From positions 3,658,001-3,722,000 of the forward strand of contig NZ_CP041656.2 in assembly GCF_007290395.2 (NCBI RefSeq): a DNA stretch of 64,000 bases. The letters are read 5' to 3'. Below, one piece after another: positions 1 through 64,000 of this stretch. How positions within the stretch are numbered: position 1 is the first letter of the stretch; every line of letters begins with the position of its first letter. Under the pieces are notes generated by a model. The model was not told the DNA's origin. It was given only the letters and a program-made list of their open reading frames with translations, and did not search any database. A program made the position numbers and the translations under genes. This DNA comes from Bradyrhizobium cosmicum. Lineage in GTDB: Bacteria; Pseudomonadota; Alphaproteobacteria; Rhizobiales; Xanthobacteraceae.

Positions 1-1587
1 GGCGCCCATGTAGTTGCGGGTGCCCGGATTGTCTGCGGCCGCGCTACCCCAATAGAAATACTGCTCGTTGCCGGGCGACAGCGACTGATCCCACCGGTTC
101 TGGATCATGTCGAATTCATAACTGAGCCGGCGCTGGTCGAACTGCACGGGGTCGACCGTACGCACGCTCGGCTCGATGCCGGCGCGTCTGAGGTCGCGCT
201 GGAACGCGAGCGCGATGCGTTCCTGGTCGCGAGTCGTGACCAGCATCTCGAAGCTGAAGGGGACCTTGGTCGCGCGGTTGCGCAGCACGGTGCCATCGAG
301 ATCATAGCCGGCTTCCGACAACAGCTTCAGAGCCGCCCGCAGCGTCGTGCGGTCGCGGCCGGAGCCGTCAGTGACGGGCAGGCGGTAGCTGCCGTCCATG
401 ATGTCGGACGGAATCTGCGCAGCAAAGGGTTTCAGCAGCTCGCGCTCGCGCGCATCAGCGGGCTTGCCATAGGCCGAGAGGTCCGAGCCGGCAAAATAAC
501 CGGCGACGCGGGCATAAAGTCCGAAGAAGTAGTTGCGATTGACCAGCTCGAAATCGAACAGCAGCGTCAGCGCCTGGCGCACGCGGATGTCGGCGAAGAT
601 CGGGCGGCGCGTGTTGAACACCAGGAATTCGGACGGTTGCGGGACGCCCGGCCTGATGGTGTCGCGGATCACCTCGCCGGTTTTCGCGGCCGGAAAATCG
701 TAGCCGTCGTGCCAGCGCAGCGGCTCGTGCTCGACGCGGAAATCATAGAGGGCGCGCTTGAAGGCTTCGAACTGGCCGTTGGCCTCGCGAAAATAATCGA
801 GCCTGATCTCGTCGAAATTGTAGAGCCCGCGATTGATCGGCAGATCGCGCCCCCAATAATCGGGATTGCGGGTCAAGGTCACGCTGGCGCCGGGCTTCAC
901 CGCCGTGACGCGATAGGGGCCCGAGCCGACGGGGGCCGCCAGCGTCGTCTCCTCGAAGGTCGCTGCATCGACGGCATGCTTCGGCAGGATCGGCATCAGG
1001 CCAAGGATCAGCGGCAGCTCGCGGTCGTTGGCCCCGGTGAGGTCGAAGCGCACCGTGAGAGCATCAGGCGCCTCGGCCTTGGCCACCTTGGCATAATATT
1101 GCCGGTGGTTGGGGCGGCCGTGATCGCGCAGCAACTGCCAGGAGAACAGCACGTCTTCGGCGCGCACCGGCTTGCCGTCGGAGAAGCGGGCGCGGGGATC
1201 GAGGCGGAAGGTGACATAGCTCCGCTCGTCGTCGGTCTCGACGGTCCGGGCGAGCAGGCCGTAGAGCGTGAACGCCTCGTCCTGGCCGCGTGCGAGCAGG
1301 CTCTCGACCACGTAGTTTCGCGTCTGCTGCACCGCCAATCCCTTGACGATGAGGGGATTGAGGCTGTCGAAGGTGCCGAGAATGCCCCAGGTCAGCCGGC
1401 CGCCCTTGGGGGCGTCCGGATTAGTGTAGGGCATCTGGGTGAAGTCGGCCGGCATCGCCGGCTTGCCATGCATGGCGATGGCATGGGCTTGCTCGGCCCG
1501 CGCTGCGCTTGCCGACAAGTCGATCGCCAACGCGAGGGCGCAGAGCCGGACGCCGGAGCCCTCGAAAAGGCGCTGGAACATGAACAT
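1..1587 (-). CDS. Family 5 extracellular peptide-binding protein (partial, C-terminus off window)
   Basis: Periplasmic binding component of an oligopeptide/microcin-type ABC importer (YejA-like SBP_bac_5). Reading the minus strand from 1587 gives 529 codons that remain open to base 1. They start with a hydrophobic signal peptide ending near SAARA and contain the family hallmarks PDAPKGGRLTWG, RFSDGKPVRAEDV and TGPYR-like GSGPYRV. Such proteins are usually about 600-630 residues, so roughly the last 100 are missing. ATG 1587 or ATG 1581 could be the start; a GTG at 1593 is also in frame. Permease genes would be expected beyond the left edge. Large plus-strand frames over this region are antisense shadows. 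Confidence 0.85.
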   Translation of the reverse strand, partial: MFMFQRLFEGSGVRLCALALAIDLSASAARAEQAHAIAMHGKPAMPADFTQMPYTNPDAPKGGRLTWGILGTFDSLNPLIVKGLAVQQTRNYVVESLLARGQDEAFTLYGLLARTVETDDERSYVTFRLDPRARFSDGKPVRAEDVLFSWQLLRDHGRPNHRQYYAKVAKAEAPDALTVRFDLTGANDRELPLILGLMPILPKHAVDAATFEETTLAAPVGSGPYRVTAVKPGASVTLTRNPDYWGRDLPINRGLYNFDEIRLDYFREANGQFEAFKRALYDFRVEHEPLRWHDGYDFPAAKTGEVIRDTIRPGVPQPSEFLVFNTRRPIFADIRVRQALTLLFDFELVNRNYFFGLYARVAGYFAGSDLSAYGKPADARERELLKPFAAQIPSDIMDGSYRLPVTDGSGRDRTTLRAALKLLSEAGYDLDGTVLRNRATKVPFSFEMLVTTRDQERIALAFQRDLRRAGIEPSVRTVDPVQFDQRRLSYEFDMIQNRWDQSLSPGNEQYFYWGSAAADNPGTRNYMGA

Positions 1588-1846
1588 GTGCACACGTTGA
1601 TTCGAAGAGCGGCGGTGCCTGAATCCTATCACAGGGAATTTCACCGGGAGCAGGCCCGGATGCAGTCAAAGATGGTTGTCGGCATTGATCTTTCCGTCGG
1701 CCACGCTAAGAAGGCGGGCAATCGCGCAGGAGCGCCGAGCCGGTCAACTATCCGCCTCAATTGACGGGGAGACAGCCGCGCCCAGCGGCTAGGTTCGGTA
1801 CCTCGGAGCGGTTCGGGCGCTTCCCGTTCAGAAAGGGTTTTCCGCA

Positions 1847-2671
1847 ATGAATTTCCGTTACTTGGCCGCGTCCGTCCGGCCGCGCGGGCGACTTCTCGCC
1901 TTGTTGACGGCGACGGCATTGGTCGTCCCGTTTGCCGCCGAGGCCCAGACCCCGGCGCCGGCCCCCGGCGCCCCTGCGGCTCCGAAGGCGGCTCCGGCCC
2001 CGAAGGCGGCTCCCAAGGCAGCGCCGAAGGCCCCCGCGCCGGCGGCCCAGGCGCCCGCTCAGCCGCCCGCTGCGGGCGCTCCCGCGCAGCAGGGCGCGGC
2101 CCAGCCGGCCGATCAGCAGATCCAACTGATCTACGCCCCCTGGACCAAGTTCTGTCTCAAGGGCCAGGACGCCAACGCCAAGCAGGTCTGCTTCACCGGC
2201 AAGGACGGCCGCATCGAGTCGGGCCAGCCGGTCATCGCGGCGGTCATCATCGAGCCGGAAGGCGAACCCAAGAAGATCCTGCGCGTGACGCTGCCGCTCG
2301 GCATGCAGCTCGTGCACGGCACCCGCATCATCGTGGACAACAACGCGCCGCTGCAGAGCCCCTATGTGATCTGCTTCCAGAATGGCTGCATGTCTGACTA
2401 CGAGGCCACGCCCGAGTTCATCAACAGCATGAAGAAGGGCCAGAATCTCGTTGTCCAGGCGATCAATGCCAACGGTGCGCCGCTGACCCTGCCGCTGCCG
2501 CTCGCCGGCGAATTCCAGAAAGCCTATGACGGTCCGCCGACCGATCCGAAGGTGTTCGAGGAAACCCAGAAGAAGCTCCAGGAAGAGCTTCAGAAGAAGG
2601 CCGAGGAGCTGCAGAAGAAGCAGCAGCAGGGTGGTGGGGCCCCCGGCGCCGCTCCGGCCGGCCAGAAGTAA
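1847..2671 (+). CDS. Invasion-associated locus B (IalB)-type exported protein
   Basis: 274 residues. An N-terminal signal peptide ends near AEAQ, followed by about 60 residues of Ala/Pro/Lys low complexity. A globular IalB-like domain follows (APWTKFC, QVCFTGKDGR, ACGFQNGC-like CFQNGCMSDYEA) with paired cysteines, and the protein ends in a charged Lys/Gln/Glu helix of coiled-coil character. IalB family proteins are periplasmic or envelope proteins linked to host-cell entry in Bartonella; in soil rhizobia the function is unknown. An AAAGGG ribosome site lies just before the ATG. The gene stands alone and is followed by a strong terminator. Confidence 0.85.
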   Translation: MNFRYLAASVRPRGRLLALLTATALVVPFAAEAQTPAPAPGAPAAPKAAPAPKAAPKAAPKAPAPAAQAPAQPPAAGAPAQQGAAQPADQQIQLIYAPWTKFCLKGQDANAKQVCFTGKDGRIESGQPVIAAVIIEPEGEPKKILRVTLPLGMQLVHGTRIIVDNNAPLQSPYVICFQNGCMSDYEATPEFINSMKKGQNLVVQAINANGAPLTLPLPLAGEFQKAYDGPPTDPKVFEETQKKLQEELQKKAEELQKKQQQGGGAPGAAPAGQK

Positions 2672-2693
2672 TCGGGCGTAAATCCCGGACATG

Positions 2694-2724
2694 AAAAAGG
2701 CGCTCGGTTCGAGCGCCTTTTTTT
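2694..2724. terminator. Bidirectional intrinsic terminator between ialB-like gene and hspQ
   Basis: An 8-bp GC-rich stem (2699-2706 with 2710-2717) and a 3-base loop are flanked by A5 on the left and T7 on the right. It can therefore stop transcription from both converging genes. Confidence 0.85.
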
Positions 2725-2748
2725 CTGACCCATTGGATCTGGCGAAAC

Positions 2749-3081
2749 TCAATTCAGCGACGGATTGCGCTGGCGATAGCCGCCGGCCTTGTCCTTGATG
2801 AAGATCTCGGCGACCTGGGAATGCCGGATCGGCTCGCCGGAATCGTCCGGCAGCAGGTTCTGCTCGGAGACGTAGGCGACGTATTCCGATTCCGCGTTCT
2901 CCGCGAGCAGGTGGTAGAACGGCTGGTCCTTGTGGGGCCGCACCTCCTCGGGGATCGACAGCCACCATTCCTCGGTATTGTTGAATTCCGGATCGATGTC
3001 GAAGATCACCCCCCGGAACGAGAAGATCCGGTGGCGAACGACCTGTCCGATCTGGAATTTCGCGGTCCGCGCTTTAATCAT
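2749..3081 (-). CDS. hspQ: Heat shock protein HspQ (hemimethylated-DNA-binding/YccV-like)
   Basis: 110 residues matching the HspQ/YccV family along its length: KFQIGQVVRHR, FRGVIFDIDPEF, the NTEEWW segment, QPFYHLL and YVSEQNLLPD. In enterobacteria HspQ is a cytoplasmic heat-shock factor that promotes turnover of mutant DnaA and acts as a Lon specificity enhancer; the same is assumed here. Length is typical. The gene converges on the ialB-like gene and shares its terminator, and the divergent AEC transporter starts about 100 bases upstream. Confidence 0.9.
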   Translation of the reverse strand: MIKARTAKFQIGQVVRHRIFSFRGVIFDIDPEFNNTEEWWLSIPEEVRPHKDQPFYHLLAENAESEYVAYVSEQNLLPDDSGEPIRHSQVAEIFIKDKAGGYRQRNPSLN

Positions 3082-3187
3082 TTCCCGTCGATAGACCAGG
3101 ATTGTGGCCGATGCTAGTGCCCTTGTCTGGAATTACCCCGCGGTTGCCGGGCAGATAGCCCCAAGGTCTTCAGAAAACACTTCATCA

Positions 3188-4141
3188 ATGGCCGATATCC
3201 TCAATCTTGCACTACCTTATTTCGGCTTGATCTTTGTCGGATTCGCCTGCGGTAAGGTCAAATCCCTGCCGGAATCGGGCCTCGCCTGGATGAACTTCTT
3301 CCTGCTCTACGTGTCGCTGCCGGCACTGCTGTTTGCGATCATGTCGAAGACGCCGTTCTCGGAATTGAACAACCCGCCGTTCCTCGTCGCGACCACGCTG
3401 TCGACGGTCGCCGCGTTCACCCTGGCGCTGGTCGTCGGGAAGGTTTTCGGCCGCCTGACGCTGCGTGAGGCGACGCTCGCCGGGCTCTCCGGCGGCTACG
3501 GCAATATCGGCTATATGGGGCCGGGCCTCGCGCTCGCGGTGCTGGGAACCAAGGCGTCGGCGCCGACCGCGTTGATCTTCTGCTGCGACAGCATCTTCCT
3601 GTTTACGATCGTGCCGCTGCTGATCGAGCTCTCCGACCGCGATCATCCCTCGATCATTCATGCCTTCGGCGTCGTGCTGAAGCAGATCGTGCTCAACCCG
3701 CTGATCATGTCGGCCTGCTTCGGCGCGGCCTTCGCATCGCTGCATATCGAGATGCCCGTAGCGCTCGATCGCACCATCACCTTCCTCCAGAACGCGGCGG
3801 CGCCGACCGCGCTGTTCGTGCTTGGCGTGACGGTGGCGCTGCGCCCGTTCGACCGGGTGCCGTGGGAGGTGCCGGGCGTGATTGCAATCAAGCTGCTGTT
3901 TCACCCGCTTGCCGCGTTCGGGCTGATGCTGGCGTTCGGTCCGTTCGCGCAGCCCTGGGCCGCGACCGCGGTGCTGATGGCCTCCTTGCCGCCGGCGCTG
4001 AACGTGTTCGTGATTGCCCGGCAGAACGACGCCTGGATCGAATCCGCATCCGTTGCCGTGCTGCTCGGGACGTTTGCGTCGGTGGTCACGCTGACCAGCG
4101 TGATGTGGTTGCTGCAGACCGGCCGGCTGGCGTTTCCGTGA
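3188..4141 (+). CDS. AEC family transporter (auxin efflux carrier-like permease)
   Basis: 317 residues from ATG 3188, preferred over an upstream in-frame ATG at 3104 because the protein from 3188 begins directly with the usual MADILNLALPYFGLI helix. About ten hydrophobic segments are visible, with the central GGYGNIGYMGPGLAL motif and a C-terminal half-repeat (SLPPALNVFVIA) typical of the Mem_trans/AEC family. Members export or import small organic acids such as malate or malonate; the substrate is not predictable here. It is divergent from hspQ. Confidence 0.85.
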   Translation: MADILNLALPYFGLIFVGFACGKVKSLPESGLAWMNFFLLYVSLPALLFAIMSKTPFSELNNPPFLVATTLSTVAAFTLALVVGKVFGRLTLREATLAGLSGGYGNIGYMGPGLALAVLGTKASAPTALIFCCDSIFLFTIVPLLIELSDRDHPSIIHAFGVVLKQIVLNPLIMSACFGAAFASLHIEMPVALDRTITFLQNAAAPTALFVLGVTVALRPFDRVPWEVPGVIAIKLLFHPLAAFGLMLAFGPFAQPWAATAVLMASLPPALNVFVIARQNDAWIESASVAVLLGTFASVVTLTSVMWLLQTGRLAFP

Positions 4142-4168
4142 TGAGCGCTATCTAGCTAGCGCCGCCAG

Positions 4169-5389
4169 CTACCTTCGCCAGGTCGGCGTCAGCCCCTCAC
4201 GCATCGCAAAGCGCCGGAGCGGGCCGATGGCGCCGAGCAGGTGCATGCCGACCGCGCGGACCGGCTGCAGCGGCAGGAAGTCGTTGAGCAGGGAGCGGTT
4301 GGCGATGTCGATCGCGAACGTGCGGCTCAGGATATCGGGGCGCCGCGCGCGGTCGTAGCGCTTGAGCACCTCGTCCGCACCGGGGTCCTGTGCCGCAGCG
4401 ATGGCTTCGCCCGCGAGCCTGGCGATATCGGCGGCATCGCGCAGGCCGAGATTGAGGCCCTGGGCGCCGATCGGCGGAACCACATGGGCGGCCTCACCGA
4501 CCAGTGCGATACGGTCGCGCCCGAAGGATTTGGGGCGTTCGATCGCGAGCGGAAACAGGTGACGGCCTGGCTCGACCGTCATGCGTCCCAGGATGGAATG
4601 CGACTGCTTCTCGATCGCGGCGGAGAGTTCCGCGTCGCTCAAGCCGCGAAGCCGCTCGGCCTCCGCGGGCGCCGAGACCCAGACGATGCTGGAGCGGTCG
4701 CCGGGCAGGGGCACGAACACGCAGGGACCATGCGGCGTGTGGAACTCGGTTGAGACATTGCGGTGCGGGCGCGCGTGGCCGACGTTGAAGGTCAGCGCGG
4801 TCTGCGTCAGGTCGCGCCGTGTCACCTCGATGCCGGCGGCTTCCCGGCAGAGGGAATGCCGGCCGTCGGCGCCGACCACGAGCCGGGCCGAGAGAAATTG
4901 ACCGGAGGCGGTGCGGATGGCGACATCGTCGGCGCCGATGACGATGCTTTCGGCCTCGTCGTCGAAACGCACGACCCCGGGCAATTCGGCGGCGCGCTCT
5001 TCCAGCGCCAGCATCAGCGAGCGGTTGTCGATGTTGTAGCCGAAGGCGTCGAGCGCGATCTCGTGACAGGAGAACCGAACCTCGGGGCTGCGGAACAGCC
5101 GGCCGGTATCGTCGACGAGGCGCATGACCTCGAGCGCGGCCGCCTTGTCCTTGCAGCGCGGCCAGACGTCGAGGCTCTCCAGCAGATCGACGGAGGCGCC
5201 CAGCAGCGCGGTGGTACGGTTGTCGGAATACGGCACGCGCCGTGCCACCAGTGCGGTCCGCGCGCCCGCCTGCGCCAATGCGATCGCTGCCGCGAGTCCC
5301 GCCGGTCCGCCGCCGATCACGGCCGCGTCGAAGAGTGCCGATGCTTCTGTCATGGGAACGACATTTGACATGCTCCGCGGCAAATTCAA
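4169..5389 (-). CDS. UbiH/UbiF/COQ6-family FAD-dependent hydroxylase
   Basis: 406 residues, or 400 if translation starts at the internal ATG 5371. The dinucleotide-binding GGGPAGLAAAIALAQAG is near the N-terminus. A DGRHS-type segment and the FAD ribose motif DRIALVGEAAHVVPPIGAQG follow, ending with the NLGLRDA signature of the ubiquinone hydroxylases. It probably hydroxylates the quinone ring in ubiquinone synthesis; which ring position cannot be told. It is divergent from the phosphatidylcholine synthase gene and convergent with the AEC gene. Confidence 0.85.
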   Translation of the reverse strand: MNLPRSMSNVVPMTEASALFDAAVIGGGPAGLAAAIALAQAGARTALVARRVPYSDNRTTALLGASVDLLESLDVWPRCKDKAAALEVMRLVDDTGRLFRSPEVRFSCHEIALDAFGYNIDNRSLMLALEERAAELPGVVRFDDEAESIVIGADDVAIRTASGQFLSARLVVGADGRHSLCREAAGIEVTRRDLTQTALTFNVGHARPHRNVSTEFHTPHGPCVFVPLPGDRSSIVWVSAPAEAERLRGLSDAELSAAIEKQSHSILGRMTVEPGRHLFPLAIERPKSFGRDRIALVGEAAHVVPPIGAQGLNLGLRDAADIARLAGEAIAAAQDPGADEVLKRYDRARRPDILSRTFAIDIANRSLLNDFLPLQPVRAVGMHLLGAIGPLRRFAMREGLTPTWRR

Positions 5390-5483
5390 GCCCGGCTGTT
5401 TTTCCGTGATTTTGGGGCCAATTGTGCGACGGAGCGCCGCAATGGCTTATGTGCAAACCGGTGCCATTCTGATAGCAGAAGCC

Positions 5484-6209
5484 ATGGATATTCAGCAGGA
5501 TTCCCTGAAACCGAGACCGGCGATCCGCGCCGCGGCCTTTTCGGTGCACATCTTCACCGCCTTCGGTGCGGCGATCGCGCTGCTGGCGATGCTGGAGGCC
5601 GTGCGCGAGCATTGGGCGGGCATGTTTCAGTGGCTCGGCGTCGCCCTGATCATCGACGCCATCGACGGTCCGATCGCGCGGCTGCTGAAGGTCAAGGACG
5701 TACAGCCGAACTGGTCTGGCGACGTGCTCGATCTCGTGGTCGACTTCGTCACCTATGTGTTCGTGCCGGCCTATGCGATCGTGGCGAGCGGCCTGCTGCT
5801 GCCGGTGGCGGCGCCGCTGCTCGGCATCGCTATCATCGTCACCAGCGCACTATATTTCGCCGATCTGCGCATGAAGGCGGACGACAATCATTTTCGCGGC
5901 TTTCCGGCGCTGTGGAATGCGGCGGCGTTCTACCTGTTCCTGCTGCACTGGCCGCCACTGTGGTCGACGCTGCTGGTGGCGACGCTGGTGGTGCTGACCT
6001 TCGTGCCGTTCCATGTGTTGCATCCGGTCCGCGTCGTGCGGCTGCGCTGGCTGACGATGTCGCTGATCGCGGTCTGGGCGGTGCTCGGCCTCTACACGCT
6101 GGAGATGGATTTTCGCGTCGGCACCGGCGTGACGGTCGCGCTCTGCGCCATCGCGCTGTGGATCAGCTTCAGCGACGCCATGATCCGTCTGGCAAGATCC
6201 TTCGCATGA
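5484..6209 (+). CDS. pcs: Phosphatidylcholine synthase
   Basis: Condenses choline with CDP-diacylglycerol at the inner membrane, the one-step route to phosphatidylcholine used by rhizobia. 241 residues from ATG 5484; an in-frame ATG at 5442 would add 14. The CDP-alcohol phosphotransferase motif is present as DGPIAR, a 12-residue spacer, then G-x3-D-x3-D (GDVLDLVVD). Seven or eight hydrophobic segments follow. Its stop overlaps the next start (ATGA), so it is translationally coupled to the terC-like gene. Confidence 0.9.
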   Translation: MDIQQDSLKPRPAIRAAAFSVHIFTAFGAAIALLAMLEAVREHWAGMFQWLGVALIIDAIDGPIARLLKVKDVQPNWSGDVLDLVVDFVTYVFVPAYAIVASGLLLPVAAPLLGIAIIVTSALYFADLRMKADDNHFRGFPALWNAAAFYLFLLHWPPLWSTLLVATLVVLTFVPFHVLHPVRVVRLRWLTMSLIAVWAVLGLYTLEMDFRVGTGVTVALCAIALWISFSDAMIRLARSFA

Positions 6210-6937
6210 TGCATCTGCTCACCAGCCCGGAAGCCTGGGCCGCGTTGCTCACCTTGACCGCGCTTGAGATCGTGCTCGGCATCGACAACATCATCTTCCT
6301 GTCGGTGCTGGTCGCGCGCCTGCCGGCGCATCAGGCCAACCGGGCCCGGCAGATCGGGCTGGCGCTGGCGCTGATCTTCCGCCTCATTCTGCTCAGCCTG
6401 CTGTTCTGGCTGACCGGCCTGACGGCGCCCGTCTTCTCGCTCGGCGGGTTCGACTTCTCGTGGCGTGACATCATCCTGATCGGCGGCGGCCTGTTCCTGA
6501 TCGCCAAGGCGACGCACGAGATTCATGCCGCGGTCGAGCCGCCCGATGCAGCGGAAGATCGCGCGTCCGGCCGCAACGCCTTCTTGCTGGTGATCGCCCA
6601 GATCATCGTCATCGACCTCGTGTTCTCGCTGGACTCGATCATCACCGCGATCGGCATGGCGCAGGAGATCGAGATCATGATCGCGGCCGTCGTGATCGCC
6701 TGCGCCGTCATGTACGTCTCGTCCGGTCCCGTGGCGCGGTTCGTGGCCGAGCACCCGACCACCAAGATGCTGGCGCTGGCCTTCCTCGTTCTGATCGGCG
6801 TCGCGCTGGTGGCCGATGGATTGAAATTCCACATTCCGCGCGGCTACATCTATTTCGCGATTGCGTTCTCGGCGGCGGTGGAATTCTTCAACGTGCTGGC
6901 GAGGCGCAACCAACGGAAAACCGGCAACAAGACCTAA
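6206..6937 (+). CDS. TerC family integral membrane protein
   Basis: 243 residues starting at the ATG that overlaps the pcs stop; a second ATG follows at 6209. The two TerC signatures, each with an intramembrane Asp, are present: LEIVLGIDNIIF and LVFSLDSIITAIGM. About seven membrane segments are visible. TerC/Alx family proteins are linked to metal (manganese) export and tellurium resistance. An open frame running back to 5612 is only the pcs antiphase reading, not a fusion. Confidence 0.88.
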   Translation: MMHLLTSPEAWAALLTLTALEIVLGIDNIIFLSVLVARLPAHQANRARQIGLALALIFRLILLSLLFWLTGLTAPVFSLGGFDFSWRDIILIGGGLFLIAKATHEIHAAVEPPDAAEDRASGRNAFLLVIAQIIVIDLVFSLDSIITAIGMAQEIEIMIAAVVIACAVMYVSSGPVARFVAEHPTTKMLALAFLVLIGVALVADGLKFHIPRGYIYFAIAFSAAVEFFNVLARRNQRKTGNKT

Positions 6938-6949
6938 GGAGCTCAGGCA

Positions 6950-7924
6950 ATGACCAAAGCTGTTCGTGTGCACAAGGTCGGAGGCCCCGAAGCCCTGGTC
7001 TATGAGAGCGTCGACTTACCGGCGCCTGCTGCCGGCGAGGTGCGCATCCGCCAGCATGCGGTGGGCCTCAACTTCATCGACGTCTATTATCGCACCGGTC
7101 TCTACAAGGCGCCGGGCCTGCCCTTCATCGTCGGCAACGAGGCCTCGGGCGAGGTCATGGCGGTGGGACCGGGCGTGACCAATTTCCATCCTGGCGACCG
7201 CGTCGCCTACTACCACAATCTCGGTGCCTATACCGGCGAACGCAACATCCCCTGGGAGAAGCTGGTCAAGCTGCCCGACCACATCACCTATGAGCAGGGC
7301 GCCGTGCTGATGCTCAAGGGGCTGACGGTCTGGTATCTCCTGCACAAGACCTTCAAGGTCGAGCCGCATCACCGCGTGCTGATCCACGCCGCCGCCGGCG
7401 GCATCGGGCTCCTGGCCTGCCAATGGGCGAGAGCGCTCGGCGCGCACGTCATCGGCACGGTCGGCTCGCGCGAGAAGGCCGAGCTTGCGGAGGCCAATGG
7501 CTGCGACCACGTCATCCTCTACAACGAGGAGGATTTCGTCGCGCGCGTCAAACAGATCAGCCGCAACGAGGGCTGCGACGTCGTCTATGACGGCGTCGGC
7601 AAGGCGACCTTTCCAGGCTCGCTGTCGTGCCTGAAGCCGCGCGGCATGTTCGTCTCGTTCGGCAATGCCTCAGGGCCGGTGCCGCCGTTCTCGATCGCCG
7701 AGCTCAACAATCACGGCTCGCTGTTCGCGACGCGGCCGAAGCTCAACGATTACGTCGGCACGCGCAAGGAACTGCTGGAAGGCGCCGACACGCTGTTTTC
7801 CGCCGTCATCAACGGCAAGCTGCACGTGCCGATCAACCACGCCTACGCGCTGAAGGACGCCGCCAAGGCGCATATCGATCTCGAGAGCCGCAAGACGACG
7901 GGCGCGTCGATTTTGAAGCCGTAA
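6950..7924 (+). CDS. Quinone oxidoreductase (zeta-crystallin-like, MDR family)
   Basis: 324 residues, the standard length for NADPH:quinone reductases of the zinc-free medium-chain dehydrogenase family. It has the GroES-like N-terminal half (VGLNFIDVYYRTGLY, GNEASGEV), the Rossmann motif AAAGGIGLLACQWARALG and a YDGVGK segment. There are no zinc ligands. It is probably a cytosolic enzyme reducing quinones by one electron. It starts 12 bases after terC, with an AGGAGC ribosome site, so it may belong to the pcs-terC operon. Confidence 0.88.
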   Translation: MTKAVRVHKVGGPEALVYESVDLPAPAAGEVRIRQHAVGLNFIDVYYRTGLYKAPGLPFIVGNEASGEVMAVGPGVTNFHPGDRVAYYHNLGAYTGERNIPWEKLVKLPDHITYEQGAVLMLKGLTVWYLLHKTFKVEPHHRVLIHAAAGGIGLLACQWARALGAHVIGTVGSREKAELAEANGCDHVILYNEEDFVARVKQISRNEGCDVVYDGVGKATFPGSLSCLKPRGMFVSFGNASGPVPPFSIAELNNHGSLFATRPKLNDYVGTRKELLEGADTLFSAVINGKLHVPINHAYALKDAAKAHIDLESRKTTGASILKP

Positions 7925-7932
7925 GCCCTCGC

Positions 7933-8018
7933 CGTCATTGCGAGCGAAGCGAAGCAATCCAGAATCTATCCGTTGAGGCAGTCTGGATTGCTTCGTCGCT
8001 TCGCTCCTCGCAATGACG
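7933..8018. repeat. Palindromic intergenic repeat, family A
   Basis: An imperfect inverted repeat of about 86 bases. The left arm reads CGTCATTGCGAGCGAAGCGA and the right arm ends CTCCTCGCAATGACG, with AATCCAGA/TCTGGATT as inner arms. It sits between two converging genes, where it could also work as a bidirectional transcription stop. Repeats of this type are dispersed in many Bradyrhizobium genomes. Confidence 0.8.
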
Positions 8019-8021
8019 AGG

Positions 8022-9218
<1,197 letters not shown>

Positions 9219-9261
9219 GTCGAACTCCTCTGGGGGCGGGTGGAATCGGGGTGCGAAAAGC

Positions 9262-9294
9262 AGAAAGGCCGCACCTTGCGGGTGCGGCCTTTCT
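9262..9294 (-). terminator. Attenuator terminator ahead of argD
   Basis: A perfect 14-bp stem (9281-9294 pairs with 9262-9275) closes a 5-base loop. On the minus strand it is followed by T-rich sequence ending in TTTT. It lies between the leader peptide stop and the argD start, so it would end transcription before argD unless disrupted. Confidence 0.8.
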
Positions 9295-9303
9295 CGAGAA
9301 CTG

Positions 9304-9325
9304 CGCTGAATTCAGTGCTTCAGCG
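9304..9325 (-). promoter_or_regulatory. Leader hairpin overlapping leader-peptide stop
   Basis: CGCTGAA (9325-9319 on the minus strand, holding the last Arg codon and the stop) can pair with TTCAGCG (9310-9304) over an 8-base loop. A ribosome stalled on the terminal Arg codons would block this pairing. That would be expected of a pause or anti-antiterminator hairpin in an attenuator. Confidence 0.5.
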
Positions 9326-9412
9326 GCGTCGTCGGACATGGCGCACCCTCTCGTCGTCGCGGAAGCGACGGCGGAGCATTTCGGTGCGCTGATGGGTCCG
9401 AGCGTTGATCAT
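9320..9412 (-). CDS. Arginine-rich leader peptide (30 aa)
   Basis: ATG 9412 to TGA 9320 encodes 30 residues, 12 of them Arg, ending in His-Val-Arg-Arg-Arg-Arg-stop. Arg clusters also occur at residues 14-16 and 18. The frame lies directly between a good promoter and a strong terminator in front of argD. This is the classic layout of a translation-coupled attenuator sensing charged tRNA-Arg. The predicted transcription start is within a few bases of the ATG, so the leader may be translated from a leaderless transcript, as reported for the trp leader of Sinorhizobium. No Arg attenuator of this kind is known to me in this group; function is inferred. Confidence 0.72.
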   Translation of the reverse strand: MINARTHQRTEMLRRRFRDDERVRHVRRRR

Positions 9413-9420
9413 GGGGCGCG

Positions 9421-9450
9421 GCAATACATGCCAATGGCAGGGCTTGTCAA
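9421..9450 (-). promoter_or_regulatory. Sigma-70-type promoter of the argD leader
   Basis: On the minus strand a perfect -35 TTGACA (9450-9445), an 18-base spacer and a -10-like TATTGC (9426-9421). The start point would fall at about 9414, at or just before the leader-peptide ATG. Confidence 0.6.
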
Positions 9451-9488
9451 GCGGGCGTTTTGCGAAACACCCGCCCGGCGTGCATCGG

Positions 9489-10130
9489 TCAGGTCAGATG
9501 CGCGGCTTCCCCGGCGTCTTCGTCGCCCCAGTCCGCATCGGCAATCGCGCTGTCGATTAGCTCGCCGCGCAGCAGCTTGAGCGGCGATTTCCAGTACAGC
9601 GCGATGTTGTGGAAGGGATCCGTCAGCACCTTGAACGCCCACACCAGCCCGGTGGTGACGTCGCGCGTGACGAACAGCTGGAGCATGCGCGCAAGCCCGC
9701 CGCCGATGCCGATCGCGAGCCAGAGCGCGCCGACATGGCGGACGAAGTCGAAGCGGTCGGTGGGAAGATCGAACAGCCCGAACAACGTGGGATAGGCGTA
9801 CAGCGCGATCGGCGCGCTTCCCCAGACCAGCAGCAGGACGATCTTGCGGGTCTGGTTGTAGCCGACCTTGACCGCTTCCTTGTAGTCGTTGCTGACGTCG
9901 TTGACGGCGTCGTAGCCATTCGGCTCGAAGAAGAAATGCCCGGTCTGCCGCGTCAGCATCGCGAGCCAGCCGACGATGCCGGCAAGCGCCGGGTCCTTGA
10001 AAAGCAACGCATAGCAACCGAGGAAGATCACGGCACTGATCAGGTGCAGCGTCTGGTTGACGGTGCTCTGGTGGTAAAAGCGGTAATCATCGAAGCGCTG
10101 CGTGCGCAGCATGTTCGAGAGGTGGCTCAT
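9489..10130 (-). CDS. Mpo1-like (DUF962-type) membrane protein, tentative
   Basis: 213 residues with four or five hydrophobic segments. Two His-containing motifs recall the Mpo1/DUF962 family: HQSTVNQTLH (H-x4-N-x3-H) and GHFFFE (H-x3-E). In yeast Mpo1 these are iron-binding residues of a 2-hydroxy fatty acid dioxygenase. The rest of the protein is not clearly similar and is longer than usual, so the family call is a resemblance only. It is a single gene, divergent from nothing nearby, upstream of the argD leader. Confidence 0.5.
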   Translation of the reverse strand: MSHLSNMLRTQRFDDYRFYHQSTVNQTLHLISAVIFLGCYALLFKDPALAGIVGWLAMLTRQTGHFFFEPNGYDAVNDVSNDYKEAVKVGYNQTRKIVLLLVWGSAPIALYAYPTLFGLFDLPTDRFDFVRHVGALWLAIGIGGGLARMLQLFVTRDVTTGLVWAFKVLTDPFHNIALYWKSPLKLLRGELIDSAIADADWGDEDAGEAAHLT

Positions 10131-10239
10131 CCTCGTTCCTCGCTCGCGTTGAAAAGCAGCTGAGAGTTAGGACGAGTCCGTGACCCCTGCGTGAATGCAA
10201 TATAGTGTCACATTTCCCGCGCGGACGTCGCAGCGCGGA

Positions 10240-11397
10240 TTAATCGACGCCGTAATGGGCGAACACATCGGCGATGCCGGCGTTAATGGCCCTGGCGGCC
10301 GCAATGTCCCGTTCAGCGCCGTCGTTGTCGCCCATCTTCCGCTTCGCAAGTCCGCGCCCGTAGAGCGAACTGTCGAGCTGCGGCTTGGTGCCCAGCGCCG
10401 CGTCATAATCGGCAATCGCCGCGTCGAGATTGCCGAGCTTGAGATGAGCGAGGGCCCGGCTGTCGAGCGTATCAGGGTCGTTGGGGGCCATCCGCAGCGA
10501 CTGGTCGCAATCGGCCAGCGCCGCCTCCAGGCGACCGAGGATCGCGCGGGTGAAGCAGCGCGAGTTGAATACGTCGGCACGGTTGCCATTTGCCTTGATC
10601 GAACGATCGTAGTCCTCCAGCGCCAGCACATACTCGTACGTATCGAAATACATGTTCCCGCGCGCATAGAAATCGCGGTCGTTGTTCGGGCTGAGCTGCA
10701 GCGATTTGGCGAAGTCGGCCAGTGCGCGGGGGCGGTCGCCACGGTCGCGGAAGACGCGCGCGCGGTTGCCGTAGGCCGGGCCGTAGTTCGGGTCGAGCTT
10801 GATCGACAGGTCGAAATCCGCAAGAGCGCGGTCGTCCTGGCGATGGTCGCGATAGGCGGTGCCGCGATTGAAATAAGCCAGCGCGAATTTCGGATCGAGC
10901 TTGATGGCCTGGTCGTAATCGGCCATCGCGCGCTCGTACTCGTTCTTGTCGATGAGCGAGTTGCCGCGGTTGTTGTAATAGAGCGCGTCGCGGGCGTTCA
11001 GTCGGATGGCGCGCGTGTAGTCGGCAATGGCATGATCCTTGTCGCCGAGATCGTCATAGGCGATGCCGCGATTGTACCAGAGGTCTGAATCTTTCGGATC
11101 GAGATCGATGGCGCGGTTGAAGTCCGCCAGGGCGCGCTCGGCATCGCCCTTGCGCCGGAACATCTCGCCGCGATTGGCGAGCGCATGCACGTCGTTGGGG
11201 TCGGCTTTGAGCACGGCCGAGCAGCCGGTAATGCGCTGGTCCTCGCTGCTCCCGTCGTCATCGGCGTAACACTATTTCTGCAACTGCGCGGCCGCCGGGG
11301 ATCGCGCGGCAGCGGGGGTCGACAGCGCGAGCAGGGCCATCGCGGCGCCTATTGCCGACAGCTTGAAGAAAATTCCTGACGTTTGATCGTGTTTCAT
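10240..11397 (-). pseudogene. TPR protein with signal peptide, interrupted by in-frame amber codon
   Basis: From ATG 11397 the minus strand encodes a signal peptide (AAMALLALSTPAAA) up to Lys41, then a TAG at 11274-11272. The same frame then continues without shift: a Cys-rich pre-repeat segment, GTG 11214, and nine tandem 34-residue TPR units of the NRGxAYxxxGDxxxAIADYxxAIxLxP type, ending at 10240. Either a CAG-to-TAG type substitution has killed the exported protein, or a shorter 324-residue cytosolic form starts at GTG 11214, or there is readthrough. Intact relatives are periplasmic TPR proteins of unknown role. Confidence 0.75.
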
Positions 11398-11437
11398 TAT
11401 TTGTCCGCGTCGAAACCATTGCGCCTCTAGCGCGTTT

Positions 11438-12469
11438 GTGATCGAAGGACGCGACTTGGTTCGAACCGAATGTGTTACGGCTCAGACCAAGAAGGCGGGA
11501 CCAACAGATAGTTTAAAAGCCTTGCCCGAGACGCCTTATCCGATCGACCTCGACAGCATTCGCGGCGCGTTTCCGCCGGGCATCGAGGCGCCGTCGCTCC
11601 TCGTCGACTTTGCCGATTGGCTGAAGGAGCGACCATGGGGCAGCGTCGGCTGCTTTTCCCTGCAAGGCCAATTCTCCGATTCCGCGCCGATCTTCGACGG
11701 CAGTCCCTTGCGCAACAGCTTTTCGCTGTTCATGCGGCTGCCGGATGGCTCGGCCGTCGGCGGCTGGTATGGTGCGGGTCTGGACCGCGACAATCCGCCG
11801 ATCGTGGGGCTGGGCTCCGAGGGCGACTATGAGCTGCTGGCGCCGAGCCTCGACGGCTTGCTGGCAAAGCTGACGTCGCAGCAATTCGGCAAGGCCTGGA
11901 GCGATCTCAAGCCGCATGACGAGGTCGAGTGTCAGACCGTCGAGCTGGCGCGATGGCTTGCCGGACAGCCGTCCGGCGACAAGGCGGCGTGTGACGACGG
12001 CTCGCCTGATCTGCCCGACTTCCGCGGCTTCATGGAAAAATGGAGCCGTGATCGCGAAGAGTATTGGGCCAATCATCGCCTGATGGCGGAGCTGGGCTGG
12101 CGCCTTGCTGCTCATCTGCCGAAGGGCAAGAATGCCTGGGACAAGACGCATTTCGAGGTCGCCATCGTCGGCAAGCAGTACGAGGCGCGCGTGCTGTCGC
12201 GCGGCCCGCAACCGTTCGAGGAGGCCGCGTCGGTCGAATCGTTGCTGCGCGATCTACGCGAGGAAATGCGGACGGCACAGCCCGAGCTCGGGCTGTGGTA
12301 CGCGATGAAATTCGGCCTCTACGCCGACGGGCGTGTCATGCCGATTTTCGAATACGACGTGCGGCCGGCCATCGGCGGCGAGCCGGCAATGTTATCCGAG
12401 GCGAAAGCCGATCTCGCCCGCGCCCCAAGGCCGGAGCGCTGGGTGCCGAGATGGCTGGCGGAAGCCTGA
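11438..12469 (+). CDS. Unknown protein, possibly SUKH/YezG-like two-domain protein
   Basis: 343 residues from GTG 11438, though the true start may be further in because only 40 bases separate it from the divergent TPR gene. No signal peptide or membrane segment. The N-terminal half (LLVDFADWLKERPWGSVG to APSLDGLLAKL) weakly recalls SMI1/KNR4 (SUKH) proteins. The C-terminal half (HFEVAIVGKQYEARVLS to GRVMPIFEYDV) weakly recalls YezG-type immunity proteins. Both families include toxin-immunity proteins, but no toxin gene is adjacent. Function not assigned. Confidence 0.6.
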   Translation: MIEGRDLVRTECVTAQTKKAGPTDSLKALPETPYPIDLDSIRGAFPPGIEAPSLLVDFADWLKERPWGSVGCFSLQGQFSDSAPIFDGSPLRNSFSLFMRLPDGSAVGGWYGAGLDRDNPPIVGLGSEGDYELLAPSLDGLLAKLTSQQFGKAWSDLKPHDEVECQTVELARWLAGQPSGDKAACDDGSPDLPDFRGFMEKWSRDREEYWANHRLMAELGWRLAAHLPKGKNAWDKTHFEVAIVGKQYEARVLSRGPQPFEEAASVESLLRDLREEMRTAQPELGLWYAMKFGLYADGRVMPIFEYDVRPAIGGEPAMLSEAKADLARAPRPERWVPRWLAEA

Positions 12470-12494
12470 AGCTCGGAACGGCACCTTCGATCCC

Positions 12495-12526
12495 CTTGAC
12501 TTAGAGTGCGCTCGAAGGGGTATCTG
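12495..12526 (+). promoter_or_regulatory. MerR-type promoter with 19-bp spacer
   Basis: TTGACT (12496-12501) and TATCTG (12521-12526) are separated by 19 bases. The spacer holds an imperfect dyad (CTTAGAG/CTCGAAG), the typical geometry of promoters remodelled by MerR-family activators. It sits 30 bases ahead of the merR gene and is probably autoregulated. Confidence 0.65.
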
Positions 12527-12555
12527 TCCGTGCGTCAGTACGAGAACGGGCACAC

Positions 12556-12987
12556 ATGAAGATCGGCGACCTCGCAAAACGAACCGGCTTGTCGACCCAC
12601 ACGTTGCGTTATTATGAGCGCATCGGGCTGCTGCCATACGCAGACCGGGATCGCTCCGGCCAGCGTGACTTCGACGCATCGATCCTCACATGGATCGAAT
12701 TCCTCGGTCGGCTCAAGACCACGGGAATGCCGATCCGGGACATGTTGCGTTATGCGGCGCTTCGTGATGAAGGCGAAGCCACCGGGCCAGCCCGGCGGCA
12801 GATGCTGGAAATCCACCGGGAACAGGTTCGCACGCAGATTGCCGAACTCCAGGAATGCCTGCTCGTCCTTGATACCAAGATCGCCGGCTATGCCAGCGAC
12901 GAACAGAGGACGAAGGAAGATGACGCACGCCCAACCACAAGCCGAAAGCCGCTTCGATCGCGGCCAGCGGGCCCTGTCACGCATTGA
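12556..12987 (+). CDS. MerR family transcriptional regulator
   Basis: 143 residues. The winged-helix N-terminus reads KIGDLAKRTGLSTHTLRYYERIGLL, followed by the second helical part and a C-terminal dimerisation coiled coil (REQVRTQIAELQECLLVLDTKI). There are no conserved effector cysteines, so a metal sensor is unlikely; it resembles the NmlR/AdhR-like sensors of reactive small molecules. The C-terminal 20-odd residues overlap the next gene in another frame. It is expected to control itself and the downstream carboxymuconolactone-decarboxylase-like gene. Confidence 0.88.
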   Translation: MKIGDLAKRTGLSTHTLRYYERIGLLPYADRDRSGQRDFDASILTWIEFLGRLKTTGMPIRDMLRYAALRDEGEATGPARRQMLEIHREQVRTQIAELQECLLVLDTKIAGYASDEQRTKEDDARPTTSRKPLRSRPAGPVTH

Positions 12988-13333
12988 CGGCAAAGCCGGC
13001 GAAAAGGTCGTCGCCTCACTCGCCGACATCGCTCCGGATTTCGCGCGATACGTGATCGAGTTTCCGTTCGGTGACATCTACTGCCGCCCGGGCCTCGGCC
13101 TGCGCGATCGAGAGATCGCGACGATCGCCGCGTTGACGACGCTCGGAAATGCCGCACCCCAGCTCAAGGTGCATATCGAGGCGGGTCTGAACGTCGGTCT
13201 GTCTCGCAATGAGATCGTGGAGGTCATCATGCAGATGGCCGTCTATGCGGGCTTCCCGGCGGCGTTGAACGGACTGTTCGCAGCCAAGGAGGTGTTTTCC
13301 GCGCATGACGGACGGGAGGCGTCGACGGCGTGA
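12920..13333 (+). CDS. Carboxymuconolactone decarboxylase/AhpD-like family protein
   Basis: 137 residues from ATG 12920, preceded by AAGGAAG and overlapping the end of merR by 68 bases. It shows the CMD signature LGLRDREIATIAALTTLGNAAPQLKVHIEAGLNVGLS and the NEIVEVIMQMAVYAGFPAALNG helix. There is no CxxC pair, so it lacks the AhpD peroxidase centre and is closer to the gamma-carboxymuconolactone decarboxylase branch. With the MerR gene it forms a two-gene stress-response unit of unknown substrate. Confidence 0.85.
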   Translation: MTHAQPQAESRFDRGQRALSRIDGKAGEKVVASLADIAPDFARYVIEFPFGDIYCRPGLGLRDREIATIAALTTLGNAAPQLKVHIEAGLNVGLSRNEIVEVIMQMAVYAGFPAALNGLFAAKEVFSAHDGREASTA

Positions 13334-13395
13334 CGGCGCGAAAGTCCTAGCGACGTCAGTGGCTGCGCTATCGCATACGAGCATTCATACGAGGC

Positions 13396-13481
13396 CGTCA
13401 TGCCCGGGCTTGTCCCGGGCATCCACGTTCTTCGTACCGCGCCGCAAGGCGTGGATGGCCGGGACAAGCCCGGCCATGACG
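13396..13481. repeat. Palindromic intergenic repeat, family B, copy 1
   Basis: Inverted repeat of 86 bases. The arms are CGTCATGCCCGGGCTTGTCC and its near complement GGGACAAGCCCGGCCATGACG-type sequence, with inner ATCCACG/CGTGGAT. It lies between converging genes. A second copy is at 54036-54121. Confidence 0.8.
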
Positions 13482-13500
13482 CCGTCGAAGCATTCGTGTT

Positions 13501-14832
13501 TCAGAACCCCGCGACGCTACCGTGCAGATCGTATTGATCCGCGCGCTCGATCTTCGCGGTGACGATCTCGCCGACGCGCAGGGGGCGGCGGCTGTTGAGA
13601 TACACCGCGCCGTCGATCTCCGGCGCATCGGCCTTGGAGCGGCCCTTGGCCACGGTCGGTCCGACCTCGTCGATGATGATCTGCTGGCGCGTGCCGACCT
13701 TGCGCTTCAGCCGTCGCGCCGAGATCTTCTGCTGGCGCGCCATCAGCGCATTGTAGCGCTCCTGCTTGATCTCTTCGGGCACCGGACTCTCGATCGCGTT
13801 CGCCGTGGCGCCGGCGACCGGTTCGTACTTGAAGCAGCCGAGACGATCGATCTCGGCCTCATCCAGCCAATTGAGCAAATATTCGAAATCGGCGTCGGTC
13901 TCGCCGGGGAAGCCGACGATGAAGGTCGAACGCAGGGCCAGATCAGGGCATTCCTCGCGCCAGCGCTTGATGCGCGCCAGAGTCTTGTCCTGCGCTGCCG
14001 GGCGCTTCATCGCCTTCAGCACCTCGGGGCTCGCATGCTGGAACGGGATGTCGAGATAGGGCAGCACCTTGCCCTCATTCATCAATGCGATGACCTCGTC
14101 GACATGCGGGTAGGGGTAGACATATTGCAGCCGGACCCAGGCGCCGAGTTCGCCGAGCTCGCGCGCGAGGTCGAGGAATTTGGCGCGGACCTGACGGTCC
14201 TTCCACGGGCTCTCGGCATATTTGAGATCGACGCCGTAGGCCGAGGTGTCCTGCGAGATCACCAGCAGCTCTTTCACGCCGGCGGCGACCAGCTTTTCGG
14301 CCTCCCGCAGCACGTCATTGGCCGGGCGCGAGACGAGATCGCCGCGCAGCTTCGGGATGATGCAGAAGGTGCAGCGGTTGTTGCAGCCCTCGGAAATCTT
14401 CAGATAAGCGTAGTGGCGCGGGGTCAGCTTGATGCCCTGCGGCGGCACCAGATCGAGATGCGGATTGTGGGCGGGCGGCAGCGCGCGGTGCACGGCGTCG
14501 AGCACGCTCTCATATTGCTGCGGGCCGGAGATCGAGAGCACGCCGGGATAGGCCTGCTCGATCTGCTCGGGCTCGGCGCCCATGCAGCCGGTCACGATCA
14601 CCTTGCCGTTCTCGGCCATGGCTTCGCCGATCGCCGACAGCGACTCCTGCTTGGCGCTGTCGAGGAAGCCACAGGTGTTGACGATGACGATGTCGGCCCC
14701 GTCATGCTTGCGGGCGAGTTCATAGCCCTCCGCGCGCAGGCGCGTGATGATGCGCTCGGAATCCACCAATGCCTTGGGACACCCGAGCGACACGAAGCTG
14801 ACCTTGGGCGCAGCCGTCTGATCCATATCCAA
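13501..14832 (-). CDS. rimO: Ribosomal protein S12 methylthiotransferase RimO
   Basis: 443 residues, normal for RimO. Radical-SAM enzyme that adds a methylthio group to the conserved Asp of ribosomal protein S12. The N-terminal UPF0004 domain has its three cluster cysteines (SLGCPK, VNTCGF, VTGCMG), the radical-SAM motif is CNNRCTFC, and a C-terminal TRAM domain ends the protein. A TRAM-adjacent [12 protein letters not shown] segment is present. The ATG at 14832 or 14826 may be used. It is divergent from nasT. Confidence 0.95.
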
Positions 14833-14937
14833 ATCTGCCTGATTGACAGGCCTGAGCTAGTCCCAATTGCCCATAATTACAACCCTTTGCATCGTCCCCC
14901 GGCATGCTATGGATGGCTCGCCGGTGGTGAGTGAGCA

Positions 14938-15528
14938 ATGAGCGCCGAACAGTCGCCTAAAATCGTGATTGTCGACGAGAGCCCGATCCGGGCCGCTATC
15001 CTCCAGGAGGGGCTGCGGGAGGCCGGGTTCACCCAGCTCGTCCATATCAGCGAAATGCAGAGCCTGCTGGCCCGTATTTATGCGGTCGATCCCGACATCA
15101 TCCTGATCGATCTGGAAAACCCCAGCCGCGACGTGCTGGAAGCGATGTTCCAGGTCAGCCGCGCCGTGCGGCGGCCGATCGCGATGTTCGTCGACCAGAG
15201 CGATTCCGCCTCGATCCAGGCCTCGGTGGAGGCGGGGGTGTCCGCCTACATCGTCGACGGATTGAAGAAGGAGCGCATCAAGCCGATCCTCGACCTCTGC
15301 GTGTCCCGCTTCAATGCTTTTGCAAAACTCCAGGAGGAGCTGGAGCGCACCAAGTCGCAACTCGAGGACCGCAAGGTCATCGAGAAGGCCAAGGGCATCC
15401 TGATGAAGGTGAAAGGCCTCAACGAGGACGAGGCCTACGTGCTGCTGCGCTCCACCGCGATGCGCGAGAAGAAGAAAATCGGCGAGATCGCCCAGTCGAT
15501 CATCACCGCGTCGGAGATGCTGAAATGA
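14938..15528 (+). CDS. nasT: ANTAR-type antiterminator NasT
   Basis: 196 residues: an N-terminal receiver-like domain (KIVIVDESPIRAAILQEGL, with IDLENPS in the phosphorylation region) and a C-terminal ANTAR RNA-binding domain (VIEKAKGILMKVKGLNEDEAY). NasT binds hairpins in the leader RNA of nitrate assimilation genes and prevents termination. When nitrate is absent NasS holds it inactive. The receiver has a Glu-Asn replacement after the usual Asp region, fitting phosphorylation-independent control. It overlaps nasS by 4 bases (ATGA). Confidence 0.92.
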   Translation: MSAEQSPKIVIVDESPIRAAILQEGLREAGFTQLVHISEMQSLLARIYAVDPDIILIDLENPSRDVLEAMFQVSRAVRRPIAMFVDQSDSASIQASVEAGVSAYIVDGLKKERIKPILDLCVSRFNAFAKLQEELERTKSQLEDRKVIEKAKGILMKVKGLNEDEAYVLLRSTAMREKKKIGEIAQSIITASEMLK

Positions 15529-16688
15529 CGATCCCCTTGCGCATCGGGTTCATCCCGCTGGTCGATGCCGCCGCGCTGATCGTTGCCGTCGACAAGGGCT
15601 TTGCCGCCGCCGAGGGCCTCGACGTCACGCTGGTGCGCGAGGTGTCCTGGTCCAACGTCCGCGACAAGCTCAATATCGGGCTGTTCGACGCCGCGCATCT
15701 GCTGGCGCCCGTGGCGATCGCATCCTCGCTCGGGCTCGGCCACGTCAAGGTGCCGATTGCCGCGCCCTTCAATCTCGGCATCAACGGCAATGCGATCACG
15801 GTCTCGCCGGCGCTTCATGCGGCGCTGATGGAGGAGATCGACGGCGACCGCTTCGATCCGCTCGTCACGGCGAAAGCGCTGGCGAAGGTGGTCGCCAAAC
15901 GGCGCAAGGCGGGGGCCGAGCCGCTGACCTTCGGCATGACCTTCCCGTTCTCGACTCACAATTACCAATTGCGGTTCTGGATGGCCGCGGCCGGCGTCGA
16001 TCCCGACGAGGACGTACGCTTGGTGGTGCTGCCGCCGCCCTACATGGTGGACAGCCTCAAGAGCGGCCATGTCGATGCGTTCTGCGTCGGCGCGCCCTGG
16101 AATTCGGTCGCGGTCGATCTCGGCATCGGCCACATCCTGCATTTTGTTTCCGACATTCTCGTGCGTGCCGCGGAGAAGGTGCTGGCGGTCCGCCAGGTCT
16201 GGGCCGACAAGAATCCGGATGTGGTCGCGAGCCTGGTGCGCGCGGCGGTGAAGGGCGCCGCATTCATCGAGGATTCCGCGAACCTGACCGAAGCGGCGCA
16301 GATTCTGGCGCAGCCCGAGCGGATCGGGGTCGATGCCGAGGTCATCCAGCGCACCCTCACGGGACGCCTGAAGATCTCGCCGGACGGGACCTTCCGCGAA
16401 AGCGCTCGCTACCTGCTGGTCGGGCGTGAAGGGGCAGGGCGCCCCGATCCGGTCCAGGCCGCTTGGCTCTATGCTCAGATGGTGCGCTGGGGGCAGACCG
16501 CGCTGACACCCGATGGCGTCAGGACCGCCATGGCCGTGTTCAGGCCGGATCTGTACGACGCAGCCCTCGGCCAGCGGCCGCCCACCGAAGCTCCCGCGGC
16601 GTTCGGCGCCTTCGCCGGCCCCGCCTTCGATCCCGACAACATTCGGGGGCATCTTGAGGCCTTCGCGGTCGGGCGCTGGAGACCCTGA
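15525..16688 (+). CDS. nasS: Nitrate sensor NasS (NrtA/CmpA-like, cytoplasmic)
   Basis: 387 residues. It is related to nitrate/bicarbonate ABC binding proteins (IGFIPLVDAAALIVAVDKGF, MTFPFSTHNYQLRFWMA, PPPYMVDSLKSGHVDAFCVGAPW) but has no signal peptide, as expected for the cytosolic sensor that sequesters NasT until nitrate binds. Its position directly after nasT and ahead of nirA matches the known nasT-nasS-nirA order of Bradyrhizobium diazoefficiens. Confidence 0.92.
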   Translation: MTIPLRIGFIPLVDAAALIVAVDKGFAAAEGLDVTLVREVSWSNVRDKLNIGLFDAAHLLAPVAIASSLGLGHVKVPIAAPFNLGINGNAITVSPALHAALMEEIDGDRFDPLVTAKALAKVVAKRRKAGAEPLTFGMTFPFSTHNYQLRFWMAAAGVDPDEDVRLVVLPPPYMVDSLKSGHVDAFCVGAPWNSVAVDLGIGHILHFVSDILVRAAEKVLAVRQVWADKNPDVVASLVRAAVKGAAFIEDSANLTEAAQILAQPERIGVDAEVIQRTLTGRLKISPDGTFRESARYLLVGREGAGRPDPVQAAWLYAQMVRWGQTALTPDGVRTAMAVFRPDLYDAALGQRPPTEAPAAFGAFAGPAFDPDNIRGHLEAFAVGRWRP

Positions 16689-17019
16689 TTCGATCTGCAT
16701 TGTTTTTGAGCGCGCGGGGCCAGCGGCTAAATTTTGAGCGCGCTGCCCGAATTTCGTGAGAGTTCCCGCCCAGGACTTTGCGGAACTATCCGTAATCATC
16801 TGAAAATGCATCGATTTTCAAATCAACGAAGCTGGCACGCAACTTGTATGTTGCAGTGCGGCCAGCCTGTCACAGATGCCTGCTGAGCCAAGTCCCACAG
16901 CAACGAAGCTGATTGGACCGTCGGGTAGCGAAGCGGGCTCCAGAGCCAGCTGAGTTCTCGGGGGTCGCACAATTTTCCGTCGATCCACCCAGGTGGCCGC
17001 AGGAGCTTCGTTACCGACC
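16689..17019 (+). promoter_or_regulatory. nirA control region: sigma-54 promoter and candidate NasT-responsive leader
   Basis: 331 bases without a gene. A near-consensus sigma-54 promoter (TGGCACG-N4-TTGTA) lies at 16833-16848, so transcription should begin near 16858. In the leader, CAGC-AACGAA-GCTG (about 16898-16911) is a 4-bp stem with a six-base loop carrying A at position 1 and G at position 4, the ANTAR target rule. A less regular hairpin precedes it and GGCTCCAGAGCC follows. Upstream are a TTTTGAGCGCGC direct repeat (16706 and 16732) and a TGAAAAT/ATTTTCA dyad (16801-16820), possible NtrC-side elements. Confidence 0.6.
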
Positions 17020-18801
17020 ATGAAAATCGATACGCTCTCAGTCGACTTTACCGACGAGCAGAAACGCTATCTCGAAGGCTTCACGACCGGTCTGCAGATC
17101 AGCCGGGTCGGTCGCGGTCTGGGCGGCGGTGCCGGCAAGGCGAATGCCGAGCCTGTTGGTCCCGATGCTGTGCACATCAAGGCGCAGGACAAGGTCATCG
17201 CGTCGGGCAGGAAGCTCGCCGACCAGGAGAAATTCAAGCGCGACGAGCATCCCTTCGATGCCTATCCGCGGCTGCGCCAGCAGGCGGCGGACAACGCGCC
17301 CCCGAGCCCTGCGGACAATTTCCGCTGGCGCTATTACGGCATCTTCTACGTCGCGCCGACGCAGGATTCCTACATGTGCCGGCTGCGCATTCCGAACGGC
17401 ATCATGAAGCACTGGCAGCTGTCGGGCCTCGCCGATCTCGCTGATGAGCTCTGCGGTCCCTACAGCCACGCAACGACGCGATCCAATCTCCAGCTGCGCG
17501 AGATCCCGCCGAAGAATGCCGTTCTGCTGATCGAGGGCATCCAGGACCTCGGCCTGTGCTCGCGCGGCTCCGGCGCCGACAACATCCGCAACGTCACGGG
17601 CACGCCGACGGCCGGTATCGATCCGCAGGAGCTGATTGATACGCGCCCCTATGCGCGCGAGTGGCACTACCACATCCTCAATGACCGCTCGCTCTACGGC
17701 CTGCCGCGCAAGTTCAACGTCGCCTTCGACGGCGCCGGCAAGGTCGCGGTGCTGGAGGAGACCAACGACATCGCCTTCACCGCGTATGAGGTGAAGGACG
17801 GGTTCGGCGTCGCGCCCGGCGTGTGGTTCCGCCTCGGCCTCGGCGGCATCACCGGCCACAAGGACTTCGCAAAGTACTCCGGCATCATCGTCAAGCCGGA
17901 GCAGGCGACCGCTGTCGCGGATGCCATCGTGCGGGTGTTCACCGAGCACGGCGATCGCACCAACCGTAACAAGGCGCGGCTGAAATACGTACTCGACGCC
18001 ATGGGCCATGATGCCTTCCTCAAGCTGGTCGAGGAGCGGCTGAAGACGCCCTTTACACGCGTGCCGGAAGAGGCGTTCGCGCCGCGACCTGTGTCGGACC
18101 GCATGGCGCATATCGGCGTGCACAAGCAGAAGCAGGACGGCCTCAACTGGATCGGCGTGTCGTTGTCGCTGGGCAAGATGAGCTGCGATCAAATGCGGGG
18201 CCTTGCCAAGGTCGCGCAGGATCTCGGCGACGGCGAGATCCGCCTGACGGTGTGGCAGAACCTGCTGATATCGGGCGTGCGCGACGAGAATGTCGAGCTC
18301 GCCATCGCCGCGATCAAGCAGATCGGGCTCGCGGTCGAGGCATCGCATATCCGCGCCGGGCTGATCGCCTGCACCGGCAATGCCGGCTGCCGCTTCGCGG
18401 CCTCCGATACCAAGCGCAATGCGGCCGAGATCGGCGACTGGTGCGAGCCGCGCGTTGCCATGGACAAGCCGGTGAACATCCACGTCACCGGCTGTCATCA
18501 TTCCTGCGCGCAGCACTACATCAGCGACATCGGCCTGATCGGCGCGCGCGTGCCTGTGAACGACGAGGACACGGTGGAAGGCTATCACCTCTTCACGGGT
18601 GGCGGATTCGGTCCCGATGCCGATGTCGGGCAGGAGGTCTATCACGACCTCAAGGCCGAAGATGCGCCGAAGACCGTCGAGGGCCTGCTCAAGGCCTATA
18701 TCGCCCACCGCGCTTCGCCCGACGAAACCTTCCTCTCCTTTGTGCGCCGCCATGACGGCGAGACGCTGCGCAAGCTTGCCGATGCACAGGTGTCCGCATG
18801 A
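17020..18801 (+). CDS. nirA: NirA-type assimilatory nitrite (or sulfite) reductase
   Basis: 593 residues from ATG 17020. Six-electron siroheme/4Fe-4S reductase with the two duplicated ferredoxin-like halves. The four cluster/siroheme cysteines are in CTGNAGC and GCHHSC, and the siroheme-binding arginine/lysine segments are present. The family reduces nitrite to ammonia or sulfite to sulfide. The NasS-NasT genes and the sigma-54 promoter just upstream argue for nitrite. It overlaps the following reductase gene by 4 bases, so that reductase is the likely electron donor. Confidence 0.9.
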   Translation: MKIDTLSVDFTDEQKRYLEGFTTGLQISRVGRGLGGGAGKANAEPVGPDAVHIKAQDKVIASGRKLADQEKFKRDEHPFDAYPRLRQQAADNAPPSPADNFRWRYYGIFYVAPTQDSYMCRLRIPNGIMKHWQLSGLADLADELCGPYSHATTRSNLQLREIPPKNAVLLIEGIQDLGLCSRGSGADNIRNVTGTPTAGIDPQELIDTRPYAREWHYHILNDRSLYGLPRKFNVAFDGAGKVAVLEETNDIAFTAYEVKDGFGVAPGVWFRLGLGGITGHKDFAKYSGIIVKPEQATAVADAIVRVFTEHGDRTNRNKARLKYVLDAMGHDAFLKLVEERLKTPFTRVPEEAFAPRPVSDRMAHIGVHKQKQDGLNWIGVSLSLGKMSCDQMRGLAKVAQDLGDGEIRLTVWQNLLISGVRDENVELAIAAIKQIGLAVEASHIRAGLIACTGNAGCRFAASDTKRNAAEIGDWCEPRVAMDKPVNIHVTGCHHSCAQHYISDIGLIGARVPVNDEDTVEGYHLFTGGGFGPDADVGQEVYHDLKAEDAPKTVEGLLKAYIAHRASPDETFLSFVRRHDGETLRKLADAQVSA

Positions 18802-20405
18802 ACCAGATCACGCCTCCACCGAAACTCGACATCATTCCCGCCAGCGCGCCGTTCTCGGACGCGCAGCGTTCCTGGCTGAACGGCTTCTTTGCCGGGCTGC
18901 TGTCGCCTGACGTCGCCACGCCGCTGTCGGCCGAACAGGGCGCCGTGGTCATGCAGGCCGGTGACGGCGACGATGGCGAAGCGCCGTGGCACGACCAGAC
19001 CATGCCGATCGCCGATCGGATGAAGCTCGCCGAAGGCCGCCCCGTGCGTCGCAAGATGATGGCGGCAATGGCGCAGCAGGATTGCGGCCAGTGCGGCTAC
19101 AATTGCAACGACTATTCGGATGCGATTGCCAACCGCAGCGAAGCGCGGCTCAATCTCTGCGTTCCCGGCGGCAAGGAAACCGCGCGGATGCTGAAGTCGC
19201 TGTACGAGGAGCTCGACAAGGCACCCGCAGCCAAAGCGCCCGACAAGGCGGACGCGGTGGCGGCACCCGCCGTGACCGTGACGATTGCCGAGCCCGGCCG
19301 CTCCCGTGACAATCCGGTCGCGGCAACCTTCCTGTCACGGCGCCTGCTCAACAAGGGCGCCTCGGAGAAGGAAACCTATCACGTCGAGTTCGATCTCTCC
19401 GACAGCAAGCTCGACTACGTCGTCGGTGACAGCTTTGGCGTGTTCGCGCGCAATGACATCGGCCTTGTCGATCAGATCATTGCGCTGCTCGGTGCCTCCC
19501 ATACGACCAAGATCAACGGCAAGACGCTGCGCGAGGTGCTGACCGACGACGTCTCCCTATCGCCGGCGCCGGACTCGCTGTTCGAGCTGATCTCCTTCAT
19601 CACCGGCGGCGCGCAGCGCGAAAAGGCGCGGGCGCTGGCGCAGGGCGAGGATCCCGATGGCGATGCCGCCACGCTCGACGTGATGGCGGCGCTGCAGAAG
19701 TTTTCCGGCACGCGGCCGCATCCGGAGGCCTTCGTCGAGGCGCTGGAGCCGCTCCAGCCGCGGCTATATTCGATCTCGTCCTCGCACAATGCAACGCCGG
19801 GCAAGCTGTCGCTGACGGTCGATTCCGTGCGCTACGTCGTCGGCAAGCGCAAGCGCATCGGCGTGGCCTCGACCTTCCTCGGCGAGCGCATCAAGGAGGG
19901 TGACAAGCTCAAGGTCTATGTGCAGAAGGCGCACAATTTCGGCCTGCCCGAGGATCCGAAGACGCCTGTGATCATGATCGGCCCCGGCACCGGTATCGCG
20001 CCGTTCCGCGCCTTCCTGCTCGATCGCAAGGCGACCGGTGCGCCCGGCAAGAACTGGCTGTTCTTCGGCCATCAGCGCAGCGATTGCGACTTCTTCTACC
20101 AGGACGAACTCAATGCGATGAAGATTTCGGGTCAGTTGACGCGTTTGTCGCTGGCCTGGTCGCGCGACGGCGACAAGAAGTTCTACGTGCAGGACCGCAT
20201 GCGCGAGGTTGGCCGTGAGCTGTGGACGTGGCTCGCCGAGGGCGCGCATCTCTACATCTGCGGCGACGCCAAGCGCATGGCCAAGGACGTCGAGCGTGCA
20301 CTGGTCGATATCGTCGCCCAATTCGGCGCGCGCTCGACCGACGAGGCCGTCAGTTTCGTGGCCGAACTCAAGAAGACCGGCCGTTTCCAGGCTGACGTCT
20401 ACTAA
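18798..20405 (+). CDS. FeS-FAD NADPH reductase, likely electron donor to NirA
   Basis: 535 residues. The C-terminal two thirds is the CysJ-like FAD/NADPH module: RLYSISSS for FAD, MIGPGTGIAPFRAFL for NADPH phosphate, and YICGDAKRMAKDV. The N-terminal part lacks the FMN flavodoxin domain. It carries instead a small 4Fe-4S domain (CGQCGYNC, then LCVPGG) of the kind found in RnfB/ApbE-linked proteins, linked by an Ala-rich stretch. Electrons probably flow NADPH to FAD to 4Fe-4S to NirA, replacing ferredoxin. Confidence 0.87.
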   Translation: MNQITPPPKLDIIPASAPFSDAQRSWLNGFFAGLLSPDVATPLSAEQGAVVMQAGDGDDGEAPWHDQTMPIADRMKLAEGRPVRRKMMAAMAQQDCGQCGYNCNDYSDAIANRSEARLNLCVPGGKETARMLKSLYEELDKAPAAKAPDKADAVAAPAVTVTIAEPGRSRDNPVAATFLSRRLLNKGASEKETYHVEFDLSDSKLDYVVGDSFGVFARNDIGLVDQIIALLGASHTTKINGKTLREVLTDDVSLSPAPDSLFELISFITGGAQREKARALAQGEDPDGDAATLDVMAALQKFSGTRPHPEAFVEALEPLQPRLYSISSSHNATPGKLSLTVDSVRYVVGKRKRIGVASTFLGERIKEGDKLKVYVQKAHNFGLPEDPKTPVIMIGPGTGIAPFRAFLLDRKATGAPGKNWLFFGHQRSDCDFFYQDELNAMKISGQLTRLSLAWSRDGDKKFYVQDRMREVGRELWTWLAEGAHLYICGDAKRMAKDVERALVDIVAQFGARSTDEAVSFVAELKKTGRFQADVY

Positions 20406-20698
20406 GGCACTGTGAGATTGCCGTGAATCGCCGGGGCGGAGCAACGCGCCGGCGATCGCGGTCTACTGTGCATGGGGTTGTTTTCGGCTCCTTGGGTTTG
20501 ATGCTCCCAACGTGTCCCGAGTCGGTTCCAGTCGGCTCGGAGTTTAACGAATAAGATTCTCGGAACTCGCCGGCCGAGAGAATTTGTGCCTGCGATCCGG
20601 CTCCCTCGGAGAACCAGCATCGCTATTTCCGTGGCCGTCTTGCCGGCCCCCGGGGGTGATCCCTCATACTCCCGCAAATGGGGCGTTGGAGATCGACC

Positions 20699-20851
20699 AT
20701 GCGCGAACTATCTGCGGAAGCCAGGCTGCACTTCTACGCGCGCTCGCTCTCGCGCCGGACCGTGGCGAGCGTCCATCATGTCGCGCTCTATGGCGCGTTC
20801 GCCGTCATCGCGGCGATCGTGTTCGGCACGCTGTCGGTGCACCCATTCTGA
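20699..20851 (+). CDS. Small single-span membrane protein (50 aa)
   Basis: ATG 20699, preceded by GGAG seven bases upstream. It encodes 50 residues: a basic amphipathic start with His/Arg residues (ARSLSRRTVASVHH) and one hydrophobic helix (ALYGAFAVIAAIVFGTL). The stop abuts the end of the convergent pxpA gene. No family recognised; similar tiny membrane proteins are common but poorly annotated in Bradyrhizobium. Confidence 0.6.
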   Translation: MRELSAEARLHFYARSLSRRTVASVHHVALYGAFAVIAAIVFGTLSVHPF

Positions 20852-21622
20852 TCACGCCCCGCGCTTGAACGGCGCCACTTCGATCCCAGCTTCCTTCAAT
20901 GCCTGACGCAGCGTGCGCGCGATCTCGACGGCACCTTGCGTGTCGCCATGGATGCACACGGTATCGGCCCGCATCTTGATGATCTTGCCCGTCACCGACA
21001 CCACCGCGCCATCCTGCACCATGCGCACCACGCGGTCGGCGATTGCCTTGGCATCGTGAAGCACCGCGCCGGGCTTCTTGCGCGAGACGAGGTTGCCGTC
21101 GTCCTCATAGGCGCGATCGGCGAACACCTCGTGTACCATCGGCAGGTTGGCGTCTTCACCGGCCTTTACCAGCTTCGAATTGGCGAGCACGACAAAAATG
21201 AGATTGGGGTCGACCGCTCTGATGCCGGCGGCGATCGCCTTGGCCGTCATGTCGTCCTCGCAGGCGACGTTGGACAGCGCGCCATGTGCCTTCACATGCG
21301 TGACCTTGTGGCCGGCCGCCGTCGCGATCGCCTGCAGCGCACCGATCTGATAGGCGACGAGGTTCTCGATCTCGGAGGCCTTCATGCCCATGATCGGATG
21401 CCGGCCGAAGCCGTGCAGGTCGCGGTAGCCGGGGTGCGCGCCGACCGAGACGCCGCGCGCCTTTGCCAGTTCGACCGTCCGGCGCATGATGTCGGGATCA
21501 CCGGCATGAAAGCCGCAGGCGACGTTGACCGAGCTTGCAAGGTCGATCATGGCGGCGTCGTTGCCCATCTCCCACGCGCCAAAACCTTCGCCGAGGTCGC
21601 AGTTGAGATCGATCGTCTTCAT
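20852..21622 (-). CDS. pxpA: 5-oxoprolinase subunit A (LamB/YcsF family)
   Basis: 256 residues starting at [15 protein letters not shown], the invariant N-terminus of the YcsF family. Further motifs are [24 protein letters not shown] and [10 protein letters not shown]. With PxpB and PxpC it forms the ATP-dependent prokaryotic 5-oxoprolinase that opens 5-oxoproline to glutamate. It is the last gene of the pxpB-pxpC-pxpA operon, 32 bases after pxpC. A longer open frame back to 22096 is an artefact over pxpC. Confidence 0.93.
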
Positions 21623-21654
21623 GGGGTGCTCTCCACCTTGGGTCGTCTTGTCTT

Positions 21655-22692
21655 TTACGGCTCCGCCGTGACCTGCCAGGTCCCGGCATCCACGGCGCTC
21701 ACCGCATAGCCTGCAACGTTGGCATCGCTGAGTGCCTCGATATTGAGTTCGACGGTATCGGACGAGCGCAGCCGATCGGGCAGGTCTTTGATGAGTCGCG
21801 CAAACTTGCGCGCCTCGTCCTGCGCTTCCGCCATCGTGACCTCTCGGAAGCGGAACGCCGTTCCCACCGAGGTCTGCGCGAGCCGGCCGACGTCGGCCGT
21901 GATGACGGTCGCGATCTTCGGGTAGCCGCCGGTGGTGCCGCGATCCATCATCAATGCGATCGGCGCACCATCGCCGGGCACCTGGATGCTGCCGATGACG
22001 GTGCCGTCGGAGACGATGTTGTGGCCGTGCAGATGCTTGATCGCGGGCCCCTCGAGCCGGTAGCCCATGCGGTCGGAGGTCGCCGAGATCTTCCACTCGC
22101 TGTCCAGGAACAGCGCCTTGTTGGCGTCGTCGAACTCGTCGTCCTGCGGTCCCAGCAGAACGCGGATCGGGCCGCTCACCGGCTTCGGCAGTTCGATGCG
22201 CAACTCGGGCGCGCCGCTCGCGGCATCGACATTGAACTCGTCGCCGGCCTGGAGCGGGCGCGGGTAGGGGCTGCCAAGGCCCGCGCGTGCATTCACCGCA
22301 AGGCTGCCGAACACCAGCTCGCCCTTGATGGCGCCTTCGATTGCGAGATAGCTGAATGCACCGCCGCGGGCAAAGCCCAGCGTCAGCGTCTCGCCGTCCT
22401 TCAGCGTCACCGATGTATCGATGGCGACCGGCCGTCCGGCGATGTCAGCATTGCGCGGCGCGCCTGATATCGCGACGCGCACGGCGCCGTCGCGGGCGGT
22501 GAAGGAGGCGCCGAACGGGCCGATCTCGACAGCGGCGGCGAACGGCTCGTTTCCGACCAGCGTATTCGCGGCCGCAAGCGACAGCCGGTCCATGGCGCCG
22601 CTGACCGTCAGGCCATAGCGCTGCGCGCCATGGCGGCCGCCGTCCTGGACGGAGCTTGCAGGCCCGATGGAGGCGACGACGAGCCGGCTCAT
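21655..22692 (-). CDS. pxpC: 5-oxoprolinase subunit C (biotin-dependent carboxyltransferase/KipA family)
   Basis: 345 residues matching PxpC/YbgK: the start [31 protein letters not shown], the QDDEF region, and [30 protein letters not shown] near the C-terminus. It overlaps pxpB by 4 bases. PxpB and PxpC together form the catalytic complex acting with PxpA in the cytoplasm. Confidence 0.92.
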
Positions 22693-23420
22693 GCCGTCAC
22701 CTGCTCGGCGACGATCTCGCCGGCTTCGGCGGCGCGGTCGAGTTCCCCGAAAGTCTTGTGGTCGATGGCGAAAAACGTCACGCGATCACCAGGTTCAGTG
22801 AGGAACGTCGGATTTCGGTGGAGCTGATAGGTCCGCACTGGCGTGCGGCCGAGCAGGTGCCAGCCGCTCGGCGCGGCCAGGCACTGGATGCCCGCCTGGA
22901 TGCCGCCGATCGAGATCGTGCCGGCAGGCGTCAGCAGCCGCGGAGATTGCCGCCGCGACATCTGCAGGGATTTGTCGAGGCCGCTGAGGTAGGACCACCC
23001 CGGGGTGAATCCGATCATGGCAACCCGATAGTCGCCGCCGGAATGGCAGGCGATGATGTCGTCGGGCGTGGTGTTCAGTGCCTTGGCGACATCCTCCAGA
23101 TCTATGCCGTGCTCGCCGCCATAGGCGACGGGAATGCGCCAGCGCCGCGCCTTGGTGGCCGGCGGCAACGGCTGGCTGGCGATCGGGAGAATCTTGTCGC
23201 CGAGCGCCTCGAAGCCGATGGTGCCGGGATCGTAATGCACCAGCAGCGAGCGATAGGTCGGCACGGTTTCGGTGATGCCGTCGATGGGGTTTGCCGCCAG
23301 CGCCTTGTCGAGCGCGAGCACGCGCTCGTTGGCGGCGTCGTCGATGGTGCGGCTGAACTCGACCGTGACGGCACTGTCGCCACTGGGCAGAAGGCGGGGC
23401 GGGGGAAGCGTCGCGGCCAT
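22689..23420 (-). CDS. pxpB: 5-oxoprolinase subunit B (KipI-like allophanate hydrolase subunit 1 family)
   Basis: 243 residues, first gene of the operon. Conserved PxpB features are LLPSGDSAVTVEF, the TVPTYRSLLVHYDP segment, IPVAYGGEHGIDLEDVA, FTPGWSYLSGLD and GTISIGGIQAGIQ. The family includes KipI, the sporulation kinase inhibitor, but operon context with pxpC and pxpA supports 5-oxoprolinase. The 248-base gap to the divergent rraA-like gene holds both promoters; no clear operator was seen. Confidence 0.92.
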   Translation of the reverse strand: MAATLPPPRLLPSGDSAVTVEFSRTIDDAANERVLALDKALAANPIDGITETVPTYRSLLVHYDPGTIGFEALGDKILPIASQPLPPATKARRWRIPVAYGGEHGIDLEDVAKALNTTPDDIIACHSGGDYRVAMIGFTPGWSYLSGLDKSLQMSRRQSPRLLTPAGTISIGGIQAGIQCLAAPSGWHLLGRTPVRTYQLHRNPTFLTEPGDRVTFFAIDHKTFGELDRAAEAGEIVAEQVTA

Positions 23421-23668
23421 GAGTTGTCGAAATCGGGCTGCTGGAGAAACGCGGGCTCATCCTTGAGTTCCGCGCTGTCCTGCTTCGCGTAAATGCGCCC
23501 GCAAGTCCAATAAATTAATGCAGGGGGCCGCGATAAAGCCTTGTTATCGCGTCGCATAACTGCGCTGCACCCCTGCATTTCCAGTGCCGTCTTGGCCCTT
23601 GACGGCAAGCCCCCGGCTCGCAAGATGCGCGGCGTTCTTTCCCGCCCATCCGGAGCTCGTTTTCGTCC

Positions 23669-24367
23669 ATGTCGCTGTCCCCCGAAGCCCGCAAGACCCT
23701 CGCCGGCATCACCACTGCCACCATCACCACGGTCCTGCTGAAAAAGGGCCTGCGCAACATCTGGATGCGCGGCGCGCGCCCGCTGCGCCCGGGCATGCCG
23801 CGTCTGGTGGGGCCGGCCTTCACGCTGCGCTTCGTGCCGGCGCGCGAGGACCTGGCGACCCCGGAATCCTGGTCGTCGCCGATCTCGACCCGTACCGCGA
23901 TCGAGGCGATGCCGGAGGGATGTATTGCCGTGGTCGACGCCATGGGCATCACCGACGCCGGCATCTTCGGCGACATCCTCTGCGCCCGCATGATGAAGCG
24001 CGGCGTGACCGCGCTCGTCACCGACGGCGTGGTGCGTGACGTCGAGGGCGTGCTCGGCACCAACCTTCCGGTGTGGTGCGACGGCTATGCCGCGCCGCCC
24101 TCCGTGGCGGGCCTCACCTTCGTCGGCTGGGGCGAGCCGATCGGCTGCGGCGGCGTCGCCGTATTCCCGAACGACATCGTGGTCGCCGACCAGGACGGCT
24201 GCGTGCTGATCCCGCAGGCGATGCTCGACCACGTGCTCAACGAGGGCGTCGAGCAGGAGCGGATGGAAGCCTGGATCGTCAACGAGGTGAACAACGGCGC
24301 CGTGCTGCCGGGCCTCTATCCCATGAATGCCGAGACCAAGGCGCGCTACGCCGCCAGCAAGAAGTAA
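23669..24367 (+). CDS. RraA-like/4-hydroxy-4-methyl-2-oxoglutarate aldolase family protein
   Basis: 232 residues. The family core GPAFTLRFVP, AMGITDAGIFGDILCARMMKRGVTALVTDGVVRD and VWCDGY holds the Mg2+/substrate-binding Asp and Arg of HMG/CHA aldolases. True RraA proteins regulating RNase E are about 160 residues, whereas the 230-residue form with a C-terminal VFPNDIVVADQDGCVLIP block is usually a metabolic aldolase. It is followed after 25 bases by a cupin gene, probably one operon for breakdown of an organic acid. Confidence 0.85.
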   Translation: MSLSPEARKTLAGITTATITTVLLKKGLRNIWMRGARPLRPGMPRLVGPAFTLRFVPAREDLATPESWSSPISTRTAIEAMPEGCIAVVDAMGITDAGIFGDILCARMMKRGVTALVTDGVVRDVEGVLGTNLPVWCDGYAAPPSVAGLTFVGWGEPIGCGGVAVFPNDIVVADQDGCVLIPQAMLDHVLNEGVEQERMEAWIVNEVNNGAVLPGLYPMNAETKARYAASKK

Positions 24368-24392
24368 CCAGAACAGAAGCGAGGATACCCCC

Positions 24393-24797
24393 ATGGAGAT
24401 CACTGTCGCAGGCACGCGGCCGACCCGCCGCGCGCCCAAGGAACACTTCACCGGCACCGTGTTGCAGGACCCCGTGATCATGGCGCCCGCGCCGGCGCGG
24501 CTGAACTGCTCGCGCGTGTCGTTCGAGCCCGGCGCACGCACCAACTGGCATCACCATCCGCTCGGGCAGACGCTCTACGTGATTTCAGGCGTGGGTCGCG
24601 TCCAGACCAAGGGCGGCCCTGTCAAGGAAATCCGTCCCGGTGACACCGTCTGGATTCCCCCGGGCGAACTGCACTGGCATGGCGCCACGCCTGACAACGG
24701 CATGTGCCACATCGCCATGCAGGAAGCGCTCGACGGCGCGTTCTCGACCTGGCTGGAGCCGGTCACGGACGCAGAGTACGGCGCGCCGCTGGGCTAG
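24393..24797 (+). CDS. Cupin-domain protein
   Basis: 134 residues forming one cupin barrel. Metal-binding motif 1 is TNWHHHPLGQTLYVISGVGRV and motif 2 is PGDTVWIPPGELHWHG. It belongs to the group of small cupins often placed beside carboxymuconolactone decarboxylase or aldolase genes. The catalytic role is unknown; an isomerase or sensor role for the product of the preceding aldolase is possible. It is co-transcribed with the rraA-like gene. Confidence 0.85.
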   Translation: MEITVAGTRPTRRAPKEHFTGTVLQDPVIMAPAPARLNCSRVSFEPGARTNWHHHPLGQTLYVISGVGRVQTKGGPVKEIRPGDTVWIPPGELHWHGATPDNGMCHIAMQEALDGAFSTWLEPVTDAEYGAPLG

Positions 24798-24858
24798 CTG
24801 TCGTGCCCCGGATGCAATGCAGCGCGTGGGCGGTGCATTGCTGATCCGGGGCCGAGAT

Positions 24859-25209
24859 CTACTGCCGCTCCGCGGTCCATGTGCCCGTGCACATGGCACC
24901 GCGCCAGGTGCCGGAGCCGGACGTGCCGCTCAGCCGGCCGAACCCGACTGCTCGCTTGATCCCGGTGCTCAGAGTGACGTTGATGTTGCCGGCATCGGCC
25001 ACCCGGCCCGACGCCGTCACCATGGCGCTGCTCGAGGCGATCTGCCCGTTGTTGATGCCTATCGAGACGGTCGCGCCGTTGCCGCAGGTCTCACTCGACG
25101 ACGAGATCCGCACGTTCCATGCGCCGTCGAAAGTGCTGGCGTTCGCCTGCGCGGCCGGCAATGCGATGGCGACGATGGTGGCGAAAAGACACTTGCGAAA
25201 ACCGTTCAT
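24859..25209 (-). CDS. Small exported protein, unknown
   Basis: 116 residues from ATG 25209: a signal peptide (RKCLFATIVAIALPAAQANA) and a mature domain rich in Gly, Ser and Thr with two cysteine pairs (SETCGNG, GAMCTGTW). The repeated beta-type pattern IGINNGQIASSS and GSGTWRGAMCTGTWTAERQ resembles small periplasmic beta-barrel proteins that are frequent in Bradyrhizobium. No function assigned. It is isolated between the cupin and the fatty acid transporter. Confidence 0.75.
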   Translation of the reverse strand: MNGFRKCLFATIVAIALPAAQANASTFDGAWNVRISSSSETCGNGATVSIGINNGQIASSSAMVTASGRVADAGNINVTLSTGIKRAVGFGRLSGTSGSGTWRGAMCTGTWTAERQ

Positions 25210-25533
25210 GGCACGCCCCTTTGGTTGAGCCTGGAGGGATCGTGTCACGGGGGAGGGGCGGGCGATGTGAGAGGTGTCACGCCCCAAGAGGGCTCTGTGA
25301 CGTAGCGCACCTTGGGTCAGTTCTTGATCCGATCGACGAGACGGGCGAGCAGGCGGGCTTTTCGGGGGGGCGGGCGGCGGCTCCCGCTCTACCGCTGGCT
25401 CGGTCGAAACGGAGGCTTCCTCTGTCACCGAAAGCCTGCACAGCCCCAATCCGAGATCGCGCCTGGCCTTCTTCGTCCGACCGCCGGCAGCGGGATTGAG
25501 TGAGCTCCCGCTGCCGCAGCGTCTTGCGCAGTC

Positions 25534-26985
25534 CTAGGGGAGGACCGGCGGATGATACGTAAACGTCGACATCAGGATCGCCGCCACGATCATCACGATC
25601 GGAAAATGGATCAGGAACTGGATCGACGTGTAGCCGATCAGATCCTTCGACTTCAATCCGAGGATCCCGAGCAGCGGCAGCATCCAGAACGGGTTGATGA
25701 AGTTCGGCAGCGTTTCGGCGATGTTGTAGACCATGACGGTCCAGCCTAGATGTGCCCCGACCGAATTTGCCGCCTTCATGATGTAGGGCGCTTCGATGAT
25801 CCATTTGCCGCCGGCGGATGGAATGAAGAAGCCCAGGACGGCCGAATAGATGCCCACGAGGAAGGAGAAGACCGTCGTGCTGGCCGAGGCATCGACGAAC
25901 CAGTGCGCAATGGTGTCCGACAGCGTCACGCCTTTGGCGTTCGGCACCTTGGTGAGCATCTGGGCGATGCCGGCATAGAACGGAAATTGCAGCAGCACGC
26001 CCGACACGCTCGGCATCGCCTTGGAGAACGCTTCGAGCAGGCTGCGGGGACGCCAGTGCAAGAGGATGCCGAGGATCAGGAAGACGAAGTTGTAGGTGTT
26101 CAGGCCCGACAGTGTGATGAGCGGATTGCCGGACTGGAATGTCTGCCACAGCCAGCCAAGGGCGAGGACGACGATCAGGATGGTCAGGATCGGGCTGAAT
26201 TCGAGGAAGTCGCCGGGCCGGGCGGGAGCCTTCGGCTTGATCGTGTCGTCTTCAAGCGACACGCCGAGATCCTGCGCGGTCCTGGTCCCGGCCGCGTTCG
26301 GCGCGGTCAGATAGCAGATGACGGCCGACACGACCGTCACGAGGATCGTCGTGACCAGATTTTGCCAGGTCAGGATCGTCTCTGAAAATCCGATGACGCC
26401 GGTGATCGGCAGCAGCGAACTCGGAATGCTGGCGGCGTTGGCCTGAAGCTGCGCGGCCGACGAGGTGATGCCGAGCGTGAAGCCGCAGCCGAGGCCGAGA
26501 TAGCCGGCAGCGCCAGCGGCCCGGTAGTCGAGCTTGATGTCCGTGCGCCGCGCGATCTCGCGGACCAGCAGGCCGGAGAAGATCAGGCTCAGGCCCCAAT
26601 TGACCAGCGACAGGAGAATGCTGAGCACTCCGACGAACACCACGGCGCCGCGCCCGGTGGAGGGCACGGCGGCCAGGCGCCGCAGCGCGGCCGCGATCGG
26701 TGGCGACATCGCCACGACGTAGCCGCCGATCGCGACCAGGGCCATCTGCATCGTGAATGGAATGAGATTCCAGAAGCCGTCGCCGAACGCTCGGCTGACG
26801 GCGAGCGGGGAGCCGCCATGCACGATGGTGCCGATCGCAATCGCGATCACGGCGATCAGCACGAAGACATAGGCGTCCGGAAACCAGCGCTCGGAGAAGA
26901 CCACGAGGCGTTGCGAGAATCTCGCCAGCAGATTGGTCTCGGTTGATGCGCTCCCGTTGAGAGAGTCGCCGGATACAGTCGTCAT
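25534..26985 (-). CDS. Short-chain fatty acid transporter (AtoE family)
   Basis: 483 residues from ATG 26985. Some twelve hydrophobic helices and the family signatures FSERWFPDAYVF, PFTMQMALVAIGGYVVA, LGLGCGFTLGITSS and PSAGGKWIIEAPYIM match AtoE, a proton-driven carrier of acetoacetate/butyrate. It lies 53 bases downstream of the molybdopterin-reductase fusion gene and is probably transcribed with it, which hints that the fusion enzyme handles a short organic acid. Confidence 0.88.
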   Translation of the reverse strand: MTTVSGDSLNGSASTETNLLARFSQRLVVFSERWFPDAYVFVLIAVIAIAIGTIVHGGSPLAVSRAFGDGFWNLIPFTMQMALVAIGGYVVAMSPPIAAALRRLAAVPSTGRGAVVFVGVLSILLSLVNWGLSLIFSGLLVREIARRTDIKLDYRAAGAAGYLGLGCGFTLGITSSAAQLQANAASIPSSLLPITGVIGFSETILTWQNLVTTILVTVVSAVICYLTAPNAAGTRTAQDLGVSLEDDTIKPKAPARPGDFLEFSPILTILIVVLALGWLWQTFQSGNPLITLSGLNTYNFVFLILGILLHWRPRSLLEAFSKAMPSVSGVLLQFPFYAGIAQMLTKVPNAKGVTLSDTIAHWFVDASASTTVFSFLVGIYSAVLGFFIPSAGGKWIIEAPYIMKAANSVGAHLGWTVMVYNIAETLPNFINPFWMLPLLGILGLKSKDLIGYTSIQFLIHFPIVMIVAAILMSTFTYHPPVLP

Positions 26986-27038
26986 TGTCAGCCCCCAATT
27001 TTGCAGTGTTGGTCGTGGTTGAAAGTCATGCTGCGTGG

Positions 27039-30000
27039 TCAGAGCGCGAGCGTGAGCTCGGAGAGCGGGACCGCCTGGCAGGTCAGGCAGTGCTCGGTCG
27101 AGCTGTCGCCGCCGCCGAGCTGCGCGACGCGACCATCGACGATGCGCATGGCGCAGCTCTCGCACTGGCCGACGCGGCAGCCGCTGGGCAGCGGCACACC
27201 CGCGGCGTGTGCGGCATCGAGCAGCGTGCCCAGTTCGGGCGACCAGACGAAACTCCTGTCGCTGCCGGCGAGGTGAACCGTCTGCGGCTCCAGCGTCGCA
27301 GGCACTTCGGGCGGCGATACGAAGGCTTCCGCAAAGATGTCGAAGCGGGGAACTCCGCGCTCGACAAGTTGCGTGGCGGTCGAAGACGTGAAGCCCGCCG
27401 AGCCGCAGAGATAGGCAAGGGGACTTTTGGAGAGCAATGGATCGATCGCGGACAGGTCCAGCCGGCCGGCATGGTCGTAGTTGTCGTGCAGCCGGTCGGA
27501 TGGGCGAGGTGCCGTAAAGGCCGTAATGAGCTTCAACTGCGGCAGCAGCGCCGGGAGCTCCCGAAGCCGCGCGGCGAAAGGATGCTCGTTGCCGTCGCGG
27601 CAGGTGTGGATCAGCAGGACGTCCTTGACGCGCTCGGCCGGTGCCATGGCCAGCAGCGCCTCCAGATGACTCATGAATGGCGTGATACCGATGCCGGAGG
27701 CGAGAAAGATCAGAGGTCGATCTCCACGCAATGGCGGGGTGAAGATCCCGCCGGGAGATTCGAGCTGGACCTCGTCGCCGATCGCGAGGCGATGAATGTG
27801 TTCGGAGAGATGAAGGCCGCTGTCGGAAGGCTGCTTCTTGACCGCGACGGACAGCACGTTGTTGCCGCCGTGCCCGGTCAATGAGTAGGCCCGGGCGATG
27901 TTCACGCCCGGCAAATTCAGCAGGACGTGCTGCCCCGGCCGGTACGCGGGAAGCGCATCGCCGTCCTTCGGAGCAAGGTCGATCGCGACGACGTCATCGG
28001 CCTCGCGGCGGACGCTCGCGACTGAGAATGTGCGCCGCCCGGTCCAGCGCCCGCGGTTTGCGGCCTGGTCGCGCCTGATGTCACAGAGCGTGGCGCGCAG
28101 AGGAACCGAGCCGCTGACCGGGTCGCGCGACGCGTCGCTCAATGCGTCGTTCATGTTCGACGTCGCGGCGCCGGCGGACGGCGTCAGGTTGAGTCCAAGC
28201 GGCGGACAATCCTCCCACCAGCCGAACTCGGCCAGCACGACGCGGTCGTCGAGCGCGTCGTTCAGGCGGACCCGGAGTCTGACTTGACCGGATGGGGTTT
28301 CGACGATCGCCCAATCGCCGTCTTCAAGGCCCTGCCGCGTTGCGAGCGTCGTGCTGATCTCGACGGCGGGGTCGGGGGCTTTCTTGCGAAGCGATGCCAC
28401 GTGCCGATGCGAGCTGTGGACGAACCAGCCGCTCTTGGCGGTCGTCAGCACCAGCGGAAACCGCTTGCCCGAATTCGTCGCCATCGGGCTCTCGGCCGGT
28501 TCGACGTGGCCTGCGAGCGGCGCATAGCCATGGTCGAGCATCAGCTCGGAATAGATCTCAACGCGCTGCGTCGGCGTCGCGAAACCGGCGATCGTCCCAT
28601 CGCCCTTCTTGTCGGCGTATTTTTCGTGGTGGAACGGCTGAGGACAGCGCATGCCCTCGGGCTGCTTACGCAAGTCGTCGACAGTGATGCCGAGAGGCGC
28701 CAGTTGATGATTCCAGCCGGCGTGGATGTCGCCCCCGAAGAATTGCTCCGCCATCCCCATGCGCACGGCCAATTCCGCGACGATCTCGTAGTCGGCCTTG
28801 CTCTCGCCGTGCCGGGGCAGCATCTGCGGCCGGAACTGGATCGTCTCGACGGCCTCCTGCGTGATCTCGAAGCCGATCTTCAGCGCATCGCGTTCCCAGG
28901 GCATGCCGGCCGGCAGCACGATGTCGGCATTCTCCGCAGTCGGGTTCATGAACATGTCGACATGCACATGGAAGTCGAGCGCGCGCAGCGCCTCGCGATT
29001 GCGCGAGGAGTGTCCCTGCGACACCACGAAGTTGGTGCCGAAGCTCATCAGCGCGTTGACGCGGTAGGGCTCGCCCTCGAGCACCGCGCGGCTGAAATCG
29101 CGCGCCGTGATCCACCCGCGGCTCGGCGGTCCCAGCGGCAACTCGTCGAGGCCCAGCGCCTTCCCCTTCTGGCCCGGCGGCAGCAGGCTGATATCGTTGA
29201 CCGCGCGTGTCGGTGGCGGGACTGGCCAGACATTGCCGCCGGGCCGGTCGCAGGCACCGGTGAGCGCGTAGAGAGTCGCAATGGCCCGCTCGGTGGCGGT
29301 CGCGTTGGTGTGCTGACCCACGCCGGTCCACGAATGATAGGCGAGCTTCGGACTGTTCTCGAACAGTGCGCAGAACGCGACGACTTTCGATTCGTCGAGC
29401 CAGGTGGTCGTGGCGACGCTGGACGTCGTGTAGGAGTCAGCCTCGGCGGCGAGCCGCGAGAAAGCGGTTCTCGCGGCGATCACGCGTCCGCCGATGCCAT
29501 CAAGCGTTGCCTCCGCGTCGAGGACGCAATTGGTCGGTTCGAGCACCTCGACGCGCGGGTCGTGCGGTCGCGCCTTGCCGGATTGATCGATCGCGACGAG
29601 CGCGTCCGGCGACTGATCCGGCCACAGCTCGGTTGCCCGGACGAAACGTCCGGTGTGCGTGTCGACCAGAAACGGGCCGTTGGTCCAGCGCGTGACGAAA
29701 TCCTGATCGTACGTGCCGGTTGCAATAAGATGCCGGATCGCCGCCATCGCAAGCGCACCGTCAGCGCCGGGACGGATACGCAGCCAGAGATCGGCCTGCT
29801 GTCCGGATCCATTCGGCTTGGGATCGACGACGGCCACGCGCGCGCCGCGACGGCGCGCGTCCGCAACGCGGGTGGCCTGCGCAAGCCAGGTCCTTGCAGG
29901 ATTGTGTCCCCAGAGGACGATCACGTCGGCCTTGTCATAGTCGGGAAAGCCGATGCCGCGGCCGAACGTGAGCGCGTGGGCGAAATCCTTGTGCCAGCCG

Positions 30001-30425
30001 CAGACTTCGACGGCATAGATCAGATTGGGACTGCCGAAGCATCGGATGAACCGCTCGACCCATTCGAAACTGTCGACCATGGGGGTCCCGCTCGGCGTCG
30101 TGACCGCGAACGCAACGGCTTCCGCGCCCGCGGTGCCGCGGATCCGCCCGAGCTGCTCGACGATCTCGCCGAGAGCCTCGTCCCACGAAATCCGGACCCA
30201 GCCCGGGTCGGCGGCATCGCGCGGTGCCGTGCGGCGGAGCGGGTGAGTCAGGCGGCGCGGGCTATGCACCATCTCGGGCGCGGCGCGGCCCTTCGAGCAC
30301 AGCGCGCCGCCGGTAGGGTGCCCCGGCGCATTCTCGACCGCGATCATGCGGCCGTTCTCGACCACGGTCGTCGAACCGCACCGCGAACGGCAGAGCGTGC
30401 AATAGCCGGGATAGCGTTCTGCCAT
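27039..30425 (-). CDS. Molybdopterin oxidoreductase fused to FAD/2Fe-2S reductase
   Basis: 1128 residues. Residues 1-~750 form a DMSO-reductase-family molybdenum enzyme with a 4Fe-4S site (Cys9, Cys12, Cys16, Cys43) and a probable Mo ligand Cys142 (VEVCGWHK). Residues ~790-1030 form a ferredoxin-reductase module (RAYSLTG for FAD, SGIGITPFMSHLEAL for NAD). A C-terminal plant-type 2Fe-2S domain has CRVGQCESC. There is no Tat signal, so it is cytoplasmic. The single chain could pass electrons between NAD(P)H and the molybdenum site. Substrate unknown. It is followed by the AtoE transporter and divergent from a GntR regulator. Confidence 0.87.
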   Translation of the reverse strand: MAERYPGYCTLCRSRCGSTTVVENGRMIAVENAPGHPTGGALCSKGRAAPEMVHSPRRLTHPLRRTAPRDAADPGWVRISWDEALGEIVEQLGRIRGTAGAEAVAFAVTTPSGTPMVDSFEWVERFIRCFGSPNLIYAVEVCGWHKDFAHALTFGRGIGFPDYDKADVIVLWGHNPARTWLAQATRVADARRRGARVAVVDPKPNGSGQQADLWLRIRPGADGALAMAAIRHLIATGTYDQDFVTRWTNGPFLVDTHTGRFVRATELWPDQSPDALVAIDQSGKARPHDPRVEVLEPTNCVLDAEATLDGIGGRVIAARTAFSRLAAEADSYTTSSVATTTWLDESKVVAFCALFENSPKLAYHSWTGVGQHTNATATERAIATLYALTGACDRPGGNVWPVPPPTRAVNDISLLPPGQKGKALGLDELPLGPPSRGWITARDFSRAVLEGEPYRVNALMSFGTNFVVSQGHSSRNREALRALDFHVHVDMFMNPTAENADIVLPAGMPWERDALKIGFEITQEAVETIQFRPQMLPRHGESKADYEIVAELAVRMGMAEQFFGGDIHAGWNHQLAPLGITVDDLRKQPEGMRCPQPFHHEKYADKKGDGTIAGFATPTQRVEIYSELMLDHGYAPLAGHVEPAESPMATNSGKRFPLVLTTAKSGWFVHSSHRHVASLRKKAPDPAVEISTTLATRQGLEDGDWAIVETPSGQVRLRVRLNDALDDRVVLAEFGWWEDCPPLGLNLTPSAGAATSNMNDALSDASRDPVSGSVPLRATLCDIRRDQAANRGRWTGRRTFSVASVRREADDVVAIDLAPKDGDALPAYRPGQHVLLNLPGVNIARAYSLTGHGGNNVLSVAVKKQPSDSGLHLSEHIHRLAIGDEVQLESPGGIFTPPLRGDRPLIFLASGIGITPFMSHLEALLAMAPAERVKDVLLIHTCRDGNEHPFAARLRELPALLPQLKLITAFTAPRPSDRLHDNYDHAGRLDLSAIDPLLSKSPLAYLCGSAGFTSSTATQLVERGVPRFDIFAEAFVSPPEVPATLEPQTVHLAGSDRSFVWSPELGTLLDAAHAAGVPLPSGCRVGQCESCAMRIVDGRVAQLGGGDSSTEHCLTCQAVPLSELTLAL

Positions 30426-30437
30426 GGACAGCCCAAG

Positions 30438-30463
30438 AGTAGCGCATTATAGTAGCGCGCTAC
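30438..30463. promoter_or_regulatory. Candidate GntR operator
   Basis: A perfect 12-base palindrome GTAGCGCGCTAC (30452-30463) and a second AGTAGCGC half site 13 bases to its left lie in the 123-base gap between the divergent fusion gene and the gntR gene. This is consistent with an FCD-type GntR operator. Confidence 0.55.
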
Positions 30464-30548
30464 ATGCTGGACGGCGGCATCTTTCTGGTCAAGTGCATTT
30501 TTTGAGCTGTGCTGATAGATCGGGCGGCAGTCGCGAGTCGGAGGAGAC

Positions 30549-31241
30549 ATGGACCAGAATCTGCGCGAACAGGTCGTGCAGCAGGTGCGCGCGGAGATCA
30601 TTTCTGGTCAGAGCATGCCGGGCACGATGTATTCGGTGCCGACCTTGGCGGCGAGCCTTGGCGTGTCGTCGACGCCGGTGCGGGAAGCCCTGCTGGAGTT
30701 GAGCCGGAGCGGGCTGATCGAACCCGTCCGCAATCGTGGGTTCAGGGTTGTCGAGCCCACCATGACGGAGCTTCGCAATCTGTTCGATCTGCGGGACGTG
30801 CTCGAGCTCCATGCCGCGTCGTTGGTCGCGCGCAAGCCGGACAAGGATCTGAGTGAGCTTTATCCGTGGGCCGAAGCCATCGCACGCGCGGTCAGGACCG
30901 AGGATATCGGGCTCTACATCGAGGCGGACCGAACCTTCCATCGCTTGCTGACGGACGCCGCCGATAATCCTCGCCTGACCGAGATGGTGATGGGATTGCG
31001 TGACCAGATGCGGCTGTACGGGATCAATTCACGCGCGGGCCTCGCGCGTCAGAATGACTCTGCACCCGAACACTTCCGGATCATCGAGCTGGCAAGCGCG
31101 GGCAAGGAAGAAGCGCTCACCAATCTTCTGCGCCATCACATCCGCGCCTGGGAACCGATCTTCGTCGAAGCGCTCGCCCAGGTCGGAGCTGGCCGTGAAC
31201 CGATCGCTGCCGCGCGCAAGCGGCAGCTCTCGTCGACCTGA
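30549..31241 (+). CDS. GntR family regulator (FCD/FadR subfamily)
   Basis: 230 residues. The N-terminal winged helix (RAEIISGQSMPG, LAASLGVSSTPVREALLELSRSGLI) is followed by an all-helical FCD domain with the metal/ligand residues of the class (ADRTFHRLLTDAADNPRL, EHFRIIELASAGKEEA, LLRHHI). FCD regulators sense small organic acids. It probably controls the divergent fusion enzyme and AtoE transporter through the palindrome between them. A GGAGGAG ribosome site precedes the start. Confidence 0.9.
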   Translation: MDQNLREQVVQQVRAEIISGQSMPGTMYSVPTLAASLGVSSTPVREALLELSRSGLIEPVRNRGFRVVEPTMTELRNLFDLRDVLELHAASLVARKPDKDLSELYPWAEAIARAVRTEDIGLYIEADRTFHRLLTDAADNPRLTEMVMGLRDQMRLYGINSRAGLARQNDSAPEHFRIIELASAGKEEALTNLLRHHIRAWEPIFVEALAQVGAGREPIAAARKRQLSST

Positions 31242-31242
31242 T

Positions 31243-32127
31243 TCAGTTCACCCGCGTCCAGGTCTGGCCGCCGCAGAACATGCCGCCGAAGGCGCAGCCC
31301 TGCACGCGGAGCCGATCCGTGCCCTTCATCGCGATCGTCGAATCGTAGGTCGACCCGGTGTTGGGATCGAGGATGCGGCCGGACCATTTCTGCTCCTTGC
31401 CGGGCTTCATGTTGATCAGGACCTGCTCGCCGTTCTGGTTCGATTTGCTGTCGACTGAATAGCCGCAGAGATTGTTGCCGCACTGCTCGATGCGGACCTT
31501 GCCTTCCTTTTCCTCGGTGAGCCAGATGCCGAGCGGTGAGTTGAGATCGCGCGTCGGTGCGGCTGCGGGCGCCGGCGGGGCGACGGCGGCGGACTGAACC
31601 GGGGCGGGCGCAGCAGCAGGTGCCGGAGCGGGGGGCGGTGCCGGCGGCGCGGCGGCCACTGTGGGGGCTGGCGGTGGAGGCGGTGCGGGCGGCACCGCGG
31701 CGACCGTCGGGGCAGCGCTTGGAGCCGGTTGAGGCGGTGGCACAAGCGCGTCTTGAGCCGGGGTGTTTGCAGTCGCGGCCGGGGGCGCCGGCGGAGCCGC
31801 GGCCACAGGCGCTTGGACCGGGGGCTGCGCGGCCGCCGGAGCCGCAGCGGCAGGTGCGGGTGCGGGTGCTGGTACGGGATCAGCCGGTGTCTGCGGATCG
31901 GCCTTGGCCTGTTGAGGTGCTTGTGGGTCCGCTTTCGGCGCACCCTTGGCATCGTTCTTGGTCTTCTTCGCCTTGCCCTGGCCGGTGTTGTCGTACACGC
32001 CGGGGATCTGCACCGTGCCACGGTCTGGATCGATGCGTATGGTGCGCCCGCCATATTCGAACGTGTACTGCGCCTGGGCAGCTGTGCTTGCCAAAAGGAA
32101 TGCGGCCGCGGCCAACAGCTTCCTCAT
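31243..32127 (-). CDS. Exported DUF2147-like protein with long Pro/Ala linker
   Basis: 294 residues from ATG 32127, chosen because AGGAG lies six bases upstream. It has a signal peptide (MRKLLAAAAFLLASTAAQAQ), a short YGGRTIRIDPDRG segment and about 130 residues of Pro/Ala repeats that could span the periplasm. A C-terminal DUF2147-like domain follows (SPLGIWLTEEKEGKVRIEQCGNNLCGY, WSGRILDPNTGSTYDSTI, CGGQTWTRV). DUF2147 proteins are small lipocalin-like envelope proteins of unknown ligand. Converges on gntR with one base between them. Confidence 0.8.
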   Translation of the reverse strand: MRKLLAAAAFLLASTAAQAQYTFEYGGRTIRIDPDRGTVQIPGVYDNTGQGKAKKTKNDAKGAPKADPQAPQQAKADPQTPADPVPAPAPAPAAAAPAAAQPPVQAPVAAAPPAPPAATANTPAQDALVPPPQPAPSAAPTVAAVPPAPPPPPAPTVAAAPPAPPPAPAPAAAPAPVQSAAVAPPAPAAAPTRDLNSPLGIWLTEEKEGKVRIEQCGNNLCGYSVDSKSNQNGEQVLINMKPGKEQKWSGRILDPNTGSTYDSTIAMKGTDRLRVQGCAFGGMFCGGQTWTRVN

Positions 32128-32297
32128 TTCCATCTCCTGAACAGGTGGTCCCCGCACCGACGCTTACGCCCCGGTCCGATCGCAAAAAGTGATCTAGATC
32201 ACTGTTGTCCGTATGAGTCGTCCTCCGGTGGTTCCGGGTTCAATACGCTCGGAGCGGGTCCAAAGTTTGGCCAGGGCAAGCGGCAGGAGGACGCAGC

Positions 32298-33089
32298 CTA
32301 GTCGAACCAGGCGGCGTAGATCTTCCTGTAGCTGCCGTCCTCCATGGAGATGTGCAGCCACTGGTCGACGAAGGCCTTCAGCGCCATGTCGCGCTGGAGC
32401 CAATAGGCCTTCTCGGAGAAGTCGAACGGCTTTTCGGGATGCACCGCACAGAGCACGCCGGAATGCTGCTTCTGCTGGTAGCGGGTTTCGGAGGCGTCCG
32501 TCATCATCAGGTCGGCATTGCCCTTGGCGATCTCGTCGAAGATCACGGTGTTGTCGGGGAACACGGTGATGTCGGCGTCCTTGATGTTTGCACGTGCAAA
32601 GCGCTCATTGGTGCCGCCGGGATTGACGATCACCCGGGTGCCCTTCTTGTCGATGTCGGGAAGCGTCTGGTATTTGCCGACGTCGGCGCAGCGCGTGATC
32701 GGCGTCTTGCCCTCGCGCATGATTGGCGTCGAGAAGAAGCCTTTCTTCTGCCGGTCGAGCGTGACCGACACGCCGCCCATGGCGATGTCGAACTGGTCGG
32801 CCTCGAAATCCTTCATCAGCTTCGGCCAGGCCGTCGGTACGAATTCGACCTTGACGCCGAGCGCCTTGCCGAGGGCTTCCGCCATGTCGACGTCGAAGCC
32901 GCTGAACTGCTGGGTGGCCTTGTCGAGATAGGTGAACGGCTTGTAGTCGCCGGTCATGCCGACGCGCAACGTGCCGCGCTTCATGATCTCGTCGAGGCGC
33001 GAGGGCGCCTGCTGTGCGTGGGCCGAAAGGTTTGCCAGCAACGCCACGGCCAAAGCCGCCAGAATTCGAACAGGCATTCGAACGATCAT
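32298..33089 (-). CDS. PheC-like periplasmic cyclohexadienyl dehydratase or solute-binding protein
   Basis: 263 residues from ATG 33089, with a signal peptide ending SAHAQQ. It has the type 3 solute-binding fold and is strikingly like periplasmic PheC of Pseudomonas: RGTLRVGMTGDYKPF, GFDVDMAEALG, FDIAMGGVSVTLDRQ, REGKTPITRC, VNPGGTNERFARANI, ADLMMTDASE and LCAVHPEKPFDFSEKAYWL all align. PheC converts prephenate or arogenate to phenylpyruvate or phenylalanine. No ABC permease is adjacent, which favours the enzyme over a transport role. Confidence 0.8.
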   Translation of the reverse strand: MIVRMPVRILAALAVALLANLSAHAQQAPSRLDEIMKRGTLRVGMTGDYKPFTYLDKATQQFSGFDVDMAEALGKALGVKVEFVPTAWPKLMKDFEADQFDIAMGGVSVTLDRQKKGFFSTPIMREGKTPITRCADVGKYQTLPDIDKKGTRVIVNPGGTNERFARANIKDADITVFPDNTVIFDEIAKGNADLMMTDASETRYQQKQHSGVLCAVHPEKPFDFSEKAYWLQRDMALKAFVDQWLHISMEDGSYRKIYAAWFD

Positions 33090-33192
33090 CTCTTTTCCAC
33101 CCCTGCGCGAGCTGTCATTGTTGCAGCTCGTCAGAGGTGGATTTAGACCAGACGCCAGCCGCTGGCGAGATGGAATTGAGAGGAATTTTGAC

Positions 33193-33702
33193 GTGACGAT
33201 CTCGATGTACGAGGCCTCGGTCGGCCTCTTCGTGCCGTACCTGCGCAACCTGTCCGCACTGCTCGACAAGGGCGTTGCCTACGCCGAGGCCCGCAAGTTC
33301 AATCCTGCCGTTCTGCTGGGGATGCGGCTGTCGCCGGACATGTACGATCTGGCCCAGCAGATCGGCGAAGCCTGCCGCCACGCAACGGTCGCGCCGGCCC
33401 TGCTGGCGGAGCGCGAGCCGGTGGCGCTGCCGGCGCTGGAACACGACATGGCCGGGCTTCAGGCGCGCATCGCGACGTCGATCGAGTTCATCGAAAGCCT
33501 GCCGCGCGCCGCGATCGATGGCGCGGCGGAGCAGCAAGTCTTCTTCAGGCTGAAGAACGGGACCGAGCTGCCCTTTACCGGGCGGACGCTGCTGCTGACC
33601 TTCAGCGTCCCGCAATTCTTTTTTCACGTCACGACAGCCTACGACCTGTTGCGGCACGCAGGCGTCGAGCTCGCGAAGAAGGATTATCTGGGAAGGAAGT
33701 GA
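33193..33702 (+). CDS. DUF1993 family protein
   Basis: 169 residues from GTG 33193, with AGAGGA upstream; the next in-frame ATG is four codons later. It matches the DUF1993 pattern: YEASVGLFVPYLRNLSALLDK at the start, RLSPDMYDLAQQI, and the C-terminal PQFFFHVTTAYDLLRHAGVELAKKDYLG. The family has a DinB-like four-helix fold and no known function. It is a single gene divergent from the PheC-like gene. Confidence 0.85.
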   Translation: MTISMYEASVGLFVPYLRNLSALLDKGVAYAEARKFNPAVLLGMRLSPDMYDLAQQIGEACRHATVAPALLAEREPVALPALEHDMAGLQARIATSIEFIESLPRAAIDGAAEQQVFFRLKNGTELPFTGRTLLLTFSVPQFFFHVTTAYDLLRHAGVELAKKDYLGRK

Positions 33703-33705
33703 TCC

Positions 33706-34317
33706 CTAGGCTTCGCCCTTGCGCTCGTAGTCGGCGAGCGAGCTGCGGCCGGCGATCTCGCTGCGCAGCAGCTCGAAACGCCGATGGGCTTCGTGCTCGT
33801 GCGCGTCGACGAAATGCACGGCGGCTTCGCTCGTCATCGGGCCGCTGATCACGGGCGCGGATTGCTCGCCGATGGTCTCGTGGACGTAGTACTGGTCGTC
33901 GTCGCCGCGATGGACCGTCCATTTCAGGCGGATCGCCACCATCGGCCCGGGGCCGACCTTGCTGTAGCCGTCGGCGTCGATATGCTCCGGCACCAGCGGC
34001 TGCTCTTCGACCACCACGGGATGCTCGTCGATGACTGCATGATGTTCTTCATGCTCTTCGGCCGGCTGCTCACCGACGACGACGTACTCGGTCTCGCGGA
34101 TGATTTCGGTTTCGCGGACGACGAGAGCCGGCTCGGGGTGCTCCAGGATGCTGGCGATGGTCGCCAGCGCGTGGTCGGTCGGGTCGATCTCTGACAAGGG
34201 TCCATCCTCCAGCTCGACGCGGCCGGCAAGTCTGTCCCCTGCCGCCGCGGCCGGGCTTATTACGCGGGTTTGATTAAGGCTGAGTTTGGGCTCGATGTGC
34301 ACCAAAATGGGACGCAT
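33706..34317 (-). CDS. Acidic His-rich unknown protein
   Basis: 203 residues with no signal peptide. The central part is rich in Glu, His and Val (ETEYVVVGEQPAEEHEEHH). It is followed by a compact basic-aromatic segment (VAIRLKWTVHRGDDDQYYVHETIG) and a C-terminal helix. No domain recognised. It is 46 bases downstream of the 2-hydroxyacid dehydrogenase gene, on the same strand, and may be co-transcribed. The start could be at an internal codon. Confidence 0.6.
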   Translation of the reverse strand: MRPILVHIEPKLSLNQTRVISPAAAAGDRLAGRVELEDGPLSEIDPTDHALATIASILEHPEPALVVRETEIIRETEYVVVGEQPAEEHEEHHAVIDEHPVVVEEQPLVPEHIDADGYSKVGPGPMVAIRLKWTVHRGDDDQYYVHETIGEQSAPVISGPMTSEAAVHFVDAHEHEAHRRFELLRSEIAGRSSLADYERKGEA

Positions 34318-34363
34318 TCAGGCGTTCCGAAGGCGGGCAGATGGGCCCGCCTTCGGGTTTGCC

Positions 34364-35353
34364 TTAGCCTAGCACGTCCTGGTTGATGATGTTCTGCCGG
34401 ATGGGATCGCCGTCCAGCACACTCAGGATGTTGCGCGCGGTCTGCTCGCTCATGCGGCTGACCGCCTCGACGGTAACGCCGGCCACATGCGGAGCCATGA
34501 TCACGTTGGGCAGCGCGAACAGCGGGTTGCTGACCGGCGGCGGCTCCACCTCGAACACGTCGATGCCGGCGCCGGCGAGCTTGCCGGAGACCAGCGCGTC
34601 GTACAGTGCCGCTTCCTTCACGATGCCGCCGCGCGCTGTGTTGATGAGATAGGATTTCGGCTTCATCCGGCCGATCCGCGCCGCGTCGAACAGGCCGATG
34701 GTTTCCGGCGTCTTTGGGCAGTGGATGGTAACGAAATCGGCGTTGGGCAGCGCGGCGTCGAGATCGGCGACCGGCTCGCAACCGGCGGCCTTGATCTCGG
34801 CGGCGGGCTTGTAGGGATCGTAGACCTCGACCTTCATCTCCATCGCCTGGCAGCGCTTGGCGGTGCGGGTGCCGATGCGGCCGAAGCCGATGATCAGAAC
34901 CGTCTTGCCGTAGAGATCGAACGGCAGCATGCCGAGTCGGCCCGCCCATTTGCCGTCCTTGACGCAGGCGTGCATCTCATTTGCGCGCTTGGCCAGCGTC
35001 AGCATCATGAACAGTGCCTGCTCGGCGACCGAAGGCGAGTTCGCGCTGCCGGCGACCATCAACGGCACCTTGCGGCGGGAGAGGGCGGGCACGTCGACGG
35101 CGTCGTAGCCGACGCCAATGCGGGTGACGACCTTCATGTCCCCGGATGCCTCGAGCTCGGTCTCGCCGAAGGCGGTGGCACCGAGCGCGACGCCATGGAC
35201 CGGCGCATGGCTCTTCAGCAAGGCCTCGAAGTCCTTCGCCGAGATCAGGTTCGGAAACTCGACGAGCTCGATATCGTCCCGCTGGGTGAGGAGGGCGCGT
35301 GCCCCTTGCGACAAAGTTTGTGTAACGAAAATCTTCTTCTTGTTGGTCGCCAT
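34364..35353 (-). CDS. D-isomer specific 2-hydroxyacid dehydrogenase
   Basis: 329 residues. NAD-binding motif IGFGRIGTRTAKRCQAM, then the catalytic triad: Arg in NTARGGIV, Glu in DVFEVEPP, and His in MAPHVAGVTVEA. The family oxidises D-glycerate, D-lactate or related acids or reduces glyoxylate/hydroxypyruvate. As last gene of a sugar-type ABC operon it may act on the imported compound. A C-terminal DGDPIRQNIINQDVLG tail is typical of the hydroxypyruvate-reductase-like branch. Confidence 0.87.
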   Translation of the reverse strand: MATNKKKIFVTQTLSQGARALLTQRDDIELVEFPNLISAKDFEALLKSHAPVHGVALGATAFGETELEASGDMKVVTRIGVGYDAVDVPALSRRKVPLMVAGSANSPSVAEQALFMMLTLAKRANEMHACVKDGKWAGRLGMLPFDLYGKTVLIIGFGRIGTRTAKRCQAMEMKVEVYDPYKPAAEIKAAGCEPVADLDAALPNADFVTIHCPKTPETIGLFDAARIGRMKPKSYLINTARGGIVKEAALYDALVSGKLAGAGIDVFEVEPPPVSNPLFALPNVIMAPHVAGVTVEAVSRMSEQTARNILSVLDGDPIRQNIINQDVLG

Positions 35354-35388
35354 CGCTCCCCGCCTGCTTCAAGTTTCTTGAGCCGGCG

Positions 35389-36489
35389 TCACAACACGAC
35401 GCCGGTCTCCTCGTTTAGCAGGTGCATGTTGTTGAGGTCCATCGCCAAACGCATGGGAGCCCCGTCCGCAGCGCCGGCATTGGGATCGACGCGGCCGCAG
35501 ACGGGGGTGCCGTCGAGAACGAAATAGACCAGCGTCTCCATCCCCATCGGCTCGGTGACGTCGAGCACGGTGTCGAAGGTTTCCTCGCCAGGCTCGAGGT
35601 GCGCATGCGCCTCGGTGAGATGTTCGGGCCTGATGCCGAGCAGCAGCTTGTCGGTGCGCGGCAGTGCGTTGTAGCGCGCCGCGCGGGCCGGCGGCAGCGG
35701 GAAGGCGATGCGGTCGGAGAGGCGGATCTGAAGCGTGCCGCCGGCCTCCTCGAGCCGGCACGGGATGAAGTTCATCGCGGGGGAACCGATGAAGCCGGCG
35801 ACGAAGCGCGTCGCGGGCTTGTGATAGAGCTCGTTCGGTGTCCCGATCTGCTCGATGCGCCCCTTGTTCATCACCACCACGCGATCGGCCAGCGTCATCG
35901 CCTCGACCTGGTCGTGGGTGACGTAGACGGTGGTGGTGCGCACCTTCTGGTGCACCTTCTTGATTTCGATCCGCATCTGCACGCGCAGCTTGGCGTCCAG
36001 ATTGGACAGCGGCTCGTCGAACAGGAAGACCTTCGGGTTGCGAACGATGGCCCGGCCCATGGCGACGCGCTGGCGCTGGCCGCCGGACAACTGCTTCGGC
36101 TTGCGGTCGATCAGGTCGGTGATGTCGAGCAGGCGGGCGGCTTCCGTCACCCGCGCCTTGATCTCGGCCTTCGGATAGTGCTTCAGGCGCAGTCCGAACG
36201 ACATGTTCTCCGCGACCGTCATGTGCGGATAGAGCGCGTAGTTCTGGAACACCATCGCGATGTCGCGGTCCTTCGGCGGCACGTCGTTGACGACGTCGCC
36301 GCCGATCATGATGTCGCCGTCGGTGATGTCCTCTAGTCCTGCGATCATCCGCAGCGTCGTCGACTTGCCGCAGCCGGAGGGGCCGACCAGCACGATGAAC
36401 TCATGGTCTGAAATGTCGAGATCGATGCCGCGCACGGCTTCGACGTCGTCATAACGCTTGATGACTTTCCGCAGAGCAACTTCGGCCAT
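35389..36489 (-). CDS. Sugar ABC transporter ATP-binding protein (UgpC/MalK type)
   Basis: 366 residues. Walker A GPSGCGKST, Q-loop, signature LSGGQRQRVAMGRA, Walker B VFLFDEPLSNLDAKLR and the switch His in YVTHDQ are all present. A C-terminal TOBE/MalK-type regulatory domain follows (GIRPEHL). It energises the two permeases directly upstream, six bases away. The UgpC/MalK type serves carbohydrate or polyol uptake. Confidence 0.92.
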   Translation of the reverse strand: MAEVALRKVIKRYDDVEAVRGIDLDISDHEFIVLVGPSGCGKSTTLRMIAGLEDITDGDIMIGGDVVNDVPPKDRDIAMVFQNYALYPHMTVAENMSFGLRLKHYPKAEIKARVTEAARLLDITDLIDRKPKQLSGGQRQRVAMGRAIVRNPKVFLFDEPLSNLDAKLRVQMRIEIKKVHQKVRTTTVYVTHDQVEAMTLADRVVVMNKGRIEQIGTPNELYHKPATRFVAGFIGSPAMNFIPCRLEEAGGTLQIRLSDRIAFPLPPARAARYNALPRTDKLLLGIRPEHLTEAHAHLEPGEETFDTVLDVTEPMGMETLVYFVLDGTPVCGRVDPNAGAADGAPMRLAMDLNNMHLLNEETGVVL

Positions 36490-36495
36490 ACGATA

Positions 36496-37401
36496 TCAAC
36501 CCTTTGTCGCGCCGGCGGTCAGGCCGGCAATGTAATAGTCCATCAGGAAGGCGTAGATGATCAGCGGCGGGGCCGCGCCGAGCAGTGCACCGGTCATGAT
36601 CTGCCCCCAATTGAAGACATCGCCCTTGATCAGCGTGCTGGTGATGCCGACCGGAAGCACGAACTGGTCGACGGATGTCGTCAATACCAGGGGATAGAGG
36701 AATTGTGCCCAGGATACGGTGAAGGCGAAGATCGTCGCCGCGATCAGGCCGGGAAGCGCAACCGGGATGAAGATCCGCGTCAAGGTCTGGAGCCAGGAAG
36801 CGCCGTCGATGATGGCGGCCTCGTCGAGTTCTTTCGGGATCGAGGCGAAATAGCCGATCATGATCCAGGTGCAGAACGGTACGGTCAGCGTCGGATAGAT
36901 GAGCAGCAGCACATACCATCTGTTGAGCAGGGGGATCCCGGTGAAGTCCTGGATGACCGCAAGCATCTTGAACAGTGGAATGAACAGGAGGCTGTCCGGA
37001 ATGAGGTAGGTGAGGAAGACTCCGGTCGCAAGCGTCGTTGATCCCCAGAACTTCATCCGCGCCAATGCGAAGGCGGCAGGGATGCTGATCAGCATGGTGA
37101 TGGTCACGACCACGATCGAGACGATCGCAGAATTCCAGAAGAAGCGCAGGAACTGGCTGGACGTGAGAAGCTCGGCGTAGTTCGACAAGGTGGGGTGAAA
37201 CACCCACCAGGGGTTGGTGGCGGCCGAAATCTCCGCGCTGCCTTTCAAGGAGGTAATCAGCATGTAGATCGGCGGGATGAGCGAGAAGATCGCAAACAGC
37301 CCCAGAAAGAAATAGGACCATCGCAGGGCCCAGGTGCGATCCCGACTCATGCTGCCCAGTTTGCGGCGCGGCCCGGCCTTGTCGATTGCAAGCGTGCTCA
37401 T
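36496..37401 (-). CDS. Carbohydrate ABC transporter permease (MalG type)
   Basis: 301 residues from ATG 37401, which overlaps the stop of the preceding permease by one base (TGATG). Six membrane segments; the EAA loop that contacts the ATPase reads KELDEAAIIDGASWLQTLTRIFIPVALPG. The C-terminal position of the loop and the order after the other permease fit the MalG/UgpE half of a heterodimeric channel. Confidence 0.9.
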   Translation of the reverse strand: MSTLAIDKAGPRRKLGSMSRDRTWALRWSYFFLGLFAIFSLIPPIYMLITSLKGSAEISAATNPWWVFHPTLSNYAELLTSSQFLRFFWNSAIVSIVVVTITMLISIPAAFALARMKFWGSTTLATGVFLTYLIPDSLLFIPLFKMLAVIQDFTGIPLLNRWYVLLLIYPTLTVPFCTWIMIGYFASIPKELDEAAIIDGASWLQTLTRIFIPVALPGLIAATIFAFTVSWAQFLYPLVLTTSVDQFVLPVGITSTLIKGDVFNWGQIMTGALLGAAPPLIIYAFLMDYYIAGLTAGATKG

Positions 37402-38339
37402 CAGGCTTCGTTCCCGCGTTTGGAGACATCGCGCAGGATGAAGATCGCTGCGACGGCAAGGATCGGCACCATGAAGAGCGAGACGCAGGCGCCGAGCGGA
37501 ATGTCGCTGCTCTGGATGCCGACCTGGAATGCCCACGTGGCGAACAGATGCGTCGTGTCCAGCGGGCCGCCGGATGTCAGGATGCGCACGATGTCGAAAT
37601 TGGCGAACGTCACGATCAGCGAAAACAAGGTGGTGATGGCGATGATGTTGCGCATCATCGGCAGCGTGATGAACCAGATCCGCTGCCACCAGTTGGCGCC
37701 GTCGATGGCGGCGGCCTCGTAGAGCTGGTCGGGCACCGACTTCAGCGCCGCCAGATACATGATCATGAAGAACGGCGCCCCGTACCAGACATTGACGAGA
37801 ATGATGGAGAAGCGCGCCCAGAAGGCATCGCCGAGCCAGGGAATGGGACCGATGCCGAAGAACGAGAGCGTGTAGTTGAAGGCGCTGTAGGACGGATCGA
37901 ACAGCCAGAGCCATGCGAGCGTGCTCATCGCAGGCGGTATCACCCAGGGCACCAGAAGCATGCCGCGCCATTTGCGCTGGCCCTTGGCCGGGATGTTGTG
38001 CACGAGATGTGCGACGATGAAGCCGATCATCGCCTTGAAGATGACGGCGGTGATGGCGAAGATGCAGGACTGCTTCACCACCATCCAGAACGTCTCGCGC
38101 TTGAACAGGAAGGTGAAGTTGTCGAAGCCCACGAACTTCTGCATCGACTTGTTGAGGGTCGCCAGGTGGACAGAGTAGAGCGCTGGATAAAGCACGAGCA
38201 TCGCGATCAGGAGGATCAGCGGCAGCGTCAGGAAGAACGCCACGGTCGATTTGCGCCCGAGTGCATTTTGCAGACTGGCCCGCTTGCGCGGGCCGGCAGC
38301 ACGGGCGAGGCGACCTTGCTCAACGACGATATCGGCCAT
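37401..38339 (-). CDS. Carbohydrate ABC transporter permease (MalF/UgpA type)
   Basis: 312 residues from ATG 38339. A short cytoplasmic tail is followed by six membrane segments. The EAA loop reads DQLYEAAAIDGANWWQRIWFITLPMM. SGGPLDTTHLFATWAFQ near the end is typical of the MalF/UgpA permeases of polyol or disaccharide systems. Pairs with the next permease. Confidence 0.9.
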   Translation of the reverse strand: MADIVVEQGRLARAAGPRKRASLQNALGRKSTVAFFLTLPLILLIAMLVLYPALYSVHLATLNKSMQKFVGFDNFTFLFKRETFWMVVKQSCIFAITAVIFKAMIGFIVAHLVHNIPAKGQRKWRGMLLVPWVIPPAMSTLAWLWLFDPSYSAFNYTLSFFGIGPIPWLGDAFWARFSIILVNVWYGAPFFMIMYLAALKSVPDQLYEAAAIDGANWWQRIWFITLPMMRNIIAITTLFSLIVTFANFDIVRILTSGGPLDTTHLFATWAFQVGIQSSDIPLGACVSLFMVPILAVAAIFILRDVSKRGNEA

Positions 38340-38466
38340 TACGTCAGCCTTTTTCGAAGGATGTGGAGAGGCGAAGCCGGCGCAACGGTCGGCTCCAGTC
38401 GAGATAGGAGCGCAGCCCCGGCGGCTCACGCGAGCATGCGCGAACCGCCAAGGCACACACCCGGCA

Positions 38467-39807
38467 TCAGCTCCGCATGAAGCCTTCGCACTCGCCCTCG
38501 GCCCAGGCGAGCGCGGTTTCCATCTTCTCGCCTTGTGCGTGACGCAGGGCCAGTTTGGTCAACGTCGCCTGGAAGTAGATCTGCTGCGCGATCTTGGGCG
38601 GCGCAGGCGATGCGGCGATCGACAGCGTCTGCTGCTTATACGGGTCCGGATAGTGGAAGAGCGTACCCTTGGGCGGCCCTTCTTCGGCCCAGGTCTTCAA
38701 CTTGGTCGTGTTCGCATAGGCCGGGAGATCGTAACCGCCGCTCACCGCGACGAACTTCTCGATCGACGACGGTTGCGACAGATGCGTGAGCAGGCTCTTG
38801 GCCGCTTCCTTGTTCTTGCCGAAGCTCCAGACACCCCAGAAATAGGGCAGGTAGGGTGCGAAACGTCCTTTCGGGCCGGAAGGGAAGCCGTGCGTCCAGC
38901 ACTGCTCGGCCACCTGCGGCGCGTCGCGCTTGGCGACGGCCCAGGCGCTGGGCGGGTTCATGATGAGCGCACCCTTGCCGGAGACCAGCCATTTGTTGTT
39001 GGAGGCATCGTCCCAGGACGGCGCGTCGGGAGGCAGGAAGGAAATCAGCTTCTTGTAGTATTCCAGAGCTTGTCGCACCGCGTCCGTCTTCACGGTGATA
39101 TCGCCCTTGGCATTGACGAGGTCGGCCCCGAACGACTGGAAGATCGCCCCGGCCGTGTCGACGCTGTCGGTGGTCTCGCCCAAGCCGATGCCGAACGGAA
39201 AGCCAGCCTTGTGGCAGGCTTCCGCCGCCTTCAGAAATGTCTCCATGTTCCAGTTGTCGGCTTTGGGCGGGCTTCCTGCCGGGTACATCTCCTGAACGTC
39301 GATGTTGGCATATTTCTTCATCAGGTCGATGCGGGAGCAGGGGCCCTTGATCTGACTGCCCGGCGTCGCGGGGACCGCGAGCCATTTGCCGCCGGACTGG
39401 CCGAGATATTTGACGGTGCCGTTGACCTCGCCGTTCTGCTTGATGAGCGGCTCCATCACATCGTTGAGCGGCTCGAGTTGCTCGGCATAGGCCTGCGGCC
39501 ACCATGATGGCATCTGGAGAATGTCGTGACCGGACTTGGCCTGGGCCTCGGCTGCGGCGGTCAGTTCGATCTTCTTGTTGTTGCTGGTGATGTAGTCGAT
39601 CGAGACCTCGACCTTCTCCTTGGCCGCCCATTCGTTGACGAGGTCGGTGGAGGCCTTGTTGGCACCTGGCACCCAATGGTCCCAGAAGCCGATCGAGAGT
39701 TTGCCGGCGGCGTAGGCGCCCCGGACGTAGGGCGCCGCGATCAGCGCCGTGGAGGACATTGCAGTGGCAGCCACAAATTGACGTCGCGTCAGTGTTTTGC
39801 GTGACAT
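38467..39807 (-). CDS. Sugar-type ABC extracellular solute-binding protein (Tat-exported)
   Basis: 446 residues from ATG 39807, with GAGGAAA upstream. The N-terminus carries a twin-arginine signal (TRRQFVAATA) ending YAAGKL, so it is exported folded. The SBP_bac_1 fold is shown by IGFWDHWVPGANK, DILQMPSWWPQAYAEQLEPL, GIGLGETTDSVDTAG and FGKNKEAAKSLLTHLSQP. It is the first gene of a five-gene unit: binding protein, two permeases, ATPase, 2-hydroxyacid dehydrogenase. The ligand is not predictable. Confidence 0.9.
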   Translation of the reverse strand: MSRKTLTRRQFVAATAMSSTALIAAPYVRGAYAAGKLSIGFWDHWVPGANKASTDLVNEWAAKEKVEVSIDYITSNNKKIELTAAAEAQAKSGHDILQMPSWWPQAYAEQLEPLNDVMEPLIKQNGEVNGTVKYLGQSGGKWLAVPATPGSQIKGPCSRIDLMKKYANIDVQEMYPAGSPPKADNWNMETFLKAAEACHKAGFPFGIGLGETTDSVDTAGAIFQSFGADLVNAKGDITVKTDAVRQALEYYKKLISFLPPDAPSWDDASNNKWLVSGKGALIMNPPSAWAVAKRDAPQVAEQCWTHGFPSGPKGRFAPYLPYFWGVWSFGKNKEAAKSLLTHLSQPSSIEKFVAVSGGYDLPAYANTTKLKTWAEEGPPKGTLFHYPDPYKQQTLSIAASPAPPKIAQQIYFQATLTKLALRHAQGEKMETALAWAEGECEGFMRS

Positions 39808-40296
39808 CTCGTTTCCTCGCTTGGGTGTTTTATTGTTCTGGCGTTTCCTTTGACTTCCCGAGTTTGCTTGTTGCTTTTGTTGTTGGCGTTTCTTCGTGCC
39901 GTTTCTTGTCGATGCCGTCACCGCGCGGCAAATCGCGCGAGGCGCAGCAAATTGGTAGCGCGATCAGATCATGATTGATCGCGTCTGTCGAGGAAGCCGA
40001 ACGCGCTTCGTATAGAACTAACGTTGTGGCCGGGAGTGCGGCAGAGCTCGCGTACCGGCGTGAACCTCCGCAAACGATTTTGCGACGCACACTTCTGGCA
40101 GGGCGTGTTGCACCTGACGTGCGCAATTACGCCGCAGTTTCGAATAAGCCTGCATAACCGCTTCCTGCGAATGAGTTTTCGGACGTGGACAGCACTCCTC
40201 CGCGCCTAGACCCCGGCGTGGCGAAAACGGTAGAGTTGCAACCGGCCGGTGGCTTTCCACCCCGCCAGAACAATCGGATGGACGATGGAGACCAGA
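39808..40296. other. 489-base intergenic region with an operator-like dyad
   Basis: No convincing gene. A perfect 8-base inverted repeat (CGCGATCA 39959-39966 and TGATCGCG 39976-39983) lies about 150 bases upstream of the solute-binding protein start. It is a candidate operator for that operon; no regulator gene is adjacent. The stretch just before 39807 is unusually rich in T and G on the plus strand. Confidence 0.5.
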
Positions 40297-41106
40297 ATGA
40301 CCAACCCGGCACCGCCCGCACGGCTTCACTTGCGGCGATGGCTCGCGCTGGGCTGCATACTCACATTGCTGCTCGGCGCAGCCGCGGTCGCGCGTGCACA
40401 AGGCCTGGTCAAAGGTGTTCAGGACGGCGCCGCGGCCGGCAACAAGGCCGCCGGTCCCGTCGGTGGCGTGCTCGGCGGTGCGATTGGCGGCGTGGTCGGC
40501 GTCTTCACCGGCGTGCTCGGCGTCAACAATAACAACAATCAGGCGCCGCCGCCCGCCAAAGATACGAGCAAGGACGCCAGCAAGGATTCAAAGCAGCCAG
40601 GCGCCGGCAAGGACAAGGACGCCAAGAGCGCCAAGGAGACCGCCAAGGCGGGCAAGGGTGCCAAGGCGAGCAAGGAAGCCAAGAACACGCCACAGGATAA
40701 CAAGAACAACAAGGACGTCACCGTCCTCACCCAGACTGGCACGCCGCAACAGAGTGCTGAGCAGATCGTCGCCAACAGCGATTCCTATATCGAGCGGATC
40801 AAGACGGAATTGAACCTCACCCCCGATCAGGAGAAGCACTGGTTCGGCTTCTCGAGCGCGATGCACTACCTGGGGCACAATGGTGCAGAGCGGCTCAACC
40901 TGCGGGTTGCCCGCGCCAAGCGCGATCCGCCGGATGACATCATCGAGCAGATGCGCAACGAGTCGCAGTTCCTGATCGACCGCGCCGCCGACCAGCGCAA
41001 TGTTGCGGATGCCGCCGAGCCGCTTTACTCGAGCCTCGACGACAAGCAGAAGCAGGTTTTCATCCAAGAGATGGTGCGGCTCAGCCACGAGCGCGGGCTG
41101 GATTGA
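40297..41106 (+). CDS. Exported Spy/CpxP-like (LTXXQ motif) protein
   Basis: 269 residues from ATG 40297, with GGAG upstream. A signal peptide (LALGCILTLLLGAAAVARAQ) and a Gly-rich hydrophobic stretch (GPVGGVLGGAIGGVVGVF) are followed by about 70 residues of Lys/Asp/Ala low complexity. The C-terminal helical domain has two LTXXQ-like motifs, LNLTPDQEKHW and LYSSLDDKQKQVF, as in Spy/CpxP periplasmic chaperones. Envelope stress role inferred. Confidence 0.75.
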   Translation: MTNPAPPARLHLRRWLALGCILTLLLGAAAVARAQGLVKGVQDGAAAGNKAAGPVGGVLGGAIGGVVGVFTGVLGVNNNNNQAPPPAKDTSKDASKDSKQPGAGKDKDAKSAKETAKAGKGAKASKEAKNTPQDNKNNKDVTVLTQTGTPQQSAEQIVANSDSYIERIKTELNLTPDQEKHWFGFSSAMHYLGHNGAERLNLRVARAKRDPPDDIIEQMRNESQFLIDRAADQRNVADAAEPLYSSLDDKQKQVFIQEMVRLSHERGLD

Positions 41107-41217
41107 TCAAGTTGAACCGGATTGCGGTCGTCTGAATTAACGGCGCCTGCCACGAATTCGTGAATGCTCTCTGCAGCTGAGGTATGATTAGCTTCGCAAG
41201 CTGATTGCGGGGTTGAT

Positions 41218-41598
41218 ATGGCGGGCGGGCTCTCCGTTTTCCTGGTCGAAGACGAAGCGTTGATCCGGATGATGATGGCTGACATGGTCGCGGAGCTCGG
41301 CCACCATGTCGTCGCCGAAGCGGACAATGTCCGTGACGCCAGCGCCTTCGCGATGACCGCGCAATACGATTTCGCGATCCTCGACATCAACCTGATGGGG
41401 CTCTACGTCGATCCCGTTGCCGACCTGATCGAGCGCCGCGGAAAGCCGTTTCTGTTCGCCACCGGCTACGGGCCGGAGCTGCTGCCGTCCTTGCTCCGGC
41501 GCAGGCCGATCCTGCGTAAGCCGATTTCCCTCGACCAGCTCAAGGCGATCATCGACACGCTGTTTCCAGATGTGATCGCCAGGGTGCCCTCTGAGTGA
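41218..41598 (+). CDS. Single-domain response regulator
   Basis: 126 residues consisting only of a receiver domain: acidic pair in VFLVEDEALIRMMM, phosphoacceptor Asp in FAILDINLMG, Thr in FATGYG and Lys in ILRKPIS. There is no output domain. Such proteins in alphaproteobacteria act in phosphorelays or by protein contact. No kinase gene is next to it. Confidence 0.88.
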   Translation: MAGGLSVFLVEDEALIRMMMADMVAELGHHVVAEADNVRDASAFAMTAQYDFAILDINLMGLYVDPVADLIERRGKPFLFATGYGPELLPSLLRRRPILRKPISLDQLKAIIDTLFPDVIARVPSE

Positions 41599-41678
41599 TG
41601 GCGAAGGCGCCAGGCTGAGCGACGGCGAGGGTCCGTGCCGGGCGACGGCAGAGTTGCCGCGCCGACATCGTCAACGAA

Positions 41679-41703
41679 ATTGGCCGCCTTCAGGGCGGCC
41701 AAT
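41679..41703. terminator. Stem-loop between convergent genes
   Basis: A perfect 10-bp stem ATTGGCCGCC/GGCGGCCAAT with a 5-base loop lies between the response regulator and the convergent small gene. There is no long T tract, so termination is likely but not certain. Confidence 0.55.
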
Positions 41704-41768
41704 GAGTTCAGGGCAGTTGCGCCGCAGCCTCAGATCAGGGCGGCGTAGCGCGGCCGGTCCCGCGAGCC

Positions 41769-41972
41769 TCAGTTGCGACCGTTCCTCAGCACGTTGGCGA
41801 TGGTATGGGCCGTCATCGCAGCGCGGTCCGAAGCGCGCTGCGCGGCCAGCCGGTCGCGCGCCTTTTCCTCGATGAGCAGCTCGATCAGTGCCATCCGCTT
41901 GCCCTCGTCGTCTGCCTCGAGCAGCAGACGGTGATAGCGGTGATAGTCGAACCCAATGTCTTGCTTACGCAT
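41769..41972 (-). CDS. Small unknown helical protein (67 aa)
   Basis: 67 residues from ATG 41972; a frame extending to 41987 adds five. It is charged and helical (HRYHRLLLEADDEGKRMALIELLIEEKARDRLAAQRASD), resembling small conserved hypothetical proteins common in Bradyrhizobium. It stands alone and no function is assigned. Confidence 0.65.
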   Translation of the reverse strand: MRKQDIGFDYHRYHRLLLEADDEGKRMALIELLIEEKARDRLAAQRASDRAAMTAHTIANVLRNGRN

Positions 41973-42102
41973 GTCACGCCCCCGCAACTACGCCACACAC
42001 TGGTTGAATTGTTTCTCATCCGAAACGATCGGGCAAGCACGATCGTGCGTGGAACCGGGGGCGACTGCAATCAGCTGTGCATGACTGGAACCGGCGTGCG
42101 CC

Positions 42103-43074
42103 TCAATCGGGATTGTGGTCGGCGAACATCTTGAGGCCGAGGAAGCTTGCATCGGGTCTCGTGACCAGCCGGGTCGGGATGTTACGCAGGTAATCCTGGA
42201 AGCGGCCCTTGGCTTCGAAGCGCGCGCGGAACGCCGAGGCTGCAAGGAAATCCGGAAAGCGCGGCGCGATTCCACCGGCGATATAGACACCGCCACGCGC
42301 ACCAAAGGTTACCGCGAGATTGCCCGCGACCGAGCCGAGGATGGCGCAGAACATCTCCAGCGTCGTGCGGCTGAGGGCGCAACTTCCCTCCAGGGCCGCC
42401 TTGGTGATGGCGGCTGCGTCGCGGTGCGGAACCTGGGCGCCGTCGATCTCCGCCAGCGCCTCGTAGAGGCTTTGCAGGCCGGAGCCGGACAGCGCACCGC
42501 GCTCGATCGAGACATGACCGAGGCGTTTGCGCAGGCACGCGATGACGCGCTCCTCGCGCTCGTTCTCCGCGGGCAGGGTCGCGTGTCCGGCCTCGGTGAC
42601 GACAGCCAGCCGGGCACCATGGCGCTCGACCAGACAGGAGACGCCGAAGCCGGTTCCGGGCCCGACCACCAGCAACGGTTCTCCGGGAAGGCCTTCCCCG
42701 CCGCCGAGTGGGATCAGGTCGGCGGGCTTCAGGGCGGGCAGCGACCAGGCCACCACCTCGAAATCGTTGAGGACGTGCACGCTGTCGAAGCCGAGGGCCG
42801 GTTGTAGTTCGTTGCCGTCGATGACCCAGGGGCTGTTGGTCATGACGCAGCGGTTGTTCGTGACCGGACCTGCGACGGCCAGCACGGCTCTGCTGGGCCG
42901 TCCGGCACCAGACCGGCGCGCAAGAACATCGGTAATGGCTTCCCGGACCGTGGGGAAGTCTGCGACCTTCACATAGTCAATGGGGCCGGTCTCGTCGCCA
43001 TGGCTCAGCGCGAACCGCGCGTTCGTGCCGCCGATATCGGCGAGAAGAATGTGTCCTGTCTTGTCGATACTCAT
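42103..43074 (-). CDS. glk: Glucokinase
   Basis: 323 residues from ATG 43074. It belongs to the bacterial Glk family: phosphate motif LLADIGGTNARFAL, AVAGPV, catalytic Asp in VLNDFE, GPGTGFG, sugar-binding Glu-x-x-His in TEAGHATLPAENERE, and GGVYIAGGIAPRF for adenosine. It phosphorylates glucose with ATP in the cytoplasm. A much longer open frame to 43482 has no family support beyond this start. It is divergent from pncA. Confidence 0.92.
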   Translation of the reverse strand: MSIDKTGHILLADIGGTNARFALSHGDETGPIDYVKVADFPTVREAITDVLARRSGAGRPSRAVLAVAGPVTNNRCVMTNSPWVIDGNELQPALGFDSVHVLNDFEVVAWSLPALKPADLIPLGGGEGLPGEPLLVVGPGTGFGVSCLVERHGARLAVVTEAGHATLPAENEREERVIACLRKRLGHVSIERGALSGSGLQSLYEALAEIDGAQVPHRDAAAITKAALEGSCALSRTTLEMFCAILGSVAGNLAVTFGARGGVYIAGGIAPRFPDFLAASAFRARFEAKGRFQDYLRNIPTRLVTRPDASFLGLKMFADHNPD

Positions 43075-43348
43075 GACCCCGTGGCTGCCGCGGCCTTGCC
43101 GGCCGTCGGGAACCTCTGCCTCCACTCCTGATCCGATCCGCAGTCTCCGGACGGTCGCGAGAATCCTCGCTTGATTGTGCCTAGTCAACACGGACGAGGC
43201 CAAACCGTTGCATCCAATAGGGGATGGGCGCGCCATATCGAGCCATATCGCCGCCTGTGTTCGGTGGTTGCGAAGCCGGGCGGGAAGATCGACACTGGAG
43301 ACGAGCGTCCGGCGCGGCTCGTGCCGGACGGCCAGGATGGGGCCCGTG

Positions 43349-43975
43349 ATGAAGATTTCCGACCGTGACGTGCTGCTGGTGATCGACGTGCAGAACGACT
43401 TCTGCTCCGGGGGCGCGCTCGCCGTGCCCGGCGGCGAGAAGGTCGTCCCGGCCATCAACCGGATCGCCCAGAAATTCGCCAATGTCGTGCTGACTCAGGA
43501 CTGGCATCCGCGCGACCATGTCTCGTTCGCGCCGAACCATGCGGGCAAGCAGCCGTTCCAGACCATCGAGCTCGATTACGGCACGCAAGTGCTATGGCCG
43601 GCGCACTGCGTGCAGGGCACCCCCGGCGCCGAATTCCACGGGGATCTCGACCTCACCGGGGCAAGCATGGTGGTCCGCAAGGGCTTTCGCCGCGGGATCG
43701 ATTCGTACTCCGCACTGTTCGAGAACGACCACCGGACGCCGACGGGGCTGCTCGGCTATTTGCGCGAACGGGAGCTGAAGACCGTTTTCCTCGCCGGTCT
43801 GGCGCTCGACTTCTGTGTCCGCTTCTCGGCGGAAGACGCCCGCAAGGCGGGGTTCGAGGTTGCCGTTATCGAGGACGCCTGCCGCGGCATCGATCTCGAC
43901 GGTTCCGTCGCAGCCACCCATCGGAGCTTCGAGGAGCGCGGCATTTCCGTGATCAGCTTCGAGGCGTTCCTGTGA
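43349..43975 (+). CDS. pncA: Nicotinamidase (pyrazinamidase)
   Basis: 208 residues from ATG 43349. It has the isochorismatase-like fold with the catalytic triad of PncA: Asp in VIDVQNDFC, Lys in VVRKGF, Cys in GLALDFCVRFSA. The metal site is Asp/His/His in TQDWHPRDHVSF. It turns nicotinamide into nicotinate for NAD salvage. Upstream frame extension to 43175 lacks similarity. The linked nadE 1.3 kb downstream supports the role. Confidence 0.92.
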   Translation: MKISDRDVLLVIDVQNDFCSGGALAVPGGEKVVPAINRIAQKFANVVLTQDWHPRDHVSFAPNHAGKQPFQTIELDYGTQVLWPAHCVQGTPGAEFHGDLDLTGASMVVRKGFRRGIDSYSALFENDHRTPTGLLGYLRERELKTVFLAGLALDFCVRFSAEDARKAGFEVAVIEDACRGIDLDGSVAATHRSFEERGISVISFEAFL

Positions 43976-43991
43976 GCATCGCGAGATAGCC

Positions 43992-45107
43992 ATGGTGGAG
44001 AAGGCCGGCAAACAGCCAGGCGGACCGGGGCGCGCTCCGGATGACCCGCTGCTTTGGCCGTTTGCGGCGGCGCGGCTCGCGATGGACTCGTGCTTCTGGT
44101 GGCTGGAGCGCGGTCCGCCGGAGCAGGACGAGAGCGGCGTGTCGTGGACGACGCCCAACGCCGTCGCGCTGGAACTCGCTACGATGCGCCTGCGCGATTG
44201 TACGCGGGGGCGATCGGGCCAACCGGCGCTGATCTGCGCGCCCTACGCGTTGCATCGGGCCGTCATCGCCGACTTCGCGCCCGGCCACAGCGTGGTGCAG
44301 TCCCTGCAGGACGGCGGCGTCGACCGGGTCTATCTCACCGACTGGCGCTCTGCCACGCCGGACATGCGCCACCTCTCGATCGACAGCTATCTCGGCGATC
44401 TCAACGTCGCCATCGACGAAATCGGCGTGCCGGTTGATCTCGTCGGTTTGTGCCAGGGCGGGTGGCTGTCGCTGCTCTACGCCGCGCGCTTTCCCGCCAA
44501 GGTGCGGCGGCTGGTGCTGGTTGGCGCGCCCGTCGATCTCTCGATCGAGTCCGCGCTCTCCCAGCTGGCTCGCAGCGCACCGGAAATGGTCTACGACCAG
44601 CTCGTCGCGCGCGGCGGCGGCAATGTCAGTGGCGACGAAATGCTGCGGTTCTGGTCGAAGCCGCCGAGCCGAGACGATATCGCGGCTGCATTGCAGAAGG
44701 ACCTCTCGGACGAGGAGGGCGCGGCATTGCTCGCGCGGTTCGACCGCTGGAATATGGAGACGCTCAATCTGCCCGGCACTTACTATCTCCAGATCGTCAA
44801 CTGGATTTTCCGGGAGAACCGGATCGCCGGCGGCAGCTTCGTCGCTCTCGGCCGCCAGATCGATCTGAGGGACGTCACGGCGCCGGTCTTCCTGCTGGCC
44901 GGGCTCGACGACGACGTGGTGCCGGCCGCGCAGGCGCTCGCCACAGCCGATCTCCTCGGGACGCCGCCGGCCTTTGTCACGGCGGCCTCCGAGCCGAGCA
45001 ATCATCTCGGCCTGTTCATGGGCGCGCGGACCCACGCACATGCATGGCCCCGGATCGCCAAGTGGCTGCGCGACGATCTGCCCGGCATGCTGGTCCGCAG
45101 CGCCTGA
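43992..45107 (+). CDS. PHA synthase-like alpha/beta hydrolase with Cys nucleophile
   Basis: 371 residues. The nucleophile elbow GLCQGGW has Cys in place of Ser, the G-x-C-x-G box of polyhydroxyalkanoate synthases. VYLTDWRSATPDMRHLSIDSYLGDL and LLAGLDDDVVPAAQA (catalytic Asp) and a C-terminal SNHLGLF (His) complete the triad. It is shorter than PhaC and has no clear synthase N-domain, so it may be a small PhaC homologue or an acyl transferase. It starts 16 bases after pncA, hence co-transcribed. Confidence 0.78.
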   Translation: MVEKAGKQPGGPGRAPDDPLLWPFAAARLAMDSCFWWLERGPPEQDESGVSWTTPNAVALELATMRLRDCTRGRSGQPALICAPYALHRAVIADFAPGHSVVQSLQDGGVDRVYLTDWRSATPDMRHLSIDSYLGDLNVAIDEIGVPVDLVGLCQGGWLSLLYAARFPAKVRRLVLVGAPVDLSIESALSQLARSAPEMVYDQLVARGGGNVSGDEMLRFWSKPPSRDDIAAALQKDLSDEEGAALLARFDRWNMETLNLPGTYYLQIVNWIFRENRIAGGSFVALGRQIDLRDVTAPVFLLAGLDDDVVPAAQALATADLLGTPPAFVTAASEPSNHLGLFMGARTHAHAWPRIAKWLRDDLPGMLVRSA

Positions 45108-45259
45108 CGCGGTCGAGGCGCAAGGCCGGCGAAGCTGCAAATCCGTTATGCATGATGCCGGATGGCCTGCACGGGGTCACGGCGATGGGTTACATATAGG
45201 CTGTGCTTGCGGTCGCCCGACCACGGCCGGCCGCGAAGAGATTGAGGGTCCTGCGCTCG

Positions 45260-47293
45260 ATGAGTTTTCACTCGATTTACGCCCACGGGTTTGCGCGCGT
45301 GGCGGCCTGTGTCACCACCTCGCATGTGGCCGATCCCACGGCCAACGCCAAGGCGATCCTGGCGGCGGCCAATGCCTGCCACGAGCAATCGGTGGCGGTC
45401 GCGGTGTTTCCCGAGCTGTGCCTGTCCGGTTACGCCATCGAAGACCTCGTGAAGCAGGACCCGCTGCTCGATGCGGTCGAGCGCGGGCTCGCCGCGATCG
45501 TCGAGGCTTCCTCGACGCTGATGACCGTGCTGATCGTCGGTGCGCCGCTGCGTTTTGGGGCCCGCATCTACAATTGCGCTGTCGTCGTTCATCGCGGCGC
45601 CGTCCTCGGCGTCGTGCCCAAGAGCTATTTGCCGACCTATCGCGAATTCTACGAGGGACGCCATTTCGCCTCCGGCGCCGGCATCGCCGGGGAGACCATC
45701 GCCTTCGGCGGGCTGCATGCGCCGTTCGGCGTCGACCTGCTGTTCGCGGCCGAGGACGTTCCGGGCCTGACCATCGGCGTCGAGATCTGCGAGGACATGT
45801 GGATCCCGGTGACGCCGGCTTCCGAGCTCGCGCTTGCTGGCGCCAGCGTGCTGATCAATCTCTCGGGCAGCCCGATCACGATCGGCCGGGCACGCGCGCG
45901 CGCACTGCTGTGCCAGTCGACCTCGGCGCGCTGCCTTGCGGCCTATGTGTATTCGGCGGCTGGGGCAGGGGAATCGACCACGGATCTGGCCTGGGACGGC
46001 CAGACCTCGATCTACGAAAACGGAGCTCTGCTGGCCGAGGGCGAGCGGTTCCGCCAGGGCGGCCAGATCACGCTCGCCGACGTCGACCTCGACTTGCTCA
46101 GGCAGGAGCGTGCGTTGATGGGTACGTTCGACGACAACCGCCGGCAGCGCGAGGCGTTTTTCCGCAAGGTCACGTTTGCGCTGAAGCCGCCGGCCGGCGA
46201 CATCGGTTTCCTGCGCAAGATCGAGCGCTTCCCGTTCGTGCCGAGCGACGAAAGCCTGCTCGAACAGGATTGCTATGAGGCCTACAACATCCAGGTGGCC
46301 GGCCTCGTGCAGCGCATGCGCGCGACCGGCACCAAGCGTGTCGTCATCGGCGTGTCGGGCGGGCTTGACTCCACCCATGCGCTCATCGTCGCCGCCAAGG
46401 CGGTCGACCTGCTCGGGCTGCCGCGCGAGAACATCCTTGCCTACACCATGCCGGGCTTCGCCACCGGCAGCGAGAGCAAGACCAATGCGCTGGCGCTGAT
46501 GAAGGCGTTGCAGACGAATTGGCAGGAACTCGATATCCGCACCACGGCGACCCAGATGCTGAAGGACATCGGCCATCCCTTCGGCAGTGGTGAGAAGGTT
46601 TACGATGTGACCTTCGAGAACGTGCAGGCAGGCTTGCGCACGGACTATCTGTTCCGGCTCGCCAACCATCATGGTGGCATCGTCATCGGCACCGGCGATC
46701 TCTCCGAGCTGGCGCTCGGCTGGTGCACCTATGGCGTCGGCGACCAGATGGCGCACTATAATGTCAACGCTGGGGTGCCGAAGACGCTGATCCAGCATCT
46801 GATCCGCTGGGTGATCGCCTCGAAACAGTTCGGCGACGACGTCAACCGCACGCTGTCCTTGATCCTGTCGGCCGAAATCTCGCCCGAACTGGTTCCTGTC
46901 GAGCCGGGCGAAAAGCCGCAGAGCACGGAAGCCTCGGTCGGCCCCTACGAGCTGCAGGATTTCAACCTGTTCTACACGCTGCGCTTTGGCATGCGCCCAT
47001 CCAAGATCGCCTTCATGGCGCAGCACGCCTGGAAGGACGTCGCCAAGGGCGAGTGGCCTCCGGCGTTCCCGAACGACAAGCGCAGGGCCTATGATCTTGC
47101 CGAGATCCGCCGCTGGCTGGAGGTGTTCCTGCGCCGCTTCTTCGCGTTCAGCCAGTTCAAGCGCTCGGCGATGCCGAACGGGCCGAAGGTTTCGGCCGGT
47201 GGCTCGTTGTCGCCGCGCGGTGACTGGCGTGCGCCGTCGGATTCGAGCGCGGCGGCGTGGCTCGAGGATCTCGAGCGGAATGTTCCGAAGTGA
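45260..47293 (+). CDS. nadE: Glutamine-dependent NAD(+) synthase
   Basis: 677 residues from ATG 45260. The N-terminal nitrilase-type glutaminase domain has the Glu-Lys-Cys triad ([34 protein letters not shown]). The C-terminal ATP-pyrophosphatase domain has the PP-loop [16 protein letters not shown] and the NAD-site segment [16 protein letters not shown]. It amidates nicotinate adenine dinucleotide using ammonia channelled from glutamine. Together with pncA it links nicotinamide salvage to NAD synthesis. Confidence 0.94.
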
Positions 47294-47786
47294 TCGGGGA
47301 GTACTGATCGGCAAGATTGATGGGGCGCTGCGCGCCTGATCAAGCGGTCCAGAAAAACTTCGCGCCGCGCGGCGGGTGCCGGCGGCGCGAAATCGCGTTC
47401 AATCTGGAAAGTTCGAGGTCCGGAGTGCCTAGGAGTCCGGACCTCGTAACCTTGCCCCAGCCTTTGATCCCCCGCCCCATGTGGTCCCCCAACCCCATGC
47501 AGCCCGATCAGAAGGTGATGCCCTTGGAAGGCCGCCGATCGATGGGTGCGATGTACGCGAAGTATGGTTAGGATTCCATTCCGGATCACTACGGACACAA
47601 ACGTGCTTGGACTCGCGCGCTGACGCATACGTCTGCACCGCTTGCGCGCGCGGCTGCCTGAAATCGATGCACGCGATCGACAGGATGTCCACATCTGCTC
47701 GACGTTTCGGAACCGGCATTTCACGGGCCTGTCATTGAACTGGTCTAGCGCTGCCCTTGTCATCGTCGACAGCCAAGGAGCAAGCC
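47294..47786. other. 493-base intergenic region with a perfect 11-bp hairpin
   Basis: No convincing gene. CGAGGTCCGGA (47414-47424) and TCCGGACCTCG (47436-47446) form a perfect stem with an 11-base loop containing CCTAGG. No T tract follows, so it may be a weak terminator for nadE or an RNA element. A clear AAGGAG ribosome site ends the region. Confidence 0.55.
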
Positions 47787-48602
47787 ATGTCGAAGCCGGT
47801 GTTGGGCGCCGCACTGTCCATCAAATCCATCCCCGCCCACCGCGATTGGCTTCTCGAACGGCAGCGCGACCTCGAAATCCAGGATTTCTTCCGCGCCGAT
47901 CTGCTCGACGGCGACTGGCGCAGCGCGGCCAGCGAGATCAAGCAGATGCTCTCGGGCCATACCGGCCGCCTCGGCATCCACGGTCCGTTCTGGGGCTTCA
48001 AGATCGACAGCCACGATCCGATGATCCGCCAGGCGGTGACCAAGCGCCTGCTGCAGGGCCTCGATGCAGCCGAATTCCTCGGCGCGACGCAGATGGTGAT
48101 CCATTCCCCGTTCACGACCTGGGACCACAACAACCTCGATCTCTATCCGGACAACCGCGGCAATCTCGTCGAACGTGTCAAGGCGACGCTTGCCGAAGTC
48201 ATCGCGCGTGCCGAGACGATCGGCTGCGAGGTCGTCATCGAGAACATCGAAGACAGGGACCCGCGCGACCGCGTGCGCCTCGCCAAGGCGCTTGAAAGCG
48301 CCAAGGTCCGCGTCTCCCTCGACACCGGTCACGCCAATTACGCCCACATCTCCACCGGCGCGCCGCCGGTCGACTATTACGTCGAGACCGCAGGGGACAT
48401 GCTGACGCATGTTCATCTGCAGGACACCGACGGTTTCGCCGACCGGCACTGGGCGCCGGGCGAGGGCAACATCCCCTGGGTTGCCGTGTTCCGTGCGCTC
48501 GGCCGGCTCACCTCGAATCCGCGGTTGATCCTCGAGCTCCGCAATCACGACGACGTCCGCACCGGCGCAGCCCATCTGGCCGCGCTCGGGCTCGCCGAAT
48601 AA
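47787..48602 (+). CDS. Sugar phosphate isomerase/epimerase (AP endonuclease 2 / xylose isomerase-like TIM barrel)
   Basis: 271 residues from ATG 47787, preceded by AAGGAGC. TIM-barrel metal ligands of the AP_endonuc_2 family are visible: His in LGIHGPFWG and VIHSPFT, Glu in VVIENIEDRDP, Asp/His in SLDTGHANY, HVHLQDTDG and LILELRNHDD. Members isomerise sugars or inosose. It is the first gene of a unit with a complete peptide-type ABC transporter, so it may act on the imported compound. Confidence 0.85.
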   Translation: MSKPVLGAALSIKSIPAHRDWLLERQRDLEIQDFFRADLLDGDWRSAASEIKQMLSGHTGRLGIHGPFWGFKIDSHDPMIRQAVTKRLLQGLDAAEFLGATQMVIHSPFTTWDHNNLDLYPDNRGNLVERVKATLAEVIARAETIGCEVVIENIEDRDPRDRVRLAKALESAKVRVSLDTGHANYAHISTGAPPVDYYVETAGDMLTHVHLQDTDGFADRHWAPGEGNIPWVAVFRALGRLTSNPRLILELRNHDDVRTGAAHLAALGLAE

Positions 48603-48632
48603 CCGCCATCACAGAGCGCAGGATTGACCATC

Positions 48633-50270
48633 ATGAGCAAGCTCACCCGTCGCACCATCCTGAAATCAGGCGGTGCTGCCGCAAGCACGCTGCTGCTGCC
48701 GCGCTTCGCGATCGGACAGGCCGACAACCGCCCGTCGGTGACGATCGCCGTGCAAAAAGTCACGAATTCGAACGTGCTCGACGTGCTGCGCGAGCAGTCC
48801 AATGTCGGCGAGCGCGTGTTCTTCTCGTCGATCTGGGAAGGCCTGATCTCGAAGAACTGGCGCGGCAGCCTCGAGGCGGTGCCGGGCCTTGCCACCGAAT
48901 GGCGCCGCATTGATGATCAGACCGTCGAGCTGAAGCTGCGTCAGGGCGTGAAGTTCCACAATGGCGATGAGCTGACAGCCGAAGACGTCGTCTTCACCTT
49001 CAGCCGTGCGCGCATGTTCGGCGAGAGCGAGGCCAAGAGCCGCTCCACCATCCAGGCTTTTGAAAAGATCCCGACGCCTCGCCCCGGCAAGGAATTGCCG
49101 CCGGACGTGCCGGCCGTTGCCCGCCGCATCTGGCCGGACCTCGTGCGTGTCGACGCCGTCGACAAGTACACGGTGCGATTCTACAACGCGACGCCCGACG
49201 TCACGATCGAGGGCCGCCTGTCGCGCTACGGTTCCGACATTGCAAACCGCCGCGCCTGGGATGAATCCGCGAGCTATCTCGACTGGGCGCGCAAGCCGAT
49301 CACCACCGGCCCCTACAAGGTCGTCGAGCTCAAGCCCGACGTGTCGCTGACCCTCGAAGCACACGACGAATATTGGGGCGGCCGGCCGCCGCTCAAGCGC
49401 ATCCGCTTCCTCGAAGTGCCTGAGGTTGCGAGCCGCATCAACGGCCTGCTCTCGGGCGAATACCAGTTCGCCTGCGACATCCCGCCGGACCAGATCGCCG
49501 GCATCGAGAAGAACGCGGCGTTCGAAGTGCAGGGCGGCACGATCCTCAATCACCGCCTGACTGTGTTCGACAAGAACCACGCCCAGCTCGCCAATCCGCT
49601 CGTCAGACGCGCCTTCACCCATGCGATCGACCGCCAGGCCATCGTCGACAGCCTGTGGGCCGGGCGCACCCGCGTGCCGAAGGGTCTGCAATGGGAGTTC
49701 TACGGCGATATGTTCAACGCCGACTGGAACGTACCCGCCTACGATCCGAAGCTCGCGCAGGATCTGCTGAAGCAGGCCAATTACAAGGGCGATCCGATTC
49801 CCTATCGCCTGCTCAACAACTACTACACCAACCAGGTCGCGACCGCGCAGGTGCTGGTCGAGATGTGGAAGTCGGTCGGCCTCAACGTGCAGATCGAAAC
49901 CAAGGAGAACTGGTCGCAGGTCATGGAACGTGCGCCGACCAGGGCGGTGCGCGACTGGTCGAACTCGGCCGCCTTCAACGATCCGGTGTCGTCATTGGTC
50001 GCCCAGCACGGGCCGAACGGCCAACAGCAGCAGATCGGCGAATGGACCAACGCCGAGCTGAATACGCTCTCGGAGTTCCTGGAGACCTCGACCGACCGGG
50101 CCGCCCGCAAGAAGGCGTTCCGCCGCATGCTGGAGATCGCCGAGCGCGAGGATCCCGCCTACACGGTGCTGCACCAGAACGCGACATTCACGGCCAAGCC
50201 GAAGTCGATCAAGTGGAAGGCGTCGCCGGCCTTTGCGATGGACTTCCGCGCCGGCAATTTCGAGGCTTGA
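48633..50270 (+). CDS. Family 5 ABC extracellular solute-binding protein (Tat-exported)
   Basis: 545 residues from ATG 48633; a TTG three codons upstream is less likely. A twin-arginine signal (TRRTILKSGGAAAS) is followed by the SBP_bac_5 fold: LRQGVKFHNGDELTAEDVVF, KPITTGPYKVVELKPD, HDEYWGGRPPLKR and RRAFTHAIDRQAIVDSLW. Family members carry oligopeptides but also opines, sugars and heme. It begins a contiguous ABC cassette with two ATPases and two permeases. Confidence 0.9.
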   Translation: MSKLTRRTILKSGGAAASTLLLPRFAIGQADNRPSVTIAVQKVTNSNVLDVLREQSNVGERVFFSSIWEGLISKNWRGSLEAVPGLATEWRRIDDQTVELKLRQGVKFHNGDELTAEDVVFTFSRARMFGESEAKSRSTIQAFEKIPTPRPGKELPPDVPAVARRIWPDLVRVDAVDKYTVRFYNATPDVTIEGRLSRYGSDIANRRAWDESASYLDWARKPITTGPYKVVELKPDVSLTLEAHDEYWGGRPPLKRIRFLEVPEVASRINGLLSGEYQFACDIPPDQIAGIEKNAAFEVQGGTILNHRLTVFDKNHAQLANPLVRRAFTHAIDRQAIVDSLWAGRTRVPKGLQWEFYGDMFNADWNVPAYDPKLAQDLLKQANYKGDPIPYRLLNNYYTNQVATAQVLVEMWKSVGLNVQIETKENWSQVMERAPTRAVRDWSNSAAFNDPVSSLVAQHGPNGQQQQIGEWTNAELNTLSEFLETSTDRAARKKAFRRMLEIAEREDPAYTVLHQNATFTAKPKSIKWKASPAFAMDFRAGNFEA

Positions 50271-50273
50271 TCG

Positions 50274-51257
50274 ATGGCGCCTCTCGTCAGCATCGAACGC
50301 CTCGGCGTCGCCTTCAACGGGGTGCCGGTGCTGCGCGGCGTCGATCTCACCCTGGACAAGGGCGAGGCCCTCGGCCTCGTCGGCGAATCCGGATCCGGCA
50401 AGTCGGTGACATGGCTTGCTGCGCTCGGCCTCCTGCCGAGGCATGCGAAGGTCACGGGCTCCGTGCGGCTCGACGGTCGTGAGATCCTGGGCGCTGCGGC
50501 CGCCGAACTCGACCGGGTGCGGGGCGGGCGGGTCGCCATGATCTTCCAGGATCCGGCAAGCGCGCTCAACCCGGTGCTGACGATCCGCAGGCAGCTCTGC
50601 GAAGCGCTCGCGCTGCACCGCGATCTCCAGGGCGAGGCGGTGAAGGCCGAAGCCAGGCGGCTGCTCGATATCGTCGGCATTCCCGATGCAAAGCGGCGGC
50701 TCGAAGCCTATCCGCACGAGTTCTCCGGCGGCCAGGTGCAGCGCATCATGATCGCGATGGCGCTGGCGGGAAATCCCGACCTGCTGATCGCGGACGAGCC
50801 GACCACCGCGCTCGACGCCACCATCCAGGCACAGATCCTCGAGCTGCTGTCGTCGATCCGCCGTGAGATGAACATGGCGATGGTGCTGATCAGTCACGAT
50901 CTCGGCGTCGTCGCCGAAAATTGCGACCGCGTCGCCGTGATGTATGCCGGCTGCATCGTCGAGCAGGCACCCAGCAACCAGCTCTTCGCCGATCCCGTGC
51001 ACCCTTATGCTCAGGGCCTGATCGGCGCGCTGCCGCCGCTCGACGGGCCGCGCCGGCGGCTTACCGCCATTCCCGGGACCGTGCCCGATCCCGCGCGCAT
51101 GCCCGGCGGCTGCGCCTTCGCGCCCCGCTGTGGGCTCGCGGCGGAGCCGTGCGGTCTGGCCGCGCCGAGCCTTGCGCCGATCGCGAATGATCGCGCAGTC
51201 GCCTGCATCCGCGCCGAAGCGTCGCGCCGTGCCTTGCTCGGGATTGCCGCCGAATGA
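50274..51257 (+). CDS. Oligopeptide-type ABC transporter ATP-binding protein (DppD-like)
   Basis: 327 residues. Walker [12 protein letters not shown], signature [16 protein letters not shown], Walker [13 protein letters not shown], and the switch His in [11 protein letters not shown]. The C-terminal oligo_HPY region ([24 protein letters not shown]) holds the cysteines typical of the DppD/OppD group. It follows the binding protein by three bases and overlaps the second ATPase gene by 4. Confidence 0.92.
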
Positions 51258-52246
51258 ACGTGCCGCTCGTCGAGGTGCGCTCGATTTCGCGCAGCTACAG
51301 CATGCGCTCCGGAATGTTCGGCCGAAGCACGGCGGTTCATGCCGTTGACGGCGTGTCGCTCACGATCCCCAAGGGCGAGACGCTTGGTCTCGTCGGCGAG
51401 TCCGGTTCGGGCAAATCCACCACGGGCCGCATCGTGCTCGGGCTGGAGCCACCGGACCGCGGCGACGTCGGGTTCGAGGGCAAGCCGATGGCCGCGCCGG
51501 GAACGCCTGCGTGGCGCGCGCAACGCGCGCGCATGCAGATGATCTTTCAGGACCCGCTGGGCGCGCTGGATCGGCGATTGCCGGTCGCGGCGCAGATCCG
51601 CGAGCCCTTGGACATTCACGGCCTCGGGACATCGGATGAGCGCGAGGAGCGCGTCCGGGAGCTGCTGCGCGCGGTCGAACTGACGCCGGGCCATGGCGTC
51701 CGCTATCCCGGCGCGCTGTCCGGAGGGCAGCGCCAGCGCGTCGTGCTGGCGCGGGCGCTGGCGACAAAGCCCGATTTCCTGGTCTGCGACGAGCCGGTCA
51801 GCGCGCTCGACGTCTCGATCCAGGCTCAGGTGGTGAACCTGCTTTGCGATCTGCAGGCGCAATTATCGCTAACGCTGCTGTTCATCAGCCACGATCTGCG
51901 CGTCGTCCGGCAGATCAGCAATATCGTCGCCGTGATGTATCTCGGCTGCATCGTCGAGATCGGCAACGCCGACGATCTGTTCGCACGGCCGGAGCATCCG
52001 TACACGCAAGCACTGGTCTCGGCCTCGCCGGCACCGGGCCGCCGCAGCGCGGGCCGCATCGTGCTGGCGGGCGATCCGCCGAACCCGGCCGCGCGCCCGA
52101 AAGGCTGCGCCTTTCATCCACGCTGCCCGCGCGCGATCGCGCGTTGCGCGACGGAGACGCCGGCCCTCGCAGTCGTCGGCGGCGACCGCCAGGTGGCCTG
52201 CCATCTCGTGACGGGGCCGCAGGCCGAGACGCGGGACGCGGCGTGA
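51254..52246 (+). CDS. Oligopeptide-type ABC transporter ATP-binding protein (DppF-like)
   Basis: 330 residues. Walker [14 protein letters not shown], signature LSGGQRQRVVLARALA, Walker B FLVCDEPVSALDVS, switch FISHDLRVVRQ, and a C-terminal HPY domain (RPEHPYTQALVSASP, FHPRCPRA). Partner ATPase of the DppD-like protein. Its stop overlaps the next permease start by one base. Confidence 0.92.
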   Translation: MNVPLVEVRSISRSYSMRSGMFGRSTAVHAVDGVSLTIPKGETLGLVGESGSGKSTTGRIVLGLEPPDRGDVGFEGKPMAAPGTPAWRAQRARMQMIFQDPLGALDRRLPVAAQIREPLDIHGLGTSDEREERVRELLRAVELTPGHGVRYPGALSGGQRQRVVLARALATKPDFLVCDEPVSALDVSIQAQVVNLLCDLQAQLSLTLLFISHDLRVVRQISNIVAVMYLGCIVEIGNADDLFARPEHPYTQALVSASPAPGRRSAGRIVLAGDPPNPAARPKGCAFHPRCPRAIARCATETPALAVVGGDRQVACHLVTGPQAETRDAA

Positions 52247-53175
52247 TGGGACGCTATTTCGCCATTCGCATCGGACGCGCGGCCCTGACGATCGTGCTCG
52301 TCGTCACCTTCGCCTTTGTCGTGCTTCGGCTCTCCGGCGATCCCGCGCTGATGATCCTGGGACCGGAAGCGCCGCCGGAAGTGATCGCGGCCTTCCGCAA
52401 GGCCTGGGGTCTCGATGATCCCATCTGGTTCCAGTATCTCGACTACTTCCACGCCATCGCGCAAGGCGAACTCGGTCGCTCCATGCGTGACGGCAGGCCC
52501 GCGATCCAACTCGTGCTGGAGCGGATCCCTGCGACGCTGGCGCTGACGCTGCCGGCTTTCTTCTTCAAGGTGGCGCTCGGCGTTCCCGCCGGCATCTATG
52601 CCGCGCTGCATCGCGGCTCGGGAATCGACCGCGCCGTGATGATGACCGCGGTCGCCGGCTTCACTGTGCCGAGCTTCGTGCTGGCGCTGCTGCTCGTTCT
52701 CGTTTTCGCCGTGCAACTCGGCTGGCTGCCCTCGGGCGGACAGGACAGCTGGCGCCACGCCATCCTGCCGATCGTGACGCTCAGCCTCGGTGGCGCCGCG
52801 GTGCTGGCGCGGTTCACCCGCAGCGCCATGCTGGAGGTGCTCGGCCAGCCCTATATCCGCACCGCCTCGGCCAAGGGCGTGCCGTGGCGCAAGGTGGTGA
52901 CGTCGCACGCGCTGCCGAACGCGGCCATCCCGACCGTCACCATTCTCGGCTTCATGGTGGGGTCGCTGATCGCGGGCGCGGTCGTGGTCGAGAGCGTGTT
53001 TTCATGGCCCGGGGTAGGGCGCCTGCTCGTCGTCGCCGTCGCCAACCGCGACCTTGCCGTGGTGCAATGCATCTTGCTGCTGGTGGCGATGACCATGGTC
53101 ACGTCCAACCTGATCGTCGATTTCCTCTACGGCTTCCTCGATCCGCGGCTGCGTGCCAAAGGAGCGCACGCATGA
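52246..53175 (+). CDS. Oligopeptide-type ABC transporter permease (DppB-like)
   Basis: 309 residues from ATG 52246. Six membrane segments with the long periplasmic loop after helix 1 (GPEAPPEVIAAFRKAWGLDDP) characteristic of DppB. The EAA loop includes YIRTASAKGVPWRKVVTSHALPNA. It pairs with the DppC-like permease, with a 4-base ATGA overlap. Confidence 0.92.
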   Translation: MGRYFAIRIGRAALTIVLVVTFAFVVLRLSGDPALMILGPEAPPEVIAAFRKAWGLDDPIWFQYLDYFHAIAQGELGRSMRDGRPAIQLVLERIPATLALTLPAFFFKVALGVPAGIYAALHRGSGIDRAVMMTAVAGFTVPSFVLALLLVLVFAVQLGWLPSGGQDSWRHAILPIVTLSLGGAAVLARFTRSAMLEVLGQPYIRTASAKGVPWRKVVTSHALPNAAIPTVTILGFMVGSLIAGAVVVESVFSWPGVGRLLVVAVANRDLAVVQCILLLVAMTMVTSNLIVDFLYGFLDPRLRAKGAHA

Positions 53176-54029
53176 CCGACGCGACGCTGAAGGACGCATA
53201 CGTTCGCCGGTTCAGACTCCCGGCGATTCCCGTGTCGGTCGCGCTTGCGGTCGCCTGGATCGTCGCCATGCTGGTGATCGCGGCCTTCGCCGAGAAGATA
53301 GCGCCCTACGGCTACACCCAGCTCGACCTGCGCAACCGGCTGTCCGCGCCCGGCAATGTCGCGCACTGGCTCGGCACCGATGAGCTCGGCCGCGACGTGC
53401 TGTCGCGGCTGCTCGTCTCGATCCGTATCTCGCTGCTGATCGCGTTCGGCGCGACGGCGATCTCGGCCATCGTCGGCACCACGCTCGGCTTCCTCGCCGC
53501 GCATTTCCGTGGGGTGATCGAGCAGTTCGTGCTGATGCTGACCGACTTCCAGGCCAGCATGCCGTTCCTGATCATGGCGCTGGCGGTGCTGGCCTTCTTC
53601 GGCAACTCGCTGCCGCTGCTCATCGGCCTGATGGGAATGTTCGGCTGGGAGCGCTACGCCCGCATCGCGCGAGGCCTTGCCATCTCCGCCAATGCGCAGG
53701 GCTACGCCGCCGCGGTGCGCCAGCTGGGCGCGACGCCGACGCGGATCTATCTGCGGCATATCCTGCCGAACATCGCCTCGACCCTGATCGTCTCGACCAC
53801 GCTGGTGTTTCCCGAGGTGATCCTGATGGAGTCAGGCCTGTCCTTCCTCGGCCTCGGCGTGCAGCCGCCGATGACCAGCCTCGGCAACATGGTCGGCTAC
53901 GGCCGCGAATATCTCACCCGGGCGCCCTGGATCATGCTGGCACCGGCGACCACCATCGTCGTGACCACGCTGGCCGTCTCCGTGATCGGCGACTGGCTGC
54001 GCGACCGGCTTGATCCGACCCTGCAATAA
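53172..54029 (+). CDS. Oligopeptide-type ABC transporter permease (DppC-like)
   Basis: 285 residues from ATG 53172. The DppC-type segment LGTDELGRDVLSRLLVSIRISLLI precedes the transmembrane core; the EAA loop is YAAAVRQLGATPTRIYLRHILPN, and GLSFLGLGVQPPMTSLGNM near the end is diagnostic. Last gene of the transporter operon; a family B palindromic repeat follows immediately. Confidence 0.92.
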   Translation: MTDATLKDAYVRRFRLPAIPVSVALAVAWIVAMLVIAAFAEKIAPYGYTQLDLRNRLSAPGNVAHWLGTDELGRDVLSRLLVSIRISLLIAFGATAISAIVGTTLGFLAAHFRGVIEQFVLMLTDFQASMPFLIMALAVLAFFGNSLPLLIGLMGMFGWERYARIARGLAISANAQGYAAAVRQLGATPTRIYLRHILPNIASTLIVSTTLVFPEVILMESGLSFLGLGVQPPMTSLGNMVGYGREYLTRAPWIMLAPATTIVVTTLAVSVIGDWLRDRLDPTLQ

Positions 54030-54035
54030 ATGCTG

Positions 54036-54121
54036 CGTCATGGCCGGGCTTGTCCCGGCCATACACGACCTTTTCCGCTGCATCGAGAACGTGGATGGCC
54101 GGGACAAGCCCGGGCATGACG
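54036..54121. repeat. Palindromic intergenic repeat, family B, copy 2
   Basis: Same family as 13396-13481. Outer arms CGTCATGGCCGGGCTTGTCC and GGGACAAGCCCGGGCATGACG-type sequence, 86 bases in all. The GGCC/CCGG positions in the arms are swapped relative to copy 1. It lies seven bases after the permease stop and probably terminates or stabilises the operon mRNA. Confidence 0.8.
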
Positions 54122-54301
54122 GCTGAGACCACCTGTGTCCACGCGCCGGGAGCAGGGGAGGCCTGCGAACGCCCGATCCGGCCCCCTCCGACCCAAGTTC
54201 CCGTTGCGCCGAGCCACCCCGTGCGCTATCCGGCCGGAAAGGCCTGAGGCGGCTTCCATATTTTCCCGCCCGGCCGATGCAAACCGAGGACGGAAACCGC
54301 C

Positions 54302-56152
54302 ATGCCAGCCTATCGCTCCCGCACCACCACCCACGGCCGCAACATGGCGGGCGCCCGCGGCCTCTGGCGCGCGACGGGCATGAAGGACGGCGATTTCGGC
54401 AAGCCGATCATCGCGGTCGTCAACTCCTTCACCCAGTTCGTCCCCGGCCACGTCCACCTCAAGGACCTCGGCCAGCTGGTCGCCCGCGAGATCGAGCAGG
54501 CCGGCGGCGTCGCCAAGGAATTCAACACCATCGCGGTCGACGACGGCATCGCCATGGGCCATGACGGCATGCTCTACAGCCTGCCGTCGCGCGAACTGAT
54601 CGCCGACAGCGTCGAGTACATGGTCAACGCGCATTGCGCCGACGGCATGGTCTGCATCTCCAATTGCGACAAGATCACGCCGGGCATGCTGGTGGCCGCG
54701 CTGCGCCTCAACATTCCCGCCGTGTTCGTCTCGGGCGGCCCGATGGAGGCCGGCAAGGTCAAGCTCCAGGGCAAGACCAAGGCCGTCGACCTCATCGATG
54801 CCATGGTGGCCGCGGCCGATTCCAAGGTCAGCGACGAGGACGTCAAGGTGATCGAGCGCTCGGCGTGCCCGACCTGCGGCTCCTGCTCGGGCATGTTCAC
54901 CGCCAACTCGATGAACTGCCTGACCGAGGCGCTCGGCCTGGCGCTGCCCGGCAACGGTACTGTGGTCGCCACCCATGCCGACCGCAAGCGCCTGTTCGTC
55001 GAGGCCGGCCACACCATCGTCGATATCGTCCGCCGCTATTACGAGCAGGACGACGCCTCCGTGCTGCCGCGCAACATCGCGAATTTCACGGCGTTCGAGA
55101 ACGCGATGACACTCGACATCGCGATGGGCGGCTCCACCAACACCGTGCTGCATCTGCTCGCCGCCGCCCATGAAGGCGAGGTCAAGTTCACCATGCAGGA
55201 TATCGACCGGCTGTCGCGCCGCGTGCCCGTGCTGTGCAAGGTCGCACCGTCGGTCGCCGACGTCCATGTCGAGGACGTGCATCGCGCCGGCGGCATCATG
55301 GGCATTCTGGGCGAGCTCGATCGTGCCGGGCTGATCGACACGTCGGTCGCGACCGTGCATGCGCCGACCATGAAGGAGTCGCTGGAGCGCTGGGACATCA
55401 AGCGCTCGAAGAGCGAGTCGGTCCGCACCTTCTTCCGGGCCTCGCCCGGCGGCATCCCGACCCAGGTCGCCTTCAGCCAGGAGCGCCGTTACGACGAGCT
55501 CGACACCGATCGCGAGAAGGGCGTGGTGCGCAATCTCGAGCACGCCTTCAGCAAGGACGGCGGCCTCGCCGTCCTCTACGGCAACCTCGCGCAGGACGGC
55601 TGCATCGTGAAGACCGCCGGCGTCGACGCCTCGATCCTGAAATTCTCAGGCCCGGCGCGCGTGTTCGAAAGCCAGGACGCTGCGGTGGAAGGCATTCTGG
55701 GTGGCAAGGTCGTTGCCGGCGAGGTCGTGGTCATCATCTACGAAGGCCCGCGCGGCGGCCCCGGCATGCAGGAGATGCTGTATCCGACCAGCTATCTGAA
55801 ATCGATGGGACTCGGCAAAGCCTGCGCGCTCGTCACCGACGGACGCTTCTCCGGCGGCTCGTCCGGCCTGTCGATCGGCCATCTGTCGCCGGAAGCGGCC
55901 GAAGGCGGCAACATCGGCCTGGTGCGCACCGGCGACCGCATCGCCATCGACATTCCGAACCGCAGCATCACGCTGGAGGTCTCCGACGAGGAGCTCGCCA
56001 GCCGCCGTGCCGCGGAGGAGGCGAAGGGCGATACCGCCTGGCAGGCGATTGGCCGCAAGCGCAACGTTTCCACCGCGCTGCAGGCTTACGCCGCGCTCAC
56101 CACCAGCGCCGCGCGCGGCGCGGTGCGCGAGGTGAAGCGTCGCTCGAACTGA
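54302..56152 (+). CDS. ilvD: Dihydroxy-acid dehydratase
   Basis: 616 residues, standard for IlvD. It dehydrates dihydroxy acids to the keto acids of valine, isoleucine and leucine synthesis and carries an Fe-S cluster. The cluster cysteines lie in [10 protein letters not shown] and [25 protein letters not shown]. Other family segments are [28 protein letters not shown] and [29 protein letters not shown] ribosome site precedes the ATG. Single gene with its own terminator. Confidence 0.96.
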
Positions 56153-56194
56153 TCACTGCATGTGCGCACTGCGTGCACATGGTCAACAAGTTCT

Positions 56195-56220
56195 GAACGG
56201 CCGGCGAAAGCCGGCCGTTC
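56195..56220 (+). terminator. ilvD terminator
   Basis: A perfect 11-bp stem GAACGGCCGGC/GCCGGCCGTTC closed by a GAAA tetraloop begins 43 bases after the ilvD stop. The T tract is weak. Confidence 0.7.
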
Positions 56221-56320
56221 GCATTAAGGACGTCCCCATGAACTTCAGCGGAGTCGGATTTTGCGGCGTATACTGCGGCGACCTTCGCAAATCCATTTCG
56301 GGCAACTGGGGCACCACATA

Positions 56321-56695
56321 ATGTCTCGTACTCTTGCTGTTGTTTTCTCCACGGCCGTCGCTGCGATTTCGATGACATCAGCCGCGTCCGCCGGCTGCTA
56401 CAATTGCTACGCGCCGCCGCCGTGTCAGACCTGCTATCAGCAACAATACGTGCAGCCGCAATACCGCACCGTCGACGAGACCGTGATGGTGTCGCCCGGC
56501 GCCGTGGTCGCGCATCGCGCGCCGGCGCAGTACCGCACCGTGATGGTGCCACAGACCGTGATGGTCGCGCCGCCGAGCGTCCAGTACGAGCGCATCCCGC
56601 CGCAATACGCCACGCGCCAGCGCGTCGAGATGGTCTCGCCCGGCTATTCCTACTATGCCCCGGTGCAGATGGGCTGCGCGTCCTGCGGCTACTGA
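56321..56695 (+). CDS. Small exported Cys/Tyr/Gln-rich protein
   Basis: 124 residues from ATG 56321. A signal peptide (MSRTLAVVFSTAVAAISMTS) ends SAASAG. The mature part is rich in Tyr, Pro, Gln and Val with Cys pairs at both ends (CYNCYAPPPCQTCYQ and CASCGY). Repeated YRTV-x-x-x-VMV units occur (YRTVDETVMV, YRTVMVPQTVMV). Likely a secreted or envelope structural protein of unknown role, found widely in Bradyrhizobium. Confidence 0.75.
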   Translation: MSRTLAVVFSTAVAAISMTSAASAGCYNCYAPPPCQTCYQQQYVQPQYRTVDETVMVSPGAVVAHRAPAQYRTVMVPQTVMVAPPSVQYERIPPQYATRQRVEMVSPGYSYYAPVQMGCASCGY

Positions 56696-56722
56696 GCCGA
56701 CCGTGCTACCAACAACTCGATG

Positions 56723-56752
56723 CGGCGCTCCTCACGGGGCGCCGTTTTGCTT
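56723..56752 (+). terminator. Intrinsic terminator after the small exported protein gene
   Basis: CGGCGCTCC (56723-56731) pairs with GGGGCGCCG (56736-56744) with one G-T wobble, followed by TTTTGCTTTT. Confidence 0.75.
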
Positions 56753-57177
56753 TTGGGGACAGCAAACGAGGCCCGGAAACGGAGACGAATCCAAACCGGG
56801 CCTCGCAACCAGCGACGCCCTGGGAGATGTCGCCAGTGTCCGGGATTGCTGAGGGGCATAGGCTAAGGGAACAGGCTGACAGGCGGCTGACAGATCGGGG
56901 GGGCGAGGGGCCAACTTCGCGTTGCCTTGCGCCACCGACTACGTTAAGCGACAGCCATTCCGGGTTTGGAAGGGTGGCCGAGTGGTTTAAGGCACCGGTC
57001 TTGAAATTCAGGAACGGTCATCCCGTCCTATACTTGGGAATCCCGTTTAGCCCTTAGATTGCAGGGTTTCCTCAATCGTGCGGGCTCATTCGTATCCGCT
57101 CATCCCGCGTCGTCCCAATCAGTTGGGTAGCAAATCCGGTAGCAACCGGCTGCCCAACTCGAAAGAGGGGCGGGGTT
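56753..57177. other. Island border region without a gene
   Basis: This stretch between the last core gene and the first accessory gene holds no supported ORF. It contains the tRNA-Ser fragment (56968-57006) and a hairpin-forming TTGGGTAGC...GCTGCCCAA segment near 57122-57158. Confidence 0.6.
56968..57006 (+). pseudogene. 5' fragment of tRNA-Ser(UGA)
   Basis: GGAAGGG acceptor strand, TG, the class II D-arm GCCGAGTGGTTTAAGGC, and the anticodon 5' stem and loop (CCGGT, CTTGAAA, anticodon TGA) match a tRNA-Ser gene base for base up to 57006. The expected 3' anticodon stem ACCGG and T-arm are absent. The following sequence only faintly echoes them (GGAACGGT at 57011, TTGGGAATCCC at 57034). This looks like the attachment-site junction of an integrated element. 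Confidence 0.75.
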
Positions 57178-57375
57178 GTGGTCGCATTGGCCAGGTTGAT
57201 CCTTGGTGCATTGTCGGGCGTCATTAAGCAGGGAGGCACGCGCGACCATCTCGAAATGGAGCGGGTCTGCCGAACGTGGGCGGATGAAGTGCACCACGAG
57301 CCATCGCGGCTTGCCCTTCTGGAGATCGCTGAGAACTATCGCAAGGCAGATCTCCACACCCACGAGCGGCGGTAG
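57178..57375 (+). CDS. Small unknown protein (65 aa)
   Basis: Starts at GTG 57178 after a GGGGCGGGG purine run. 65 residues: a hydrophobic N-terminal helix (VALARLILGALSGVI) and a charged helical C-terminus (ERVCRTWADEVHHEPSRLALLEIAENYRKADL). The second half resembles the short helical proteins found repeatedly in Bradyrhizobium accessory DNA. No function known. Confidence 0.6.
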   Translation: MVALARLILGALSGVIKQGGTRDHLEMERVCRTWADEVHHEPSRLALLEIAENYRKADLHTHERR

Positions 57376-57444
57376 CTCGCCCGCGTTCCGAGCCACCAGT
57401 AATCGACAATTTGACTCTGGCCAGCGTCCCGTTTCGATAGCTGA

Positions 57445-57666
57445 ATGCCCGAGCCCAAGCCCTACACCCACGTTCGCCTAATTTGCTGCGATGATGGCGA
57501 CCTAAACCATCGGTACGAGATCCGCGTCTCGACCTTCGTGCAGTTCGATGAGAACGCGGGCCGGCGGTCCATAAGTGGCCACCCGAGCAAGAAGGAAGCG
57601 GAAGAAATCGCCAAGAAGATCGCCCGCAGCGAGCGGGCCCGGACTGGCGCGCCCGTCTGGAAATGA
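57445..57666 (+). CDS. Small unknown protein (73 aa)
   Basis: 73 residues, ATG 57445. A beta-type N-terminal part (YTHVRLICCDDGDLNHRYEIRV) is followed by a Lys/Glu-rich helix (SKKEAEEIAKKIARSERAR). Its stop overlaps the next gene's start by 4 bases, which supports both genes being translated. No family recognised. Confidence 0.65.
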   Translation: MPEPKPYTHVRLICCDDGDLNHRYEIRVSTFVQFDENAGRRSISGHPSKKEAEEIAKKIARSERARTGAPVWK

Positions 57667-57953
57667 CCTGGTCTCGTGATTTCGACGAACCGATATCGCT
57701 GCCCGACGGTCGCACGCTGGCGACGCTGCTCGAGGCCGGCGAGTACATCACCGCACTGCCGAAGAAGGAGCACAGCGCGCCAGAATGGCAGGCCGCGATG
57801 CAGACGTTGATCCTGGTGGCGGAAGGCGGCGGGCCTACGATGTTCGCCCGTATCGGCATCATGCGTGCCTTGAACCGGCATTATGTCCCGGAGTTCAATC
57901 CGAAGGGCAAGGAACCGCACTGGGGCCGGCGAAAGCTGAAGAGAGATCAGTGA
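57663..57953 (+). CDS. Small unknown protein (96 aa)
   Basis: 96 residues, ATG 57663 overlapping the previous stop. The motif content (RDFDEPISLPDGRTLATLLEAGEYITALPKKE and EWQAAMQTLILVAEGGGPTMFARIGIMRALNR) matches a small protein often seen in Bradyrhizobium genomes, but its function is unknown. No membrane segment or signal. Confidence 0.68.
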   Translation: MTWSRDFDEPISLPDGRTLATLLEAGEYITALPKKEHSAPEWQAAMQTLILVAEGGGPTMFARIGIMRALNRHYVPEFNPKGKEPHWGRRKLKRDQ

Positions 57954-57977
57954 CCAAGGCCTCCAACTGAGACGGCC

Positions 57978-58139
57978 TCACTCGTCGATCGCGCGGAGCT
58001 TCTTTTCGAGCTCCATCACCAGTCCGCGAATACGCTCCGATTCCACTGGGTCAGCCGCCATCTGCCGAGCCATCATGCGGTACTTCATGATTTTCATTTC
58101 GAGTTGCACACGCTCGTTTTTTGTAGCCACGACACGCAT
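57978..58139 (-). CDS. Small coiled helical protein (53 aa)
   Basis: ATG 58139 to TGA 57978, 53 residues rich in Met, Lys, Arg and Glu (QLEMKIMKYRMMARQMAADP, then RGLVMELEKKLRAIDE). It should form a helical hairpin. AGGA is almost against the ATG, so the in-frame GTG at 58133 is an alternative start. Convergent with the 96-residue gene. Function unknown. Confidence 0.6.
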   Translation of the reverse strand: MRVVATKNERVQLEMKIMKYRMMARQMAADPVESERIRGLVMELEKKLRAIDE

Positions 58140-58594
58140 TCCTACGTCTTTTCAATAAGACGTTGGATCTGCAAAAATGTTCATTCCTGTTGCTTCCGCC
58201 AGATTAGACCGCCTCTATTATCAATGCGGGCCCCCACCTATCCTTGGCGCGAGGCCGGGAGGCCTGCCGGGTGCACCTGGCAGCCGGCGCATGGTGCACA
58301 CGGCCTGTTAATCCAGCCAGTCCAAAATATGAGCTTGGGACGGGGCCGTGGGGGATTACGCGGCCTTGTTCGAGGTGAAGGCCCGCCGACAGCAGCCAGC
58401 CCGGCGGGCCTTCCCTTACCCCTGTTAAGCCTGCGGATGGTTTGTGAAATGGTTCATATTGCAAGCTGAAAGCGCGGGAGTAGGATCACCTCACCGGGGC
58501 TGGCTGCATATTTCACTTAGATCTTTTCACCCGGAATTTTTCGACAATGAGGCCGCAGCAGTCCCCCTGCTGCGGCCTTCACTCCGGAGTGCAA
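58140..58594. other. 455-base gap with two strong hairpins
   Basis: No supported gene. AAGGCCCGCCG (58378-58388) pairs with CGGCGGGCCTT (58402-58412). AGGCCGCAGCAG (58550-58561) pairs with CTGCTGCGGCCTT (58567-58579) over a TCCCC loop. Both look like terminators or small-RNA ends. A short AT-rich stretch with possible promoter activity lies between them (58505-58545). Confidence 0.5.
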
Positions 58595-58783
58595 ATGACT
58601 GTTTTTGCGAATGATCGCGAAGCCCTTTGCCTGATTAGTGCCTTTAAAGAGATCAAGAGCCGCGGGACCCGCCGTGCACTGTTGATGCTAGTTGAAGAGC
58701 TCGCGCAGAGATCTCAACCGCTTCTTCCCCAAAGAGAACCCGCCGACCTTGTGAGCCAGCGGGAGTTGAGACTTGGAGATTAA
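58595..58783 (+). CDS. Small unknown protein (62 aa)
   Basis: ATG 58595 with GGAG seven bases upstream. 62 residues, helical and charged: TVFANDREALCLISAFKEIK, SRGTRRALLMLVEELAQR. It is reminiscent of short conserved hypothetical proteins of rhizobia. An upstream in-frame start at 58547 would read through the hairpin and is unlikely. Confidence 0.65.
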   Translation: MTVFANDREALCLISAFKEIKSRGTRRALLMLVEELAQRSQPLLPQREPADLVSQRELRLGD

Positions 58784-58909
58784 GCGATCGGGCTCCGATC
58801 GCTACTGAGAGCCTGATGGCTCAGTTTGACTTTACCGTGGCAAGTGTTCGCTCAACGCGCCACCGGGCGAACCTGAGCCGCTGGAGCGCCCATAGGGCTC
58901 GGATTAGTC

Positions 58910-59488
58910 TCATGCCGTTACCGCCAACGCTTCCACCACCCGGCAGAGCATCAGGTAGAGCCAAGAGCCCTCCTCAAAGTCAGGCCAATGGTCGCCGCGG
59001 TCCTCTCGATCGCGCGCATAGGCCAGGAGCGCCACGGCGCCGGCGGGGGTCAACCCCTCGGTTGAAATGAGTTCCGCGGCGGCCTTCTGCTCCTCATGCC
59101 ACGTTCGGCGTTGCTCCTCGATGTGAGCAATCCATTTTGGATGATCGGTTTTGACGCGCCAGTCAGGCACGTCACTTTCGGCGTCGTAAAAGCTCGATTG
59201 CCTGAGCCGGAAGGGGATTTCCGCCTCGAGCTGGTCATCGCCCAAAGTGGCGTCATGCGCAGTATAGGCCGCGCGGTGCCGTTCGATGGCCGCAAAGATC
59301 GGGTCCGGACTCGCCACAGCGGCTCCAGCCGGCTGGGGCAGCGGAAGTCCCATTGCGATTGCGGCGCCACCAGCGGCCACGCCAGCGGCATGGAAGAGGA
59401 ATCGCCGCCGTTCGTCAGCCAGCCCGCTCAGCGGAGTTACAGACGCGTTTAGGGGTGGCGTGCTATGCACGCTGTCAGCCTCGATCAT
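58910..59488 (-). CDS. Unknown protein with Tat-like N-terminus
   Basis: 192 residues. After about 24 residues comes [22 protein letters not shown], a twin-arginine-like or membrane-anchor stretch. The rest is soluble and acidic/aromatic (DPIFAAIERHRAAYTAHDA, DWRVKTDHPKWIAHIEEQRRTW, DFEEGSWLYLMLCRVVEAL). A similar protein occurs in many Bradyrhizobium islands; no function is known. The plus-strand frame over its 3' end is a shadow. Confidence 0.7.
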   Translation of the reverse strand: MIEADSVHSTPPLNASVTPLSGLADERRRFLFHAAGVAAGGAAIAMGLPLPQPAGAAVASPDPIFAAIERHRAAYTAHDATLGDDQLEAEIPFRLRQSSFYDAESDVPDWRVKTDHPKWIAHIEEQRRTWHEEQKAAAELISTEGLTPAGAVALLAYARDREDRGDHWPDFEEGSWLYLMLCRVVEALAVTA

Positions 59489-59550
59489 TGGATTCCAGTC
59501 CTACGTGATTGGGGTTAGAGCCGGGGCGGAAGCAGCAACTTCCCCTCGGC

Positions 59551-59600
59551 TTGTTTTTGTGGTACCCCATTTTTATGCTTAAGTCAATTAAGGGTACCCC
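59551..59600 (+). promoter_or_regulatory. Candidate autoregulated promoter with two GGTACCCC sites
   Basis: TTGTTT (59551-59556), a 17-base spacer and TATGCT (59574-59579) form a possible promoter. Two GGTACCCC copies (59561-59568, in the spacer, and 59593-59600) are 32 bases apart, about three helical turns, as expected for a ribbon-helix-helix operator. The second copy lies inside the following coding frame. Confidence 0.45.
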
Positions 59601-59772
59601 AAAAAAGAAGCGTGGCCGTCCGCCGACCACCGGACGCGGCACTCAGATCGGCATGCGCTGGCAAGACCCTGAATTATCTGCAATCGACGCATGGCGCGAA
59701 GCACACGATGTGGCTAGTCGTCCAGAAGCTATTCGCCGACTTGTGGAGTTGGGGCTGAAAGCCAGATCATAA
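59575..59772 (+). CDS. Ribbon-helix-helix-type DNA-binding protein
   Basis: 65 residues from ATG 59575. An AT-hook-like basic start (PKKKRGRPP) is followed by a short RHH domain: beta strand TQIGMRWQDPELSAIDAW and a second helix SRPEAIRRLVELGLKA. Such proteins act as repressors or antitoxins. If the -10 element at 59574 is used, the ATG would lie in the promoter and the true start could be further in. No partner toxin gene was recognised next to it. Confidence 0.72.
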   Translation: MLKSIKGTPKKKRGRPPTTGRGTQIGMRWQDPELSAIDAWREAHDVASRPEAIRRLVELGLKARS

Positions 59773-59824
59773 TCCCCTCTTCGGAGGGCTTTCGCGCGCG
59801 CGACGCCTCAGGCACACTCTCTGG

Positions 59825-60115
59825 ATGTTTTATGGGATTCGGGTGAACTCAGCACTGGCAAAGCTCGGCATCTCGCCGACGCTGATCGAGACCTCTTATC
59901 GCAGATCAATGCAGCAGGTAGGCGAAGCCTCAGGGAATACGCCCCAAGAGGTGGCAGTCTATATTGCCGCTCAACTACCACTCGTCCATCGAATAAATCT
60001 GCCGGCTGCCGTAGTTCGGCACTGGATAGAGAACGGCAAAATCAAACATAAGTCCGATGAAATGCGCGAAGCTCTCGGCACCCTCCGCCTTTGGGATCTC
60101 ATGTCGATGCCATAA
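59825..60115 (+). CDS. Unknown protein (96 aa)
   Basis: 96 residues from ATG 59825, with no signal or membrane segment. Mixed helical sequence (SALAKLGISPTLIETSYRRS, VVRHWIENGKIKHKSDEMRE). The middle part might be a small helical DNA- or protein-binding domain. Downstream by nine bases is a very short membrane-peptide frame and then the HEPN-like gene, all same-strand. Confidence 0.6.
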   Translation: MFYGIRVNSALAKLGISPTLIETSYRRSMQQVGEASGNTPQEVAVYIAAQLPLVHRINLPAAVVRHWIENGKIKHKSDEMREALGTLRLWDLMSMP

Positions 60116-60124
60116 GGCAATCCG

Positions 60125-60205
60125 ATGAGACGACCGCGCCTGATTGAATTCGTGCTTGCTGCCGTGTTGCTGACGGGCTGGGCTCTCTATCATTGGACAC
60201 ATTAG
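60125..60205 (+). CDS. Possible 26-aa single-span membrane peptide
   Basis: ATG 60125 to TAG 60205, reading a basic start (RRPR), one hydrophobic helix (LIEFVLAAVLLTGWALY) and a short tail. The stop is directly followed by the ATG of the HEPN-like gene (TAGATG), which suggests coupled translation. Too short for certainty. Confidence 0.4.
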   Translation: MRRPRLIEFVLAAVLLTGWALYHWTH

Positions 60206-60841
60206 ATGACGAGCGATCAAGCGACGGCCGACGCCGAGTTCATAATTCAAGCTGCGCCTCGTCTGTCCGCAATTGCCGCTTTGGCCTCAATGTCGTTTGG
60301 TCTTGGCGAAGGAGCAAATGAGGCCATCAGACATGCGCAGGGCAACGTAAAATATCCCCAGGGATGGCACCAAGCCGCGCTCGGTTTTCAGGACGGCACG
60401 CTCATGATGGCCGTAGTTCGGACATGTGTCCTGTTGGACAGCGACGAAAAGACCGTGAGCTTCCAAGGCGTTTACAAGCGATTGAAAGAGCCTGAGACGC
60501 AACACGCACTGATTCAGAAGGTTTACGGCGAGTACGAAGAGTTTCAGTCGATGTTTGGCTCGTCACCAGCACAGATGGTCGCAGATTTTCTTTCAATCTA
60601 TAACGAGATCGACTGGGGCATGCATTCTAGACTCATTCACTTCCGCAACTTCGGAGTGGTCCATCTTCTCGATCGCAAGAATTGGAAGTCGATAAAATAC
60701 GGGGAGATGCGGGACTTAATTCTGTTAGTGGGGCGGCTCGGCGACAAACTGACAGAACTTTGCCGCTCGTCAGTCCCACCCGTTGCATCGTTGGTGAAGG
60801 AATGGCGCGAGTACGGTCTTCATACTCTTGCGAGGTCCTGA
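60206..60841 (+). CDS. HEPN/AbiU2-like protein
   Basis: 211 residues, all-helical prediction. The R-x5-H motif (FRNFGVVHL, near residue 150) with a following conserved KYGEMRDLILLVGRLGDKLTEL helix is the pattern of HEPN-domain proteins of the AbiU2 type. HEPN proteins are often RNases in abortive infection or toxin systems. No catalytic proof; the N-terminal half is unfamiliar. It lies in the accessory block beside a proteasome-like gene, where defence functions are common. Confidence 0.55.
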   Translation: MTSDQATADAEFIIQAAPRLSAIAALASMSFGLGEGANEAIRHAQGNVKYPQGWHQAALGFQDGTLMMAVVRTCVLLDSDEKTVSFQGVYKRLKEPETQHALIQKVYGEYEEFQSMFGSSPAQMVADFLSIYNEIDWGMHSRLIHFRNFGVVHLLDRKNWKSIKYGEMRDLILLVGRLGDKLTELCRSSVPPVASLVKEWREYGLHTLARS

Positions 60842-61115
60842 TCCAGGGCCTCCGCTGCGAAAGCGGCGCGTTTGAGTCGGGGCAGGGCAAGGGCCGCACG
60901 ACCTTAACCCACTTCTAAAGTTGAGTGCGTTCCTCTTGCACTCTCCTGCAGGTTGCGCTCTTATGCCAATAACAAATGAGGGAGGAGGGAGTTCATATAT
61001 TTCGCGTTTTTAGAAGTTGGCCCATCCCTATTACCCCGCCACATTCCTTAAGAACCATTAACCAAGCGATGCCGCGAATCTGCTATCTAACAATTCGGCA
61101 GCTGGAGGGTTTAGT
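60842..61115. other. 273-base gap ahead of the proteasome-like gene
   Basis: No gene. Separated inverted repeats CCACTTCTAAA (60910 region) and TTTAGAAGTTGG (61007 region) flank an AT-rich stretch, a possible operator pair. GGAGGG at 61104-61109 is the ribosome site of the next gene. Confidence 0.4.
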
Positions 61116-62015
61116 TTGACCATCGCAGCTTGCTACCTGTCTCCCGAGGGTTTGGTGCTCGGAGCCGACAGTACATCGACGTACGCAAACCCCGACGGCC
61201 ACCACTACTTCAATCACGCACAAAAGCTTTTCGAAGTTGGTGAGGGCAGCTCGCTTGGGATCGTAACTTGGGGCTTAGGCGGCCTAGCGGTGAGCAGCTA
61301 CCGAATGCTTATTGCAGAACTTGCTGACGATCTAACGGCGACCCCGCCGACCAGCGTTGCTGAAGTCGCTCATCGCTGGTGCGATCATTTTTGGAATGCG
61401 TACGCATCATCGTCCTTTCTTGCTCCACTTCTCGCAAGGAGAGATGTGCTCAGGGCCAAGACAGAATACCAAGTTGGCGTGCCTCCAGCGCCGAGCGCCC
61501 GCACCGAGGATGAGGAAGACGAGTTTGCAAGGTTGCTGAACACACTGGGGGTCGGTTTTTGTATCGGCGGCCACGTCGCGTCGAACCGGCGGCCCGCTGC
61601 TTTTGAGATCACGATCGACCCGTACGTGGGTGCGAAGCCAAGTCCAGTTGACCTACCGGTGGGCACCCAGAAGTTCTGGGGAGTACCGAACCTGATCCTA
61701 AGGCTAATTCGCGGCTGCGACATAGGGCTACGCAACAAGGTCCTAGCCTCAGGGAAATGGGCAGGAACTCCTGCCGAATTCGATGCTTTTATTGATGAAT
61801 TCACGCTGCAGCACCCCGGTACGGTTCCAATTCGGGATGCCATTGATTTCACGTACACTTGTATCCTGAGTACGATCAAGGCTATGAAATTTTCGAATTT
61901 GCCCCAAGTATGCGGGGGGCCTATCGAAATAGCTGTGATCACGAACGACCGGAATTTCCGTTGGGTGCGACATAAGCCGCTGGATGCCGCAATAGCCGAG
62001 GGAGATGTATCGTGA
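61116..62015 (+). CDS. Proteasome beta-like N-terminal nucleophile hydrolase
   Basis: 299 residues. Translation starts at TTG 61116, six bases after GGAGGG, so the mature protein would begin with Thr. Counting Thr as 1, Asp falls at 17 (GLVLGADSTST) and a Lys at 36 in QKLFEV, where proteasome/HslV subunits have Thr1, Asp17 and Lys33. GIVTWGLGGLAVSS fits the Gly47 strand-loop. The C-terminal half is not typical of 20S or HslV subunits. It overlaps the following small gene. Prediction: a threonine peptidase or amidohydrolase in an island. Confidence 0.65.
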   Translation: MTIAACYLSPEGLVLGADSTSTYANPDGHHYFNHAQKLFEVGEGSSLGIVTWGLGGLAVSSYRMLIAELADDLTATPPTSVAEVAHRWCDHFWNAYASSSFLAPLLARRDVLRAKTEYQVGVPPAPSARTEDEEDEFARLLNTLGVGFCIGGHVASNRRPAAFEITIDPYVGAKPSPVDLPVGTQKFWGVPNLILRLIRGCDIGLRNKVLASGKWAGTPAEFDAFIDEFTLQHPGTVPIRDAIDFTYTCILSTIKAMKFSNLPQVCGGPIEIAVITNDRNFRWVRHKPLDAAIAEGDVS

Positions 62016-62209
62016 AGGAAGAGCACAACGTGACCGACAACCAACCGCCTGAGACTGTTTCTTCTGTTCGCAGGATGTATCAAAACTACGATCGAACCGG
62101 CCATTTTGCCGCGCTCGATCTTCGTCGGGTACTTGGTGATCCGACTAAGGGCGTCGAGATATCGCCTTCGTGCGAGTACCTTATGGCAAGTAAAAGCCAT
62201 CAAGGCTAA
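62012..62209 (+). CDS. Small unknown protein (65 aa) downstream of the proteasome-like gene
   Basis: GTG 62012 overlaps the preceding stop; GTG 62030 with GGAAGAG upstream is an alternative. 65 residues, basic C-terminal part (RRMYQNYDRTGHFAALDLRRVLGDPTKGVEISPSCEYL split over the middle). No domain recognised. Tight coupling suggests it works with the N-terminal nucleophile protein. Confidence 0.5.
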   Translation: MKEEHNVTDNQPPETVSSVRRMYQNYDRTGHFAALDLRRVLGDPTKGVEISPSCEYLMASKSHQG

Positions 62210-62227
62210 AGCCCTACAACGCCGCGG

Positions 62228-63724
62228 CTAGGATCCCATCCAGGCGCCGCCATCGTGCCCGCCACCCCAGAAGAACCCCCGCCGGCGCCGCGGCTTGTCC
62301 CGCCGGTAGATTTGCTCGGCGAAGCGAAGCATCATCATCCCGTAGCGAGTGGCTGAGAGCAGATCGTCCCCCAGCTTCACGACCTTGCCGTCCTTGCGGT
62401 GGTACAGCCGGAACTCCTCGAACCAGTCGAGCAGGGTGCTGAATACCTTCAGCTTGCCGGTTTCCATCCGGGTCAGCATGTCCATCAGCCCGGCCTCGAC
62501 GCTGACAGAGCCGTCCGCAAACTGCGCGTGGACGTCCAGCACGTTGAGCTGCTGGGCCCGGTACTGCTCAGCCAGCGCCACGCCGGCGCCCTCCAGCGTC
62601 TCCCGCCGTCCGTCACGGGGCCATGCCCAGGGCAGGGCGCCCCACGACCTGATTGCGCCAGCGTGCACCACCGGAGTGGCTTCCCGCAGCCTATGGGCCT
62701 TGATCACATAGACGACGTCCTGGTCAGCATCCCAGGCGAGCTCGACCGCGGCAAAGGGGTGGTCCCAGCCGAAGTCCATGCCGCCGATCCGGTGCCAGTG
62801 GGTAGGGATATCGAACGGCGCAACCGTGATCGACTCCTCCGTGACCGGGAAGATGCGGCCCGAGCCCAGGATAGGGACGCCCTTGGTGCGGGCGTCTCGC
62901 TCATGGGCGGGATAGCTTGCGATGATCTTCTGCCGCTGTTCTGGAGTGTAGTGCTCTGCGTCGTCGATCGTCATAGACGTGTCGTGACGATCGGAGGACT
63001 TCTCGAGCAGGAAGCGCCTCACCACCTCAGACATGCCCAGCAGAGGGGTGAAGGTCAGCCAAACTGGCCCCTGGTGGAAGTTGGTGCGGGTCAGTCCTTC
63101 CGAATAGATGTCCTCAGGGGGCTCCTCGTCGAACCAGAGCCAATGCAACGTTTCGCCCTGCCACTTCTCACGGCCCTGCACGTAGGACTTGAGGCCGATC
63201 GAGCTTTGACCGGCTTGTACGTCACCACCACCGCCCCAGCGGACGACGATGCTGCCGACCAGATCGGAGACGCCGGCGCCCGGCGTCGTCTCGACGATAG
63301 CATCCTTGGGGATCGATCCGGTCCCGTGCTGTCCGACGCGGCCGAGCAGGATGCGTTGCGGATTGTCCCGCAATGTCTCGCCGGTCGGGCTGCCGACCCA
63401 CGCATAGGTCGGTTCATCGAAAACCTTACCCCTCCAATCGTCCGGGTATCGACCCGTCGCGTGCATCGCGGCCTCAAAACCGCCGGCGATCGTCTTGCCG
63501 ACCTGGTTGGCTGCGCGAAACAATCGCTCTCGATAAAGTTGGCCGGCTTCGTGAAATGCGCGCTGCTTGGGGTAGGGGCGGTAATACTTCAGACGGTTCT
63601 CAGTTAAGCGTCGATTTAGCTCCGCTTGCGCCTTCGCCAGCGCTTTGGCCTCTTTCTCGCTCAGATGCTTTTCGGCGGATGTCGTCGATGATTTCGCGGA
63701 GCTCTTCGTCGCCGACGTCGTCAT
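62228..63724 (-). CDS. Phage terminase large subunit
   Basis: 498 residues. ATPase motor of DNA packaging: Walker A-like RAANQVGKTIAGG, Walker B LHWLWFDEEPPED. The C-terminal RNase H-like nuclease domain has its acidic residues in IGGMDFGWDHPFAAV and LNVLDVHAQFADGSVSVE. The N-terminal 40 residues are Lys/Glu-rich and low complexity. It is convergent with the proteasome-like block and preceded by the overlapping DUF5681-type gene, the usual order small then large packaging subunit. Confidence 0.85.
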   Translation of the reverse strand: MTTSATKSSAKSSTTSAEKHLSEKEAKALAKAQAELNRRLTENRLKYYRPYPKQRAFHEAGQLYRERLFRAANQVGKTIAGGFEAAMHATGRYPDDWRGKVFDEPTYAWVGSPTGETLRDNPQRILLGRVGQHGTGSIPKDAIVETTPGAGVSDLVGSIVVRWGGGGDVQAGQSSIGLKSYVQGREKWQGETLHWLWFDEEPPEDIYSEGLTRTNFHQGPVWLTFTPLLGMSEVVRRFLLEKSSDRHDTSMTIDDAEHYTPEQRQKIIASYPAHERDARTKGVPILGSGRIFPVTEESITVAPFDIPTHWHRIGGMDFGWDHPFAAVELAWDADQDVVYVIKAHRLREATPVVHAGAIRSWGALPWAWPRDGRRETLEGAGVALAEQYRAQQLNVLDVHAQFADGSVSVEAGLMDMLTRMETGKLKVFSTLLDWFEEFRLYHRKDGKVVKLGDDLLSATRYGMMMLRFAEQIYRRDKPRRRRGFFWGGGHDGGAWMGS

Positions 63725-63992
63725 ACCGGTTGTCCTCGATGGTGTATTCCTTCGGAAGCACGCTGGCGATCAGCTTCAAATAATCACGCGGGTTTTCCCG
63801 ATAGACGATCTCGATTGCCGCCTGACCACGCGGAAGGCTGCCCGTGTTTTCCGCGGTGCCCCTCATATGGAAGTGATCCAACAGCGCCTGGATAAAATCG
63901 GCATGCAGCTTGTTGCGCGCACCTTTGTGGCGGCCGCCGTTTCCGCTGTTACCCGGCAGAAAGCGGCCGGTCTTTGCATCTTGCTCGGCCAT
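63600..63992 (-). CDS. DUF5681-type protein (possible terminase small subunit)
   Basis: 130 residues from ATG 63992; a GTG at 63995 is also in frame and the upstream region is outside the window. The start KTGRFLPGNSGNGGRHKGARNKL is the typical DUF5681 N-terminus of small phage proteins placed before terminase genes. The C-terminal 40 residues overlap terL by 125 bases in another frame, unusually long for real genes, so one of the two starts may be wrong. Confidence 0.75.
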   Translation of the reverse strand: MAEQDAKTGRFLPGNSGNGGRHKGARNKLHADFIQALLDHFHMRGTAENTGSLPRGQAAIEIVYRENPRDYLKLIASVLPKEYTIEDNRYDDVGDEELREIIDDIRRKASERERGQSAGEGASGAKSTLN

Positions 63993-64000
63993 CACTCCTC

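Follow-up and report, generated by a model that had tools for sequence, protein, structure and literature searches.

Can arginine serve as the signal of a transcription attenuator? The question is raised by the DNA ahead of argD in Bradyrhizobium cosmicum, where a short, arginine-rich reading frame is followed by a terminator. Leader-peptide attenuation is textbook knowledge for Trp, His, Leu, Ilv, Thr and Phe, and arginine is the textbook case of control by ArgR. Here we analyze this locus within a 64,000-nucleotide stretch of the B. cosmicum genome (the window), and propose that the argD leader is very likely a ribosome-mediated transcription attenuator that senses charged tRNA-Arg. A sequence-only reading of the same DNA had suggested an Arg attenuator, and this interpretation gains support from conservation, compensatory stem changes and recurrence, as far as sequence comparison can tell. 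No description of an arginine attenuator before argD was found in the literature searched, i.e. keyword passages of open-access main texts among the matches listed (PMC4842269, PMC10117765, PMC2965389, PMC1262725, PMC5082802, PMC4997734, PMC4603805, PMC1183508 and PMC2659441). Within that scope, arginine as the amino acid specificity of a ribosome-mediated transcription attenuator is new here.

Architecture of the argD leader

All features described in this section lie on the minus strand of the window. The presumed controlled gene, argD (8022..9218), encodes an acetylornithine transaminase of the PRK03715 type (NF002985; 655 bits versus a cut-off of 568), which is 94-95% identical to the proteins of the nearest named Bradyrhizobium loci. 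Elsewhere, the genome, a single contig of 7.27 Mb, encodes a further ArgD-like protein that shares 44% identity with that of the window.

The promoter that had been proposed, TTGACA-N18-TATTGC, is present on this strand, with the -35 element (9445..9450) read directly and the -10 element (9421..9426) placed after an 18-nt spacer, 8 nt before the ATG. Among the 72 distinct leaders of close relatives described below, TTGAC is found at the same place in all, and the spacer measures 18 nt in 69. The promoter is absent from the output of a consensus scan because TATTGC does not end in T. The leader frame MINARTHQRTEMLRRRFRDDERVRHVRRRR (9320..9412) extends from the ATG at 9412-9410 over 30 codons to the TGA at 9322-9320. 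In agreement with the earlier count, 12 of the 30 codons specify Arg, four of them consecutively before the stop (codons 27-30, CGA CGA CGC CGC, 9323..9334). The most likely sensor run, as judged from the stall scan and from the conservation of Arg, is formed by codons 14-16 (CGC CGT CGC, 9365..9373).

Two further elements named in the sequence-only reading were confirmed, namely a CGCTGAA...TTCAGCG hairpin that overlaps the stop (9304..9325; arms 9325-9319/9310-9304), which 67 of the 72 distinct leaders form in their lowest-energy structure, and a perfect 14-bp intrinsic terminator before argD (9262..9294; arms 9294-9281/9275-9262), with a T-rich tail reaching to about 9256. A consensus scan returned two terminator-like sites in 8000-11000, the argD one included, versus 2.0 expected in shuffles; hence the weight of the terminator rests on its stem length and conservation rather than on the scan. 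An RRR frame followed by a terminator was detected in 3 of 688 overlapping 370-nt stretches on both strands of the window, and two of these three represent the argD site.

As had been claimed, the frame is complementary to the terminator, with codons 22-25 (AGGGTGCGCC) matching its CGCACCC. Region 2 (GGGTGCGCC, 9340..9348) would partner either region 1 in the off state or the terminator 5' arm in the on state, where the antiterminator uses region 3 of that arm (GGCCGCACCC, 9280..9289) according to folding. Absent from the earlier reading is an anti-antiterminator, in which codons 5-10 pair with codons 22-27 (CGGAC:GTCCG and GCGCACC:GGTGCGC). Its outer stem joins CGGAC (9396..9400) to GTCCG (9333..9337), is backed by folding, and is pairable in 37 of 37 aligned sequences. 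The middle stem, with GCGCACC of codons 8-10 as the 5' arm (9383..9389), derives from folding, and other leaders use other bases at this point. In the apical helix, codons 15-16 form the 5' arm and GCGACG (9355..9360) the 3' arm, with double changes at two pairs.

No Rfam family, T-box or other known riboswitch included, was detected in the window at the gathering score. Arginine T-boxes sense tRNA-Arg charging on arginine genes by binding the tRNA directly, without a leader frame. Their existence is documented in passages of PMC1262725.

Conservation and covariation among close relatives

Conservation of the Arg run and of the stems across relatives had been set beforehand as a test of the attenuator, and both are kept, with compensatory changes. 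The leader is recognizable in 63 of 80 ArgD-anchored loci, taken from the best 80 ArgD matches. A search of the family located window-type argD in 14 of 149 genomes, and 12 of the 13 loci besides the window carry a leader of the close type, the 13th (L109) having a different Arg-run leader. Together with the window, these 63 and 12 loci form a close-type set of 76 loci with 72 distinct leaders, which was picked after inspecting the sequences. The set leaves out L062, which has no leader frame, L067 and L109, which have another leader type, and L071, L073-L084, L087 and L088, where the leader is distant or missing; three leader-bearing loci of the same genus (L116-L118) are outside every count.

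Counted from the stop, positions -17, -16 and -15 encode Arg in 69, 72 and 68 of the 72 distinct leaders, respectively, and the C-terminal part R.VRR is likewise kept (R 72, V 72, R 72 and R 68 of 72), counts that do not represent independent events since close-type leaders share ancestry. Synonymous and non-synonymous counts are uninformative in the leader because the stems constrain the same bases. The -10 element lies 5-8 nt from the ATG in 72 of 72 leaders. This position supports a predicted transcription start at or next to the ATG, i.e. a leaderless message, which the sequence-only reading had raised as a possibility. In passages of a dRNA-seq study of B. japonicum USDA 110, 320 starts are placed 0-10 nt from annotated start codons; the main text of that study contains no 'argD', 'leader peptide' or 'attenuat'.

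In L062, from a metagenome bin, the terminator is kept and the leader frame is replaced by other sequence directly upstream, perhaps through an insertion or an assembly joint.

Covariation was assessed in an alignment of 37 diverse sequences out of the 72 distinct leaders, and compensatory changes back the apical, stop and terminator helices. Taken together, the outer and apical helices show 96.8% pairing and five double-change cells, versus at most 62.4% and one cell in slid controls, and the stop hairpin and terminator together are 92.5% paired with ten such cells, versus at most 51.9% and three cells. By itself, the terminator helix reaches 94.8% pairing over the 37 sequences, and two of its pairs show double changes. 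In the antiterminator core, pairing amounts to 86.1% and double-change cells number four, but one slid control has a higher covariation score (0.079 versus 0.045), and the core's number of double-change pairs is matched by 280 of 500 shuffles. When region 2 and region 3 were swapped among 22 distinct combinations, only 18 of 10000 permutations, which ignore kinship, gave a mean duplex energy as good as that of the true pairs.

Alternative folds and the modeled stall

For the window leader, the computed folding energy is -75.8 kcal/mol (z = -5.4), and none of 200 shuffles folds as well. In this structure the frame forms one long hairpin, with outer CGGAC:GTCCG, middle GCGCACC:GGTGCGC and apical CGTCGC:GCGACG helices. 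Per-sequence folding was used for the relatives, as RNAalifold gave a poor consensus on the nucleotide alignment, probably because codon gaps are misplaced. A hairpin of at least 18 pairs inside the frame, along with the terminator, is found in 72 of 72 distinct sequences. The outer stem is part of the lowest-energy fold in 67 of 72; the stems are not identical throughout, and a few leaders differ.

To represent a stalled ribosome, the RNA was kept single-stranded as far as 9 nt beyond the RRR run, with the 3' arm of the terminator absent. A long antiterminator is then predicted in 72 of 72 leaders, joining GGGTGCGCC with GGCCGCACCC and carrying the stop hairpin at its tip. This pairing is usually prolonged, as the next stretch pairs with a conserved TTTTCGAGA-like stretch, which would explain why sequence between stop and terminator is conserved. 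The energy of the stalled state averages -29.7 versus -21.4 for shuffles of the linking segment, and in 68 of 72 leaders no more than 2 of 40 shuffles attain the leader's own value; the antiterminator suggested earlier as a possibility has the backing of the model, by energy. Pair counts instead of energies exceed the shuffles in only 34 of 72. Between frame and sequence beyond the stop, 16-25 pairs form in the modeled stall, a broad count that can include pairs of the stop hairpin; pairs between frame and terminator 5' arm only have a median of 12 versus a shuffled mean of 4.4.

As the modeled A-site moves along the frame, the gap between antiterminator and terminator reaches its minimum over codons -24 to -13 (counted from the stop; medians of 8.0-11.4 kcal/mol), a wide block that includes RRR (-17 to -15) together with non-Arg codons. 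The median rises to 15.6 at codon -11 and, between codon -10 and the stop, to 18.7-19.7; in the window leader, codons 6-18 have gaps of 5.1-9.0 kcal/mol. The terminator is favored at equilibrium at every stall position, so antitermination would have to be kinetic, with the antiterminator forming first. When no ribosome is present in the model, the median advantage of the off state is 30 kcal/mol. In 64 of 72 leaders, the distance from the RRR run to the first base of region 2 is about 16 nt. A ribosome on the C-terminal run would, according to the model, cover region 2 and favor termination, and the presence of this run is a poor fit and a puzzle.

Recurrence of Arg-run leaders in other clades

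The strongest evidence for the predicted attenuator is the recurrence of different RRR or RRRR leaders before the same kind of argD. In 385 genomes from the class, eight have window-type argD, six of them outside the family, and five of these six carry Arg-run leaders (MLNLANRNRRRRSPAALARAR, MKKLNTLTNITSLRRRRS, MIRTATLRRRRHMHPLPGPRGRAHGHRIR, MSNCSHNIASRRRAFN and MSPRTRIRVSRRRAFV). At the sixth locus (L111), the scan found no RRR frame with a terminator. No T-tailed terminator was detected by scan at L114 (MSNCSHNIASRRRAFN) and L115 (MSPRTRIRVSRRRAFV). Downstream, both loci contain the stretch CGACTGTCGCCGAGAGGCGGGGG, which lacks a T tract, and an intrinsic terminator may not be the means of control there.

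Among 398 genomes of the phylum, the gene is present in 33. A wider scan required an ATG-initiated frame of 8-50 codons that contains RRR and has a terminator behind it, the RRR criterion having been set after seeing the sequences. It was passed by 14 of 44 loci outside the close type, versus 0.055 expected from shuffles. Seven of the 44 (L129 and L133-L138) belong to family f216, presumably the Burkholderiaceae, and four of them are matches that also occur among the 73 Burkholderiaceae-type loci treated below. As these four are counted in both sets, 10 of 37 is quoted for the rest, versus about 0.04 expected. Three pairs of loci (L067/L110, L074/L123 and L075/L131) likely represent the same species twice. 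In gene-interior stretches, an RRR frame with a terminator was found in 0 of 304.

In f216, the gene is present in 98 of 120 genomes, and 73 loci were read, two of which (L136 and L165) come from one genome. An RRR leader, e.g. MNRIQSELRRRRSPLP, was identified at 56 of the 73. The 17 misses include a masked start codon (L182) and two leaders with RR only (L193 and L194), and at several others argD follows close behind another frame, as seen by eye. By the criteria used, 17 of the 73 Burkholderiaceae-type loci and 30 of the 44 other argD loci thus have no leader. A T-rich terminator is found in all 54 distinct Burkholderiaceae leaders, and folding predicts 7-15 antiterminator pairs in each, a number obtained without shuffle control. 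Region 2 contains GGCU or CGGC in 53 of 54, its first base lying a median of 18.5 nt beyond the Arg run. In 42 of 45 distinct frames, 6-9 nt separate the ATG from the end of a -10-like hexamer upstream, so the Burkholderiaceae leaders, too, look leaderless. Across clades the Arg run is common, and length, flanking residues and distance to the stop vary widely.

Five loci (L074, L075, L123, L126 and L131), taken as Zetaproteobacteria from the named records L074 and L075, have longer leaders, of about 40 codons, in which the Arg-rich motif is limited to RRA(R/H); a terminator with a T tail precedes argD.

Arginine codon choice

CGA is poorly read by the inosine anticodon. Across the 172 run codons of the 45 distinct Burkholderiaceae frames, 47 are CGA and none CGG, compared to 6 CGA and 39 CGG among the 552 Arg codons of 29 argD genes. 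CGA opens the run in all 45 of these frames and at 10 of 12 other loci, where one CGG occurs among 43 codons. In the close type, CGA accounts for 105 of 410 run codons, versus 0 of 18 Arg codons of the window argD. The choice among synonymous Arg codons hence looks selected, which points to decoding. High attenuator sensitivity has been argued, on theoretical grounds, to need a particular synonymous codon (passages of PMC1183508). The CGA codons of the window leader are located in its C-terminal run, not in the presumed sensor. This run starts CGA CGA, like the runs of other clades.

Proposed mechanism and alternatives

We propose that the argD leader would operate as follows. Transcription would begin at the leader ATG or beside it, and a ribosome would load on the 5' end of the RNA without a Shine-Dalgarno sequence. 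When arginine is plentiful, the ribosome would reach the stop, and region 1 (codons 5-10) would re-pair behind it with region 2 (codons 22-27), leaving region 3 free, such that the 3:4 terminator halts transcription before argD. When arginine is short, the ribosome would stall on Arg codons 14-16 and cover region 1. Region 2 would then pair with region 3, with the stop hairpin stacked inside, before the 3' arm of the terminator is made, and the antiterminator thus formed would allow transcription of argD. In an untranslated leader, 1:2 would form and argD would be off.

An alternative to a sensor of tRNA charging is a ligand-sensing arrest peptide, similar to SpeFL or TnaC, where free arginine, ornithine or a polyamine stalls the ribosome and thereby sets the RNA fold. 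Arrest peptides keep specific tunnel residues, and arrest-peptide features are found in the speF leader. The C-terminal R.VRR kept in the close type would suit such a role; however, only the Arg run is common across clades, with length, flanks and distance to the stop all variable, and the selected-looking choice of CGA points to decoding, so we regard an arrest peptide as improbable. It is more doubtful still that the terminated leader mainly acts in trans, as a small RNA or an Arg-rich small peptide, with attenuation of argD a minor effect. The predicted leaderless, terminated transcript and the conserved peptide do resemble rnTrpL as described in passages of PMC7298713 and PMC10117765. Yet no second full copy of the leader turned up in a DNA search of the genome (loci being argD-anchored), the peptide is not conserved between clades beyond its Arg runs, and the alternative folds are a cis feature. 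Action in trans might be an extra function instead of a competing explanation.

The frame might also be a coincidence, kept solely through RNA stems in front of what would be the terminator of an upstream gene. Several close-type Arg codons do sit in paired stems, so that conservation of frame and of stems is not fully separable there. Against this, all 72 distinct leaders have a promoter-like TTGAC...-10 pair ahead of frame and terminator, and the leaders of other clades, built on other stems, still encode Arg runs; of the readings considered here, we find coincidence the hardest to credit.

A ribosome-mediated attenuator on argD would share with the trp, his, leu, ilv, thr and phe attenuators the codons for the pathway product, the 1:2/2:3/3:4 logic and the intrinsic terminator before the gene (passages of PMC1183508 and PMC2659441). 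It differs from them in its arginine specificity, its apparently leaderless start and, in the close type, the location of both 1:2 arms inside the frame. Sinorhizobium meliloti rnTrpL/peTrpL is likewise a small alphaproteobacterial leader with an AUG start that is terminated to a small RNA, features that are predicted from sequence for the argD leader, but it has Trp codons, precedes trpE and has reported trans functions (passages of PMC10117765). The Pseudomonas aeruginosa carAB operon also has a leader peptide, possible attenuation and a role in feeding arginine synthesis; there, however, attenuation is reported to respond to pyrimidines and arginine to act at the transcriptional level, and it is no argD leader (passages of PMC4997734). 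The Salmonella speF leader is arginine-related and controls a neighboring pathway, but its target is ornithine decarboxylase (passages of PMC6386406).

Other arginine genes and the absence of ArgR

ArgR (TIGR01529) is absent from the window genome, with E. coli and B. subtilis as positive controls; overall, 34 of the 35 genomes searched, leader-bearing or not, lack it. Leader holders lack it in 17 of 18 cases, the exception (G713) having only two adjacent Arg in its leader, and so do 17 of 17 other genomes, 16 of them without an RRR leader by the criterion and one (G575) outside that leader check. A specific link between ArgR absence and the leader was rejected, as ArgR is equally missing in genomes without leaders. 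The lack of ArgR nevertheless means that another arginine control is probably needed, although this absence is not specific to leader holders. If the argD leader reads tRNA-Arg charging, it would explain how arginine synthesis is controlled in proteobacteria without ArgR. CGA would then make the codon-choice theory of attenuators (passages of PMC1183508) testable in nature, and the same design in different sequences would be a good model for attenuator evolution.

A DNA search of the genome returned no second full copy of the argD leader, and a weak match led to a second, leaderless-looking Arg leader, MINAATILFARRRRRSLAVWAVDRV (L214:3103-3180, corresponding to G000:C1:4066002-4066079, minus strand), with TTGACG...TATAGC directly before its ATG. 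It precedes an FMN_bind_2 gene (PF04299), an argC of the TIGR01851 kind and another argC. In the family, 40 genomes have the FMN_bind_2 gene, and an RRR leader occupies this place at 28 of 30 loci, the two misses being one RRHR and one at a contig end or wrong offset; the argC_other motif lies downstream at 19 of the 30. A broader proposal, to which we assign roughly even chances, is that Arg attenuation represents a widespread layer of control in Proteobacteria without ArgR, acting on argD and, in Nitrobacteraceae, on an FMN_bind_2-argC operon as well. It would have arisen or been rebuilt many times from a leaderless start, an Arg run, opened outside the close type by the rare, poorly decoded CGA as a sentinel codon, and a region 2 located about 16-20 nt downstream.

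In the window genome, the upstream stretches of argG and of the second argD copy were inspected and contain no Arg leader. Before the second argD copy (L002), a GTGCCGCC/GGCGGCAC hairpin whose tail is rich in T comes immediately after a promoter-like TTGACA...TAAGAT, and may be a further early terminator on an arginine gene.
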